Notes under the pieces: model-generated | What the model was told of the DNA's origin: nothing | What the model saw: the letters and a program-made list of their open reading frames with translations, nothing else | The model's database searches: none | Translations under genes and position numbers: made by a program | Assembly: GCA_963383645.1 (NCBI GenBank) | Contig: OY726557.1 | Location: 155,807,201-155,871,200, forward strand | Direction: 5' to 3' | Length of the DNA: 64,000 nucleotides | Source of the DNA: Muscardinus avellanarius | Taxonomy: Eukaryota; Chordata; Mammalia; Rodentia; Gliridae | Shown: piece by piece, positions 1-64,000 of the stretch | Layout of the letters: every line of letters starts with the position of its first letter | Numbering within the stretch: position 1 is the stretch's first letter

Positions 1-42
1 CTTTATTTTGTTGTTGTTGTCCTTTTTTTTGTTTTGTTTTTG

Positions 43-233
43 CAGTACTGGGTATTGCACCCATGGACATTTTATCTCTGAGCTTCACCTGTTTTTATTC
101 TTTTGAAACAGGGTCTCACTAACTTACAGAGGGCCTCACTAATTTGCTGAGGTTGGCCTTGAACATGTGATCTTCTTGTCTCAGCCTCTTAAGTGCTGGG
201 ATTACAAGCATGTGTCACCATGCTCAGCTTCAG
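43..233 (-). repeat. B1-dID-type SINE
   Basis: Read on the minus strand, a B1/7SL-like left half (gctgggattacaagcatgtg on the plus strand) is followed by an ID/tRNA-like right half ending in the complement of gcagtactggg. The older form of the SINE, with the extra segment between the halves (ctcactaatttgctgagg), is present. A T-rich plus-strand run at 1-42 is the A-rich tail. No clear target duplication was found because the window edge is close. Confidence 0.85.
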
Positions 234-237
234 GTAA

Positions 238-705
238 AGTGTTTTATCTAAATCAAGAGACTATGCATTGGATCTATTTCAGATGGATCACAATAGGTTT
301 TATTTTACTATCAATTCATTTTATTGTTTACTATAGTTATTTAGTATTAACACAAACTACAACCAATGTATTTTAATGCTCATTGAAAGCTTTTTGGATG
401 GGAGTTTGATAAAAGTGAGCAAATAATGGAAAGACATGAAATAATAGAGTGAAATATGTTGGCTCATCAAGTAAACTGGAGAAATCGATGGTAAAGGTGA
501 CAAGACCAAAGGTAGGACTTTTAAAAAAAAGTATTTCTAGGGGACTTCCAAAAGTGTTGCAACTGAGGAAAGCAGTACATTTCAGTTTTGATCTCTATCA
601 ACATGAAAACAAATCTTTGACCAAAAAAAGCAAAAAATGAAACAAAAAAATATTAAAAAATTAAAAAATGCAATGAAAGATTGAAAAGCCACAGAAACAA
701 AGCCA
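238..705. other. No recognisable gene or repeat
   Basis: AT-rich sequence. The short open frames here show no domain or codon pattern I recognise. A-rich runs at 520-660 look like low-complexity DNA. Confidence 0.5.
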
Positions 706-1565
706 AAGTATAATGTTCTCAAGTTCCATCCACTTCTTTGTAAATGATGTTATTTTGTTCTTTATGGTGGAGTAAAATTTCCTTGTGTACATATCCCATA
801 GTTTTGTAATTCATTCATCTGTTAATGATCATCTTGGCTGGTTCCAGAGTTTGGAAATTGTGAATTGTGTGGATATGATCATAGCTATACAGCATAAGTT
901 TGGTATTTTGGTTTCAACTCTTTTAGGTAGATATCTAGAAGTGGTATTGCTGGATTAGGTGTTAGCTTTATTCCCATTCTTGTGAGGATCTTCCATACAG
1001 TAATTTAAAGTAGTTATACTAATTTGCAATCCCACTCACAATGTATAAGAGTCCCCACATCTCCACACCCTTGCTAGCATCTGTGGTACTTTATGTTTTT
1101 AATCATTAAAATTCTTTTTGGGGTTAGATAAAATCTCAGGGTAGATTTGCATCTTTCTGATTGCTAATGATGTTGAACATTTTTATACATTTATTGGCAA
1201 TTTAAACATTATACTGAGATTAGTCAGTCAAAGAAAAAATCAGATGCTCTCCCTAATATGTGGAACCTAGGAAAAAGGGGGGTCATAGAAGAAACTCTAG
1301 ATGAAAAAGAAATAACCATAGATGAGCAAATAAGATGTCCTAAGAAGGAGTATGGGAGAAAATAACAGAGAAATTACCTGATGTGTATGATGTACATTCA
1401 TAAACATATCAAAGTCAATCACTAAGCTAAACATGAGAAAAGGGGAGGGAGGAAATGGGGTAGAAATTGAGGAAGGATAAAATGAGTGTTGTGCACATGT
1501 ATTCATCTACCATATTGTACTTCATTAAAATGTATGACAACAATGCACCAATTTAAAAAATTAAA
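706..1565 (+). mobile_element. 5'-inverted (twin-primed) L1 3' end
   Basis: The left part (about 706-1200) is antisense L1 3' region, recognised from cccatagttttgtaattcat and matching lines in other copies. The right part (about 1211-1560) is sense L1 3'UTR ending in atgcaccaatttaaaaaatt. The breakpoints meet almost exactly in the L1 consensus, near the gagattagtcagtca segment, with about 10 nt missing. That is the signature of twin priming. A weak candidate duplication (acagaaac at 691 and 1573) is not convincing. Confidence 0.8.
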
Positions 1566-1599
1566 AATAATGACAGAAACAGAATAGACGATTAGAGGA

Positions 1600-4500
1600 T
1601 AGAAATGTAACATTTGTGCATCCCCTGAGGAATGGCTGGAGCCTTAGAGGTTGTGGTGACACCATATTGCTAACCAGGCCTTGCATGTTGACACTGCAGC
1701 CTCCAGAGATTCCCAGCAAAAAAGTCAATGACTAAATGAGAAGAACAAGCTGCAGCTCATAGAAATTATAAGTGGTCAGGACCTTGCTCTACACTTCAGA
1801 GATATTCTACTGCCTGGAACACTGGGCCTAGAAGGCCTTCTCCAGAGATTCCAAGCAGCAATCAACAACATAGTAAATAAACTCACAGGGACTAGCATAG
1901 TAAGCAAAACTTTCAAGATCTGGTGAAGGTGGGGCCGAAGTCTGCTGTTAGATATAGCAGAGAGCCCCCAGCGCCATTTAAGCAAAGTTCACAGCACCGT
2001 GGAAGGGTATCTGAAGATCTCTGAAGATCAGTAAGACCATCCAATCATAGTGACTAGGAAGAAGTCAGACAAAACCACTCCTATCTGTGGAGAACCTGGA
2101 CCCCTTACATATACACTGGGCTAGCCCCAGCTGCATTTGCCAACTTCATTGGCAGGAAGACACAGAGGATTAGGTTCTGTGGAAAGTGTGAGACCAGTGT
2201 TTACAATGGATCCAGATCTAGTGATACCTGCCATCTGTATAGACAATGAGAGACTCAGGGATAAACCTGTAGAGAACTCAGAGATGCTGGCACGAAGCAA
2301 GAAGGGCATCAGTGGCACTCAGCAACTGAAGAAACAGAAAAAAGACACCATGCCAGGATCCCAATCATTGAAGTAGACCAAAAAGTTTCTTGTCTTATTC
2401 ATATTTTCTCTCTTCTCTCTGTCCTTCTTTTCTTTTCTTTGACTTGTATTAAATCCTCTACATGTCACTAAACCTAAACACTCTACAGCAGATACTATAA
2501 TCCTTCTGAATATTCACTATCTCTAATATCTACTATATATTACCTTACAACACTCAAACTCTCATTCTACCCTATCATATCTGCTATTGTATCCTATTAT
2601 TGCATTTATGACTCCAGATCCTTCTTTCTCCCTCAACATTCATTATTGAATACAACACAATTTGCCCTTGATATACCAGCTGAAAGCTACAGAATGAAAG
2701 AAAACTATCAAAAGCAACTAAAATACAAATGTTACAAAACCTAAAATCATGAGAAGGAGGAACAAAAAGGAAGCAATGAGATCCCACAACCCCACAATAA
2801 GAGAACTCACCAACACAGAATTGCAGAGATTGCCAGGAGAATAAATCAGAATTTTAATAATAGAAATGATGCAGGATTTTAGCAAATAATTTAGAGAGAG
2901 CATAAAAGGAATAAAGGAGCAAGTAAACAAAGAATCTGACAGCCTGAACAGGCATCAGAGAGAAGCTTTGAAGAAAGTGAAGGATGCAATCATGGAAGTC
3001 AAGGCATCACTATAAACAGTAGACTAGACCACATGGAAAATAACATCTCACTCTTAGAAGATGATCATTCCAAAAATGAACATATAGCATATAATTTAGA
3101 AAAAAATCAATTTAACAGAAAAATTGGACATTGAAGAGATATGAGCCAATTTTATAAGAAATAACCTAAGAATAATAGGCATAAAAGAGGGAATAGAAAG
3201 TGAAACCAAAAAGATCAACAATCTTTTCAAATAAGTAATATCAGAAAAATTTTCCAAATATAAAAATAGGTCCATAGAAAGATACAGGAAATATAGGACC
3301 CCCTTTACATAAGATCAGGGAAAAGGTTCACTATACCACATAATAGTCAAACTGACTAATGTAGAGACCAAAGAGAGATTCTTAAAGGTGACAAAAGCAA
3401 AAGAACAAGTGACATTCAGAAGCAAATCAATTAGAGTCACTCCAGATGTCCCAAAACAAGTCAGAAAAGCCAAGAGGGCTTGGAGCCACAGATTACAAAT
3501 TTTGCAGCTCCAAATTTTCTACCCGGTAAAATTATCTCTCAAATTAAATGGGTAAATATAAATCTTCCATTATGAACAGAAACTGAAAGAATTTATGGCT
3601 TCCAGAGAAAATACACAAAGATATTAACTACAAAGAAGAAATAATTAATAAATACCAGAATCACCAAAACAATAATTTTCAGCAAATAACCAAACAAAGA
3701 AGAAAAAATACTATGTCAAACAGAAGTTAAAAACAAATTGTTAGGAATTTAAAATCATTTCTCAATAATCAAGCTGGATATAAATGACATCAACTTTCTA
3801 ATAAAAAGCATAAGGTGGCAAAATGTATTAAAATACAGCATCAATTTATTTGCTGCCTGGAAGAAACACACAAGTAAAGATAGTCACAAACTAAAAGTGA
3901 AGGGCTGAAGAAAGGTAATCCATGCCAGCAGAACTAGAAGATAAGCAGACTTAGCAATAAGATATCAGACATAGCAACAAGATATCAAACAAACTAGACT
4001 TCAAGCCAAAGCTAATTAGAAGAGACAAGGCAAGTAATTTTTTTTTTTACTGGTTAAACAGACAATTCAGCAAGAAAAAATAATGATAGTCAACATTTAT
4101 GCCACAAGCATTGATACAGCCACTTTCATAAAATAATTTTTGTGATATTAAGTCACACATAGATCCCAATACTATCATACTGGCAAACTTCAACACTTAT
4201 CTGATATTGTTAGACTGGTCTTATAGACAAAAGGTCAGTAAACATACCTCAGAAAAAAAAAAAGAATAAAATGAACCAAATTTACCTTTTGGACACATAC
4301 AGAATATTCCACCCAACTACAGCAGAGTTCACATTTTTCTCAGTTTCTCATGGAAACTTTTCCAAAATAGACCACATTCTGGGCCACAAAGTAGCAGTAG
4401 CCAATTAAAAAATGTGACATACTCCCTGGTATCTTTTTAGACCACAATAAAATAAAACTAAAAATGAACTATAAGAAGACCAAGAGTAACCACATAAAAA

Positions 4501-5165
4501 CATGGATAATGGAAATCACACTGCTGAACAACAAATGGGTCATAGAAAAAGTAAGGACGAAAATGAATAAGCTTCTAAAAACAAATGAAAATAGAATTAC
4601 AACATATTAAAACCTCTGGGACATCTTGAAGATAGTATTGAGAGGAAAATTCATAGCATTGAGTGCCCATATAAAAAGAAAAAAAAATCAATAACCTAAT
4701 GACATACCTCAAAGACTGAAAAACAGAAACAATCTAAACCCAAAGCCAGTATAAGACAGTAAATTATTAAAATCAAAGTAGAAATTAATGAAGTAGAGAA
4801 TACTAAGTGAGATAAGTCAGTAACAAAAAGTAAAATGTCAGATGTTCTCCTTAATATGCAGAATCTAGGGGGAAAATGGTTCATAGGAGAAACTCTATAA
4901 AAATGAGAAACCATAGATGATCAGATAAGGCAACCTAGCTAAAAGGTATGAGGGGTAGAAGAGAATAATTCCCTAATGTACATGATGTACATTCACAAAT
5001 ATATAAAAATTAATCATTAAGTCAAACATTAAGAAAGATGGAGTAAGAAATGAGGTGGGGAGCAGGGAAGGGATAAATGAGTGATGTGTGCATGTATGTC
5101 TCTACCATCTTGTAAACCATTAAGAGATATGACTTCAATGCATCAAAAATCTTTAAAAAATAAAA
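1600..5165 (+). mobile_element. Old L1, internally deleted, with 5'UTR, ORF1 remnant and partial ORF2
   Basis: A sense-strand L1. The part from about 1640 to 2690 is a 5'UTR-like region whose end (tattgaatacaacacaattt) matches the pre-ORF1 sequence of two other L1 copies here. From about 2695 to 3600 lies a decayed ORF1, and from about 3700 to 4806 a decayed ORF2 endonuclease region. At about 4806 the sequence jumps from early ORF2 (after the endonuclease) directly to the distal 3' end (agtgagataagtcagt), so the reverse transcriptase is absent. It ends in a 3'UTR and A-rich tail at about 5130-5165. Many stops and frameshifts are present and no protein is encoded. The 5' boundary is uncertain. 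Confidence 0.75.
2695..3600 (+). pseudogene. Decayed L1 ORF1
   Basis: Nucleotide similarity to the younger ORF1 at 60896-61784 is visible throughout, for example in the C-terminal block around 3380-3460 (a gacattcagaagcaaatcaa stretch matches the RGKTIRITPD-coding region of the younger copy). L1 ORF1 is a trimeric RNA-binding nucleic-acid chaperone. This copy has many in-frame stops and indels and cannot make it. Confidence 0.65.
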
Positions 5166-5168
5166 GTA

Positions 5169-5655
5169 TTTCAGTGTGTAGTGGCAAACAGATGTAATTA
5201 TATTTCTTGAAAGGCTGGGATAGGCAGACTCTCTGTTAGGATAAGCAGCCCAGTTATGCCAAAGATGGCGCCTCTCCGGCTTCTCTTCCGGATTGTGCTG
5301 GCTACCTCATAGCCAGCCAAAGGGGGCCACAGGATGCCCAACAACCAGTCCCCTGATAACACATTCACTGGGGTATGAACCTCCCAATCAGTAAATGCCT
5401 CGTACTTCATGCGATCTTCCGCTGTGAGCAGAAGCCCCCTCCTTTTCAAAAAATCCTCAGCTGCCTGAAATAAAAGGGAGCTGGGCTGTCTTAATAAAGC
5501 TTTTGCTTGCTTGCTTGCTTATCTCCGATGGCTGGCCTTGGGTTTTTTCTGCGCCAGACTTCCACTTTCACTCTCAGTAATAAAACCTTGTTTCAGAAAC
5601 AAAGAATTTGCTGAGGGTGTAGCTTGGAGGTGGAATGTCCCTGGATTTGATGCCT
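5169..5655 (+). repeat. Old SINE split by a solo LTR
   Basis: The left part (5169-5233) carries a diverged B1-like head (gtagtggcaaacagatgtaa). The right part (5571-5655) carries the remaining B1 tail (accttgtttcagaaacaaag) and an ID-like half (gtgtagcttggaggtggaat). Together they make one SINE interrupted by the LTR at 5234-5570, so the SINE is older than the LTR. Confidence 0.7.
5234..5570 (+). mobile_element. Solo LTR of an endogenous retrovirus-like element
   Basis: A 337-bp unit starts TGTTAG and ends TTTCA, with the direct repeat ctctc at 5229-5233 and 5571-5575 as a perfect 5-bp target duplication. It has AATAAA at 5469 and 5493, followed by a gctttt(gcttgctt) U5-like stretch, which fixes the orientation as plus. 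Near the 5' side are aaagatggcgcc (5261-5272, YY1-like) and cttccgga (ETS-like, about 5285). No internal viral genes flank it, so it is a recombined solo LTR. A 5-bp duplication fits ERVL or some ERV1 groups; I do not name the family. Confidence 0.8.
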
Positions 5656-5821
5656 ATTATAAAAAAAGGCCTTAATGTGAGATTCTAAATCAAACTATTT
5701 TCATAATTTGATATTAAAAACAAAATTTTATAAAGAAAACAAAGGCAATTTTTTCGAAAGAAGTTTCTATCATATGTAGATCAATGAAACATCATAGTTA
5801 CACTCAGTTAAATTAATTCTT

Positions 5822-6037
5822 TTTATTTTTGGTGGGGGTGGTACTGGGGGTAGAACCAGGGTCTTTCTACCTCCAGGCTATACTCGCAGACCTATTTTAT
5901 ATTTTATTTGGAAACAGGGTCTCACTTAGTTGCTGAAAGCCTCACTAAGTAGCTGAGGATGACTTCAAACCTGTGCAATCCTCCTGTCTCAGCCTCCCAA
6001 GCCTGGGGATTACAAGTGTGCGCCACCACACCCAGCT
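5822..6037 (-). repeat. B1-dID SINE with 14-nt target duplication
   Basis: Plus-strand order is T-rich tail, gtactgggggtagaaccagg (ID half complement), then the B1 half complement ending ccaccacacccagc. The perfect repeat ttaaattaattctt lies at 5808-5821 and 6038-6051, so both borders are certain. Confidence 0.92.
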
Positions 6038-6051
6038 TTAAATTAATTCTT

Positions 6052-7986
6052 AAATAAACTTGAAATACATTTGTGCATTAGCATGAATTTCCTTTTGATC
6101 ATTATAAATATTTCCAGGCTGCTTGCTCAAACAGGTTTCTTAAGGTCCTGTTTGTCTACTTGGTTGATGTAGTTTATTACATGTTTTTTGAGGTATTACA
6201 CACATTATAATTCAAAGTTCTCGAGGTGAAGTCTATTTTTTATATAATAAGACCATCTGTTTGTTCTATCCTGCATTTCTTTACAATATTGCTTGTCTCT
6301 TTCAATAAAGGATTATAGCAGATTTCAAATCATGAGCACTACATTTTTAATAACACCCAAATTTATTTGCATCTCTTCATTATTTGCTACAGAATCCTTC
6401 ATTTTTTCTGGGTTTTTCAGAAGTTATTTTTGCTTGAACTAAATTTTAGTTGTGTCTTGGCAAGCATATTCAAAACAAATTTTTTCTCAACCTTCTGTTT
6501 CCTTATTACATATTAAATATCTTGTCTACAATACCTTAAAATCACATTTGCACATATTAAGAAGGTCCTAAGGATATTTTATTCCCTGACAGAAAAATAG
6601 TTGGTACAAGAGCAATTGAAGAGGAGGTTTTGAATTAAAATAAATTTAAATAAAATCAAATAGATGAACAATACCTGAAAGGACAACAGGAATAAATGTA
6701 TTTGTTCCTTTGTTTTCTTCTTCTCTTGCCACCTTCTTCTGTAACTCTGAGTTACAGAAAATATAGTTTTATTTTTTCACTAGATCATGTTTCATATTCT
6801 CTCAATATGTACCTTTAATTGGCCTAAAACTCTTTTAATTCAGAAAAAATACCAATATACTTGACTATTATAAGAAAAATACTTTTTAAAAGGATCTTCA
6901 TTTATATATACAATAACATAATCAGTCATTTTATGGTTTGAAGACCACAAAATAATTGGAAAAAACAGGAAGAGACTAATTATAGACTTGTATGTTTTCT
7001 ATGAAAAGAAAGCCATTGTACCTTTCTTCACCTTGTCTCAACAGTACTCTTATTACTTAAACTAATAAAATTGCTGATTCCATGGAGTTCTTATTGTCTG
7101 TGAAAGGAATGTAACTAGAGGCTTTAATGGAGCCTAATTTTGAAAAGCCCTTGTATTAAAAAATGGAAGTAGTCTCTTTAGATTGCTCACTCCACATTAG
7201 TAAACATCATGTGTCTCTATGGCCAGAGAACTGCAGAGAGCTACATAGCACCTTAAGACCATTCAGTCATTTTAGTGAAACCTGTACATTTCCTAGAATG
7301 TGCTTTAATATGAATGGTCTGTTTTGGTTTTGTCCTATGAATACCTCCTATGAAAATCATGTTAGTCTTTTATTTATCCAGAAAGATTAACATCTATCTG
7401 CGAGTTGAAACTTTGCTTGACCCAAAGAAACACATTCCCCAAAACACTCTTCTTATATCGGTGATTAAGTTCTCTTAGTAAAAAGATTAGGCCCATGAAC
7501 AACTAACCTTATATTTCAGTAGGAAAAAATAAAATATATTTTAGATAAATATTAGGTTTGGATGGTTGTGCAAATTTTACCTGACATATGAATTAATATC
7601 TTTATACTCCTAATAAAATATGGAATAAGAAATGAATTGCCATCAGAGACTCTTAAGCAGGAAGTTATTTTTCCTTACAGAAGTGACTAAAATGTTCTTT
7701 CTGCCACACATAGTAACACTATGCTTAATTAGAAAACAAACAACTCAGTTAGCAAAATACCCTTTTCTTCATAGTATCACCAAATCAGTAAATCAATGAT
7801 AATATAAATAATTCTCACTGAATCACTTTTCATTATAAAGCCCTACACTAGCCCTATTAGTCTATGGAAAGCTTGTAGGATAAGTTTCATTTAGGATACT
7901 GAAAAGTACATTAGGGTATCAGTAGCAAGATGTTAACAGCATTATATATAGATAAAGAAAAAATGTAACATGGTATGATGTTTAAA
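6052..7986. other. AT-rich sequence without recognised features
   Basis: No coding region, RNA gene or repeat was recognised on either strand. An open frame of 75 codons at 7163-7390 has no recognisable domain and is probably chance. Confidence 0.5.
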
Positions 7987-7998
7987 ACTTCAGGCTCT

Positions 7999-8190
7999 GC
8001 CAGGCGTGGTGGTGTATGATTGTAATCCCTGCACTTGGGAGGCGGAGACAGGAGAATCTCACAGGTTCAAAGCCAGATGCACTGGCTTAAGAGACCCTGT
8101 TTCCAAATTCAAAAAAAAAAAGAAGTATAAAATAGTTCTGGAAGTGTAGCCCAGAGGTAGAAGGGCTTCCAGGAATCCCAGTACCACCAA

Positions 8191-8233
<43 letters not shown>

Positions 8234-8235
8234 AT
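7999..8235 (+). repeat. B1-dID SINE with (TAAA)n tail and 12-nt target duplication
   Basis: Head gccaggcgtggtggtgtatg, then gaagggcttccaggaatccc and cagtaccacc, then about 11 copies of TAAA as the tail. The target duplication acttcaggctct is perfect at 7987-7998 and 8236-8247. This is the shorter SINE subfamily with the actggcttaagagaccc junction. Confidence 0.93.
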
Positions 8236-8247
8236 ACTTCAGGCTCT

Positions 8248-9309
8248 AAAATCAGTCCACAGGCTGACCACTTTTCTGAGTTAGAATTCCAATTATTATA
8301 TGTATAAAAAGTATGCTAATGGAATTACAATATTAATAAAATTAAAACATTAATAAAATTTATAACATTGCTTGTCAGGCATTGCTCTACTTTGTGAATA
8401 TTATATACAATTCACAAACCCATACTTTGTTCATGTTTTCTTAACCTGTTATACCTTCCCACTCTCCTTTACACATATATCCTAACATCTAAACTTCAGT
8501 GCAGAGACATGCTGTAACCTTTGGAATTTTGCAAATCTGCATGCTGTGAGACCTTCTTCTACCAGTATATCTAGGCATAATTAATTCATACCTCTAATCT
8601 GTTACCATAATGAAACTTCTATAATCCTATATTTCATTTACTCATATGCCTATATACTTAAAAGAATTATAGGTTCCCAATTTATTCCATATATAGGGTT
8701 ATGTCCTACTTTTTTTATTCAGTGTACCCTCAAAACCACTTATTTCATAAGGATAGGAGTACATGGCAGTTACTTCCATATAGAAAATACATTAGGAAAA
8801 ATGGTCATGGAACTGCATAATTTGGTTCAAAATAGCTCAAAGTTAAAAAGAAAAAAAAATAGACACCTTGTTTAGCAAATGCCCAGGAGAGACCAATACT
8901 GACAAGAGGAACATCAGCAACAGGAAGAATCAAGTAATGGTTTTCAGATAGGATACAAATGGTTTTTCATTAAAATAATTAACCACTTAGCAAATGCATT
9001 CTTGCAAATTCCCTACAAGTAAAAATATAAAAACTTGAGAACCAAGGCAAAAAGTAGGACTCCAAGATTTATGAACAAAAAGAGATCATCTAGTGTCTAA
9101 CAATAAGAGAAGAATATCAGAACATACAATATGAAAAGACTCAAGTACTTAAGAAAATCATTTCTTTGTTCTAATACCAGTGTTTTAGTCTTATCAAATA
9201 ATGTATCACTTATTTATAGTTCCAACTGAAACAATAAACTATTTACCATAAAATAAATAGAAAATTTTATATATTATTATTCAGTGTTGAGAAAAAATTA
9301 TTTATTTAT
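8248..9309. other. AT-rich sequence without recognised features
   Basis: I see no gene or clear repeat in this stretch. Confidence 0.5.
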
Positions 9310-12300
9310 TCTTTTTCAATTTTTAAATTTTTTATTGGTGTATTTTAGTCATACATCTTAATGAGATAAAAGACTTGTGTGGAAAAGTGGGAACCCTAAA
9401 ACACCATTGGTGGGATTGCAAATTAGTGCAACCACTTTGGAAAAAAGTATGGAGGATCCACAGAAGAATGGTAATGAACTTCCCATTTGATATAGCAATA
9501 CCACTTCTGGGTATCTACCCAAAATAAAGGAAAACAAATGACCAAATAATGTATGCATATTTATGGTCATAGCTGCACAATTCACCATTGCCAAACCATG
9601 AAAATAGCCGAGATGTCGAACAACATAGGAATGAATTACAAAACTATGAGATATGTACACAATGGAATTTTACTCAGCCACAAAGAAAAACACAATTACA
9701 GCATTTACAGAGAAATTATGGAACTGGAGGACATTATGCTAAATGAGATTAGTCAGCCACAAAAAATAAAAAATTGAGTGCTTTCCCTAATAAGTGAAAG
9801 CTAGGGAGAAATGGATAGCAGGAAGCACAATAGATGAAGAAGGAGATTCTATAGAGAAGAAAATAAGGTGATCTAACTTAGGGGATGTGAGGGGGGAAGA
9901 GAGCAACTCTCTAAAGTACCTGATGTACTTAAACAAACATATCAAACATATCAGTCACTAAGCCAAGCATGGGTAAGAGGGATATGGAGGGAATGGAGTT
10001 TGGATCAGGTAAGGGCTAATTAAATGATGTGTGTATGTATATTTCTACAACTCTTTTGTCCCATTAAGATATATGACTACAATGCACCAACTTAAAAAAT
10101 AAATAAGTAAGTTACTATTAGAAAAAAGCTTAAAATAAAAAATAAAATAAAATAATGGCTGAATAGCACTTTGGCTATAAAAAATAAATAAATCAAAGAC
10201 TGTGTAGACATACAGGCACACATCACCCAATTAGCCCCTACCCAATCCCCACCCAATTTCCCCCACATCACTCCTTTCCATGCTTAGCTAGGTGATTGAC
10301 TTTTATATGTTTGTTTAAGTACATTATGTGCTTTAGAGAGTTGCCGTCTTTCCCTCTCTCATCCCCTGAGTTAGGTCACCTTATTTGCTCCTCTATAGGA
10401 TCTCCTTCATCTAGTGTTTATCCTGTTACTCATTTCTTCCTAGCATTCACATATTAGAGAAAGCATCTGATTTATTATTTTTTGTGACTGACCAATCTCA
10501 CTTAGCATAATGTCCTCCAGTTCCATCAATTTCCATGTAAATGATATAATTGTGTTTTTTTATGGCTGAGTAAAATTCCATTGTGTACATATCCCATAAT
10601 TTTGTAATTCATTCATCTGCCAACTGACATCATGATTGGTTTCATAGTTTGACAATGGTCAATTGTGCAGCTATGAACATAAATACACATGCATTAGTTT
10701 GGTAGTTTCCTTTCCTTTCTTTTGGATAGATATCCAGAATTGGTATTGCTGGATCAAATTGTAAATTTCTTTACATTCTTCTGAAGATCTTCCATACTGT
10801 TTTCCAAAGTGGTTGCACTAATTTTCAATCCCAACAGTAATATAGTAGAGTTCCCACTTCTTCCTATCCTCACCAGCATTTGTTGTTGTTTGTGTTTTGA
10901 ATGATTGCCATTCTAGTTGGAGTTAAGTGAAATCTCAGGTAGTTTCGATTTGCACTTCTCAGATTGCCAATAATGTTGAGCATTTTTTTATGTATTTATT
11001 GGCCATTTTAATTTCTTCTTTCATGAAGTATCTTGTTAATTCACTTGTGCATTTGTTGATTGGATTATATGTTTTCTTAGTGCTGAGTTTCTTTAGTTAT
11101 CTGTATATTCTAGATATTACTCCTCTATCAGAGGAATAGTTGGCAAAAATCTTCTCCCATTCTGTTGCCTCTTGATTGAGGTTCTTGACAGTTCCTTTTG
11201 CTGTACTGAAGCTCTTCAGTTTCATGCAATCCCACATGTTAATTTGCCTTATAGTTTTTTGTGCCTTTTGTGTCTTGTTGAGAAAGTTTTTATCTGTGCC
11301 TATGTGTTGCAGTGTTGGACCTATTCAAGGAGCCTCAAGCCCTCTGGTCTAATTTCCAAGTCTTTGATCCATCATAAATTGACTCTTGTGCAGGGTGAGA
11401 AAGACAAACTTATTTCCATTTTTCTGCATATTGTTAACCAGTTTTGCCAACACCATTTGTTGAACAGCTTATATTTTATTCCAGTGTACAATTTTGGCCC
11501 CTTTGTAAAAAATAAATTGGCTATAATCAATTGTTCCTGAGTCTTGTATTCTACTCTATTGGTCTATATATCTGTATTTGTGCCACTACTATGCTGTTTT
11601 TATTACAATAGCTTTCTAGTATAGTTTAAAGTCAGGTATTGTGATTCTTCCTGCATGGTTTCTGTAGCTGAGAACTACTTTGGCTATTCTGGATTTTCTG
11701 TTGTTCCAAATAAACTTAAGGACTTATTTTTCTATATCTGTGAGGAATGATCTTGGTAACTTAATGGGCATTGTGTTGAATCTGTAGATCACTTCTGGAT
11801 GTCCATTTTGATATTTATTCTGACTGTCCATGAACATGGAAGATCTTTCCATCTTCTAAGATTTTATTTTATTTTTCTTTTAAAAATTTTATAATTTTCT
11901 TTGTAAAGGTCCTTTACCTCTTTGGTTAAGTTTATTCCTAAGTATTTTTTGTTTAAAATCTTGAGTGGAAGTGTTTTCTGAATTTCTGTTTCAGTGGATT
12001 TATGGTTGGTGTACAGAAAAGCTTTTGATTTTTTAAGATTGATTCTGTATCCAGACACTTTGCAGAATTTGTTGATCATTTCTATAAGCCTTTTGGTTGA
12101 GTTTGTTGGGTCTTCTAAGTATAGTATCATGTCATCTGCAAAAAGTGAAAGTTTGAGTTCTTCTTTTCCTATTTGTACTCCTTTGATTTCTTTTTCTTGC
12201 CTTATTGCTTTGGCTAGAGTCTCAAGTACTATATTGAAGAGAATTGGTGATAATGGACACCCTTCTCTTTTTCCTGTTTTTACTAAGACCCTCTTTCAAA
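9310..12300 (-). mobile_element. Antisense L1 (3'UTR to reverse transcriptase), split by a sense L1
   Basis: The 3' end lies at 9310-9380 (plus strand ttttattggtgtattttagt) and resumes at about 10195 with the adjacent L1 segment (gcacacatcacccaattagc). It then runs through the ORF2 C-terminal region into the reverse transcriptase. The FADD active-site codons are still readable on the minus strand at 12131-12142. A minus-strand open frame of 88 codons (11864-12130) is the piece just after FADD. The element is 5'-truncated at about 12300 and carries frameshifts. Confidence 0.85.
9381..10194 (+). mobile_element. Sense L1 3' fragment nested in antisense L1, possible 3' transduction
   Basis: L1 3' sequence from the distal ORF2/3'UTR boundary (ccattggtgggattgcaaat) to atgcaccaacttaaaaaata. 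It is flanked by aaagacttgtgt (9369-9380) and aaagactgtgt (10195-10205), an imperfect target duplication inside the host L1. Between the first A-rich tail (about 10090-10110) and the right duplication lie about 80 nt of extra sequence ending in a second A-rich run, as a 3' transduction would leave. Confidence 0.7.
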
Positions 12301-12309
12301 TTAGAAAAG

Positions 12310-12380
12310 AAAAAGTGCTGGGAGTATAACTTGGAGGTAGAATCTCCCTGGGTTTAACCCCCAGTACCCTCCTAAAATTA
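12310..12380 (+). repeat. ID-like SINE fragment (right half only)
   Basis: gctgggagtataacttggag, then gggtttaacccccagtaccc: the tRNA-derived half of the B1-dID SINE without its B1 half. It directly follows the truncated L1 end. Confidence 0.7.
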
Positions 12381-14045
12381 CATCTAAAAAAATATTAACT
12401 ATGAAACAGTCAAATCATTTGCTTGAAAAAGAAGAGTTAGCATAAAAATAGAAGAAAGCCTATGTGAGGAGAAGAAGAAGAGAATAGGGAGGAGGGGAAG
12501 GGCAAAATAGAGTAGTTCAGAGGGTGTATATGATCAGAGCATATTATATGCATGTACTCAAATGTCACAATGAAAGCCATTAATTTTTATGGTTAATATG
12601 TGCTAACAATTATCAAAATAATATATGTTATGTGGCAAAACTTCTAGAAATATAAACAAAGCCAGTGAGGAGAGATATGGAGTCACTATTTTGTACGAAA
12701 ATCTCAACAGGAGCCCATGCTAATAGTACAATATTTGAGTAGCAATAGGAGTATGGGATGTGAGCCATGCAGATTCTTTGGACAGCCAAGCAGAACCACA
12801 TGATTTAAAGCCAAGCAGTATGACTCCAGAGTCTGTTTGCATTCAGTCCTGAGCGCTCCTCTGTAGGGTTATTGTGAAAATAAATGATACAATACAGACA
12901 AGGATTTATCATGGTGCTTTCAAAAAATTTCAATTATCATTAGAAAAATAATCAATGCTTACATAGACTAAAGTAGATAAGCCTTTTACTCTTTAGTATC
13001 TTAGTAAAGTTATTATTCCACAACCTTCAAAATGTGACTCAATGTAAAAATCATAATTTAAAAAAAATCTAAATAATATGTTAAAATTGGTACTATTTGG
13101 CTGTGAAAACATTTAAAATGTAATTTTCCTACCAAAATCCATAATTAGAAATGAAAAGAAGAGCCAAGGAACAGAACAAAAAAGGTTCCTGAGTACTTGT
13201 TGGTGCATATTTTTTAGGCTTATTGCTTGAAGATTTTATCCAACTGTTATACCATGAAACTTTTGATAAAATGTAAAGAAAAGCTCTATCCCATAAAATC
13301 ATCACTCATTTGTAGAATCTTCACATTTAAAGCCACACAAATCCATCAGTGTCCTCAGTACATTCCCAGAGCCAAGTGGCAGATGTACCATGCTAGTAGA
13401 GAATGCCTCCCTGCCTATCTGACTGCACTTCATGACCATATCTGCAACACCCCATCAGTTTCAAAATGCTCTGTTGGCATGGCCTCTTCTGGCAATGGCC
13501 AAATGTTTACTCCAGTATTTATACAATATGACCAGAGATCCTTTTTGACTGTGATGCATAACTCTTAGACATGCTTAGATAAGATCAGAGGTACTATGTT
13601 TTCTTGAACATCACAGATTATTTCAGATAAGTGTCAATTTTTTTATTAGATCAAGAAAGTTACAAGTTGTCATGATCATTAGATTCTCTAAGTTGGCTCT
13701 TTATGGGTCAATACTTTCAGGTAAATGGTCCTCATCAGATTATTATTACAAGATTTAAGTATAGTATCTATCATTTAAACACTTCCTCATTATATATACC
13801 TCTGAACAATACCTTCCCTTCCCCTAGAACAACTTCCCTTCTGAACATCTCAATGAGGGTCCTAAAATTTTGCCAGGTTGTTAGTCTCTATCCCTTATTG
13901 GTAGAAACTATTCTGATGAAAGCCTAAGTACTCATGTCATCCATATTATTCCTAAGTTAATTCTTTAGATAAACATAGAGGTATAACCAAAAATAAATAA
14001 TAAATTATCACATTTAAAATATGCATGAATGTGCCCATATATGTA
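12381..14045. other. No recognised gene; AT-rich unique sequence
   Basis: The longest frame, 113 codons at 13227-13568, shows no domain I recognise and has ordinary AT-rich composition. I treat it as chance. Confidence 0.45.
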
Positions 14046-14048
14046 CAC

Positions 14049-14067
14049 CACACACACACACAAACCC

Positions 14068-14117
<50 letters not shown>
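14049..14117. repeat. (CA)n microsatellite
   Basis: Nearly uninterrupted CA dinucleotides, followed by a short cagcagcatcagcatcagc tract. Confidence 0.95.
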
Positions 14118-14118
<1 letters not shown>

Positions 14119-14124
14119 ACCAGC

Positions 14125-14870
14125 AGCATCAGCATCAGCAGCCTATTTGATATCTATTTTTAAGATAATTAACTGGGTTCAAAAGTCTTGTTTACTATCC
14201 TGTGCTCACACTTTTCCCTTATTATATACAAGAGCTTAGGAAACAATTATAAGAAGAGGTGGATCTTCTCTAATACTGAGGCTTCTGTAGGTTAACAAGT
14301 CAGAGGCAATTCCACTTTTTCCACTTTTTTTCCAGATAACCCAGATTTAGCTTTTTTTATAACCTCTGTCAAATTGTATGCTTCTTTCAGTTTATCATCT
14401 AGTTACAGACATTTCTGTGATAGGTATAATTACCAACAATAAAAATTATTTCTACTTTCATTTAGAGTGTACTGCTGCTTATGAAATGCCACATCAACTA
14501 CTGCTGCAATTTGATTTTGGGATCTTGTTAGTAGAGGAGATGAAAGCAATGCTGAGTCCTGATTTTTGATGGTTTAAATTAATTTGTCATCCAATTGCTC
14601 AAAGGGCTGGCCAGCAGTGCCACTATGCACTTAATGGCTCTGACAGTTGTAAAATAGTCTGTAGCAATTTTATGTTTTATATAGTAAAATTATTTACATT
14701 TTAGTAAATATTTGAAAATTTTATGATTTATTATTTGCTCTAAAGGTAAAATGCACCAAGTAAAAATATAAAACATATGAACACACATCTGTATTTGTAG
14801 AAAAGTAGCTCTCAAATATTCCAATCTAATGTTAAAAAAAGAATATTTTGAAATCCTCCTTTTCTATTTA
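14125..14870. other. No recognised feature
   Basis: AT-rich, no gene or repeat recognised. Confidence 0.45.
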
Positions 14871-14871
14871 A

Positions 14872-15082
14872 AAGAGGATAGGAAAGGGGAAGTGGAGAGT
14901 TGTCTAATGTGCATGATGTACTTTAACAAATATGTCAGTATCAATCACCAAGCCAAACATGAGAAGGAGGGTGGGGGAGGGAATGGGTTGGAACTGGGTA
15001 AGGGCTAATTGGTGATGTGTGTGCGTAGGTCTCCATCTTGCATCCCATTAAGATGTATGAATACAATGCACCAATAAAAATA
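14872..15082 (+). mobile_element. L1 3'UTR fragment
   Basis: Sense 3'UTR with the conserved atgatgtactttaacaaata, a G-rich tract (gaaggagggtgggggaggga) and the terminus atgcaccaataaaaataaaa. Strongly 5'-truncated. Confidence 0.85.
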
Positions 15083-15508
15083 AAACCAATACTTAAAACT
15101 CAAAAAATAAAATGTATTTCTAAGATAAAATACAAATGTATAAATATAAATATAATGCATTAACTATAACGGAAGGGACAAATAAGATAATACTGTATTA
15201 CTTCAATAATTCTAGGAATAGGTTCTGGACACAGAGTCTTAGGCATATGTAATTTATTGAGGGAGTGTTTTAGTATAAATAAAAAATGGAAGACAGGGCA
15301 AAAATAGGAGCTAAATAAAAATTTGCTTCTCTAAGCTGTATACAGCTCCAGTCCTATAGTATAATGAGCCCCAGAACCATGCTGTCCAATAGAGTAGCTG
15401 CTAGACATCTGTAATGATTGAACACTTGAATCTGGCAAGAGTGAGTTAAAAGTGGAGTTATTTTATTTAATCAATTTTAATTTTATCTGGATTAGATAGC
15501 TTATACTC
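15083..15508. other. No recognised feature
   Basis: AT-rich sequence with no gene seen. Confidence 0.45.
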
Positions 15509-15522
15509 ACAATTCAAACTTT

Positions 15523-15704
15523 TTTTTTTTTTGTACTGGGGTTCCTGGAAGCCCTTCTACCTCTGGGCTACCCTCCCAGACCTATTTTTACATTTTTATT
15601 TGGAAACAGTGTCTCCTAAGCCAGCGCGTGGCTGACTTCGAACCTGCGCGATCCTCCTGTCCTCCCAAGCGCGAGGATTACAAGCGTGCGCCACCAAGCC
15701 CGGC
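15523..15704 (-). repeat. B1-dID SINE with target duplication
   Basis: Plus strand: T run, gtactggggttcctggaagc, then the B1 half complement to gccaccaagcccggc. Flanking repeats cacaattcaaact (about 15510) and cacaattccaact (about 15704) agree at 12 of 13 positions. Young, CpG-containing copy of the shorter subfamily. Confidence 0.9.
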
Positions 15705-15717
15705 ACAATTCCAACTA

Positions 15718-16270
15718 TTTAGGAGTCTAAGGCTGTAGGATCAGAAGTTTGATCCTCACCTGGGTAACATAATAACAAGACTCACATCTCTAAATAAATA
15801 AGTAAATAAAGAGTAAATTTTAAAATTGGCACCATTCAATTAATGTCAAAATTTTAAATGTATTTAGAAAAAGTCAAGTGTTTGAATCTTTTAATGCAAA
15901 TTTTATGAATTTAATTCCAAATTAAGTATTTTTAGTAAATATTAAGTTGTCAAAATAAGCGATGCCATAAATTTAAAATACTTCTGAATTTCAAGGTTTC
16001 CAATAAAAATAATATAAAATGTATTAATAATCATTCTAATAATAGTAACATACTAAAAGAAAATTATTTTTTCCAGGTTTGATTCCTGGCACCACAGATG
16101 ATACATTACATAGATTATGGATAGATAGATGATAGATAAATAGAATAAAGACTGCTATTTTTGTATGTCCACAACAAAAATCATATATATCATTAAAATT
16201 AATTTGGCCTGTTTTTTCATCTTTACTTTTTTCCAGAAATTAAAAATCTATGGGTAAAACCTGCATTATA
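15718..16270. other. No recognised gene; short GATA-type microsatellite near 16120
   Basis: AT-rich. A short gatagata-type tract lies at about 16118-16140. A possible scrap of ID-like sequence (gtttgattcctggcaccaca) is at about 16076. Confidence 0.4.
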
Positions 16271-16271
16271 T

Positions 16272-16472
16272 TTTTGTTTGTTTGGTGGTACTGGGGTTCT
16301 TGGAAACCCTCTACTTCCAGGCTACACTCCCAGACCTATTTTATATATATTTTTTTTTAAATTTGGAAACAGGGTCTCTTAAGCCAGCGTGGCTGGCTTC
16401 AAACTTGCATGATCCTCCTGTCTCCACATCCCAAGCATGGGGATTACAAGATGCACCACCACACCTGACTAC
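16272..16472 (-). repeat. B1-dID SINE
   Basis: Plus strand shows ggtactggggttcttggaaa, gggtctcttaagccagcgtg and cacctgact at the head end. Shorter subfamily with ttaagccagc at the centre. Confidence 0.88.
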
Positions 16473-16720
16473 ATTTCTGTTTTACAGCAGTATTTTGGAG
16501 CATGGATCTCCAAAAGAGCTTAGTTGTGATGATCTATACATGCTACATCTTCACTGTCTACTACAGCAACCCCTGCCTCATGAGCCCCTGGAAAATAGCT
16601 GCTGAGACTGAGGAACTAAAATGTTGACTTTAATTAGTCTATATATAATTTCAAACACTCATGTTTGGCTAGTGGCATTTATTTTATTTATTTATTTATT
16701 TTTATTAATTTATTTTTTAA

Positions 16721-17045
16721 ATTGGTGCATTGTAGTCATATATCAATCACATTGGAGTACAAGACTTGAGAGGATATACAAGCACACATCATCCAATTAG
16801 CCCTCCTCCAACCCCCATCCCATTCCCTCCCCCTTCCTCCATCCTACGCTTCTTTGGTGATTTACTTTGATACATTTGTTTATGTACCTCCTGCGTTTTG
16901 AAGAGGCTCCGTCCTCCAGTATTACATACCCTCTGATTGGTCACATTAGTTGCTTCACTATAGGGCCCTTTCTATAGCTCAACCTCTTCCTGTTGCCCTT
17001 TTCCTCCTAGTTATTGCTGATTAAGAGAAGCGTCTGACTTATATT
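16721..17045 (-). repeat. L1-derived 3' module of composite copy A
   Basis: Minus-strand L1 3'UTR ending in the complement of attggtgcattgtagtcata. It differs from ordinary L1 copies here by shared diagnostic bases with copy B, such as ccctctgattggt and tatagggccctttct. The piece up to about 17085 (gatatttctctgtgcatgct) is a linker also found in copy B. Confidence 0.8.
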
Positions 17046-17084
17046 TTCTGCGATATTTCTCTGTGCATGCTGCGTTGCAAGTAC

Positions 17085-19485
17085 CGATCCCACTCTTGAT
17101 GGTCCCAGTAGTGGCCTGGCTACTCAGTGGACTGATCCAGACCTCGCTAGCTCAAGCAGCGGCCTTGCCTCATGGGAGGCCCCAGTTCTGGTCTCGCTGG
17201 CCCCTGCACCAGTCTAACCCCTAAGCTGGCTTTGGTCCCGGCCTTGGAGGCTGCAGGAGTGAACTTGCCTCACGCCAGTCTCCGATGCTGGCCATTGGCC
17301 CCTTCACCGGCCTAACCCCTTGGCAGGATTCCCATCCCGGCCTCGGAGGCCCCAGCACCAGCCTAGCTTCATGGCAGGCTCCAATGCCAGCCTCGTTGGC
17401 CCCTGCACCGGCCTAGGAGGCCCCAGCACTGGCCATGTCTCACGGCAGACTCCAATACTGGCCTCGCCTCACGGCAGGCTCCGATGCTGGCTTCGCTGGC
17501 CCCAGCACCGGCCTAACCCCTCGGCAGGCTCTTATCCCAGCCTTGGAGGTCACAGTACCGGCCTTGCCTCACGGCAGGCTCCGATCCCGGCCTCGGAGGC
17601 CTCAGCATTGGCCTTGCCTCACAGCAAGCTTCAATGCCGGCTTCACTGGTCCCAGCTCCGGGCTCACCCCTCGGCAGGCTCCAATCCCGGCCTCGGAGGC
17701 CCCAGTACCAGCCTTGCCTCATGGCAGGCTCTGGTGCTGGCCTCGCTGGCCCCAGCACCGGCCTAACCCCTCAGCAGGCTCCGATCCTGGCCTCGGAGGC
17801 CCCAGCACCGGCCATGCCTCACGGCAGGCTCCGATGCCGGCCTCGCTGGCCCCAGAACCGGCCTAACCCCTCAGCAGGCTCTTATCCTGGCCTCGGAGGC
17901 CCAGTATTGGCCTTGCCTCACGGCAGGCACCAATGCCAGCCTCGCTGGCCCCAGCACCGGCCTAACCCCTTGGCAGGCTCTTATCCTGGCCTCAGAGGCC
18001 CCAGTACCGGCCTTGCCTCAAGGCAGGCTCCAATGCCGGCCACGCTGGCCCCAGCACCGGCCTAACCCCTCGACAGGCTCTTATCCCGGCCTTGGAGGCC
18101 CCAGCACTGGTCATGTCTCACAGCAGGCTCCAATGCCGGCCTCGCTGGCCCCAGCATCAGCCTAACCCCTTGGCAGGCTCTTATCCTGGCCTCAGACGCC
18201 CCAGTACCGGCCTTGCCTCACGGCAGGCACCAATGCTGGCCTCGCTGGCCCCAGCACCAGCCTAACCTCACGGCAGGCTCCGATGCCGGCCTCGCTGGCC
18301 CCAGAACCGGCCTAACCCCTCAGCAGGCTCTTATCCTGGCCTCGGAGGCCCCAGTACCGGCCTTGCCTTATGGCAGGCTTCGATGCCGGCCTCGCTGGCC
18401 CCAGCAACGGCCTAACCCCTCGGCCGGCTCCGATCCTGGCCTCGGAGGCCCCAGCACCGGCCATGCCTCACGGCAGGCTCCGATGCCAGCCTCGCTGGCC
18501 CCAGAACCGGCCTAACCCCTCAGCAGGCTCTTATCCTGACCTCGGAGGCCCCAGCACTGGCTATGCCTCATGGCAGGCTGCGATGCCGGCTTCACTGGCT
18601 CCATCACCAGCCTAACCCCTCGGCAGGCTCTTATCCTGACCGCGGAGGCCCCAGCATCGGCTCTGCCTCACGGCAGGCTCCGATGCCGGCCTCGCTAGCC
18701 CCAGCACCGGCTTAACACCTCAGCAGGCTCTTATCCTGGCCTCGGAGGCCCCAGTACCGGCCTTGCCTCAAGGCAGGCTCCGATGCCGGCCTCGCTGGCC
18801 CCAACACCAGCCTAACCCCTCGGAAGGCTCCGATCCCGGCCTTGGAGGCCCCAGCACTGGTCATGCCTCATGGCAGGCTCCGATGCTGGCCTCGCTGGCC
18901 CCAGCACCGGCCTAACCCTTCAGCAGGCTCTTAACCTGGCCTCAGAGGCCCCAGTACCGGCCTTGCCTCAAGGTAGGCTCTGATCCCGGCCTAGGAGGCC
19001 CCAGTACCAGCCTTGCCTCACGGCATGCTCCGATGCCAGCCTCGCTGGCCCCAGCACCGGCCTAACCCCTCGGCAAGCTCCGATCCTGGCCTCGGAGGCC
19101 CCAGCACCAGCCATGCCTCACAGCAGGCTCCGATGCCGGCCTTGCTGGCCCCAGCACCGGCCTAACCCCTCGGCAGGCTCTTATCCTGACCTCGGAGGCC
19201 CCAGTACTGGCCTTGCCTCACGGCAGGCTCCGATGCCGGCCTCGCTAGCCCCAGTACCGGCCTAACCCTCAGCAGGTTCCAGACCCAACCTCGGAGGCCC
19301 CAGCACAAGCCTTGCCTCATGGCAGGCTCCAATGCCGGCCTCACTGGCCCCAGCATCGGTCTAACCCCTCGGCAGGTTCCAATCCCAGCCACGGAGGCCT
19401 CAGTAGTGGCCTTGCCTCACAGCAAGCTCCGATGTCGGCCACTGGCCCCGGCGCCCGCCTAACCCCTCAGCAGGTTCCGATCACT
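17085..19485. repeat. GC-rich minisatellite: 50-bp monomers in 100-bp higher-order units
   Basis: The landmark gcctaacccc recurs at 17761, 17861, 17960, 18060, 18160, 18260, 18310, 18410, 18510, 18610, 18710, 18810, 18910, 19060, 19160 and 19260, so the dominant period is 100 bp with some 50- or 150-bp steps. Each 100-bp unit holds two diverged 50-bp monomers, one with cctcggaggcccca, the other with cctcgctggcccca. There are about 48 monomers. CpG-rich and about two thirds G+C by eye. Long stop-free frames occur on both strands simply because the units are GC-rich and nearly a whole number of codons when doubled; these are not genes. Confidence 0.95.
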
Positions 19486-19589
19486 GTCTCTGTGGTTATT
19501 ATTTCAAAGGTTCCAGGTGTAATGTATCAGATCTCTACCTCCCCTTAGTATTGGCCACTGGCATTGCCACTGCCTCCACCATTTCAAAT

Positions 19590-19955
19590 CCTTCCCACGA
19601 CCCGGGCCCCAGCTGGCGTGCTCCTCGCGACCCCTGCCCGGAACCCAGAGTACTGAGCCCGGTTTCTCCAGGGGTCTGGCGTGTTATGTGCATTTTGGCC
19701 CGGGGCCCAGAGTCCCGCGATTCGGCCCCATCTGGCGTGCCCCGCGCGCGACCCCCACCCAGAACCCAGCTACTTACTGGGCCCGGTTTCTCCAGGGGTC
19801 TGGTGTGCTACGTGCAGTTCGGCGGGGCCCAGAGTCCCGCGACCCGGCCCCAGGCTGGCATGCCCCGCTCGCGAAACCTGCCCAGAACCCAGCGTCTTAC
19901 TGGGCCCGGTTTCTCCAGGGGTCTGGTGTGCTACACGCAGTTTGGCCAGGGGCCC
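19590..19955 (-). repeat. Tandem CpG-rich units of about 120 bp at the 5' end of copy A
   Basis: Three units, marked by tttctccaggggtctgg at about 19664, 19789 and 19910, and by cccagagtcccgcga. Very CpG-rich, so it could act as a promoter or be methylated. Not seen in copy B. Confidence 0.85.
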
Positions 19956-19970
19956 GCTAGTGGCTTTTAT

Positions 19971-20238
19971 ATCATACAGTGCAACTAGACTTTACAGTGC
20001 AGGACTGGACATACCTTTAGGCAAGAAGGGTCTTGGATTTTTAACCTACGTGGCATCCAAGCATAGCTAAGGACTTTAATAGTTTGAAGAGCTCCCATTT
20101 CAGCCAGAGGCACTTCTCTAAAGTGACATCTTTGAATGTTTACTGGTCAAGTAATGGTTAGTGGTCAAGTTTCCTATCAGCATCGGATGGGGATATAGAC
20201 CATGTAAAGGAAAGACAGGAAAAGAACATCATTTGTAG
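19971..20238. other. Unique flank, nothing recognised
   Basis: Sequence beyond the right target duplication of copy A. No gene or repeat seen. Confidence 0.4.
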
Positions 20239-20240
20239 GG

Positions 20241-20336
<96 letters not shown>
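20239..20336. repeat. Compound microsatellite A(n)-(TA)n-(CA)n
   Basis: A run at 20240-20268, then TA dinucleotides to about 20299, then CA dinucleotides to about 20335. Confidence 0.95.
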
Positions 20337-20339
<3 letters not shown>

Positions 20340-20359
20340 GATATACAAATATATATATG

Positions 20360-21590
20360 ACTTTATTGGTGCATTATAGCTCACATCATAGTGTAAATCA
20401 TGTTGATGTAACATACATGCATACATGTAACATACATGCACTTGGTGCCCTTTCTGACTACCTTCCCATCCCCTGCCCCATACAGAATACTGAGATTGAC
20501 ATTGGTATTTCTTCAATGAGCCAAACTTTTTTCCTCCCCTTCCCCTGGGTCACCTCCTGGATTCCACTGAGGTTTCTCCTTCATTGTCTAGAGTCTCTCT
20601 AATATCCCCATTATTCCCTAGCTTCTGCATATTAGAGAACATATATGACCATTCACTTTCTGTGACTGGCTAATCTCACTTAACATAATGTTCTCCAGGT
20701 CCTTCCATTTGAAGGAGGTCATAGATCCAACACTCCAACATATAGGCCTATATAAAAACATTTTCAATAAGACCCCAAGTTCAGGGAATTAAAACAAGAA
20801 TTAATAAATAAAATATCCTTAAATTTAAGAGTTTCTGTTCATAAAAAGAAACCATCAAAAGTCTAAAGAAAAAGCCTAAAATGGGATAAATACATAAAAA
20901 ATGGTTGACATTATTAGCAATCAGGGAAATGAAAATCAAAACTACACAGAGGGCCATGTGTGGTGGCAATGCTTATAATTCAAGTATGTGGGACACTGAG
21001 ACAGGAGGATCACAGATTCAACACCAGCTTCAGCTACCTAGTGAGGTCCTCTTCAACTTAGTGAGATCCTGTTTTGAAATAAAGAATAAAAATAGGGATA
21101 AGGATGTAGTTCAGAAGTAGAATACCCCTGGGTTCAATCCCAAGTACTGCAAAAACTAACAAACAAAACAAAACTACAGTGAGATTCCATCTAACCCCAA
21201 TCAGAATGGCAATCATCAAGACGTGAAATAACAATAAATGTTGGCAAAAATGTGGGGAAATTGGAACTCTTCTTCATTGTTGGTGAGATTGCAAATTAAT
21301 TTAACTTCTATTAAGATCTGTGTGAGATTTCACAGAAAACTTGGAATGGATCCACCATATCATCTGGCTATACCACTCCTGGGTATCATTTTAAAGGGAC
21401 TGAAACCAGATAACTACAATAATATATGTATATCTACATCCATAGCAGCACAATTTACAAGAGCCAAATCATGAAACCAACCTAGATTCCCATCAACAGA
21501 TAAATGGATAACAAATTTATGGGATATCCACATAATAGATTTTTACTTGTCAATGAAGAACAAAATTATATCATTAGCACGAAGAAATTT
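20360..21590 (-). mobile_element. 5'-inverted L1 (second 3'UTR lineage) with a SINE inside
   Basis: The left part (20360-20717) is antisense L1 3' end (tttattggtgcattatagct). The right part (about 20720-21590) is sense L1 ORF2/3' sequence ending just upstream, in L1 order, of the left part. The layout fits twin priming of a minus-strand L1. The 3'UTR differs from the common type here (it reads catcatagtgtaaatcatgt) and is shared with 58475-58628 and 34494-34715. Confidence 0.75.
20949..21165 (+). repeat. Older B1-dID SINE inside L1
   Basis: Head ggccatgtgtggtggcaatg, tail gggttcaatcccaagtactg. Flanked by aaaactacacagag and aaaactacagtgag, an imperfect target duplication within L1 sequence. 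Confidence 0.85.
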
Positions 21591-21846
21591 AAAATAAAAT
21601 AATATGATGCAGTATATAAATCCTCAGGTATAAAAAACTTAACAAAATATTCAAATATTTTCATTTATTTATAGAATTATGATAAATGTAATAGCTACTG
21701 ATGTAAGACAATTCAGCTAGAATGTAGAGGTCCAAATAACATGAATATTGTTGCCAAACATAATATAATTTTCTAAATCAGCTAAATTTGAGGGAAAGTC
21801 TGAATGTTTATAAATGATGTTTTCTTCAAATGATATGGCAATTATA
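21591..21846. other. No recognised feature
   Basis: AT-rich. Nothing recognised. Confidence 0.4.
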
Positions 21847-21848
21847 TT

Positions 21849-21884
21849 TTGTGTGTGCATGTGCACATGTGTGTGTGTGCATGC

Positions 21885-21930
<46 letters not shown>
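21849..21930. repeat. (GT)n microsatellite
   Basis: Imperfect at the start, then a pure GT run. It abuts the SINE fragment that follows. Confidence 0.95.
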
Positions 21931-21936
<6 letters not shown>

Positions 21937-22095
21937 GGGTTGAATTCAGGGGCATTCTACCTCTAAGCTACATACCTCCCAGCCCTATATATTTTTTTCA
22001 ACAAGGTCTGACTAAACTGCAGAGTCCTCACTAAGTTATTGAAAGCTTTCTATCCTTTTTTCTCAGGGTCCACTTCCACACTTAGCTTTAGCAAT
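21931..22095 (-). repeat. Old B1-dID SINE fragment
   Basis: Plus strand tactaggggttgaattcagg, then cctcactaagttattgaaag: ID half and part of the central segment, with most of the B1 half missing. Confidence 0.75.
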
Positions 22096-23007
22096 TATAT
22101 TTTTTAAAATTTTAGTCTACATTAAAATTAAGTAAAAATCATGCTTATGAATAAAACAGAATTATATTCTATTATAAATAATGACAAGGTTTTCACCTTT
22201 ATTTAGAGAGATGTTTGAAAAGTCTAAGTAACATTAGAAATATCTTTATTTTGGAATTCTCTTTATACATTGATGGCTATATCCCCTAACTCACACATTA
22301 ATACCGGTAACACCCTCACTCAGTCATTGAGAGAAACAAAATTTTATAGCTAGGAAGTGCACCCCAATAAAAATTTTCTTCAAAAATTTTTAATGATACA
22401 GTACAATTGTACTGAGAAATATTTATATGGGCAGATTAATCTTGGCTCAATGAACTGAGTATTAAGTTAGGATTTATAGTGAAATATTTCAAAATATTCA
22501 ATTAAATTACAAGAACACTTTAGAAAGCCTCTGGATGGTATGTACACATACACATACATACATATACATACACATAAAAGGATAATTATTAGAAAAAATA
22601 TAGAGCCAGTCTAATAAGAGCTGACAAATCACTATATATTGTGAATAAGTATATAGATATTATATTAAAATTTTTAATTAAATATAAAATTATATTTTGG
22701 GGACTAATTCTTATTCTTTTATATTTATAACAGAATTGTGGAATTCATAGTTGTGGAAATTCCAGATAGCATTTAAGAAGGATACTAAGTTCAACACAAT
22801 AACATTCTAAAATTATGGTAAGAAATAAAGAAATTATAATAATTAATGGAGAGCAAGAAGATCAAAATAATTTTAGAGAAACCAATGTTTTCATTGTTAT
22901 ATTTGCAAAGTAAGTTGCAATAATTGGCCTCCTTTGACCTCAGAACTGAGTTCATTGTGATTGGCCTTTTATTTTAAAAAATCAGTAAGATTAAAATTGC
23001 TTCTTGT
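22096..23007. other. AT-rich sequence without recognised gene
   Basis: Nothing recognised beyond a short acatacacatacatacat-type tract near 22545-22575. Confidence 0.45.
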
Positions 23008-23220
23008 AGTAGGCATGATGTAGTAGGCATAACGCTTGTAAACCCAGCATTTAGGAGGCTAAGACAGAGGATTGAGGTTTTTGGACAGCCTCAGCTACTT
23101 AGTGAAGCCTTTTGCAACTCAGTGAGACCCTGTGTCAAAATAAAGAATACTAAATAGGGCTGGGTATGTAGCTTGGAGGTAGAATGCTCCATTTCCAGTA
23201 CCTCAAAAAAAAAAAAGAAA
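23008..23220 (+). repeat. Old B1-dID SINE
   Basis: Diverged B1 half (cttgtaaacccagcatttag), central segment cagcctcagctacttagtga, ID half gggctgggtatgtagcttgg, then an A run. Confidence 0.88.
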
Positions 23221-23346
23221 GCTCCTTATATTGGGCACTCATACTATATTTTAAAATGTCTATAAAAGCACTCATGTTTTAAGAGTAAAAAATAATATAT
23301 CCCTTTTGATGAATCCAAGTTATATGTATTAAGGTATATAATTTTA

Positions 23347-23577
23347 TTTATTTATTTATTTATTTATTTATTTGTGTGGTTTTTTTTTTTTTGGGGTGGT
23401 ACTGGGGTTCCTGGAAGCCCTTATACCTCTGGGCTACACTCCCAGACCTATTTTTACATTTTTATTTGGAAACAGGGTCTCCCAAGCCAGAGCGTGTGGC
23501 TGGCTTCGAACCTGAGCGATCGTCCTGTTTCTGCCTCCCAAGAGCGGGGATTACAAGCGTGCGCCACCACGCCCGGC
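23347..23577 (-). repeat. Young B1-dID SINE with 19-nt target duplication
   Basis: Plus strand (TTTA)n tail, ggtactggggttcctggaag, then the head complement gcgccaccacgcccggc. The perfect repeat attaaggtatataatttta lies at 23328-23346 and 23578-23596. Low divergence and retained CpGs suggest recent activity. Confidence 0.94.
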
Positions 23578-23596
23578 ATTAAGGTATATAATTTTA

Positions 23597-25240
23597 ACAA
23601 CTCTATTTTGAAAAACTCTGACATCTCCTAATCTTGAGTCTTTAAAAAATAATAAATAACAGGACAGGCATAGAAAGAAAAAGAAGATTGCCATCGTATT
23701 GACAAATGTTTGAAGAAAAATGTATTGGAATGACTCCATCAGACCTAACTGCCTTCACACACTAGTTTTACTTGCCCTCTAATCTGATTTGCTAAATAAA
23801 AACTGCAGAAATTATTTTTCCTTAGGAAGAAACACCAAGAATCTACAGGAGTCTCAGAAGGCCAAGACATTCATAGAAGTCTAATTTATGGCCAAAATAC
23901 TAATAGATATTACCCAGAGAAAAAGATATATTCAAATAAGCACATCCTATTTTATTATATTCTTAATCTCATCCTTTTTCTATATTTTCTTTGAATACAT
24001 TTTTATAATTTTAAACAATCTTTCACAACCATTTAACTTATTACTGTCCTGTCTTCCATTTCTATTTTTCTTCATTATTTTTCCAGGTTGATCTTAGAAA
24101 ACTTTTACTCTAAGAGGAAAAATCTATAAAACATGCATTAGGACAAGCTAAAACCATGTGGTTTTCTATCAGTACTTAAAAAGTTTGCTCTTCCCAATAT
24201 TTTCATATATATTTACTATTCCCTGAATTGTTTTCTTCCCATTGTTCTACTCAAGTTTACTTAATTTCTCAAGGTCCAATGAGGTAACTTCAAGTGCACT
24301 GGAAGAACAGTACAGATCTACTTCCTTATGAGTTTAATGCTAAATTATTGCACTTATTTGCTTCCAAATTTCAGTGCTCATCATACCAGTTTGCTATCTC
24401 TTATCTTTTAAGCAGAGCAAGCTAAAATGACCTGGTATGTCATTTGTCTTGAAGAGTCTTTACTTCACTTTTTGTCATTGCTGTGGGTATCAAGATAATT
24501 TGCATATTCACCTGAAATATTGATGCTCAATAGAGGCATGAATGGAAAGTTTTTCAAATGTCACAAGGTGGGATTGTATGTCACAGGACAATAGTACTAA
24601 AAATAAAGGGGAATTCCAAGAAAAATATTTAACAGATAAAGGTAAATATTATCAAAGTAAGGTAATTTACCTATTTTTCCTAATTTATACAATCCTGATT
24701 CAGTATTATAGGCTCTTACTATATCATAATAGTCAACTTTGGGAAAACACTATGAAAACTTGCCTTAGAAGAAAGTTTTCTTAGTATACAACCTTTAATC
24801 ATATTATTTACTTTGAAGCTATACTGGAGTTAGCCTTAATTTCCATAGCATTAAGATGAACATTAAAATAGAAGTCCTAAACCTCTTGGGCAGGACTCCA
24901 AAGAGACCCTCATATTGTAAAATTAATTGTAGAAGATGTTACATATCCAATACTTACTGAATCTTGTGTGTTTACGCATGCTGTTTTCTTCTGTCAGGTA
25001 CAGTCAGGAAACTCATAAAAATAAAGCAAATCTCTGAAAATCACTTGAGGTTGAGATCTGCCAATGATACTAAAATGTGGAATTAGTTGATGAAAAATAT
25101 GGAAATCAAAAAAAGCAGATTTTTGTTTCCTTTATCTTATGGATATCTAGTGTCAAAAAATAAAGAACAGAATCTTCTAAGAGAATTTGATTTCATTCAA
25201 AACCAAAAGTTCAAAACTGAGGCTACTTTTATTTGAATGA
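23597..25240. other. AT-rich sequence without recognised gene
   Basis: Several short open frames, none with a recognisable domain. Confidence 0.45.
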
Positions 25241-25265
25241 AAATGACTCAGGGTAGGGACTGGTC

Positions 25266-25527
25266 ATGCCAAGAACATGAAGAGTGTAATTACAGGGTTA
25301 AGGTTTTGAGTCACTTGCCATCAACTTGACCTCCCAGCCTCTGGAGATGATAGGTGTGGAGGTAGAGTTCAATCATGTGATGAAAGATTCAAACGAGCCT
25401 ACAAAATGAAACCCCAATTAAAACTCTAGACAGACCTTAGAGGAGCTTTCTGGTTAGTGAACACAGGAATGTACTATGCAAGTGATACATCCTAATCCAT
25501 GGGAAAAGAACACAGAAGTCCCTCATT

Positions 25528-25561
<34 letters not shown>

Positions 25562-26045
25562 GGGTCTGGGGATGGAACCCAGGGGCATTTGACCTCCGAG
25601 CTATACCTCCTGCCCAATTTTTTTTTTTTTTTTTGAAACCGGGTCTCACTGAGTTGGAGAAGGCCTCACTAAGTAGCTGAGGCTGTCCACGAACCATGCT
25701 CCTCCAGGTCTCAGCCTCCCGAATGCTGGGATTACAAGCGTGCGCCACCACACCCGGCTGAAGGCCCTCATTTCAATGTGACACCATTTGATTTTTTTTT
25801 CTTTATTGTTTCCTTATAATACAAATGCCTTCATAAATATTGTGATCTCCTAAGTCCTATGAGTTGTTTCAGTGAGTTATATATCCTGAGATGTTCATTT
25901 TTGAGAATCTGTGAGTTTCTCAGATAGTGCCTGTGTGAGGAATGGCAACATACCCCTTAACTCATGGTGTCTGTGGTCATTTTAGTTGTTTGGTGCCAGC
26001 TCTGAACTGTAGTGAAACAATTTATATCAGAAACCCTTCTCTCTG
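25266..26045. repeat. Possible ancient interspersed repeat, family not assigned
   Basis: The stretch aaatgaaaccccaattaaaa, then gagctttctggttagtgaac, then (after a SINE) gtgagtttctcagatagtgc and actcatggtgtctgtggtca, resembles an old mammalian repeat seen in many genomes. I cannot assign the class (LTR or DNA transposon) without a search. Confidence 0.35.
25530..25759 (-). repeat. B1-dID SINE with 15-nt target duplication
   Basis: T run, ggtctggggatggaacccag, second T run, gggtctcactgagttggaga, then the head complement ccaccacacccggc. Flanks gaagtccctcatttc (25515-25529) and gaaggccctcatttc (25760-25774) agree at 14 of 15 positions. Older subfamily. Confidence 0.92.
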
Positions 26046-26768
26046 CAGATCTGATTATTCCACCTGTGCAATGCTTCTTGACACTACAATAACTGGTTTT
26101 AATGAGGCTCTGACTTGACAGGTACCCTTCTAATATTTTAGACTAATCATTTTGCCTCAACAGCAACATGATTTTCAGAACTACTTTCTATCGAATAAAA
26201 TCAGAAGCAACTTTAAAGTATCACTGCCAATTATTTTGCTAAATTTTGACAAAGAAGAATATTTAGACTAAGCAAAGAATTAGTAAGGCACCTTCTCAGT
26301 ATAGGAGATATTCCCTATACCCCTCCCTGCAAGAGTTCAAAGTGTAATGTAAAGATTAATCCTTCATATTTACCAAGTCAACATTTATCCCTTAGTCTTC
26401 TAAAAATAAAAACAAAAAAATAATTCTTTTTCACATTGTGAAAGTGAGTTTACTCAACTCATTGAAAACTTGCAATGTAATCTAAAATTGATGTTTGTAG
26501 ATAACAATCAGTAAGCATTTTCTACATCAATAAAATTATTCATACTATAGGCTCTGAATTTACATTTTCCCCATGGGAGAACGTACTGCTCCTTCACAAA
26601 TGTGTCCTGTTGCATATGAGCCATTTATTTTCAAGTGTTTAATTGAGCCCCAAAATAAAAAAAAAACTCTCATCAAGGAAATAATAGACCAAACATTTTG
26701 AATAAGTGAATCACAAAGGAAAATGCTTCTTAGTTCTTTTTTTTCAAAAATATAATCTTGTGGCTATT
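26046..26768. other. No recognised feature
   Basis: AT-rich unique sequence. Confidence 0.4.
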
Positions 26769-26788
26769 TGAATTCCCACTTAAATTCT

Positions 26789-28245
26789 TTTTTTACATTT
26801 ACAAACATTTATTTTTATTTTATTTTATTGGTGCATTGTATTCATACATCATAGTGGGATAAAAAAAAAAAAAAACTCGTGGCCGGGCATGGTGGCGCAT
26901 GCTTGTAATCCCCGCGCTTGGGAGGCTGAGACAGGAGGATCGCATGGGTTTGAAGCCAGCCTCAGCTGCTCAGTGAGGCTCTCAGCAACTTACTGAGACC
27001 CTGTTTCAAAATAAATATAAAAAAGTCTGGGAGTATAGCCCAGAGGTAGAAAACCTCTGGGTTCCACCCCCAGTACCACCAAAAAAAAACAAACAAAAAA
27101 AAACTGGTGTAGACATACATGCACACATCACCCAGTCAGCCCCCTTTCACTTCCCACCCCCTTCCTTCCCTAACCCTGCCTCCCATGCTTGGCTTAATGA
27201 CTGATAACAATACGTTTGTCTAAATACATCATGTGCCTTAGAGAGTTTTTTTCCCACCTCACCTCCCTTTAGTTAGATTGCCTTATTTGCTCTTCTATAG
27301 GTTCTCCTTTTTCACCCGGAGCTCCTCCTATGACCCATTTCACTTTGGCTTTCACATATTAGTGAAAGCATCTGATTTCTTACTTTTTGTGACTGACTAA
27401 TCTCTCTTAGCATAATGTCCTCCAGTTACATCCATTTCCTTGTAAATGCTGTGATTGTCTATTTTTATGGCTGAGTAAAACTCCATTGTGTACATATCCC
27501 ACAGTTTTGTAATCAGTTCATCCATTGATGGATGCCTTGGTTGGCTCCATAGTTTGGCAATGGTGAATTGCACAGCTATAAATGTAGATACGCATGGATT
27601 AGTTTGATAGTTTGGTTTGCTTTCTTTTGGATAGATACCCAGAAGTGGTATTGCTGGGAAATTAGAACAGAGACCTTGAGGCTCCTTGAAGAAGGCATAG
27701 GTCCAACACTACAACACACTGGCACAGATACTGACTTTCTCAACAAGACCTTAAAGGCACAAAAAACTAAAAAGGTGAATAAATATGTGGGACTGCATGA
27801 AACTAAAGAGCTTCTGTTCAGCAAAGGAAACTGACAAGATCCTCAACCAAGAGCCAACAGAATGGGAAAAGATTTTTGTCACCTTTTCTTCAGACAGAGG
27901 ACTAATATCTAGAATATACAGAGAGCTCAAGAAACTCAACACCAAAAAAAAAAATACTCCAATTAAAAAATGGCCAAGTGAACTTAATAAACACTTCACA
28001 AAAGAAGAAATTCAAATGTCCAATTAATGCATGAAAAAAATGTTCAACATCATTGGTTATCAGAGAGATGCAAATCAAAACTACTCTGAGATTCCACATA
28101 ACTCCAACTAGAATGGCAATCATTCAGAACACAAACAACAAATGCTGGTGAGGATGTGGAGAAGAGGGAACTCTAAAACATTGTTGGTGGGATTGCAAAC
28201 TAGTGCAACCACTTTGGAAAACAGTATGGAGGATCCTTAGAAAAA
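26789..28245 (-). mobile_element. 5'-inverted L1 with perfect 20-nt target duplication
   Basis: The left part (26789-27658, minus a nested SINE) is antisense L1 3' end. The right part (27659-28245) is sense L1 ORF2 whose last bases (gaggatccttagaaaaatg) lie just upstream of the left part in L1 order. The perfect repeat tgaattcccacttaaattct lies at 26769-26788 and 28246-28265. In L1 orientation the 5' junction reads TTTT/AGAA, close to the L1 endonuclease preference TT/AAAA. Decayed ORF2 C-terminal frames at 27568-28027 are fragments. Confidence 0.95.
26880..27092 (+). repeat. B1-dID SINE nested in L1
   Basis: gccgggcatggtggcgcatg head, gggttccacccccagtacca tail, inserted in the A-rich/actcgtg segment of the antisense L1 (aaaactcgtg left, aaaactggtg right). 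Central segment intermediate between the two SINE subfamilies. Confidence 0.92.
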
Positions 28246-28265
28246 TGAATTCCCACTTAAATTCT

Positions 28266-29804
28266 AAAACATAATATAATTTAAAGTGAATATGCCAATG
28301 TTTTCAACAAGTATCCAGAAGAAAGATAAGCTCTCCTGATTCAACATGTACTTCAACAACACATGACATTAGAGATCAGTTCCTCACAATTAAATGGTTC
28401 AGTCTCTCACTCCTTCTAGATTTGACTTGTTGAGAAGAAGAGAACATAGTTGTCCCAGCTTGGATTAGAAAAATATTCTTTGTTTAATAAATTGTGAATA
28501 GGGTGATAGGATTATTTGGTACTTATATGAATACTTTTACCAATGATTCACTTTTGCTGCCTCACTCCACTAAGTTTTAATGTGAGCACTGAAAAGGATA
28601 CAAGTTGACAAGAAAATAATTATAAATAGCCCTGCACACTTTTATCAAAATGGATTTGTTATTATTGTTGTTGTAATTTGTATATTTTCTTATAATAAGT
28701 TTTGTTTGTGATTTAATTGTGAATGTTTTATACTCATTCCCTAAGACTGACACAAGCAAGAGTCCATAGTAAATGACATGTGAACTGTCATTGTGATCAC
28801 ATGGGAATAGATCATGTGAAATGTAAATATATAGTAATGAAGAATTGATGTGATTTAATGGAAAAGGTCCTTAATGAACAAAGCAGGAGACTGAGATTCA
28901 ATTTCTGTATCAGTCTCAACTATGTTCATATCTATTATCAAGTTACTCTGTAATTTTCAGTTTTTATTGTAAAAGTAAATTATAAGAATGGATTTCAATT
29001 TATACTTACTGGTTCAAATCCCTGTAAAACAAAAAAAAATTTACGTTGTTTATGCATGATAATTTTAGTGATTGAAGTTAATAGTGAAAAAAATGTCAGC
29101 ATTCTAGAAACATGATGATGGAAAGCATTAAGAAGGTATAAAAAAGAAACATTTATTGTGTTTCATAGTTTATGTTGCATATTTTGAAAAGCATTCTTAC
29201 TCATATTATTTTATTTTATCTTCATAAATATTCCATAAAGCTGAGTTACACATTGAAGTGAATATATTGGCTTACATACTTGGGAAAGTCTTTTGGGCAT
29301 AGGTTATATGCAGCTATCATAAAAGAGAATACAAATTGTATTGATCAGTCAGCTTTGCTTTACCATGGGTCACCTTCATTTTTAAAGGGTGTTTTCCCTG
29401 CAAATTGACATGATCACTGTATTAATTCTACCATCTTCTAGGCTCATATGAAAGAAAGAGAAGCTTAAAACCAAGAACCTGGCCATATCAAGAGCCGTAT
29501 GGTTACCCCAGAACCAGCCATTGCTGCCTAATAAATGGAATGTATTGAATAGTATCTTTGGCTTTCATGCATATCAGGTTGGTGGGACATAAATTTAAAT
29601 AATTTATTGTGAGAATAGATTTCTATTTCTATTTGTCAAGAATTCGAGAGAGATGATAAATGAGTTGAATTGGGTTTCACGATTGATGCCATATTTCCCA
29701 CCAGACTTTCCACATTTCAAGTTTATAGATGACATAGGACCCAGAGGATAAAAAAAGTGCCGAAAATAAAGCCAGAAATATGTACCATGAAAATGTAACT
29801 CAAA
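28266..29804. other. Mostly unique sequence; possible degenerate MIR near 28880-28990
   Basis: caagttactctgtaattttc followed by gtaaaagtaaattataagaa resembles the end of a MIR SINE, but divergence is high. No gene recognised. Confidence 0.3.
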
Positions 29805-30015
29805 GCCTGGCATGGTGGCACATGCTTGTAATCCCAGCATTCGGGAAGCGGAGACTGGAAGATCGCAGTTCTCGAACAGTTTCAGCTACTTATCTACTTA
29901 GAGAGTCTCTTTGCAACTCAATGAGACTCTGTTTCAAAAAGTAAAAAAGGCTAAAAAATAGGGCTGGGGGTGTAACTCGGAGGTAGAATGCCCCTGAGTT
30001 CCATTCCCAGTACTG
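29805..30015 (+). repeat. Older B1-dID SINE
   Basis: aaagcctggcatggtggcac head; gtgtaactcggaggtagaat and ccattcccagtactg in the ID half. Confidence 0.9.
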
Positions 30016-33000
30016 AAAATAATGATAATAATAAAATAAATGTATCATAAATTCAAAATGCAGGATGAGGCTAAGTGCAGTTAAAAGTGCTTAAATTTAT
30101 ATTTTATTAAGAAGATATTAAAATACTAATTAATTGAAAGTACTATAAATTTCTACATAGAATCTATAATATGCCATACACTATTTAGCTGAATAATTCA
30201 AATTACTCTAATTTTTTCTACTTATATTTAATATTATTTATTTCACTTTCTCCATTAAGTATAGCTTTGTATTTTATTATGGTATTTTTGCCATTCACAA
30301 CTATATAGCTTATAATCAACATGATATGACTTTAATATTGATTTGTTCTCATTATGATACTCTATTCCAGATAATTCTTGTCCAAAAAAAAAGTGGCAAA
30401 TAACTAAGTTCATTGTTACTCATAGGAATTTCCCAGAAATCCATTTGAGGAATATACCTTGAGATTATGAAAAACTGAAGTTTTTCAACAAACATAAAAA
30501 TGTTTACTCTCAAGGTTTCCAAGAGTATTTGCACTCTCTACCAAAACTTCCACCTTCTTGTGTCCATCAATTAAGTCTCTGCTTTCAAAGGTCCACCTAA
30601 AACTAGACTCCAGCATCTCATCATGCTTCTGATATTTGCCTTCCTATTTAGAGTTGCTACTAAGACTTTTAGGCTGTGGTCTGCCTTATCACATTTTCCT
30701 CAAGAGGCAGATTTGATGGAATCATTGTAAAGTCAAAATTCAAAAACCATGAGAGAGTTTCCCATCATCATTCTGACTTGGAATGCCTGAACATACTTGT
30801 TGGACAGATAGATGAACAATTTAAAGGTTCTTTCAGATTCTGAATAGGCCACACTTCAGAGTACTCTACTTAATGACAAAAAATCTGTAGCAAATTATTA
30901 AGAATTATTTAGATAAAACTTATAAGGCTACATTATTTTCACATGATTTCAGTTGTCTTATTAAAGGATATTTAGAAGAATTTTAAGAAAAAAAGTATGT
31001 AGAGTCTGGAACTAAATATGAAATTATTTGCAGACTCAGAGTAGAATTAAAATTGACCAATTCAGCTATTCACGAATACTTGTTGAGAAACACTGTATCT
31101 AGGACTATAAATTTAGATTCTTCATAAATTTTCTGAAGAAGTGTAGTAAGTCAATCTTTAAAAAGCTCTCAAAAGCTTTTGTGCTGTCATTTTTGCACCT
31201 AATCAGCTATAAGTGCAGAAATTCTTGCTGAAATTCATGCAAGGTAAAGGATCAGAAACTCTATCTTGTATTCTAGGAATATTTATTTTAAGCATTTTTT
31301 TCAACTTAAGAAACTACAAGTAATGACTTGTCTCAGTGCCTCCTTGAAGAAATTGCCTTCCTAAGCTGTGAGCTAATTTTTATATGTGTGGTTAAAAATG
31401 TCAAATTTCCATGATTAAATTAATCAAGTGTTAGGATTAGAACTCAAGATTTAGATTCCCAACCCAGGGTTGATTAAACAAGAGTAAAATAATAGCATTT
31501 TCTACTCTTCATTACAGAAAGAAAGAATGTAAATGACTACAGCCTTAGGGTAGCAAATATTATACATTTTTCCTGTCAGAGTCCTGAAATCCCAGGGTAC
31601 CTTCTTTATAGAAAAAAAGGCACATTTAGTGAATGGTTGGAAAAATAAGTGGCCATTTCTAAATTCCATCTCCAATCTTTGCTTTTGAGAAAAAGAAGTC
31701 TTTTTCCTCACATACAAAGAGTGGAAAACCCACAATTGCATCAGAAGAAAAGGTATTCCTATAGAAAAGAATAGTTCAGATGGAAATTAAGGACAAAAGG
31801 TAGCCTGGTGATTTGGGGCTTGCTCCTACTGGGCAGTTAGACAAAATAGATTGTGAAGTGCTTTTGCAGACAACAAAGCCCTATAAAAATGCCAGCCCAT
31901 TAATCATGGGTGATTTTAATTACTACAATATTGATTAGTATAGCAACTATGCAAAATCTAAGCCAGACACTGTGCTTTACTGAGCTTGCTTTTTTACCCT
32001 CCTCTCAGTTTCATGAACAGCTGGCTTAACCAAAGCCTATTTTAAGACCCCAAAAAGAGCAAACATGAATAAAGTTGAAGGTTGTATAGGGCTACAAAGA
32101 GAAGCTATTTAAAATAGCAGAATTCTGGTTTCTTGTAGAAAATTTGGATTACTCAAAGAATGTTCTGCAAAGTATTATGCCTCTAAGGAATAGTTCAATT
32201 TCTTATAGTAAATGCAAGATTGGTTTTACTTTGTTTTATTATCTGGGTTTAATATTTATACATATTTTAATATATATTTAATGTACTATTTGAAATATTT
32301 ATTTACATCATGTAATATTCTGGGCATATTCTTTCTTATTTTGTGAAAACATTGACTTCTTACAAATAATTTTAGTTCATGCAAATGTCGAAACAAAAAG
32401 TTTCTTGACTACAGTAAAGTAATACATTTGATCAAATCATACTAAACTCTCATACTTAGGCACACCGTTACTCAAATGTGCAGAGAATTACAGCATATTT
32501 TTGTTCTATAGCTGAAACAAGGGCTTCTACAAGCTCTTGCCCTATGTAGTAAGAAACATTTAAATTTAAAAACTATCAACTTCCCCTTTAATATTTTTAA
32601 TTTTTTAAATATTATCTTCATTTGAGATTTTAGATAAATAAGAATTTCAGATTTAATTTTATTGCCATTTACTCCCCTCTTCCTCCCTCCAGACCATCCC
32701 CAAGATGACCACTCCATATCTATAATGGAAAATTCTGATAGTTCTGTCTCAACCTCCCTCATACCAGGAATACATATGTAAGTCTCCAAGCCTGGTTTAG
32801 GATGGAGGCCAAAGAAAAATTGATGTTCTTATATGTAATTTTTACCTTTGTATTCCCAAAAAGACTGTTTATGCATTTGTGTCTCATCATTTGTTTTAAT
32901 GTCTGTTGAGATGATTCAGATTCTAGTTAACATTACTGGTACTTGATAATGAATTCTCAAGTTTTATCCTGTTGCTCATAAAATCTATATAAACTGCAAC

Positions 33001-33435
33001 CACCTAATACCCAGTCAATACTAAAGTTTTATCGGTCTGCTCAGTATATCTGTGGTCCTACACATAAACAAGAAGCAACTTCTGGGTCTTCTGCAGCCTC
33101 CAGTGAGCTAAGGAGAACCAGGAGCCCTGTCTTGGGCTCATCAGTCAAACTTGCGTCACGTACACACCAGTCTGGTCTCTTTCCCACAACCTCAATGGCA
33201 CCAAGACAAGCCCTCCTTCATTCTCTTCAGGGCTCTACCTAGGATTACCAGCTTTTAATAATGATAGTGAGATGGGAAACAAGAGTATTATGAAGAATTG
33301 CTCAACCCCATTCGTTTTCCCCATTTTTCTTTTGAGGAATGCTTTATTCAAAACAACTTAAAAACTCATAAAAAATGCATCTGTAAACATAAAAGGAGTT
33401 CCTTCATCTTCATTATTAACATCTTTGTGTCAAAC
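30016..33435. other. Long stretch without recognised gene
   Basis: About 3.4 kb with no L1 or young SINE. Short open frames (30352-30534, 31502-31741 and 32472-32789, all minus) show no domains. A possible degenerate MIR-like segment lies at about 31425-31470 (ttaggattagaactcaagat). The part 32930-33240 has a TATA-like, then AATACTAAA layout vaguely like an LTR, not supported by clear ends. This is the least repeat-dense part of the window and could hold regulatory sequence, but nothing specific is visible. Confidence 0.4.
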
Positions 33436-33605
33436 AGTTCTAAATTGTCTAATGCAATCTTCATAACAAACTTAGATATCAATACTTTATACATTATAAG
33501 AGTTCTCTCAGGCTCAGAAAGTTTAAATAACTTTTCTAAGGTCATCTAGTGTCTAGGTGGCTAAATATCAATCACATCTAAGAATATCTGACTCCAAATT
33601 GATAC
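33436..33605 (-). repeat. Probable MIR SINE (ancient)
   Basis: Plus strand ggctcagaaagtttaaataa, taaggtcatctagtgtctag and atctgactccaaa follow, in order, the complement of the MIR core and tail. Divergence is high, as expected of this old family. Confidence 0.6.
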
Positions 33606-34430
33606 CTTAAATTGTTATGATTAAATGGGAGAGGAAGAAGAAATGATTTAGCCATACCTGTGCCCTCATGCAAAATATATTCAGGAAAACAAATAAAATA
33701 AAGCAAACATTAAAAACATAAAAGTCCATAATTTTTAAAATGATATACAATTTTACTATTTTGGAATTTGCAATGCAAGCATACATGCATTGGGCTAATA
33801 ACAATAGGAAAGATCCATTAGCAAATACAGAAAAATTAAATTTTCTTAGAGTTACTAAATAAAAGTCTCCCATGTGTAGTTATAAATAATTTTAGATCTT
33901 CAATAAAAATTATTTCTATTAAGTTATTTTGTACTTGAAATATCTAGTATAATTTGTTTCTCACAATAAGGTTTATTAATAAAATTTAAGAAATGGAAGT
34001 GGTTCCAGGGAAAGCCTTTTAAGATGGATATTTTAAACTTATTATGTAAGCTGGTTTGAAGGGACTGATTACCTCATCACCAAGGAAATATGGATTGCAG
34101 TGGCCCATGACAAGTGGTGACTCACAGCATGAAGTTTCTTATGACTGATGGAATTTAGAGTTCAAGTGGCTGCATCAAATGAACATGATGATGGCATTCA
34201 TGAAGCTGCAGGGACTGTGAAGTGATGGTCTGCTTCTGATTTAACTGGGTCACATTAAGAAAAAAAAAGTTATAGCACAGAGCCCTTAACTCCTTGGCCG
34301 TACCTCCTTAATTCTTTTTCTACTTGGCTTCCCAAACTCACAAGCACCAAGAGATTTAGTCTTCTTTGAGTTCTTTAAGAGAATATTTTATCTCTTAAAC
34401 CATGATTACCATCTATATTACCCTAGAGGA
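33606..34430. other. No recognised feature
   Basis: AT-rich. The 88-codon minus-strand frame (33607-33873) has no recognisable domain. Confidence 0.4.
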
Positions 34431-34493
34431 CAACTGAATAAATTTTATTTTAGGTTTTCCATTGAGATTTGCATAAGAAAGAAATTCCTTCAG

Positions 34494-34840
34494 GACATAT
34501 GTTTTCTCTAATATGTCCAAGCAAAGCTTGAACGGAAGGATAGGAAAGGAAGAAAGCTGAGGTTGTTCAATGGAGGAGCTACATACTAATATGTGTAATA
34601 GCATAAATACAACATGATTAACCTGGACAATCTCTATTGGGAGGGAGGGAAAGGGAAAGGGAAGGGAATGAAGTACAATGTAAATGTACACCACTCTCAA
34701 TATGTTCCACTTATAAAAAATAAAAAGTAAATAAAAAATTAAATTAAAAAATCAAAATAAAAATTCTCTAAAAATCACTTCTCAGTACATGTAAAGATGC
34801 TCAGAATTCAAATTTAATAAAGAAATATAAAACATTAAAA
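34494..34840 (+). mobile_element. L1 3' end (second lineage) with likely 3' transduction, 16-nt target duplication
   Basis: The perfect repeat aaagaaattccttcag lies at 34478-34493 and 34841-34856, inside an antisense L1 ORF1. The insert begins with L1 3'UTR of the rarer type (gttttctctaatatgtccaa; aacatgattaacctggacaa) and has a first A-rich tail at about 34715-34762. About 70 nt of other sequence follow, including AATAAA at about 34815, then a second A run at the right border. Confidence 0.85.
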
Positions 34841-36954
34841 AAAGAAATTCCTTCAGCTTCTGTTTGCCATGGAAGATATTTATTTTCTCATCTAGTTTTC
34901 TAATTTGAGTGATAGTTTTGTGGGTTAAGAAATTTTTGGCTGCAAGTTGCTTCCTTTTATATTTTGTAATATGCTACTCCAGGCCCTTATGGCTTTCATC
35001 ACTTGATTTGGGAATTCTAGAATTATTCTAATTGGTTTTCCTCTGATTTTCACTTGGTAATTTTTTGTTGTAGAAGCCAAGATTCTCTCCTTGGCTTCTA
35101 CATTGCTCAGTTTAACTATTATTTTGCATGAGGAATCTTTTCTCTGATCCTTTTGAAAAGGGTTTCTATAAGTTCTCTGTAACTGTGTATCGGCCTCTTG
35201 CTCTATATTTGGAACATTTTTTATATCATTTCTTGAAGATATTGTTGATCCCTTTGATTTCACCTTCTAGTCCCTCTTCTATGCTAGTTATTCTTAGGTT
35301 AGCTCTTTTCAAACGGGTCCATATTTCACCAGTGTCCAAATCATGCTGTGTTTTTTTTTTAATTTATATACTATGCATTCACTTTTGGAGTGATCATCTA
35401 CTAGAAGCTAGATTCTATTCTTCATGTGGTGTAATAGATTTTTATAGTTTGAATTGATGCCTTCACTTCAATAATTGTATCATTTATTTCTTTCAGACTC
35501 TCTCCAAATTATTTTTGGAAGTCCTGTATTATCTCTACAGTTAACATTCCTGATTTGACCTTCGGAGATACCTGCAATTCTGTGTTGTCAGGTTCTGTTA
35601 TTTTAATGTTGTGGGAGCTCATTAATTCTTTGTTATTCCTCCTTCTCATGATTTCACAAGTTTGTATCTGTTGCTTTTAATATATTTCTCTCAGTCTCTA
35701 GGTGTCAGCTGGTATATCCAAGGGCAAGATGTGTTGTATTCAATAGTGAAGGATGCATAAGAAGGAAAATGAAGTTGTAAATCCAAGAATAGGGTAAAGC
35801 CACAGATAGGATCAAATAGAATGAGACTATGATTTTGGTAAAGTACTATAGAATGGAAAATAGAAATAGTGAATATGTAGTGCTATTCTAGTAACAAATA
35901 TAGAGTTTTTAGTATAGTGATGTGAAGTGGATTTAATACAAGATAAAGTGAAAAAAGAGGAAAATAGAAAAAGAAAAGGAATGGAGAAAAGAGAGTAAGT
36001 ATGTACAAGGAAAGAACCTTGAGAGAGGGTTTAGGGAGAGGGTAATAAAAAGGCACAAAACAGAACAAAAACCAAAACAACATCAGCAACAAATTAATGC
36101 AACTCTACAAATACATAAATATATAAATACTCAGAAGACTGGGCCTCTGCAGTCTTTCTCTGTGGAGAGTCTGTCACTGGCTCCTTTTCTACTGTAAGCT
36201 TGGTTCTCTGGGTCTTATTCTATGTAGATGGTTGGTATCAATGAGACGAGATCCAGTGTTAAGTGCAGGTCACTCTCTATGCTTTCCACAGATGTGACTC
36301 TTGGTCTCTCTCTGCCTCTGTAGGTGACCAATGACTCTGAGACCAAACTCAATATAAGAGTTTCTGTTCTCCTCAGCGAAGGCCGAGCTGGTCTGACTTC
36401 TCCCCATTCACCATGATTAGGTTGTTTGTGGTGATTCCAGTGATCCTACTAGTAGGGTCTAGTGTTTAGTATAGGTATCTTCCCACACTTTCCACTGATG
36501 CAGAGCCTGAGTTTGTCTGAGTCTCTGCTATGTCCAACAGCAGACTCTAACCATACCTTCTCCAGGTTGAACCTCTAAGTCATAGCAGACCCAGAAAGTT
36601 TATCACAGCTGTGCATGTGCCTAGGGGCACCATGGTGGGTGTTCTCCCATGGTAACTGTGGCTTTACTTAAGGTGGTGTTGAACACCACTATGAATCTCT
36701 GGAGGGCAAGATAAGATCAGCTGCCACTGCTGCAAATTGTAGACTCCATCTCCACTTTCATTGGGTTGAACTGCAAAGTCTCAGACTCAGGGATTTTATT
36801 GTGGTTGTGCAAGTCCCTGTGGGTGTCATGCTAGGCATTTTCCTGCAGGGACCGCAGCTTCACTTATGATCTTTTCGAGCACTGATATGGATCTCTGGAG
36901 GGTGTGATGAGCTTGGCCACCACTGCTGGAAGTTGTAGGAGTTTGCAGAGCCAG

Positions 36955-37145
36955 GCGTGGTGTCACATGATTGTAATCCCTGCGCTTGGGAGGCGGAGAC
37001 AGGATAATGCAGGTTCAAGCCAGCTGTGTTGGCTTAAGAGACCCTGTTTCCAAATAAAAAGTATAAAACAGTTCTGAGAGTGTATCACAGAGGTAGGTAG
37101 AAGGGCTTCCAGGAACCCCAGTACCACCAAAAAATAAAATAAAAT
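36955..37145 (+). repeat. B1-dID SINE
   Basis: gccaggcgtggtgtcacatg head; gaagggcttccaggaacccc and cagtaccacc; AAAAT-rich tail. Shorter subfamily. Inserted in the antisense L1 5'UTR. Confidence 0.9.
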
Positions 37146-37632
37146 AAAGCAGTTTGCACAGAAGGAACTGATGATGGCTAACAATTCTGATCTGCAGTTG
37201 CTTACTTTAGGTTCTTGGATGTTATCCTGTTTGTCTCTGGAGTCAGGTGAAGTTAGGCAAGATGGTGCTACTGTGGTGCCCGTGGCCTCAAGGTGAACAA
37301 GTTTCTTTTCTGGTGTTGAGCACCACTCTGGATCACTGGAGAGTGTGGTAAACTTGGCAACCACTGCTAGAAGTTGTAGTCAGTATTTGTGCAGGAGAAA
37401 ACTTATGTCTTACAACTCCAATGATCTGAAACTTCTCACTCTTTGTTTTCCTGTTTGTCTCTGGAGTTGGGTGCAGTGAGGCAAGATGTCAGAGCCGGCA
37501 GCCATAACACAGGCAGGTTTCTTTTCTGCTCTGTGGTTGGTCTGCTAAACTTTTTTTTTCTTCCTGAGCCTTGTACCTATTGTTTTATTCCTCTACTTAC
37601 AGTATTTTCTGGATTTGTAGAACACTATTTTT

Positions 37633-37820
37633 TTTTTTTTTTTGCAGTACTGGGCATGGAACACTTCTGCCTCTGGACTACATCCCAGACCTACATATTT
37701 TATTTGGAAACAGGGTCTCTTAAGCCAGAAAGGCTTGCTTCAAACCTATATGATCCTCCTGTCTCCGCCTCCCAAGTGCAGAGATTACAAGCAAGTGTGT
37801 GCCACCATACCTGGCTTAGA
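37633..37820 (-). repeat. B1-dID SINE
   Basis: Plus strand T run, gcagtactgggcatggaaca, gggtctcttaagccagaaag, gtgccaccatacctggct. Confidence 0.9.
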
Positions 37821-37911
37821 ACACTGTTTTTAAGGCAGTGGAGATGGGGTGTAGCAGGACTGGTATGTAATGCTTTCCTCAGTTACCATTTTCCTGGAAG
37901 TCTCATTCTTT

Positions 37912-38043
37912 TTGTTTTTAAAACAGGGTCTCACTGAGTTTCCAAGGGCCCCACTAAGTAGCTGAGGCTATCCATGAACCATGATCCTTTGGTCTCCAAC
38001 TACCAAATGCTGGAATTACAAGCATGTGCCACCACACTTGGCT
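37912..38043 (-). repeat. Partial B1-dID SINE (B1 half)
   Basis: Plus strand aaaacagggtctcactgagt to gtgccaccacacttggc. The ID half is missing. It abuts the 3' tail of the next antisense L1. Confidence 0.85.
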
Positions 38044-38932
38044 TATTTTTTATTTTTTATTGGTGCATTTTAGTCATACATCTTAATAAAATACAAGGTG
38101 GTAGAGACACACATTCACACTTCAGTGATTTCAGAGTGATTAACTTTGATATGTTTTTTGAATATACATCATGTATATTAGAAATTTTCTTTCTTCCCCT
38201 CTCCCATCATCCTCAGGTCACCTTATTTGCTCATCTATGTTTCCTCCTTCTTCTTCTAGAGTTTCTCCTATCAACCATTTTCTCCCTAGCTTCTGCGTAT
38301 TAGAGACAGCATCCCTCCCCCCTTTTTTTTTACTTTTTGTGCCTGACTAATCTCACTAAGCATAATGTTCTCCAGTTCCGTCTATTTCTCTGCAAATAAC
38401 ATGAGTTTGTTTTTCTTAATGGCTGAGTAAAATCCCATGTGCACATATCCCATAGATTTTTAACCCATTCATCTATTGATGCAATTTGCCAATTTCTTCT
38501 AGCTTTTCCATTTTGTTGGACTATAGTTTTTCAAAATAGTTTTTGATAATCCTCTGGATTTCCACACTTTTGGTGAGGCAATACTTCTTCTTTTAATCTC
38601 TCAATTTATTAGTTTGGGTTGATTCTTTTGGTTAGGTTGGCTATTCACTTATTTATCTTATTTATTTATTTTTTTTGGGGGGGAAACCAGCCTTTTGTTT
38701 TTGTTAATATTCTGTATTATTTATTTATTCTATACTTTATTAATTTCTACTATGTTTTAATAATTTCCTGTTTTCTACTCACATTGGGGTTAGTTTTTTT
38801 TTTTCAAGGGCTTTGAAGTATATGATTAGGTTATTTATTTGTTGATGTTCTGTTTTTATGTGGGCACTCAGTGCTATGAATTTTCCTCTAGGTGCTCCAG
38901 AGTTTTGATATGTTGTGTCTCTATTTAGTTTT

Positions 38933-39071
38933 TTTTAATTTTTTATTGGTGCATTATATTCATATATCATATTGTGGTAAAAAAAAAAAACTTGTGTGTA
39001 CATACATGTACACATCACTGATTTAACCCCTACCCAATTCCCACCCCATTCCCTCCCCATAAAGAAGGCAG
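38933..39071 (-). mobile_element. Short L1 3' end with 13-nt target duplication
   Basis: The perfect repeat tctatttagtttt lies at 38920-38932 and 39072-39084 around a 139-bp antisense L1 3' terminus (ttttattggtgcattatatt), nested in an older antisense L1. Extreme 5' truncation. Confidence 0.9.
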
Positions 39072-40344
39072 TCTATTTAGTTTTGTTTCTAGTACTTTCT
39101 TAATTTTACTCTTTACTTGTTTTATGACTCATTCCTCATTTGGCAGTGTGGTGGTCAGTGCCAAAGATTTTCTGTGGTTACTCTAGTTCTTCTTATAGTT
39201 TCTTTCTAGTTTAATTCCAATGTGAACTGAAAAGATGCAAGGAAATATGTCACATTTTTAATCTTGCTCATGATCACTTTGTGGCCTGGCATATGGTCTG
39301 TTTTGGAGAAGGTTGCGTAAGCAGCTAGGAACAATTTGAACTCTGCTGTCATTGAGTAGAATATTCTGTATGTGTTTATTAGTACTATTTGGCTTATTGT
39401 GTTCTTTGAGTCTGAGGCATATGTATTAACCTTGTGTCTAAAAGATCAGTTTAGCTGTGTGGGAGGAGTGAAATCTCCCAGTATTGTATGAAAATCTATG
39501 TGTGACTTACTATCACAAAGATTTTGTTTTATGAAATTGGCCATACCTATGTTTGAGGCATAAATGTTGACTATCATTATTTTCTCTTGATGTATTTTTT
39601 CTTTTACTAGTAAAAATTGACTGCTTTGTCTCTTCTGATGTACTTAGACTTGAAGTCTATTTTTTAATATCATAGTTGCTACTCCTGCTGTATTTAAGTT
39701 TCATTGGCATGGATTCCCTTGCTCCAGCCCTTCACTATTAGTTTATGACTATCTTTACTTGTAAGGTATATTTATTGTAGGCAGCATATAGATGGGTTCT
39801 GATTTTTAATCCATTTTGCTACCTTGTGTATTTTTATTGGGAAGTTGAGGCCATTTATATTCATCATGCTTACAGAGAAATGATTTTTTATTTCTAACAC
39901 GTTGAATTTTAACTTGTTTGTGGTACTGCTTATTCTTCTTTGCTTAGTTGTTCGTTTAATGAACATTTTGTTTTTTTAGTTCTGACACTTATTACTAATT
40001 TCTTCTTTATAATAAATCTATTTGATTATTTTATGCTGGTTTGGAAGACATAAATTCCTTCAACTTCTGTTTGTCGTGAAAGATTTGTATTTTCCCATTG
40101 AATATGCGAGATAATTTTGCTGGGTGGAAAATTTTTGGCTGGAAGTTGTTTTAATTCAGAGTTTGTAATTTGTTATTCCATCACCTCCTGGCTTTCATGA
40201 CTTGTTTTGGGATGTCTGGAGTGACTCTAATTGTTTTGCTTCTGAATGTTACTTGGTCTTTTGCTTCTGTCACCTTTAAGATTCTCTCCTTGTCCTCTAC
40301 ATATGTCAGTTTGACTGTTATGTGGCATGGTAAAACTTCTCTGT

Positions 40345-40940
40345 TCTTATTTTTTTTATTTTTTAAAAAATTGCATGTAGCCATACATCTTAATGAGATA
40401 AAAGACTTGCTGAAACATACATGCACACATCACCCAATTAGCCCTTACCCAATTCCCATTCATTACCTTCCCATTCCTTTTTCCCATGCTTGGCTTAGTG
40501 GTTGACTTTGATATGTTTGTTTAAGTACATCATGCACTTTAGAGAGTTGCCTTCTTCCCCCCTCCCATCTCCTTAGTTTGGTTGCCTTATTTTCTCCTCT
40601 AAAGAATCTCCTTCTTCATCTAAACTTCCTCCTGTTACACATTTTTCTCTAGCTTTCGCATATTAGGGAAAGCATCTGATTTCTTAGTTTTTGTAACTGA
40701 CTAATCTCACATAGCATAATGTTCTCCAGTTCCATCAATTTCCCTGTAAATGATGTAATTGTGTTTTTTTTATGGCTGAGTAAATTTTCATTGTGTAAAC
40801 ATCCCACCATTTTGTAATCCATTCATCTGTGGATGGACATCTTGGCTGGTTCCATGGTTTGGCAATGGTGAATTGTGCAGCTATGAATATAAATACATAT
40901 GCATTAGTTTGGTAGTTTGCTTTCCTTTCTTATTTAAATA
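40345..40940 (-). mobile_element. L1 3' end nested in antisense L1 ORF1
   Basis: Antisense L1 3' segment (tagccatacatcttaatgag through tagtttggtagtttgctttc) interrupts ORF1. The likely duplication ttcttattt lies at both borders (about 40343 and 40937). Confidence 0.8.
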
Positions 40941-41771
40941 GGGTTCTATATGTTTTCTATACCTTTGTATTGACCTCTTTTTCTAATTTTGGGTAATTTT
41001 TCTGATATTATTTCTTTGAAAACTGTTGATCTCTTTGTCCTTTATATGCCTATTATTCTTAGAATAGCTCTTATATATCTTCAATATCCAATTCATGCTG
41101 TTGAATTGTTTTTTTCTTCTAAATTATATGTTATATGTTTAATTTTGGAGTGGTTATCTTCTAAGAATGAGATTCCATTTTCCAAGTGATCTAGTCTACT
41201 GTTTATAGTTTGTATTATTGCCTTCATTTCAATCATTTCAATGATTGCATCTTTCACTTTCTTTAGAACTTCTTCATTATTATTAAGGGTGTCAAATTAT
41301 TTGTTTCTTTATTTCTTTGTTTCTATAAATCCTGTATTATTTCTGTTATTAAAGTCCTGGTTTGTCCTTTTTGGTGATCTCTGCAATTCTGTGTTAACTG
41401 GTTTTATTATTATGGGGTTGTTGGAGCTCATTGCTTTTTTAATTTACTTTTTTCTCAAGATTTTAGTTTTCTTAAGTTTGTATTTTCATTGCTTTCAATA
41501 GCTTTCTCTCACTCTGTCATCTGGTATATATAGGGAAAAGGTTGTGTTGTATTCAGTGATAAAGTTTGAGGGAGGAGAAAGATGTGGGAGTAGTAAATGT
41601 AAGAATAGGGTAAAGTAGCACATAGAGTAGAATGAGAGTATGAGAGTAGTAAAGTAATACATAGTAGCGATTAGAGATAGTGAATATATAAATGATTCTA
41701 GTAACCAGTGTAGAGTGTAGTCACCAATGTAGAGTATTTAGGTATGAATATGAAGTGGATTTTATACAAGA

Positions 41772-41773
41772 CA

Positions 41774-41817
<44 letters not shown>

Positions 41818-41818
41818 A
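41772..41818. repeat. (GAAA)n microsatellite
   Basis: Pure GAAA tetranucleotides in the L1 5'UTR. They produce artificial Lys/Glu- and Phe/Ser-rich frames. Confidence 0.95.
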
Positions 41819-43261
41819 GAAAAAGAGTAAAGGGAATAGATATGAAAGAGGAGAGAAGCTTGAAAGAGGGGTGGTAAAGAGTGCACACACACTTGCATGC
41901 AAAAAAAGAACCTTTCAAAGATTTGATTAAAGAGCAAACTTGGCCTCTGCATACCTCCTGAGTTTGCATGGATTCTTTGAGCTGTTTTTTACTTTTTATG
42001 TTAGGTTCTTGAACAAATTCTAAGCTCTTTCATTTGCTCTGTAACGTATAGCAATGATGCCACTTTGTAGTCTCACATTTTGGTCTCCTTCAATGATTGG
42101 GACAATGGCCTGGTTTCTCTGCCTCTGCAGGCACTGAGTACCATTGGTTGCCATCATGCTACAAACCTGGATCTCTGATCTCTCCACAGGGCCTGCTTCT
42201 GAATTTCTCTCTGTCTACACAGGTTGCAGGTATCACTGGGGCACATCTCCAAGCTTTTCACAGACCCTGAGCCTGCATTTCTCCCCATCTATATGTTTGA
42301 CAGGTGTGACTGGGACCAAATCCAGTATATATGTTGGGTCATTATTCTCCATAGATAGGACTGGTTTAGTCTGACTTCTCTCAGTTACCACAATTGGGTG
42401 GTCTGTGGCAATCTCTGGAGGCCCTACAAGGTTGCTGGGCCCTGTGTACTGTAGACCTTTTCACCCAATTGGAACTAGTAGTTATCTGCTAATTCATTCT
42501 TCTGCTCTAACAGCAGACTCCACCCTACCTTTACCAGGTTGAACGGCAGACTCAATAGAATTTTGAGTCTATTGTTTGCTGTGTGAATCCCTGTGGCTTC
42601 AGTGGGCCTTCCCTTGTGGTGACAGATAGTTTACTTATAGTGTTGTTTAGTGCTGCTCTGTATCTCTGGAGGACTCAGTGTATTCAGCTGCTGCTGCTGC
42701 AGGTTCTAGCTGGATGTCTAGAAAGTAGGATCTCTTTGTAGAGTGGAGCCAGGGTCCAAGCGATTACAATTTTAATGAGCTGCAGCTGCTTACTTTGTAT
42801 CAAGTCATTGCTCTTTTGCTGAGTTTTTGGAGGTTGCACTGCTAGCAGTCCTAGTGTGGTTAGGCAAAATGGCACTGCCACAATCCCTCAGGCTGTAGCT
42901 ATTTCCATGAAATATTTAAAGGGTATTTCAGGGTACTTTGCTCTCCTCTATTTTGTCCTCTGGCTTTTTTCCACTGCTTTCAATTTGTTGTTGCTTCATT
43001 CATTTTTGTGGGATTTTTCTCCTATAAAGTTGTTGTTTTCACAAAGATAGAAATTTATGTCAGCTGGACTCTGTTGTTCTGCTTTTCTTATTTACCATCC
43101 TCCCCCAAATCCCTAGTGTCTACTAGATTTAATTGACTTTGAACTCCAATAAAAAAATTAGCTGCATTAGATTACTTCATAATTTTTTTAAAAAAATAAA
43201 TTATTATATAGGTATTAGGTACATTTTATATTATCTAGTTGTATACTTTTTTATTCCTTTT

Positions 43262-43425
43262 TTACATATGCATACCCATGTTCATAGCAGCACAGTTTGC
43301 AATAACAAAAATATGGAACCAACCTAGGTGTCTATCAAAAGATTAATGGATTACAAAATTATTGGAAATACACACAATGGAATTCTACTCAGCAATAAAT
43401 AAAAACAAAATGTGAATTATAGTCC
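43262..43425 (+). mobile_element. Old L1 3' fragment
   Basis: catgttcatagcagcacagt, then aatggaattctactcagcaa: a diverged piece of the region upstream of the L1 3'UTR. Confidence 0.7.
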
Positions 43426-43616
43426 TTGTTTTTGGTAGGTGCATGATCTCAGGCAAGGCAGAAGAAAAGAGGAATAAACAGAGTTCTTGATGAATAGGTA
43501 GAATAAAGAAATCTGCATGTAACCACTTAGCAATGCTGCCAATCCAAACTCAGAGGAAGTGGTATGATGGTCACCAGCCATAGGGTTCCAGGGAATGGAG
43601 CCTAACTGAGGAGAGC

Positions 43617-43620
<4 letters not shown>

Positions 43621-43658
<38 letters not shown>
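43621..43658. repeat. (GT)n microsatellite
   Basis: Pure GT run. Confidence 0.95.
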
Positions 43659-43660
<2 letters not shown>

Positions 43661-43779
43661 GGGGATTGTGTGAAGCCTGGCCACCTTTGAGAGTAATCAG
43701 CATATTACATATGTTCACTTTTCTAGATGTGGTTGGAAGAACCCCATGAAGAGCTTTACCAAACATCTTCATAACTTTT

Positions 43780-43855
43780 GTGTGTGTGTAGTACTGGAGA
43801 TTGAACCCAGAGCATTTTGCTTCTGAGCTACACTCCCAGACCAATTTTATTTTGT
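43780..43855 (-). repeat. SINE fragment (ID-like half)
   Basis: Plus strand tagtactggagattgaaccc to gagctacactcccagacc. Left part of an antisense SINE, truncated by the L1 tail that follows. Confidence 0.7.
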
Positions 43856-43884
43856 ATTTATTTTATTTATTTTTAATTTATTTT

Positions 43885-44608
43885 TTAATTTTTATTGGTG
43901 CATTGTAGTTATACATCTTAATAAAATAAAAGATGGCAGAGACATACATGCACACATCACTCAATTAGTTCTTACCCATTTCTTACCTCCTTCCCTCTCC
44001 CTCCCTCCTTCTTGTGCTTGGTTTGGCTTAGTGATTGACTTGTATATGTTTGCTTAAGTACATCATGTGCTTTAGAAAATTTCCCTCTTCCCTCAGTTTG
44101 ATCACCTTATTTGCTTATCTATAGAATCTCCTTCATCTAGATTCCTCCTCTTATCCATTTCTTCTTAGCTTTTGCATATTAGGGAAAGCATCTGATTTCT
44201 TAGTTTTTGTGACTGACTAATCTCACTTAGCATAATATCTTCCAGTTACATCTATTTCCCTATAAATGATGTAATTGTGTTTTTCTTTATGGCTGAGTAA
44301 AATTCCATTGTGTACATTTCCCACAGTTTTGTAATCCATTCATCTGTTGATGGACATTTTGGCTGGTTTTATAGTTTGGCAATGGTGAATTGTGCAGCTA
44401 TGAACATAGATATGCGTGCATTAGTTTGGTAGTTTGGTTTTCTTTCTTTTGGGTAGATACCCAGAAGTGGTATTTCCGGATCATATGGTAAATTCATTTC
44501 CATTCTTCTGAGGATCCTCCATACTGTTTTTCAAAGTGGTTGCTCTAATTTGCAATCCCACCAACAATGTTTTAGAGTTCCCACTTCTCTACATCCTCGC
44601 CAGCATTT
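43885..44608 (-). mobile_element. L1 3' end
   Basis: Antisense, from tttttattggtgcattgtag to ctacatcctcgccagcattt. Relatively well preserved. It ends close to the 3' side of the NOL8 retrocopy. Confidence 0.9.
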
Positions 44609-44977
44609 TATAAAAATGTTTCATTTTTGAAGTAATGAGTAAATATAGATGTTTTCCACAAGAAAAAAATGATAGCAACCAGAATGATATTCCACCAACT
44701 GGAATTTGGTTACTCATTTACTGTAAAATTTATTCTCTGTCAGCTAAAATTGTTCTCTAGATGAGTTTCTGTAGATGAGCCCTGTTTACATTTAGTATAG
44801 AAACAAATACTTATCTTTATTACTTTGATTTTACTTTTTCCATCTTTATGTTTCTTCTGGCAATATACAGGTAGGATACCATTCTAAAATATTTTGTAAA
44901 TAGTACTTCCTACTCATCTTCAGAGTAATTCAGAACTTTCATAACATCTTTCATTATTCTTGGAGTAAAAAATATCT

Positions 44978-45170
44978 AGCCAGGTATCATGATGCATGCC
45001 TTTAATCCCAGTACTTGGGAGGTTGAGAAAGAAAAAACATAGTTTTATGGCTAGAATCAACAATTTAGCAAGGCTCTCAGCAACTTAGCAAGAATTTATT
45101 TTAAAAATCAAGGCTCAGGGTATAGCTCAGAGGTATAATTCCTTTGGATTCAATCCTCAGAACCAAAAAA
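44978..45170 (+). repeat. Old B1-dID SINE inside the NOL8 pseudogene
   Basis: gccaggtatcatgatgcatg head; gggtatagctcagaggtata and ggattcaatcctcagaacc tail; flanks atctag at both sides. Confidence 0.85.
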
Positions 45171-45570
45171 TAAAAATCTAGTTATCTTTTTCTCAGATAA
45201 TAAAGCTTTTGGGCTGAGCTTTTTGTGATCTGTTTCTTCAGTAACATCTTCCTCTTCCAAACTGCTATTTAGAAAACAAGGGTCAACCTGCTAAACAAAT
45301 TTCCTGGGTTTCACTGTTCTTTCTATTGGTCTTTTGCCTTACATCACAGTTTCTAAATAAAAAGAGAAGACTGTGAAACCAGTATGTTGTCTGGTCTCAT
45401 ACAAGAGATCTGCAAGATCATGAGTTTCTTTCTTTCTTTTTTTTTTTTTTGGGGGGGGGATCTCAATGTCATTATCATTACAGAGTATATCTTCTTCCTT
45501 TTCACTGAGATATTTTGTAGTGTAGAACATTTATTCCAAATCCATAGCAATATTATAACATACATTTTTA

Positions 45571-45775
45571 TTTAATTTTTTGCAGTACTGGGAATAGACT
45601 CCAGAGGCATTCTAAATCTGAGACATACCCTTAGCTCTATTTTCTTATTCTTCATTTCAAAAGAGGGACTCACTGAGTTGCAAAAGACCTCAGTAAGTAG
45701 CTAAGACTGTCTGCAAACTATGAACCTCCCATTTGCCAAATGCTGGGATTACAAGTGTGTGTCACCATGCTCAGC
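45571..45775 (-). repeat. Old B1-dID SINE with 17-nt target duplication, inside the NOL8 pseudogene
   Basis: Flanks tataacatacattttta (45554-45570) and tataacatatattttta (45776-45792) agree at 16 of 17. The SINE splits the part matching LPEV...MYYNIAMDL of NOL8. Confidence 0.9.
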
Positions 45776-46814
45776 TATAACATATATTTTTAGACCTCAG
45801 GTAGAGTTGCAGCTTTCTCTCTTTTCTTTGGTTTGGCTTCATTTTCTTTTTATTTGCTATCCCTTTTACTGTCACAAGTGGAATAGCTATGACTTATTAG
45901 ATTGTAATAGATGAAGTCTAAAATTTTTTTAGCAGCTACAGATTATTTGCTTGCAGTAATACATAGAACACTTTGTATAATACTCAGAGCTTTTGGTTTT
46001 TCCACATTAAGTTTGTCTTTCTCAGCAGTTTACCTCTTCCTGTTCTTCATCATCAATTTCTCGGAATCAAGAGTCTCTGTGTAATTTATTTTCAGTGGTA
46101 ATATATGACTGTAAAACCACAAGTCTATGCCTCTGGTTCAATATCAGGTTTCATCGTTAACTTGTTACTCTCATCTTTAGAATAAGATCCCTCATCATCA
46201 CCTCCAGAACAGCTTCCTAGATATACTATGCATAAAGTCTTTCAGTATTTACTATTTTGGATGCCTTTGCGTCCAAGTGGATGTAACTAAAGATGACCTG
46301 CTGTGCTGTTCTGGGGGTGGCTATTCAAATTTTCAGAGCATTGTGCACTAGTGCCTCCTGTACCACTTGCTGACAAGCCTCTAGGATGTCAAACATTTAT
46401 TTTTAATTTATTTTAGAATTCTTGTCTTTATCATGTACCAATAGAAAGTGAGAGGTTAGTTTTGCTTTTCTGAGTATCTTTTCTTGAAATAGGTATTTGA
46501 CAGCTACTTAAATTTGATCCTTCATCTTCTAAAGCTTCTGTCTTTGTGGTGGGATGAAGACTTCATTTGTCCAACCCTATCTTGTATGTCACTGCACTGA
46601 GACTTAAATGTTTCTTACATTTTAATGTAAATAGTTTAAAAATCTAATTCCTGCTTTCCAATTCTGAAAAGTTATGTAACATCACCTTGTGTTCATGGCC
46701 ATTAATAGTCTTTTCTGAGTTTGGATGTGGTTTGAAAGTTCTGCCACTTTGTCAATCAAGAAATAGGCCAATGAACTACATAGCCACTTCACACACACAC
46801 ACACACAGAGAGAA

Positions 46815-47390
46815 AATTAATGACCAATAAATACATGAAAGTGTTAATCATGAGCAATATGGGAAATGCAAATCTAAACTACACTGAGATTTCTTCTAAC
46901 TCCAGTTAGAGTAGTGATAGTAAAAAAAAATAAAATAAACATGAACAAATGTTGGCAAAGAATGTGGAAAAATAGAAATGCTTATATCCACTGATAGGAC
47001 TATAAATCAGTACAACCCCTGTGGAGATCAGTATGGAGGTTTCTCAAAAAAGTAGAAATGGAGTCACAATGTAATCCAGATATTCTATTCCTTTTCATCT
47101 TTCCAAAGTAATTAATGATACATGCATACTCATTTATATAGTATCAAGAGTGACAATAGGCAAATTTTGGAATCACTCTTTGAATCTGTCAACAAATAAA
47201 TTGATAAAGAAAAATGTGGTACACAAACACAATGGGATTTTACTCAGCCATAAAGAAGATTATGTTATTTGCAGGAAAAAATATGGAACTAGAGAATATT
47301 GTGGTAAGATAAGAAAGTCAAGAGTCATGTTTTATATGTGAAAGCTAGGAAAAAAATTAGAAAACAAAGACCTCATAAAAATGAAAAGAG
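46815..47390 (+). mobile_element. Old L1 fragment
   Basis: catgagcaatatgggaaatg, then gggattttactcagccataa: diverged distal ORF2/3' region of L1, preceded by a short (CA)n. Inserted into the NOL8 pseudogene. The part 47640-47960 is unassigned. Confidence 0.7.
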
Positions 47391-47421
47391 AGAAGAGTAG
47401 CATAATGAAAAGAAATAGAGG

Positions 47422-47613
47422 TCAGGCATGGTGGTACATGCTTGTAATCCCCGTGCTTGGGAGGCAGAGACAGGAGAATCGCCCAGGTTCGAAGCCAGCT
47501 GAGCTGGCTTAAGAGACCCTGTTTCCAAAAAAAAGTATAAAATAGGTCTGGGAGTGTAGACCAGAGGTAGAAGGGCTTCCAGGAACCCCAGTACCACCAA
47601 AAAAAATTTTTTT
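47422..47613 (+). repeat. B1-dID SINE with 13-nt target duplication
   Basis: The perfect repeat aaagaaatagagg lies at 47409-47421 and 47614-47626. Shorter subfamily (gccagctgagctggcttaag). Confidence 0.93.
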
Positions 47614-48164
47614 AAAGAAATAGAGGCAAGTAAATATGGAGAAAAAAGAGAACTGAGAAAAAAATCAGTTCAAATAATAATATGACCATAATGTCTCTAT
47701 CAATATTGATAACATGTATGGTGAAAAAGAGAATTCAGAAGAAAACACATCAAGTGTTAGTACATCTATTTTTGTGTCACTTTGAACCTCACAATTTTTT
47801 ATAAATACAAGACACTCATAAAATATAATTTAATATAAAAATAAATATGGAAGTCACAATCTTTTCAGAATAAATACATGGTCATAGATACATAAATATG
47901 TATAAATCATAGAAAATCTTGGGATCTTGAATATTTTTTAAAACTTTGAGCAGGTGGCTCTTTTCAACTCATCACTCTCAGTATTTGCTTTTTAAATTTT
48001 CAGGTCAGTGATAACTGACAGTGCCAAGTAAATTAAAGTAAGACTCACATGGGAATGGCTCTTTATCATAGTGCTGTATTCCTTGAGACTTTCCATCTTA
48101 CGCAGCTGGAGTCCGATATTTATGATAAAATGTTTTCACTCCATGATTGAGGAATGACTCTGCA

Positions 48165-48197
48165 TTGTTTGTTTGTTTGTTTGTTTGTTTGTTTGTT
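48165..48197. repeat. (GTTT)n microsatellite
   Basis: Eight tandem units, within the NOL8 pseudogene. Confidence 0.9.
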
Positions 48198-49284
48198 TTC
48201 TTTTCTGTTCTCTAATACAAGGCCCTGAAAGCTCATCAAAAGCAGTGGCAAGCTTATCTCTGTTACTGATAAAAGTTTGCTTGTGTACAGATATTTTTCC
48301 TTGGAAAAAATCTACTGTTTTTTACTTTACAAACCTTTTATTTCATTTATTTTATCTTCAAAGTTTTATTCTAGATGCAAGTCATTTTCAAAAATATCAT
48401 CATTAACTTGGCAAGAGACATTATTTTGATACTTAAACCTGTTGAAGAATAAAGTTGTTGAATATCTGATTTAAAATTATCCCTTAACTTCAAAGAGACT
48501 ATTTTCAGATTTTTTTGGAGGACCACTTTATTCTCTGTAAGATTTTCTTTTGCAATCATGACTCTTAATTCAACTTCAGAATCAACATGATCAGCAGTGT
48601 TTAATTTCTCTTTCTGGCTATTTCTAATCCAAAAATCTGAGAAGATACACTTTTAAGTATCTGGTCTGCTTATTATAACCAGATACAGGCTCTAATTTAG
48701 AAGGAGGTATAGAATTAGGAGGTATTTTTTGTAAAGTCTTTTTGTGTTTGAAATGTGGGCTTTCTGTTATTCCACTGGACTAAACCTTAGACTTAGAGAC
48801 TCAGGGAAATCTTTAACCTTTTTTAAATTTTATAATTTGTTGTAAAGATTAAGACAGTCAGAGAACTCTCCACTCTGTTTAATATTCATACCATCATTCA
48901 CTCCTTCCAATTCCCAAACAGGGATGAATATAGGAATAGTATTTATGAAATCTTTCCCTATCTTTTTATACTGTGGCAGTATTTTGATGGGTCATATTTT
49001 ATAATGTTTACATTTAAGTCCATTCATAAAGCTAAGAACAGGCAAAGCTTTTCTAAATTTACTCACAATCAAATGTTTGTGCCCTAGTACTTTTGTATCT
49101 TAAAGATATGACTTTTATATAGAAAGCCACCTTCTCATCTTTGTGAATAAGTTGATGTTCCCTCTTACTGATTTTATATTTGCTTCTTCTCTCACTTGGG
49201 TCAATCTGAGTAAAATTTATTCTTTAGCTAAATTTGAAAGGTTACAATTTAATTAATTTTTTATTTAAAATAAATGTATATTTT

Positions 49285-49352
49285 AATGCTTTTATTGGTG
49301 AAAAGTAGTCTCACTTCATAATGTAGTTCATAGTGATGATGACATACATCTT
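49285..49352 (-). mobile_element. Very short L1 3' end in the NOL8 pseudogene
   Basis: Plus strand cttttattggtgaaaagtag to atagtgatgatgacatacat resembles the rarer L1 3' terminus. It interrupts the RRM-coding part of the NOL8 copy between the RIAKEDV codons and the LQI-LAKE codons. Confidence 0.55.
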
Positions 49353-49599
49353 CTTTTGCTATTCTCAGATTGATATATGCAAAGAATTTCTGTTTTTTTT
49401 TAATCATTTTTCTGTGTAATGATCTCCACATAAGAAACTTCTCCAAATCTGCTGATTTTTTTGAACTGAGGATCAAATGCTGAAGTGATTTTTGTTGGTC
49501 TATCTCAGAAATAGATTAGCCATGGCTACCCACAAAAAAGGTACTTCATTTTTATGAATAGCTTTTATGAAGGCTTGGCATATGCTTAGTGTAATCTAC

Positions 49600-50070
49600 T
49601 GGAAAACAGAAATTTTCATGTCATTTCCTAGAATCAGTGTCATATATCCCCTAACATCTCTACTGGGTGAAATATAAAATAAATTTATATTTAGTAATTT
49701 GCATTTCTCCAAGTGTCCCTTTAGATTTTACTAACCAAAATATGCCCAATATTTTTTGCTGTACAAGGACTTAGAAGACCATGAGATCTGGAAATGTTCA
49801 AACGTTTCTAAATATACATACATACAATTTAATTCACAACCTGTTCCCATCTTATATTCCTCTATTTTAAATTGATTTGGTACACATTAATTTTAAAAAA
49901 TTATAATTTTTCTAGCTAAAACGTTTGTGCATTCCCCACCCAAAAGGTTAGAATTATATATTTAGAGATTATATACAACTAAAAATTTTAAACTAATATA
50001 TATTATTTTTAAATTTATATCAACTTATTATAATAGATATCAGAAACATCTATGACAATGGGCATACTAT
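49600..50070. other. No recognised feature
   Basis: Might include the 5'UTR side of the NOL8 retrocopy. Otherwise AT-rich. Confidence 0.4.
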
Positions 50071-50084
50071 AAAGAATAAAAAAT

Positions 50085-50268
50085 ATGAGCCGGGTGTGGT
50101 GGCGCACGTTTGTAATCTCCGCGCTTGGGAGGCAAAGACAGGAGGATCGCACAGGTTCGAAGCCAGCCACGCTGGTGTAAGAGACACTGTTTCAAAAATA
50201 TAAAATAGGTCTGGGAGTGTAGCCCGGAGGTAGAAGGGCTTCCAGGAACCCCAGTACCACAAAAAAAA
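50085..50268 (+). repeat. Young B1-dID SINE with 14-nt target duplication
   Basis: gccgggtgtggtggcgcacg head; gtagcccggaggtagaaggg; the perfect repeat aaagaataaaaaat at 50071-50084 and 50269-50282. CpGs retained. Confidence 0.94.
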
Positions 50269-50282
50269 AAAGAATAAAAAAT

Positions 50283-50602
50283 CCAAACCTAATTCTACCA
50301 CCTAAATAAAGCAAGGCTTTTTTTGTTGTTAATTTACCTCATTTCTTTAAAATACTTGTCCTAATATTCAGTCCAACTTATTTTCATAACTTGCCATAAC
50401 ACTAGTCCCTAAAAGCCCAGTTTCTCCTTTATATTTACATGAATCCATATTTATCAAATAATACTATTCTATGTCCAATTTGCTCACAATTAAGATATAT
50501 GCTTGGTGATAGCAAATATTTCAATGCTGACAATGAATTAAGTTGTAAATCATACAGCAGCCAAGAACCCTAGGAACATTAGCATTGCAATAAAGTATTT
50601 AG
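50283..50602. other. No recognised feature
   Basis: AT-rich. Confidence 0.4.
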
Positions 50603-50765
50603 AGGGGCGAAAAGAGAGAAAAGGAGAAAAAGAACACTTAAACATGGGAGAAGGGAAGAAAGAATAAAAAGGAAGAAATAAGGGAGAAAAGGAAGAGAGA
50701 AAAGAAGTAAGAAAGAAAGGAAAAAAATGGTAGGGGAAAAGAAGAGAATGTAGGGAAGGAATATA
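50603..50765. repeat. Polypurine (A+G) tract
   Basis: About 160 bp almost free of pyrimidines on the plus strand (gaggggcgaaaagagagaaa onwards). Confidence 0.85.
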
Positions 50766-50769
50766 ATAA

Positions 50770-51765
50770 TGATAATAATACAGGTGTATCTTAGTTGAAT
50801 GTTGATTAAACCCAGAACTATGATTGCAGTTTGTAGAAATGTGCCATATTTTGTACAGTTTTAATTTATCATTAATAGAACTCAGTATGTAGTCATTCGT
50901 TTTCTACCATTTGTTTCCTATGTCAATAATTGTAAACTTTTTTATCTTTAAAAGTAGCCTCTTTCTTCACAAGACTGCTCATTGTTAAACAATGTAAATA
51001 GATATGGGTTCTATGATACAGAAACAATTTAGTTTAATTCAGAGAAAATTTGCCTATTTTCCAGGAACTATATTTTATTTTAGAAAATGGACATTGCTTG
51101 CTTTCTCTCCTAACAATGGTGCCAATTCTTTTATAAAAAAGCAATCTAAAAATGTGATTTAAGACTAGGTTTAAAATACCAAAATCAAATTTTATCAATG
51201 ATGATAGTTTATGGATGTCTTGCCTCCTTTCTGATACTATAATTCCGTCTTTTAGACCAAAACATTCTACCATACCTTATCTTTTTTTATTTCAGAATTT
51301 TAAACTAAATCAAGTGCGAAAGACAGTTACTTCTTTTTCTTTCAATATTATTTTATCCTAAATATAAATATAGTCAGTACCAAAAAACTAAAGTAATATA
51401 TATGTATATAAACTTATCAATACCAATCTAAAATAATATATGTAAGTAAAGAAAGCAGACTGAGATCCAGAGAAAAACACACTACTCTGTGTACATTCTA
51501 TTATTATGAATTATTCTTTTTTCTGAACCTCATTTTGATAAATAATTGCAATACACCAATAAAAGTATGTTTATAATCCTTAAATTATGCTGACTCTACT
51601 AACAAAATACATAAATTCTAAGTAAAAGAAAATTAGAGTTTTATAAACCCAAATTACACAAATAGTCAAATCAAAATGAGTTGAATTCTGCTTGTACCTG
51701 ACATACAGTTTTCTTTTAAAACACATACATACACTGAATTTTGAACTACATAATTATAATATTTA
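50770..51765. other. No recognised feature
   Basis: AT-rich. The 79-codon minus-strand frame at 51034-51273 has no recognisable domain. Confidence 0.4.
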
Positions 51766-51767
51766 AA

Positions 51768-52105
51768 GAATAATATCCTCTGGTTCCTAATATGTAAAAG
51801 CTAGAAAGAAAAATAGTCAAAGGAGAAACTCTAATGAGATAGGAGAAATCACAGATAAGAAAATGAGGTAACCTGAGGGAAATGGGAGGGGTAAGAGAAA
51901 AACTCCCTAATGTGTATAATGTACATTTTGCATTCACAAACTTATAAAAATCACTAAGCCAAACATTAGAAAGAGAGAGGGGAGAAGAAATGGGGTGGGA
52001 GTTGGGGAAGGACTTAATGAATGTGTGCATGTATGCCTCTACTATCTCGTACCCCATATAATGGTTAACATATATGATAACCATGCACCAATAAAAAAAA
52101 ATTAA
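51768..52105 (+). mobile_element. L1 3'UTR fragment
   Basis: Sense 3'UTR: ctggttcctaatatgtaaaa to ccatgcaccaataaaaaaaa. Confidence 0.85.
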
Positions 52106-52570
52106 ATAAAATAAAGCAAAACCTAGAATATGTTCCTTAGAAGATATGTTTTTTATAAAAATTACAGTCTTATTGGAGAAAAATCCAACTTTAAGTCATA
52201 CAGAAATAATGAGCCATTATAAAATAATTCTTTTTATTAAACTGGATGTTTTTTCCACAAAAGATAAATCATTACCAAAATGGATTTATCCTTATTTTTG
52301 AAATATATATTATAACAAATAAAACACAATTAATATTAAGAATTACCATGCCTTTTGTAAAGTGGAAAATCGTGATTAATGTCTTCTATTAGACTTAGGA
52401 AAGGTTTGGTCACATACATTCCTGGGGGGGGTAAATTATTATCATGAAGTTGACATTACAAAAAATAGCATAAAACATCTTATGAGATATTTGCTGAATT
52501 TAAGACAAAATTACAGTTTTTAGTTCCTTTTTGTTTGGTATTTAGTAAAAAATGTTTTTATTTTAAAAAA
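52106..52570. other. No recognised feature
   Basis: AT-rich flank of composite copy B. Confidence 0.4.
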
Positions 52571-52597
52571 TCTGGATGGTTATTTTTAAATATATTT

Positions 52598-52915
52598 TTA
52601 TTGGTGCATTGTAGTCAAACATCACAATGAAATACAGGACTTGTGAAGATATCCAAGCACACATCATCCAATTAGCCTTTATCGAATCCCCATACCAGTC
52701 CCTCCCCTTCCTTCAATCCCATGTTTGATTTAGTGATTAACTTTGATATATTTGTTTACATAACTCATGTGTTTTAAAGAGATTCCATCATCTTCCATCC
52801 CATTCCCTCTGATTGGTAACCTTAATTGCTCCTCCATAGGGCCCTTTCTTCAACTAGATTTGCTCCTATTACCCATTTCTTCCTAGTTTTTGCATATTAG
52901 GGAAAGCATCTGAGG
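52598..52915 (-). repeat. L1-derived 3' module of composite copy B
   Basis: ttattggtgcattgtagtca at the terminus. It shares with copy A the variants ccctctgattggt and tagggccctttct, absent from ordinary L1 copies in the window, so the two composites descend from one source. Confidence 0.8.
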
Positions 52916-52984
52916 TGTTTTTTTTTTTTTTTTTGTGATATTTCTCTGTGTGTGCTGCATTGCAAATTCTGATCCCACTCTTGA

Positions 52985-53275
52985 AGGCCCCGGCACTGGC
53001 CTGTTCACCTGGCAGACTCTGATCTTGGCCTCGCTGGCTCCAGTACTTTCCTTGCCTCATGGCAGGCCCCAATCCTGGCCTCACTGGCCCTAGCACCGGC
53101 CTCACCCTTTGGCAGGCTCCGATCTCGGCCTCCTAGGCCCCAGCACTGACCTTGCCTCATGGCATGCTCCAATCCTGGCCTTGCTGGCCCAGGCATCAGT
53201 CTAGCCAGCTGGCAGGCTCCTATCCTGGCCTCAGAGGCCCCGGCACCGGCCTTGCTATGCATCAAGCTCTGGTCT
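52985..53275. repeat. Short array of 50-bp GC-rich monomers
   Basis: About six diverged monomers related to the array in copy A (catggcaggccccaatcctg; cactggccctagcaccggcc). Preceded by the shared linker gatatttctctgtgtgtgct. Confidence 0.85.
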
Positions 53276-53320
53276 TTGTCACTCTAAGTAAGTTGTCTAT
53301 AGATATTCCCTTTTTACTTC

Positions 53321-53612
53321 TCCTCCTCCTCCTCCCCCTCCTCCTCCTCCTTTCTTCTTCTTCTTCTTCTTCTTCTTCTTCTTCTTCTTCTTCTTCTTCT
53401 TCTTCTTCTTCTTCTTCTTCTTCTTGATACTGGGATTCCTGGAAACCCTTCTACCTCTGGACTACACTCCTAGAGACCTATTTCTTTTTATAAATTTTTA
53501 TTTGGAAACAGGGTCTCTTAAGCCAGCCAGGCTGACCTCGAACCTGCATGATCCTCCTGTCTCTGCCTCCCAAGGGCAGGGATTACAAGCGTGCACCACC
53601 ACGTCAGGCGTT
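53321..53612 (-). repeat. B1-dID SINE with long (CTC)n/(CTT)n tail
   Basis: The pyrimidine repeat at 53321-53425 is the complement of a GAG/GAA-rich tail. The SINE body runs from gatactgggattcctggaaa to gcaccaccacgtcaggcg. It was inserted into composite copy B after that element landed. Confidence 0.9.
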
Positions 53613-53639
53613 CTTTGATTTTTTTTTTTATATCAGAGA

Positions 53640-53875
53640 GCAGTACATGTCTTTTGCAAAAACTGGGACCCTAAATACCTAGTGACAATGAATTTTGTCT
53701 TCCCTCCAAAGGTAGAGGTCCACAGCTTCACTTCGGAGAGCAGGCTCTGCTCCATATTCATCCTGGCCTCCTGCTCTGTGCAGAGGAGCACGGTGGCCAT
53801 GAGGGCTGATGTCTCCCAGAACACGCAGCGTGGCAGCCCGTTCCAGCTATGCGGGGCTCCCTCTAAAACCCCTCA
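53640..53875 (-). repeat. Module M, inner copy
   Basis: About 230 bp similar to 54885-55125: caatgaattttgtcttccct against caatgaattttatctcccct, then gtgcagaggagcacggtggc against gcacagaggagcatggaggc. Function unknown. Minus-strand frames of 63 and 97 codons in the two copies align in part but carry differing ends. Confidence 0.75.
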
Positions 53876-54740
53876 AACCCTTTTACCACTTAGCATGTTG
53901 TCCAGAATTCTCGAGGATGTGTGGCAGGAGCAGTTTTATTTTGGGGAGATTTCCTCAAAAGTTCAAGGTGGACTGGACTGGATCTGTCTGCCCCTCCAAA
54001 TTCTGGTCACCACAACTGCCGCTGCAACCACTGCCATACTGGTTTTCTCCTGAACACCTTTCCTACACAGTTTGTTTTCCAGAATTCCCAAGCATGTGTG
54101 GAAGTAGCAGTATGCCTTTGAAGATATTTCTTTAAAATTATTAGGTGAATTGGATTGAATCTCTACCTCTACCAAATACTGACCACTGCTGCCTCTGCCA
54201 CAGACAGCCATCTTGGTGCTCCTCTGAGCACCTTATTCACAGAGCATGTTGTCCCAAATTCCCAAGCATGTGCAATGGTAGCATTCTACCTTTGGGGAGA
54301 GTTCTTTAAAAGATCAAGGTGGATTGAATCAGATCTCTGCCTCTCCTGAATACTGGCCGCTGCCATTGCCACTGTCTCTACCATCTCAATTCTCTCCCAA
54401 ACACATTTCCCACACTGCATGTTGTCCAGAATTCCTGAACATGCATGGCAGTAGCATTCTACCTTTGGGGCAATTTCTTCAGAAGATCAGGGTGGGTTGG
54501 ATAAGATCTCTGCCTCTCCCAAATACTAGCCTCCGCAGCCACTGCTGCTGCTGCCACTGCCTTCCTCCTGGTTCTTGGCTGAGCTCCTTCCTTACATGAT
54601 ATGATGTCCAGAATTCTTAAGCATGTGCCACAGGAGCAGCACCCTTTGCAGGGATTTTTTTTTCCAAAAGTTCCAGATGAATTGTATAGGATTTGTCTGC
54701 ATCTCCTGAATGCTGGCTACCATCGCCACCATCTTGGCCT
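53876..54740 (-). repeat. Array of about 175-bp units in composite copy B
   Basis: Landmark tgtccagaattc or a variant at about 53898, 54073, 54249, 54421 and 54606, followed in each unit by gcatgtg, a tttcttt-aaaa-gttcaaggtgga block and a ctgccactgccgct-type block. Five units, moderately diverged. Confidence 0.85.
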
Positions 54741-54882
54741 ATAAATATATATATTTACTAATTATATATATATTTACTATATATAATATATATAATATTA
54801 ATATATATAATATAAATATATATTTACTAATTATATATATTATATATAATATAAACATACATATATATATATATATATATTT
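54740..54882. repeat. TA-rich microsatellite
   Basis: Tandem ATATATTTACTA and TA units, between the 175-bp array and the outer module M. Confidence 0.95.
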
Positions 54883-54884
54883 AA

Positions 54885-55125
54885 TAAGAGAAGAGTATGT
54901 GCTTTTTGAAGATGTTGTGGGATTGAGCACTCAGCAGCAATGAATTTTATCTCCCCTCCAAGTGTGGAGGTACACAGCCTCAGCACATAGAGCAGGATCT
55001 GCTGTTCCAAGCACAACAAGAACCCCAGCGCAGCACAGAGGAGCATGGAGGCCAGGCACGCTGAGTTCCCTGAGACACATGGCTCAGCTTTCTGCCCGGC
55101 ACTTCTGGGCTCCCTCCACCATGTC
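54885..55125 (-). repeat. Module M, outer copy
   Basis: See the inner copy. The longest minus-strand frame (54840-55133, 97 codons) ends in TA-repeat codons and has no recognisable domain, so I do not call it a gene. Confidence 0.75.
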
Positions 55126-55437
55126 CGGATCATTTTTCTTCAGGGTATGTTATTAAGAGTCTCCAGCATGCACAGCTGAAGTGGTCTTTTCTCTAATCCC
55201 TTCTGGGATGTTCTTCCAAAAATCACTTTTCTTGCATGCTGTGTGCCTCCTTGTCATCTTGCTTCTAATTCCACTGTTATCTACACTCTCTCCTGTATTC
55301 TAGATATAAAGTCATGGCTGGAAATGTCTCCTTAAATTATCTGAATCAGATATTAAGCCAAAATCTGGTGTTCAGGGCTTCTCTGAGGAATGCATGTCCT
55401 TTTTGGTGGCCACGGTCGCTACTGTGATCGCGCCACT

Positions 55438-55446
55438 GCCATCTTG
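55438..55446 (-). promoter_or_regulatory. YY1-type motif at the 5' end of composite copy B
   Basis: caagatggc on the minus strand, about 11 nt inside the 5' border set by the target duplication. Human L1 has its YY1 site at about +13 to +21, where it fixes the transcription start. Confidence 0.6.
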
Positions 55447-55468
55447 ACCATCTTCCCTGGATGGTTAT

Positions 55469-55725
55469 AATCACAAAAAGATCCAGCCCCACCCATGGAC
55501 TTCTGGGAAGAGGAAAGGAGATTGGAGATTGAACTCCATAAAGCTTAGTGAGATCCTAGGTTTGTGAACACATCCAGGTGCTGACAGGCACAGTGAGACC
55601 AGCCTGAGCTTTTACTAGTAAGACATAAAAAATTCAGTCCACACTAGGCTAAAGAAGAATTTTAGTCTTCTCATTGAGAAGAATGCTGTGTTTTTTTCAG
55701 AATAGACTTATGAAAAATTAAACTT
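55469..55725. other. Flank between composite copy B and the next L1
   Basis: No gene or repeat recognised. Confidence 0.4.
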
Positions 55726-57245
55726 GGGAGACTTGGCAAGATGGCATATGTGGGACACAGCACACCTTAATTGCTGTAACACTCACAATTCAACTATCCA
55801 GAAGGCAGGTTTTATACAAAAGAAAAAACAAGTAGTGAAAATTTGAACTAAGTCACAAAAAATTGGAACTGCAGTGAAACAAAATTTAGCAGACAGAACA
55901 GGGAATAGCAAAGTGTCCTGCACATGCCTCACTTAGAGAATGCAACTCCTCTTGCCAGCTGTGCCACCCTGGCACATAGCATCATAGCCCTTAGAGTCAC
56001 CTGGCAAAGAAAGCCAATGACTTGATGTGAAATAAGCACCTGAAGATCTTCAACATGTTAAACATCCAAAACCTTCAGAAGTAGTGGCTAGCAGCCCACC
56101 TTGCCCTCCAGAGACCCTGTGCAATGCTCTACAGCAAGTTTACTGCATGTGTCAGTGAGAGACCACCCAGTTTGGCTACAAAGACTTGCCTGGCAAGTGA
56201 TAAAATCCCAGAGTCTGATACTTTGTGTTCCACTGCTTTGGAGGTTGGCTTGGAGACTGCTGCTGAACACAGCAGAGGTGGGGAGAGGTCCATAGTGCCT
56301 AGAATTCAGTACTTGCACAGGGTCTCTGAAGATTTCCCTGTAATTATACCAGATACTTGTCACCAGTGTAGGCAAATACAGACACATGGGCCCAGGGCAT
56401 GTGGAAAGCATATAGCCCTGCACATACACAGGGTCCATTTCCTGCATGTATAGAGAGAGGCATGAAAACAGGATCTATAGAGAGTTCAGAGACCCAAGTG
56501 TGCAATGAGAGAGGCAGCAGCTATGCTCGACACTCGCCTTGACAAATGATACACCAGCTCTGGGTCCTAATAATTGCAGAAGACCCAAAAGTGGGGCTGC
56601 AAACTTATATCACTACCATAGATTACTGAGCAAATATTCTCAGACCATTATTGAGAACCTACTATAACAAGTTGACATTAAAAAACTGAAAATATATATG
56701 CAGACCTAGGAAGATTGCAAAGGTCAAGTCTGCTTTGTATTTGTATATTTGCAGAGGTTTTTATTTTTTTCTTTATTTGGTTGATTGTATTGTTAATTTT
56801 GTTTGTTTGTTCTCATTCTTTTTGTAAGCATCCTCCCTCTTTCTATCTACTCTCTTTCCTCCATTTTCCTTTTTTTTTTTTGGACTTACATTAAACCCAT
56901 TTCACATCACTATACCTAAATGCTATACATTGGCTACTAGAATTCTTTTATATATTTACTATATCTCAGCTCTACTGTATATTACTAAATTTAAACTCCT
57001 TCTACTCAATTATATACTCTACAATATTACTGCACCGCTCCTCACCGCTCACTCAAACTTCACCATTGAATACAATACAAATTGCACTTGTATGTACCAG
57101 CTGACACCTCTAAATCCCTACTGCTGAGATTGGACCAGAGACGTGAACCACCAGAAAGGATTTCCAGAAACTAAGAATTAAATAACTATAGCTGATGGAA
57201 GAAAATCTCCAACAGGCTTCACATTGAGGTTTAAAAACACAAAGG

Positions 57246-57460
57246 TTGCCGGGCGTGGTGGCGCATGCTTGTAATCCCCGCGCTTGGGAGGCAGAGACAG
57301 GAGGATCGCGCAGGTTCGAAGCCAGCCACGCACGCGCTGGCTTAGGAGAACCTGTTTCCAAATTTTAAAAAAAATGTAAAAATAGGTCTGGGAGGGTATT
57401 CCGGAGATAGAAGGGCTTCCAGGAACCCCAGTACCACCAAAAAAAAAAAAAAAAAAAAAC
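57246..57460 (+). repeat. Young B1-dID SINE
   Basis: gccgggcgtggtggcgcatg head, gcgcaggttcgaagccagcc (7SL-type B box), gaagggcttccaggaacccc, cagtaccacc and an A run. Nearly all CpGs intact; the best reference copy in the window. Confidence 0.95.
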
Positions 57461-58082
57461 ATAGGTCACAAATTGTTTTGCTCACACCTCTGAGCTGACT
57501 CCCAATAAAGGAGGTGACAGACAGAACACCTGATCTTGACATCTAAAATTTATCAAAGCCACCATTGCAGCAGGCAGAAGAAACCCCAGAGTAACCAAAA
57601 CACAATGCTGATGATTTACAGGTAGAATAACAGTTAGGATAGTAGACATGGTTTTCAAGGTGAGTATCAAAGGGTGACAAATACACAAGAAAGAGCAGAA
57701 AATAACCATGTGATAGAGGCTATTTAATTGTAAGGCATACCGGGTTGCAAATATCTACCTTCATAGTAAGATAACATTAAAAAAGAGCAAATAGACATAA
57801 TAAACCTACAATCTTAAAGAAAGCTATCATAATCAACAAGGATATAAACTATAGAAATCATAAATTATAGGAAGGAAGAATATCAAAACCACAACGCGCT
57901 CCTATAATCTCAAAAGAACATAACTCACCAACACAGAATTGTAGAGATTGCTGAGGGAAACTTTAGAACTTTAATAATATAAATAATACAGGGCTTCCAA
58001 AAAACTCAGCAAAAACCTGAAAGAAATAAAGGAATAAAAAAAGGAATTTGACACCCTGAATAGGAATAAAAAATAACCCTTA

Positions 58083-58285
58083 GACCCAAGTGTGTTGTGC
58101 ACTTTTGTAATTTCATTACATGGAAGGCTGAGACAGGAGGATTACAGATTTATGGCCATCCTTGGATACTTAGGCCCTTTCCAATATTTTGAGACCCTGT
58201 TTCTAAATAAGTAATAAAAATTAAGAGTGGGGGTGTTGATCAGAGGTAAAATGCCCCAGAGTTTCATCCCCAGTACCACAAATGA
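58083..58285 (+). repeat. Old B1-dID SINE
   Basis: acccaagtgtgttgtgcact head; gttgatcagaggtaaaatgc and catccccagtaccac in the ID half. Highly diverged; interrupts the L1 ORF1 remnant. Confidence 0.8.
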
Positions 58286-58444
58286 AGAAGCCTTACAAAA
58301 AAAGTGAAGGATGCAATAATTGAAATAAAGGCATCAATACAAACTATAAGCAATAGGCTAAAACATGTGAAAAATAGAATCTCACTTTTAGAAGATAACT
58401 ACTCCAAAAATGAACACATAGTATATAATTTATTTTACCTATAA

Positions 58445-58715
58445 ATTATTATATGTAATAAATATATACAAATAAATTATAGTCTCTAATCATAATGTAG
58501 ATCATGTTGACAATGGCATATATTCATACAATACTTGGTGCCTTCTTCCCTCTTGCCTCCCAATTTTTTTTCCTTCCAATGCTGCTTGTCCAGGTTAACA
58601 ATGTTATATTCACTTGTATACCCATAGTCATGGAGATTCCTTAGGAAACTAGAAATGGATCCACCATACAATCTGGTTATACTACTATAGGTATTTTTCC
58701 AAATGGGTTGAAATA
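58445..58715 (-). mobile_element. Short 5'-inverted L1 of the rarer 3'UTR lineage
   Basis: Antisense part (58475-58628: aatgtagatcatgttgacaa; gtccaggttaacaatgttat) followed by a sense part (58632-58715: aaatggatccaccatacaat). Fits twin priming. Confidence 0.6.
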
Positions 58716-58749
58716 AGAAAACTAGTTTTGTTTTGTTTTGTTTGTTTGT

Positions 58750-60285
58750 TTGTTTTTCAAAATGGCGACTGAGGGACACAGCACTTCTCAGTAGCTGAAG
58801 CAAATAAAGTTTAAATACTTAGAAAGCAGTGTCTTAATCAACAAAATAAATACATACCAGGAACCAAAACACATCCAAGTACTTCGGCGGAACCCTGAAC
58901 TTGAAGAAGAAGAACAAAGATCGGACACGGGACCTGCTGCAGATACAATCGGAACGCTGATCGGAACGCCGATCGGCGGGCTGCCTTTTCAGCTGCCCAA
59001 GGAACTGCCTGCCCGATATTACCGTGGCAAGATAATCCGGGACTAAAAACGGACTTAGGACCGCATCTTAAGCAGCGAGCAGCACCACATCAGAATTCTG
59101 TGTGCCCACCAGCGACCGGATCACAACTGCATAGAGACTCCCATGGATTCCTGTACCAAGTCAGGTACCTGAGGGCACCTGGTAAGTTGGGGTCCTAGCG
59201 TGTGCGCAGCCTCAACCCCCCAGCACGGGCCCAAGCCTCAGAACCGAGCACTCTCCTTGCGCACCTTGCTTGCGCTACAGTCCCCTGCTAGTAGTCATTG
59301 CCGGTACCACTGCCACCCCTAAATTGGAGCCTGCTTGTGTGTCTAACCCTTGACACCTTGCCAGAGCCTGCCTTCCAGGCTGCGAAAGCCCTGTGTGACC
59401 CGGAAATCTCCATGGGGCACCCCCAGCTTCTACGTCCCGCGGGAGGCAGAAACCATTGCTGGACACCGTGCACTGGACCCTTGAGCACCTACCCTGCACC
59501 CCTGGCCCACCGCTGGGTGTTCCCACCCTCCTGGTAGCCAGATGCTTAGTTCTAAGCGAGAACACACTCAATATACCTTGGAAGAGCATAGCAGCAGCAA
59601 GAGACAGCTGCATCCACTCTCACTTGGGTCCAGTATTAGCAGCGCATCCAGCCTGCACTCTCGGAATAGGCAGAGCTCAGGCAGTAAGTGTGGGCATACA
59701 GGAACCAGTATCCATTTGCCCAGGGTACATCTTGAGACCACATCAGCTAGCCCAGCTGGAATTTCCAGAGACACAAGAAAATCCATCGGGCCACAATATC
59801 TGCACAGGACCTCAGGGGGAGGTTCCAATTATACTTTGGTCATTCTCCACCCCTGCTGTAGGGAAGCACAGGCTGGAGGCTAGGGTGGTGAGTGCAGTGG
59901 TGCTGACCACAGGTTAGAATTTCGCAGAACCTGTGAATTGTACAGAATCAAATAACAGTGAAACCAGACATCCGGACACATAAACCTAAAGCAGCTAAAG
60001 GAGAGAAAGGTGTCCAAACACCCAGAGTGACCTAAGAAGATAAAAATAGAGTACAAAGAAAACTAAGAGACATTGGATGGTATTCTGAAAGCTACCAAAG
60101 CAATCAGATATGCACATATTATATGGAACTGACCCCATATGCATAAATAAGGAGGACTGTTTGTTTTACTTTTAATGTGGATGTTTTGTTTTATTTTGCT
60201 TTTACAGTGCTTTTGTTTTGGTATGGTTATTACTGTTTTATTTTTTTTTTCTTTTAACCCACACTTCTTTTACTCTAACTTGTTG

Positions 60286-60341
<56 letters not shown>

Positions 60342-60895
60342 TGGATAGTTTGCCTTATTTTTTTATTTCACACAGCTGCTAGTTCCTTTTATTTTATTCT
60401 TGTTCTTTTTTCCTCTTTCTTCCTCTTTACTTCCTTTTTTTTTCATTCTCCTCCTTTGATTGGTTTTCCTTCCTTTTTCTTGGATTACATAATAGTCTTG
60501 GTATCTTGTGTGGATTCTTTTTTTTTATGTCTGTCTGCTCCTTCCATCATCCCTATTTACAAACCTTCCCACACTAACCTACATACTTTTCTCCCCCAAA
60601 ACTTTTCCCCGTAATATACCTCCTGGTTTAATACTCAAAGTATTTCTTATATCCATAATTACTCTACTAACGACAAGAGTCCTAGTAGTTAACTCTCTCT
60701 CATTCCTAGCAAGTTATTACCTTACCATACTTAAAGTCTTTCGCAACCTAACATATCCTCTACCTAATCCGACTCCTTTACCAATCACCCCAGCTCCTCA
60801 CACATCACCCGCCCTCAACACTGGAAAGGCTCTGCTGACTAGCCAATACCCCTAAACTCCTAATATTAAGATTTGACTAAGCACATTACTCATGA
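58750..60895 (+). promoter_or_regulatory. L1 5'UTR and internal promoter
   Basis: The start resembles other L1 5' ends here (gacacagcac downstream of the YY1-type site). The CpG-rich first 800 bp would be the sense promoter in a typical L1. Open frames at 59275-59917 on both strands are products of high GC. A T-rich region (60170-60530) and a C/T-rich region (60540-60840) precede ORF1. Confidence 0.8.
60292..60335. repeat. (TA)n microsatellite in the L1 5'UTR
   Basis: Pure TA dinucleotides. Confidence 0.95.
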
Positions 60896-61784
60896 ATGAT
60901 GGGTAGAAATCAGAAAAACAGGACAGAGAACGCTATAAATATGAGAACCAGGAATTATGAAGAGACAGCAGAAATCACGAATACTGACCTACTAGAAATG
61001 CAAGCAGGGGAGTTCAGAATCTTGATGTTCAATATGATGAAAGGATTTAAAACAAGTATAGAGGAGGTTAAAGGTGAACTAGAAACACTAAAAAAGAATC
61101 AGAAAGAGGTCTGGAATGAAATGAAAGAGGCAATAAGTGAAATGAAGACAGCAATAGAAAGAAATTCTGGAAGATTAGATGAAATGGAAAACAGAATATC
61201 AATATTAGAAGACAGTACATCCCAAACCGAAAACACAGTCAGCGACATAGAGAAATCTGTACAGCAACAAAACCTAAGCATCCAGCAATTATGGGATATG
61301 ATGAAGCACCCTAATTTACGGATAATAGGCATTGAGGAAGGGATAGAGGTACAGACCAAGGGCATCTGTAATATCTTCAAGGAAATAATCTCAGAGAATT
61401 ACCCAAATATGGAAAGAGATTGAATCTTCAAGTCCAGGAGGCATACAGAACTCGACTGAGACAGGACCAAAGAAAACCACTCCACACCACATAATAACCA
61501 AATTGACCAGCATAGAGGCCAAGGAAGGAATCTTAAAAGCAGTGAGAACAAAAGGACAGGTGACATATAGAGGCAAAACAATAAGAATCACCCCAGACTA
61601 TACAACCCAGGTCAGGAATGCTAGGAGAGACTGGTACGACGTGATTCAGACCCTGGAAGAAAATAACTTCCAACCAAGGCCCATCTATCCAGCAAAAGTA
61701 CTATTCATGATCAATGGGGAATTCAAAGTCTTTCAGGATGAACAGAATCTCAAAAAATTCATGAATTCAAAGCCAACACTATAG
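60896..61784 (+). pseudogene. L1 ORF1 (RNA-binding chaperone), broken by two frameshifts
   Basis: ORF1p forms trimers through a coiled coil and binds L1 RNA through an RRM and a C-terminal domain. The first frame (60896-61423) gives the N-terminus, a coiled coil from about residue 35 to 125 (heptads around EVKGELETLKKNQKEVWNE) and the RRM start (NLRIIGIEEG). At 61420 the frame shifts; a short middle stretch is read in a second frame to about 61480, then the third frame carries TSIEAKEGILKAVRTKGQV and RGKTIRITPD to a stop at 61782-61784. The start is the first ATG in frame; a second ATG follows at once. Total coding length is near that of mammalian ORF1. Confidence 0.9.
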
Positions 61785-61920
61785 AAAATTCCTAAAGAAA
61801 TAAACCATAAGGAAGAAAAATAGAAGCAGACTTCACAATCAGAGAAGAGAGGAAGCTAATAAGTGGGCCATTTAAGTAAAGAAGAAAGATCACACCACCC
61901 AAGAGTAGACAGAACACAAA

Positions 61921-64000
61921 ATGACAGAAAACAAAAATCATATTTCAATAATATCTCTTAATGTCAAAGGACTTAACTCACCAATCAAAAGACATAGACT
62001 GGCAATGTGGATTAGGAAACATAATCCAAATATATGCTATCTGCAAGAAACTCACCTCACAGCCAAAGACATTCACAGGCTGAACGTGAAAGGATGGAAA
62101 AAGATATACCATGCCACCAGTGACCAAAAAAGAGCAGGGGTAGCAACCCTGATATCCAACAAAACAGACTTTAAACTAAAACACATCAAAAGAGACAAAT
62201 CAGGGCACTTCCTTTTATTAAAAGGAACAATACACCAAGAAGATATAATGATAGTAAATTTTTATGCCCCAAATATGGGTGCAACCACATTTGTAAAACA
62301 AACCCTTCTGGACATAAGATCCCAAGTAGACCCAAATACAATAACTCTGGGAGACTTTAATACGCCTCTCACACCACTGGATCGATCTTCAAGGCAAAAG
62401 ATGAGTAAAGACGCTTTAGAACTAAAGGAAACCATAAACCAAATGGACCTAATAGACATTTTCAGAGTATTTCAACCAGGAACTACAGAATACACTTTCT
62501 TCTCAGCAGCCCATGGAACCTTCTCCAAAATAGATCACATCCTGGGACACAAAGAAAATACCAGTAAATTTAAAAAATGTAATATAATTCCATGCATCTT
62601 TTCAGACCACAATAGAATAAAAGTAGAAATCAACAACAGGAAACTCAAAAGAAAGTATTCAAATTCATGGAGAATGAATGATACACTATTGAATGACGAA
62701 TGGGTAAGAGCAGAAATTAGGGAAGGAAAAAGAAATTTATGGAAACCAACGAAAACAGAGACACAACCTACCAAAACCTATGGGACACCATGAAGGCAGT
62801 ACTAAGAGGAAAGTTTATTGCATTGAGTGCCCACATAAAAAGGACAGAGAACCACCAAGTAAAAGTAAAAAACCTAATGACACAACTCAAGGATCTAGAA
62901 ATTCTGCAACAGTCTATTCCCAAAGCCAGCAGAAGACAAGAAATCATCAAAATTAGAGCAGAAATAAATGAAATAGAGAACAAAAAAACAATTCAAAGAA
63001 TCAATAAAACAAAAAGTTGGTTGTTTGAAAAGATTAATAAAATTGATAAACCCCTGGCCAACCTAACCAAAATAAAAAGAGAATCAACTCAAATTATCAA
63101 AATTAGAAATGGAAAAGGAGATATCACCACAGATAGTGAAGAAATTCAAAATATTATCGGAAAATACTTTAAAAATTTATACTCCAATAGATTTGAAAAC
63201 CTGGATGAAATTGACAGATTTCGAAGCACAGTTAACCTTCCTACACTCAACCAAGAGGACATAGCAAGCCTAAACCAACCAATAACAACCAAAGAAATAG
63301 AAATGGCAATAAAAATTCTTCCACCAAAGAAAACCCCAGGCCCAGATGGGTTCCCAGCTAAATTCTACAAAACCTTCAGTGAACAACTAATACCAATACT
63401 TCATAACATGTTCCAGGAAATTGAAAGAGATGGAACTCTTCCAAATTCCTTCTATGAGGCCAGTATCACATTAATCCCCAAACCAAATAAAGATACCTCA
63501 AGAAAGGAAAACTACAGACCAATATCCTTAATGAATATAGATGCAAAAACTCTAAACAAAATACTAGCTATACGCATTCAAAACTATATCAAGAGAATAA
63601 TACACCATGACCAAGTAGGTTTCATCCCAGAAAAACAAGGCTGGTTCAACATACGCAAATCAATACATGTTATTCACCACATAAATAGAACCAAGAACAA
63701 AAACCACATCATCATAGCAATAGATGCTGAAAAAGCATTCGACAAAATCCAACACCCATTTATGTTAAAAACACTGAAAAAAATTGGAATAGAAGGAAAG
63801 TACTTCAACATCATCAAGGCAATATACTGCAAACCCAAAGCCAACATTATATTGAATGGGGAAAAACTACAAGAATTTCCGCTACAGTCAGGAACAAGAC
63901 AAGGATGCCCACTATCACCACTCCTTTTCAATATAGTCCTTGAGACTCTTGCTGCAGCAATCAGACAAGAGAAGGAAATCAAAGGAATCCACATAGGAAG
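61921..64000 (+). pseudogene. L1 ORF2 (endonuclease-reverse transcriptase), one frameshift, 3' part outside window
   Basis: The first 291 codons hold a complete APE-type endonuclease with all catalytic positions in the human L1 numbering: N14, E43, Y115, D145, N147, T192, D205, S228, D229, H230. A 1-nt loss in the A run near 62727-62733 shifts the frame; translation in that frame hits a stop at 62791-62793. The shifted frame is open from 62739 to the window end (about 420 codons, no stop) and contains the linker and reverse transcriptase motifs [26 protein letters not shown] and [15 protein letters not shown]. The FADD motif and C-terminus lie beyond the window. The endonuclease nicks T-rich targets and the reverse transcriptase primes there. 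Confidence 0.95.

Follow-up and report, generated by a model that had tools for sequence, protein, structure and literature searches.

Thousands of composite elements, often truncated and without a long open reading frame, are present in the genome of the hazel dormouse (Muscardinus avellanarius), and the one described here, copy A, occupies positions 16668-19970, minus strand, of the window, i.e. of the whole stretch of 64,000 nucleotides that was analysed. With a probability of about 0.9, these elements form a rodent counterpart of SVA and LAVA that evolved independently and was likely mobilised by L1 in trans through target-primed reverse transcription.

Copy A is bounded by a target-site duplication at 16668-16682 (the element's 3' end), whose partner at 19956-19970 (the 5' end) is identical to it at 14 of 15 positions. 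All modules between them are on the minus strand. The A-rich, (AAAT)n-like tail is at 16683-16720, and nearly the same A-rich run opens the tail in 21 copies. Adjacent to it is the 3' end of an old L1 lineage, recognised by alignment (16721-17039, end approximate; last ORF2 codons and 3' UTR). An A-rich joint, a likely poly(A) remnant that is more A-rich in four older copies (17040-17060), separates this L1 end from a linker consisting of degenerate monomers and unique sequence (17061-17266). The linker is found, whole or 5'-truncated, in all 20 fetched relatives. The GC-rich VNTR (17267-19479) contains about 44 monomers of 50 bp (43.5 copies, counted over 17267-19440). Upstream in the sense orientation are the last part of a region of 175-bp units (19480-19597; 113 bp before a 5-bp overlap) and, at 19593-19955, three CpG-rich units, each 120-125 bp long, which are predicted to act as promoters (GC content 0.69, CpG observed/expected ratio 0.70). 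Every module listed for copy A in the initial annotation was thus recovered at its coordinates.

A search for other copies with the same modules joined, through which that annotation could have been refuted, returned thousands of them. The joint between the linker and the L1 end occurs 5,067 times genome-wide (2,551 and 2,516 on the two strands; at most two mismatches in 35 nt), and the joint between the 175-bp region and the VNTR 2,840 times (1,445 and 1,395; at most three mismatches in 41), with 0 and 0 control matches in both cases. The CpG-rich unit gave 74 matches in the 40 places scored out of 3,573 candidate places. The full layout is about 1-7 CpG-rich 125-bp units, the 175-bp-unit region, roughly 14-114 monomers of 50 bp, the linker, the old L1 3' end and the A tail. 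Among the 20 relatives, fetched from the 40 scored matches to copy A (copy A being another of the 40), all reach the linker and the L1 end, 18 the array, 11 the 175-bp region and 10 the CpG-rich units. The 22 copies range from 507 bp (L020) to 4,332 bp (L025), with 5' truncation at varied points. The VNTR also varies in length, as 36 joint pairs gave 35 distinct distances (889-5,920 nt). The 3'-end consensus is matched exactly by 11 of 21 copies; since the fetched copies are the best matches to copy A, their youth does not represent a genome-wide age.

The composite elements are non-coding. The longest sense ATG open reading frame is 50-100 amino acids in 13 copies, in each case below the mean of the copy's own shuffles. 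A 98-amino-acid open frame in the unique segment of one locus (L031), a similar frame being carried by L032, had no match in a Pfam scan. The copies lack the ORF1 and ORF2 of an autonomous L1. The 13 copies reaching the CpG-rich units are 2.0-4.3 kb long, whereas SINEs, transcribed by RNA polymerase III, are limited to about 0.5 kb.

The dominant subfamily has a direct joint of a CpG-rich unit to the 175-bp region, which occurs 2,327 times (1,177 and 1,150 on the two strands, control 0 and 0; at most three mismatches in 36), versus 320 occurrences of the longer-form joint. The dominant joint is the one expected after precise excision of a GT...AG segment, as in splicing. It reads CCCA/GAACAG in 12 of the 13 loci containing the region (with one base missing in L023), and the remaining locus, L030, retains GTAAGAC...AAAAAG between the two halves. 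The dominant joints descend from one event and count once, and the chance that a deletion would fit the GT-AG pattern is, by a rough estimate, about 1 in 100. The stretches fetched for L033-L048 end in another sequence and were considered as a separate family; this was rejected, because L030 covers the same locus as L033 and extends further into the flank. The exit seen in L033-L048 is therefore the unspliced branch of the composite, and it is this exit that was found 320 times.

The middle of copy A was lost in a different way. It lacks the 357-377 bp that separate the 175-bp remnant from the CpG-rich units in all ten fetched relatives having both modules. The remnant itself is 94.7-97.3% identical to the matching segment in 11 of the 20 fetched relatives. 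The match to this segment stops at 19597 and the CpG-rich units start at 19593, so that the joint falls on a 5-bp overlap (19593-19597, minus strand; TGGGA in sense). Copy A thus derives from the longer, unspliced form through an internal deletion. Splicing was ruled out as the source of its deletion, because the joint does not fit GT-AG. The initial description of copy A as a composite was right in its modules and bounds, but the element is incomplete when compared with its relatives.

One possibility is that the dominant subfamily, too, arose by ordinary DNA deletion or by a template jump, and not by RNA splicing. Copy A shows that short-overlap deletions happen in this family. However, we consider such an origin rather unlikely, as the stretch removed starts with GTAAGAC and ends exactly at AAAAAG, with a pyrimidine-rich stretch ahead of its end.

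Splicing of the element's own RNA is our preferred reading of the dominant joint. At four of four intact L1s, the 3' end does not match that of the composite. The 5' sides of two intact L1s, which share 99.5% identity over 3,240 bp, contain no CpG-rich monomers and match no module better than E = 0.16. A 1,279-amino-acid open frame is kept in more than 40 of the 135 scored L1 matches. Since the examined intact L1s share neither end with the composite, mobilisation would be in trans, and the copies were likely inserted in this way by L1 enzymes. Alternatively, the element may be served by a separate living L1 lineage with the same 3' end, in which case the tail would be a recognised cognate end and not a generic A tail. 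L1s of that 3'-end lineage are indeed present in the window, but they are older and their 3' ends are only about 66-73% identical to the L1-type end of the composite, and all 21 best matches examined (20 fetched and copy A, of 40 scored) are composites. This makes a cognate lineage improbable.

Still less probable is that the composite is an internally deleted L1, with the CpG-rich units as its 5' UTR monomers, the tail as the 3' UTR of the same L1, and the VNTR grown at the deletion joint. The composite 3' end does derive from an L1 lineage, and mouse L1s have monomeric 5' UTRs. However, the intact dormouse L1s match the composite neither at the four 3' ends nor at the two 5' sides, and both unit-rich loci taken as a test turned out to be full composites, not L1s. 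The CpG-rich units were therefore rejected as an L1 5' UTR. The element resembles L1s with monomeric 5' UTRs, such as those of mouse, in the tandem CpG-rich 5' units and in copies starting inside them; it differs in lacking ORF1 and ORF2, and the examined intact dormouse L1s have no such units.

Starts of 33 copies lie within the CpG-rich 125-bp units. They cluster: 8 of 32 fall within a single 5-nt stretch of the unit, on an initiator-like CCAGACC (p = 0.0019 in a simulation scanning all windows). This test was post hoc, used a hand-entered reference unit and excluded L025; 20 of the 32 starts were placed where homology ends and not by a checked duplication.

Mobilisation by L1 should leave hallmarks at the insertion sites. 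Clear target-site duplications flank 14 of 22 copies and are different at each of them. Scored with G/C matches weighted, against 462 mismatched flank pairs, 15 of the 22 copies exceed 95% of the pairs and 11 exceed 99%. A convincing duplication by this score is absent in six copies (L011, L013, L016, L022, L023, L024), L016 being above the 95% line solely because of a 7-mer that is out of place. The duplications of L015 and L021 are exact, consist of A/T only and fall below the line. The weighting was adopted after the result of a first, unweighted score was known (+1/-3, 171 mismatched flank pairs), by which 5 of 22 copies were above the 95% line; that score has too little power, since A-rich tails produce matches throughout. 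The weighted score of copy A is reached by about 1.1% of the 462 pairs, which is moderately strong when taken alone, and its duplication is convincing because clear duplications are seen across the family. An A-rich 3' tail was observed in 21 of 21 copies and also in L031 and L032. With the leading shared T set aside, AAAA directly follows the cut in 9 of 16 copies (the 14 clear ones, L015 and L021; read by eye), as in TT/AAAA-like sites. Copy A, cut at TGAT/ATAAAA in the element's sense, is outside these nine.

Joined flanks revealed paralogous empty sites for three copies. Those of L012 and L025 continue unbroken through the L1-type ends of other family copies, and the flanks of L032, once joined, match an older L1 without interruption (27977-28202 of the window). 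Among the 16 joined flanks searched, no paralogous empty site was found for copy A and seven fetched copies, and two matched only themselves. It is hardly conceivable that the array is a satellite or a local minisatellite spread by DNA-level duplication, with the duplication at copy A due to chance: the latter is by itself only moderately significant, but the 5,067 joints are dispersed on both strands, each clear copy has a distinct duplication, there are A tails, and older repeats are interrupted. The proposal that the minisatellite had moved inside an L1-mobilised element, and had not expanded locally, is supported by the dispersed joints, the duplications above the null, the L1-like cuts, the varied 5' ends and the empty sites.

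These features are consistent with the following cycle. An RNA polymerase II transcript would start in the CpG-rich 125-bp units and acquire its poly(A) tail through signals that the L1-derived end provides. The RNA would be taken up by ORF1p and ORF2p of a living L1 and reverse transcribed, often incompletely, at a nicked TT/AAAA-like site.

In the literature, VNTR composites are regarded as confined to hominoid primates, and SVA VNTR monomers are given as 30-50 bp long (PMC4432496). The dormouse element has such a central VNTR, GC-rich and variable in number, with monomers of 50 bp. Like SVA, it is a non-coding composite of a few kilobases with L1 insertion hallmarks and variable array length. 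SVA subfamilies are shaped by splicing, gene first exons being spliced to SVA (PMC6139936), and the SVA copy number is given as about 2,700 (PMC4982230) or about 6,000 (PMC13174262); the order of copy number is similar here, as would be the role of splicing. The differences from SVA are in the 5' part, which consists of tandem 125-bp units and the 175-bp-unit region, in the 3' end, which comes from L1 and not from an endogenous retrovirus, and in the host, a dormouse and not a hominoid primate. No CT-hexamer or Alu-like 5' region was seen in the dormouse copies, and no Rfam family reached threshold in the window. LAVA (L1-Alu-VNTR-Alu) of gibbons is similar in that its VNTR is followed by a 3' part containing L1 sequence and in that L1 mobilises it in trans (PMC4432496). 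It differs by a hexamer/Alu-like 5' region and an Alu piece in the 3' part, neither of which was seen here. SVA2, PVA and FVA likewise combine a VNTR with exchangeable modules; however, they belong to a primate lineage with common VNTR ancestry (PMC4432496), whereas the dormouse element is likened to them by its design.

The analogy with SVA holds at the level of design. Common descent with the primate VNTR seems unlikely, judged from the host lineage. Of the earlier phrase "independent rodent analogue", the second half is supported by the design and the dormouse host, while we infer the independence. Among the open-licence papers listed in the literature searches, VNTR composites from dormice or from other animals outside the primates did not appear. 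If the origins are independent, the combination of a GC-rich front, a GC-rich VNTR and an A tail would be a recurrent means of exploiting L1, and a large young rodent family built from other parts would make it possible to test independently which of the parts are important. As a natural replicate, it would also bear on the role of the VNTR in retrotransposition, an unsolved question. The thousands of minisatellite-looking GC-rich arrays in the dormouse would be insertions with predicted promoters and possible effects on nearby genes.

We lean towards a broader scenario, in which the design of SVA was invented a second time, fully independently and outside primates, in an element that is probably still jumping. 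Its front would consist of promoter units resembling an L1 5' UTR, its centre of a GC-rich VNTR and its tail of sequence taken over from an L1. It would have been put together step by step from polyadenylated pieces, and splicing of the element's RNA would have brought it to its most successful form. Remnants that are A-rich and resemble poly(A) occur at the internal joints. They may have been left between modules when separate polyadenylated pieces fused, although these A-runs could be later expansions. Splicing of one RNA, with GTAAGA in a CpG-rich unit as donor and the AG after the first A-rich remnant as acceptor, would then have founded the dominant subfamily. Copy A would come from the unspliced branch, its middle being lost later by the deletion with the 5-bp overlap. 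The window also contains an old 5'-truncated relative, copy B (52580-53255, minus strand), with about five monomers, the linker, an A18 run at the joint and the L1 end; aligned over 687 columns, it shares 74% identity with copy A.

Copy A, the composite element at window positions 16668-19970, lies on the minus strand and contains every module reported by the initial annotation. Sequence reading together with a tandem-repeat scan placed, from 5' to 3' on this strand, the CpG-rich units at 19955-19593 (three, each 120-125 bp long), then the 113 bp that remain of the 175-bp-unit region (19592-19480) and a GC-rich array with about 44 monomers of 50 bp (19479-17267). Next come a linker, an A-rich joint and an L1 3' end (about 17039-16721), with an A-rich tail closing the element. 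The repeats that flank it agree at 14 of 15 bases.

The 365-bp 3' part used as a query yielded 1,218 candidate places. All 40 that were scored, copy A among them, are at least 98% identical, and 20 of these were fetched with about 10 kb of 5' side (the sequence of L026 runs into N). The linker and the L1-type end are present in all 20 loci, two of which (L010 and L020) start within the linker; the 50-bp array is reached by 18, the 175-bp region by 11, and the CpG-rich units by 10. Many other copies with the modules joined, whose existence the initial annotation had left to a genome search, were thus found, both here and in pattern counts on both strands (reversed-pattern control 0 + 0 each time). 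The counts, which given the mismatch limits are lower bounds for old copies, are 2,551 + 2,516 = 5,067 for the linker/L1-end joint, 1,445 + 1,395 = 2,840 for the 175-bp region/array joint, 1,177 + 1,150 = 2,327 for the short, spliced-type joint between the CpG-rich unit and the 175-bp region, and 170 + 150 = 320 for the exit of the longer unspliced form. Judged by these counts, about half of the copies detected by their 3' joint seem to extend to the CpG-rich units. The whole analysis is based on the sequence of one genome, searched as 104 contigs totalling 2,497,143,478 bases; compared with the published hazel dormouse assembly, reported as 2,497,520,702 bases in 212 scaffolds (PMC11190645), it probably lacks small scaffolds.

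Array length was sampled from zero-mismatch joints up to 85.8 Mb on C1, the contig carrying the window (239,886,027 bases), with 100 linker/L1-end and 60 175-bp/array places listed. The joint-to-joint distance varies from 889 to 5,920 nt (median about 2,430). Since 35 distances are distinct among 36 pairs, the 50-bp array is a true VNTR. By analogy, the composite would work like the VNTR composites SVA and LAVA and is SVA/LAVA-like in its working design; it is placed outside the SVA class because the hexamer/Alu-like 5' region of SVA was not seen in it. No Rfam families were found in the window. VNTR composites have been called specific to hominoid primates (PMC4432496), no non-primate one is among the matches listed in searches of open-access literature, and the main text of an L1 chimera catalogue published in 2026 (PMC13174262) mentions neither dormouse nor Muscardinus nor Gliridae.

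Duplications were scored in 22 copies for which both ends were available: copy A, 19 from the fetched set of 20, and the further loci L031 and L032. The score was the best flank match, with G/C matches weighted up, set against 462 mismatched flank pairings. The 95% line was passed by 15 copies and the 99% line by 11; by eye, 14 of the 22 are clear. L016 exceeds the 95% line solely via a displaced 7-mer, the exact duplications of L015 and L021 consist of A and T only, and by the weighted score L011, L013, L022, L023 and L024 have no convincing duplication. An earlier unweighted score, passed by 5 of 22 copies, is weak because A-rich tails match one another. Insertion sites include ATTT/TAAAAG (L017), TCTT/TAAAAC (L025), TTTT/AAAATA (L014) and AGAT/AAAAAC (L028). 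Copies range from 507 bp to 4,332 bp, since both the 5' start points and the array lengths vary. Together these features are taken as signs that L1 mediated the insertions.

The joined flanks of 16 copies were compared with the window and the fetched loci. L025 and L012 are each inserted within another, older composite copy, and, with the young element and one 14-bp duplication removed, their flanks form uninterrupted alignments with the L1-type ends of other composites (45 and 41 matches, some places being counted twice among loci; best 94.4% and 93.1%). At positions 3768-9907 of L025 (reversed) the young composite splits the L1-type end of the older one, with the 14-bp duplication. The host site of L032 is an older L1 with an uninterrupted counterpart at window 27977-28202 (75.7% over 230 columns). 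These matches for L025, L012 and L032 are read as paralogous empty sites. The joined flanks of L009 (80%) and L015 (76%), and weakly those of L031 (69%), match interspersed repeats. In the same material, those of L010, L014, L017, L018, L019, L020, L027 and copy A had no match, and those of L021 and L028 found themselves alone.

An endonuclease-domain protein query from a window L1 gave 135 scored hits; a 1,279-aa open frame is present in more than 40, so intact L1s are present in the dormouse genome. No composite module has a counterpart (lowest E = 0.16) in the 5' sides of two intact L1s, which are 99.5% identical to each other over 3,240 bp, and none of four intact-L1 3' ends matches the composite 3' part at E 0.001. 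Older L1s in the window have 3' ends similar (66-73%) to the composite tail end. Sense ORFs in 13 composite copies are 50-100 aa long, under the shuffled means. As the ORFs are short and no ends are shared with the examined intact L1s, mobilisation, if any, would be in trans. The L1 copy at window about 59000-63000 retains an ORF1 fragment of 175 aa and, for the ORF2 endonuclease, a frame of 290 aa; its protein is 90-96% identical to other genomic L1 hits, many with full open ORF2. An intact dormouse L1 5' UTR of about 2.1 kb (locus L058, about 822-2930), beginning near CAAAATGGCGACTGAGG, contains no tandem monomers by repeat scan, whereas that of mouse L1 does.

In L030 the CpG-rich units are followed by a short unique stretch ending CTTCTCTTATT, an A run and the 175-bp region. 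This layout recurs in L025, in its nested older copy. The joint ahead of the L1 end is A-rich; four older copies are still richer in A there, and copy B, the old truncated relative, shows a long A run. The A-rich inner joints are read as poly(A) relics of formerly separate pieces; alternatively, the A runs may have expanded later. Under the poly(A) reading, separate polyadenylated pieces would have been joined into the composite, leaving such relics at the joints.

The joint CCCA|GAACAG occurs in 12 of 13 loci having the CpG-rich-unit/175-bp region (one base short in L023) and at the end of the stretch in L049, L050 and L052. In the thirteenth locus, L030, the intervening stretch starts with GTAAGAC and ends with AAAAAG, and exact GT...AG removal would convert this form into the joined one. 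These joints represent one event, because the copies have a common ancestor. SVA subfamilies are reported to have formed by splicing of gene exons to SVA (PMC6139936). The unspliced exit is found in 16 of 20 loci of a further set (L033-L048). The last CpG-rich unit of copy A is similar to the last units of these 16, but from there the sequence jumps, at an overlap of 5 bp, to the remnant of the 175-bp region, which is what a deletion would produce.

Start sites were taken from 33 copies starting in the CpG-rich units, minus L025, whose first match is the nested older copy. One 5-nt window holds 8 of the 32 starts (p = 0.0019 by simulation scanning all windows), and for 6 the first base is the A of CCAGACC, a motif that fits the initiator consensus. 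A transcript start at this motif is suggestive only, as 20 of the 32 starts are simply ends of homology. Against the 3'-end consensus, 11 of 21 copies, a sample picked by similarity to copy A, are identical and copy A is 1.37% off. Older copies, at 88-90% in L025, L030 and L012 and at 74% identity to copy A for copy B, show a long family history.

About four 175-bp units with the YY1-like start GCCAAGATGGTGGCGATGG lie at window 53620-54723 (minus strand); the 3' module after them is a different one and leads into an A run. The units are about 70% related to the composite 175-bp region, and the whole seems to be an older modular retroposon in its own right that has parts in common with the composite. 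A 3' module ending like CTTCTCTTATTAAA recurs at window 54900-55080 and 53620-53880, in L030 (about 1881-2010) and in L025 (reversed, about 4020-4240); it stands 3' of 175-bp units in the window and 3' of CpG-rich units in L030. The distribution of modules suggests swapping among several L1-dependent families. An AT-rich imperfect palindromic tandem repeat with a 54-bp period (54740-54887) borders the 175-bp-unit element on its 5' side.
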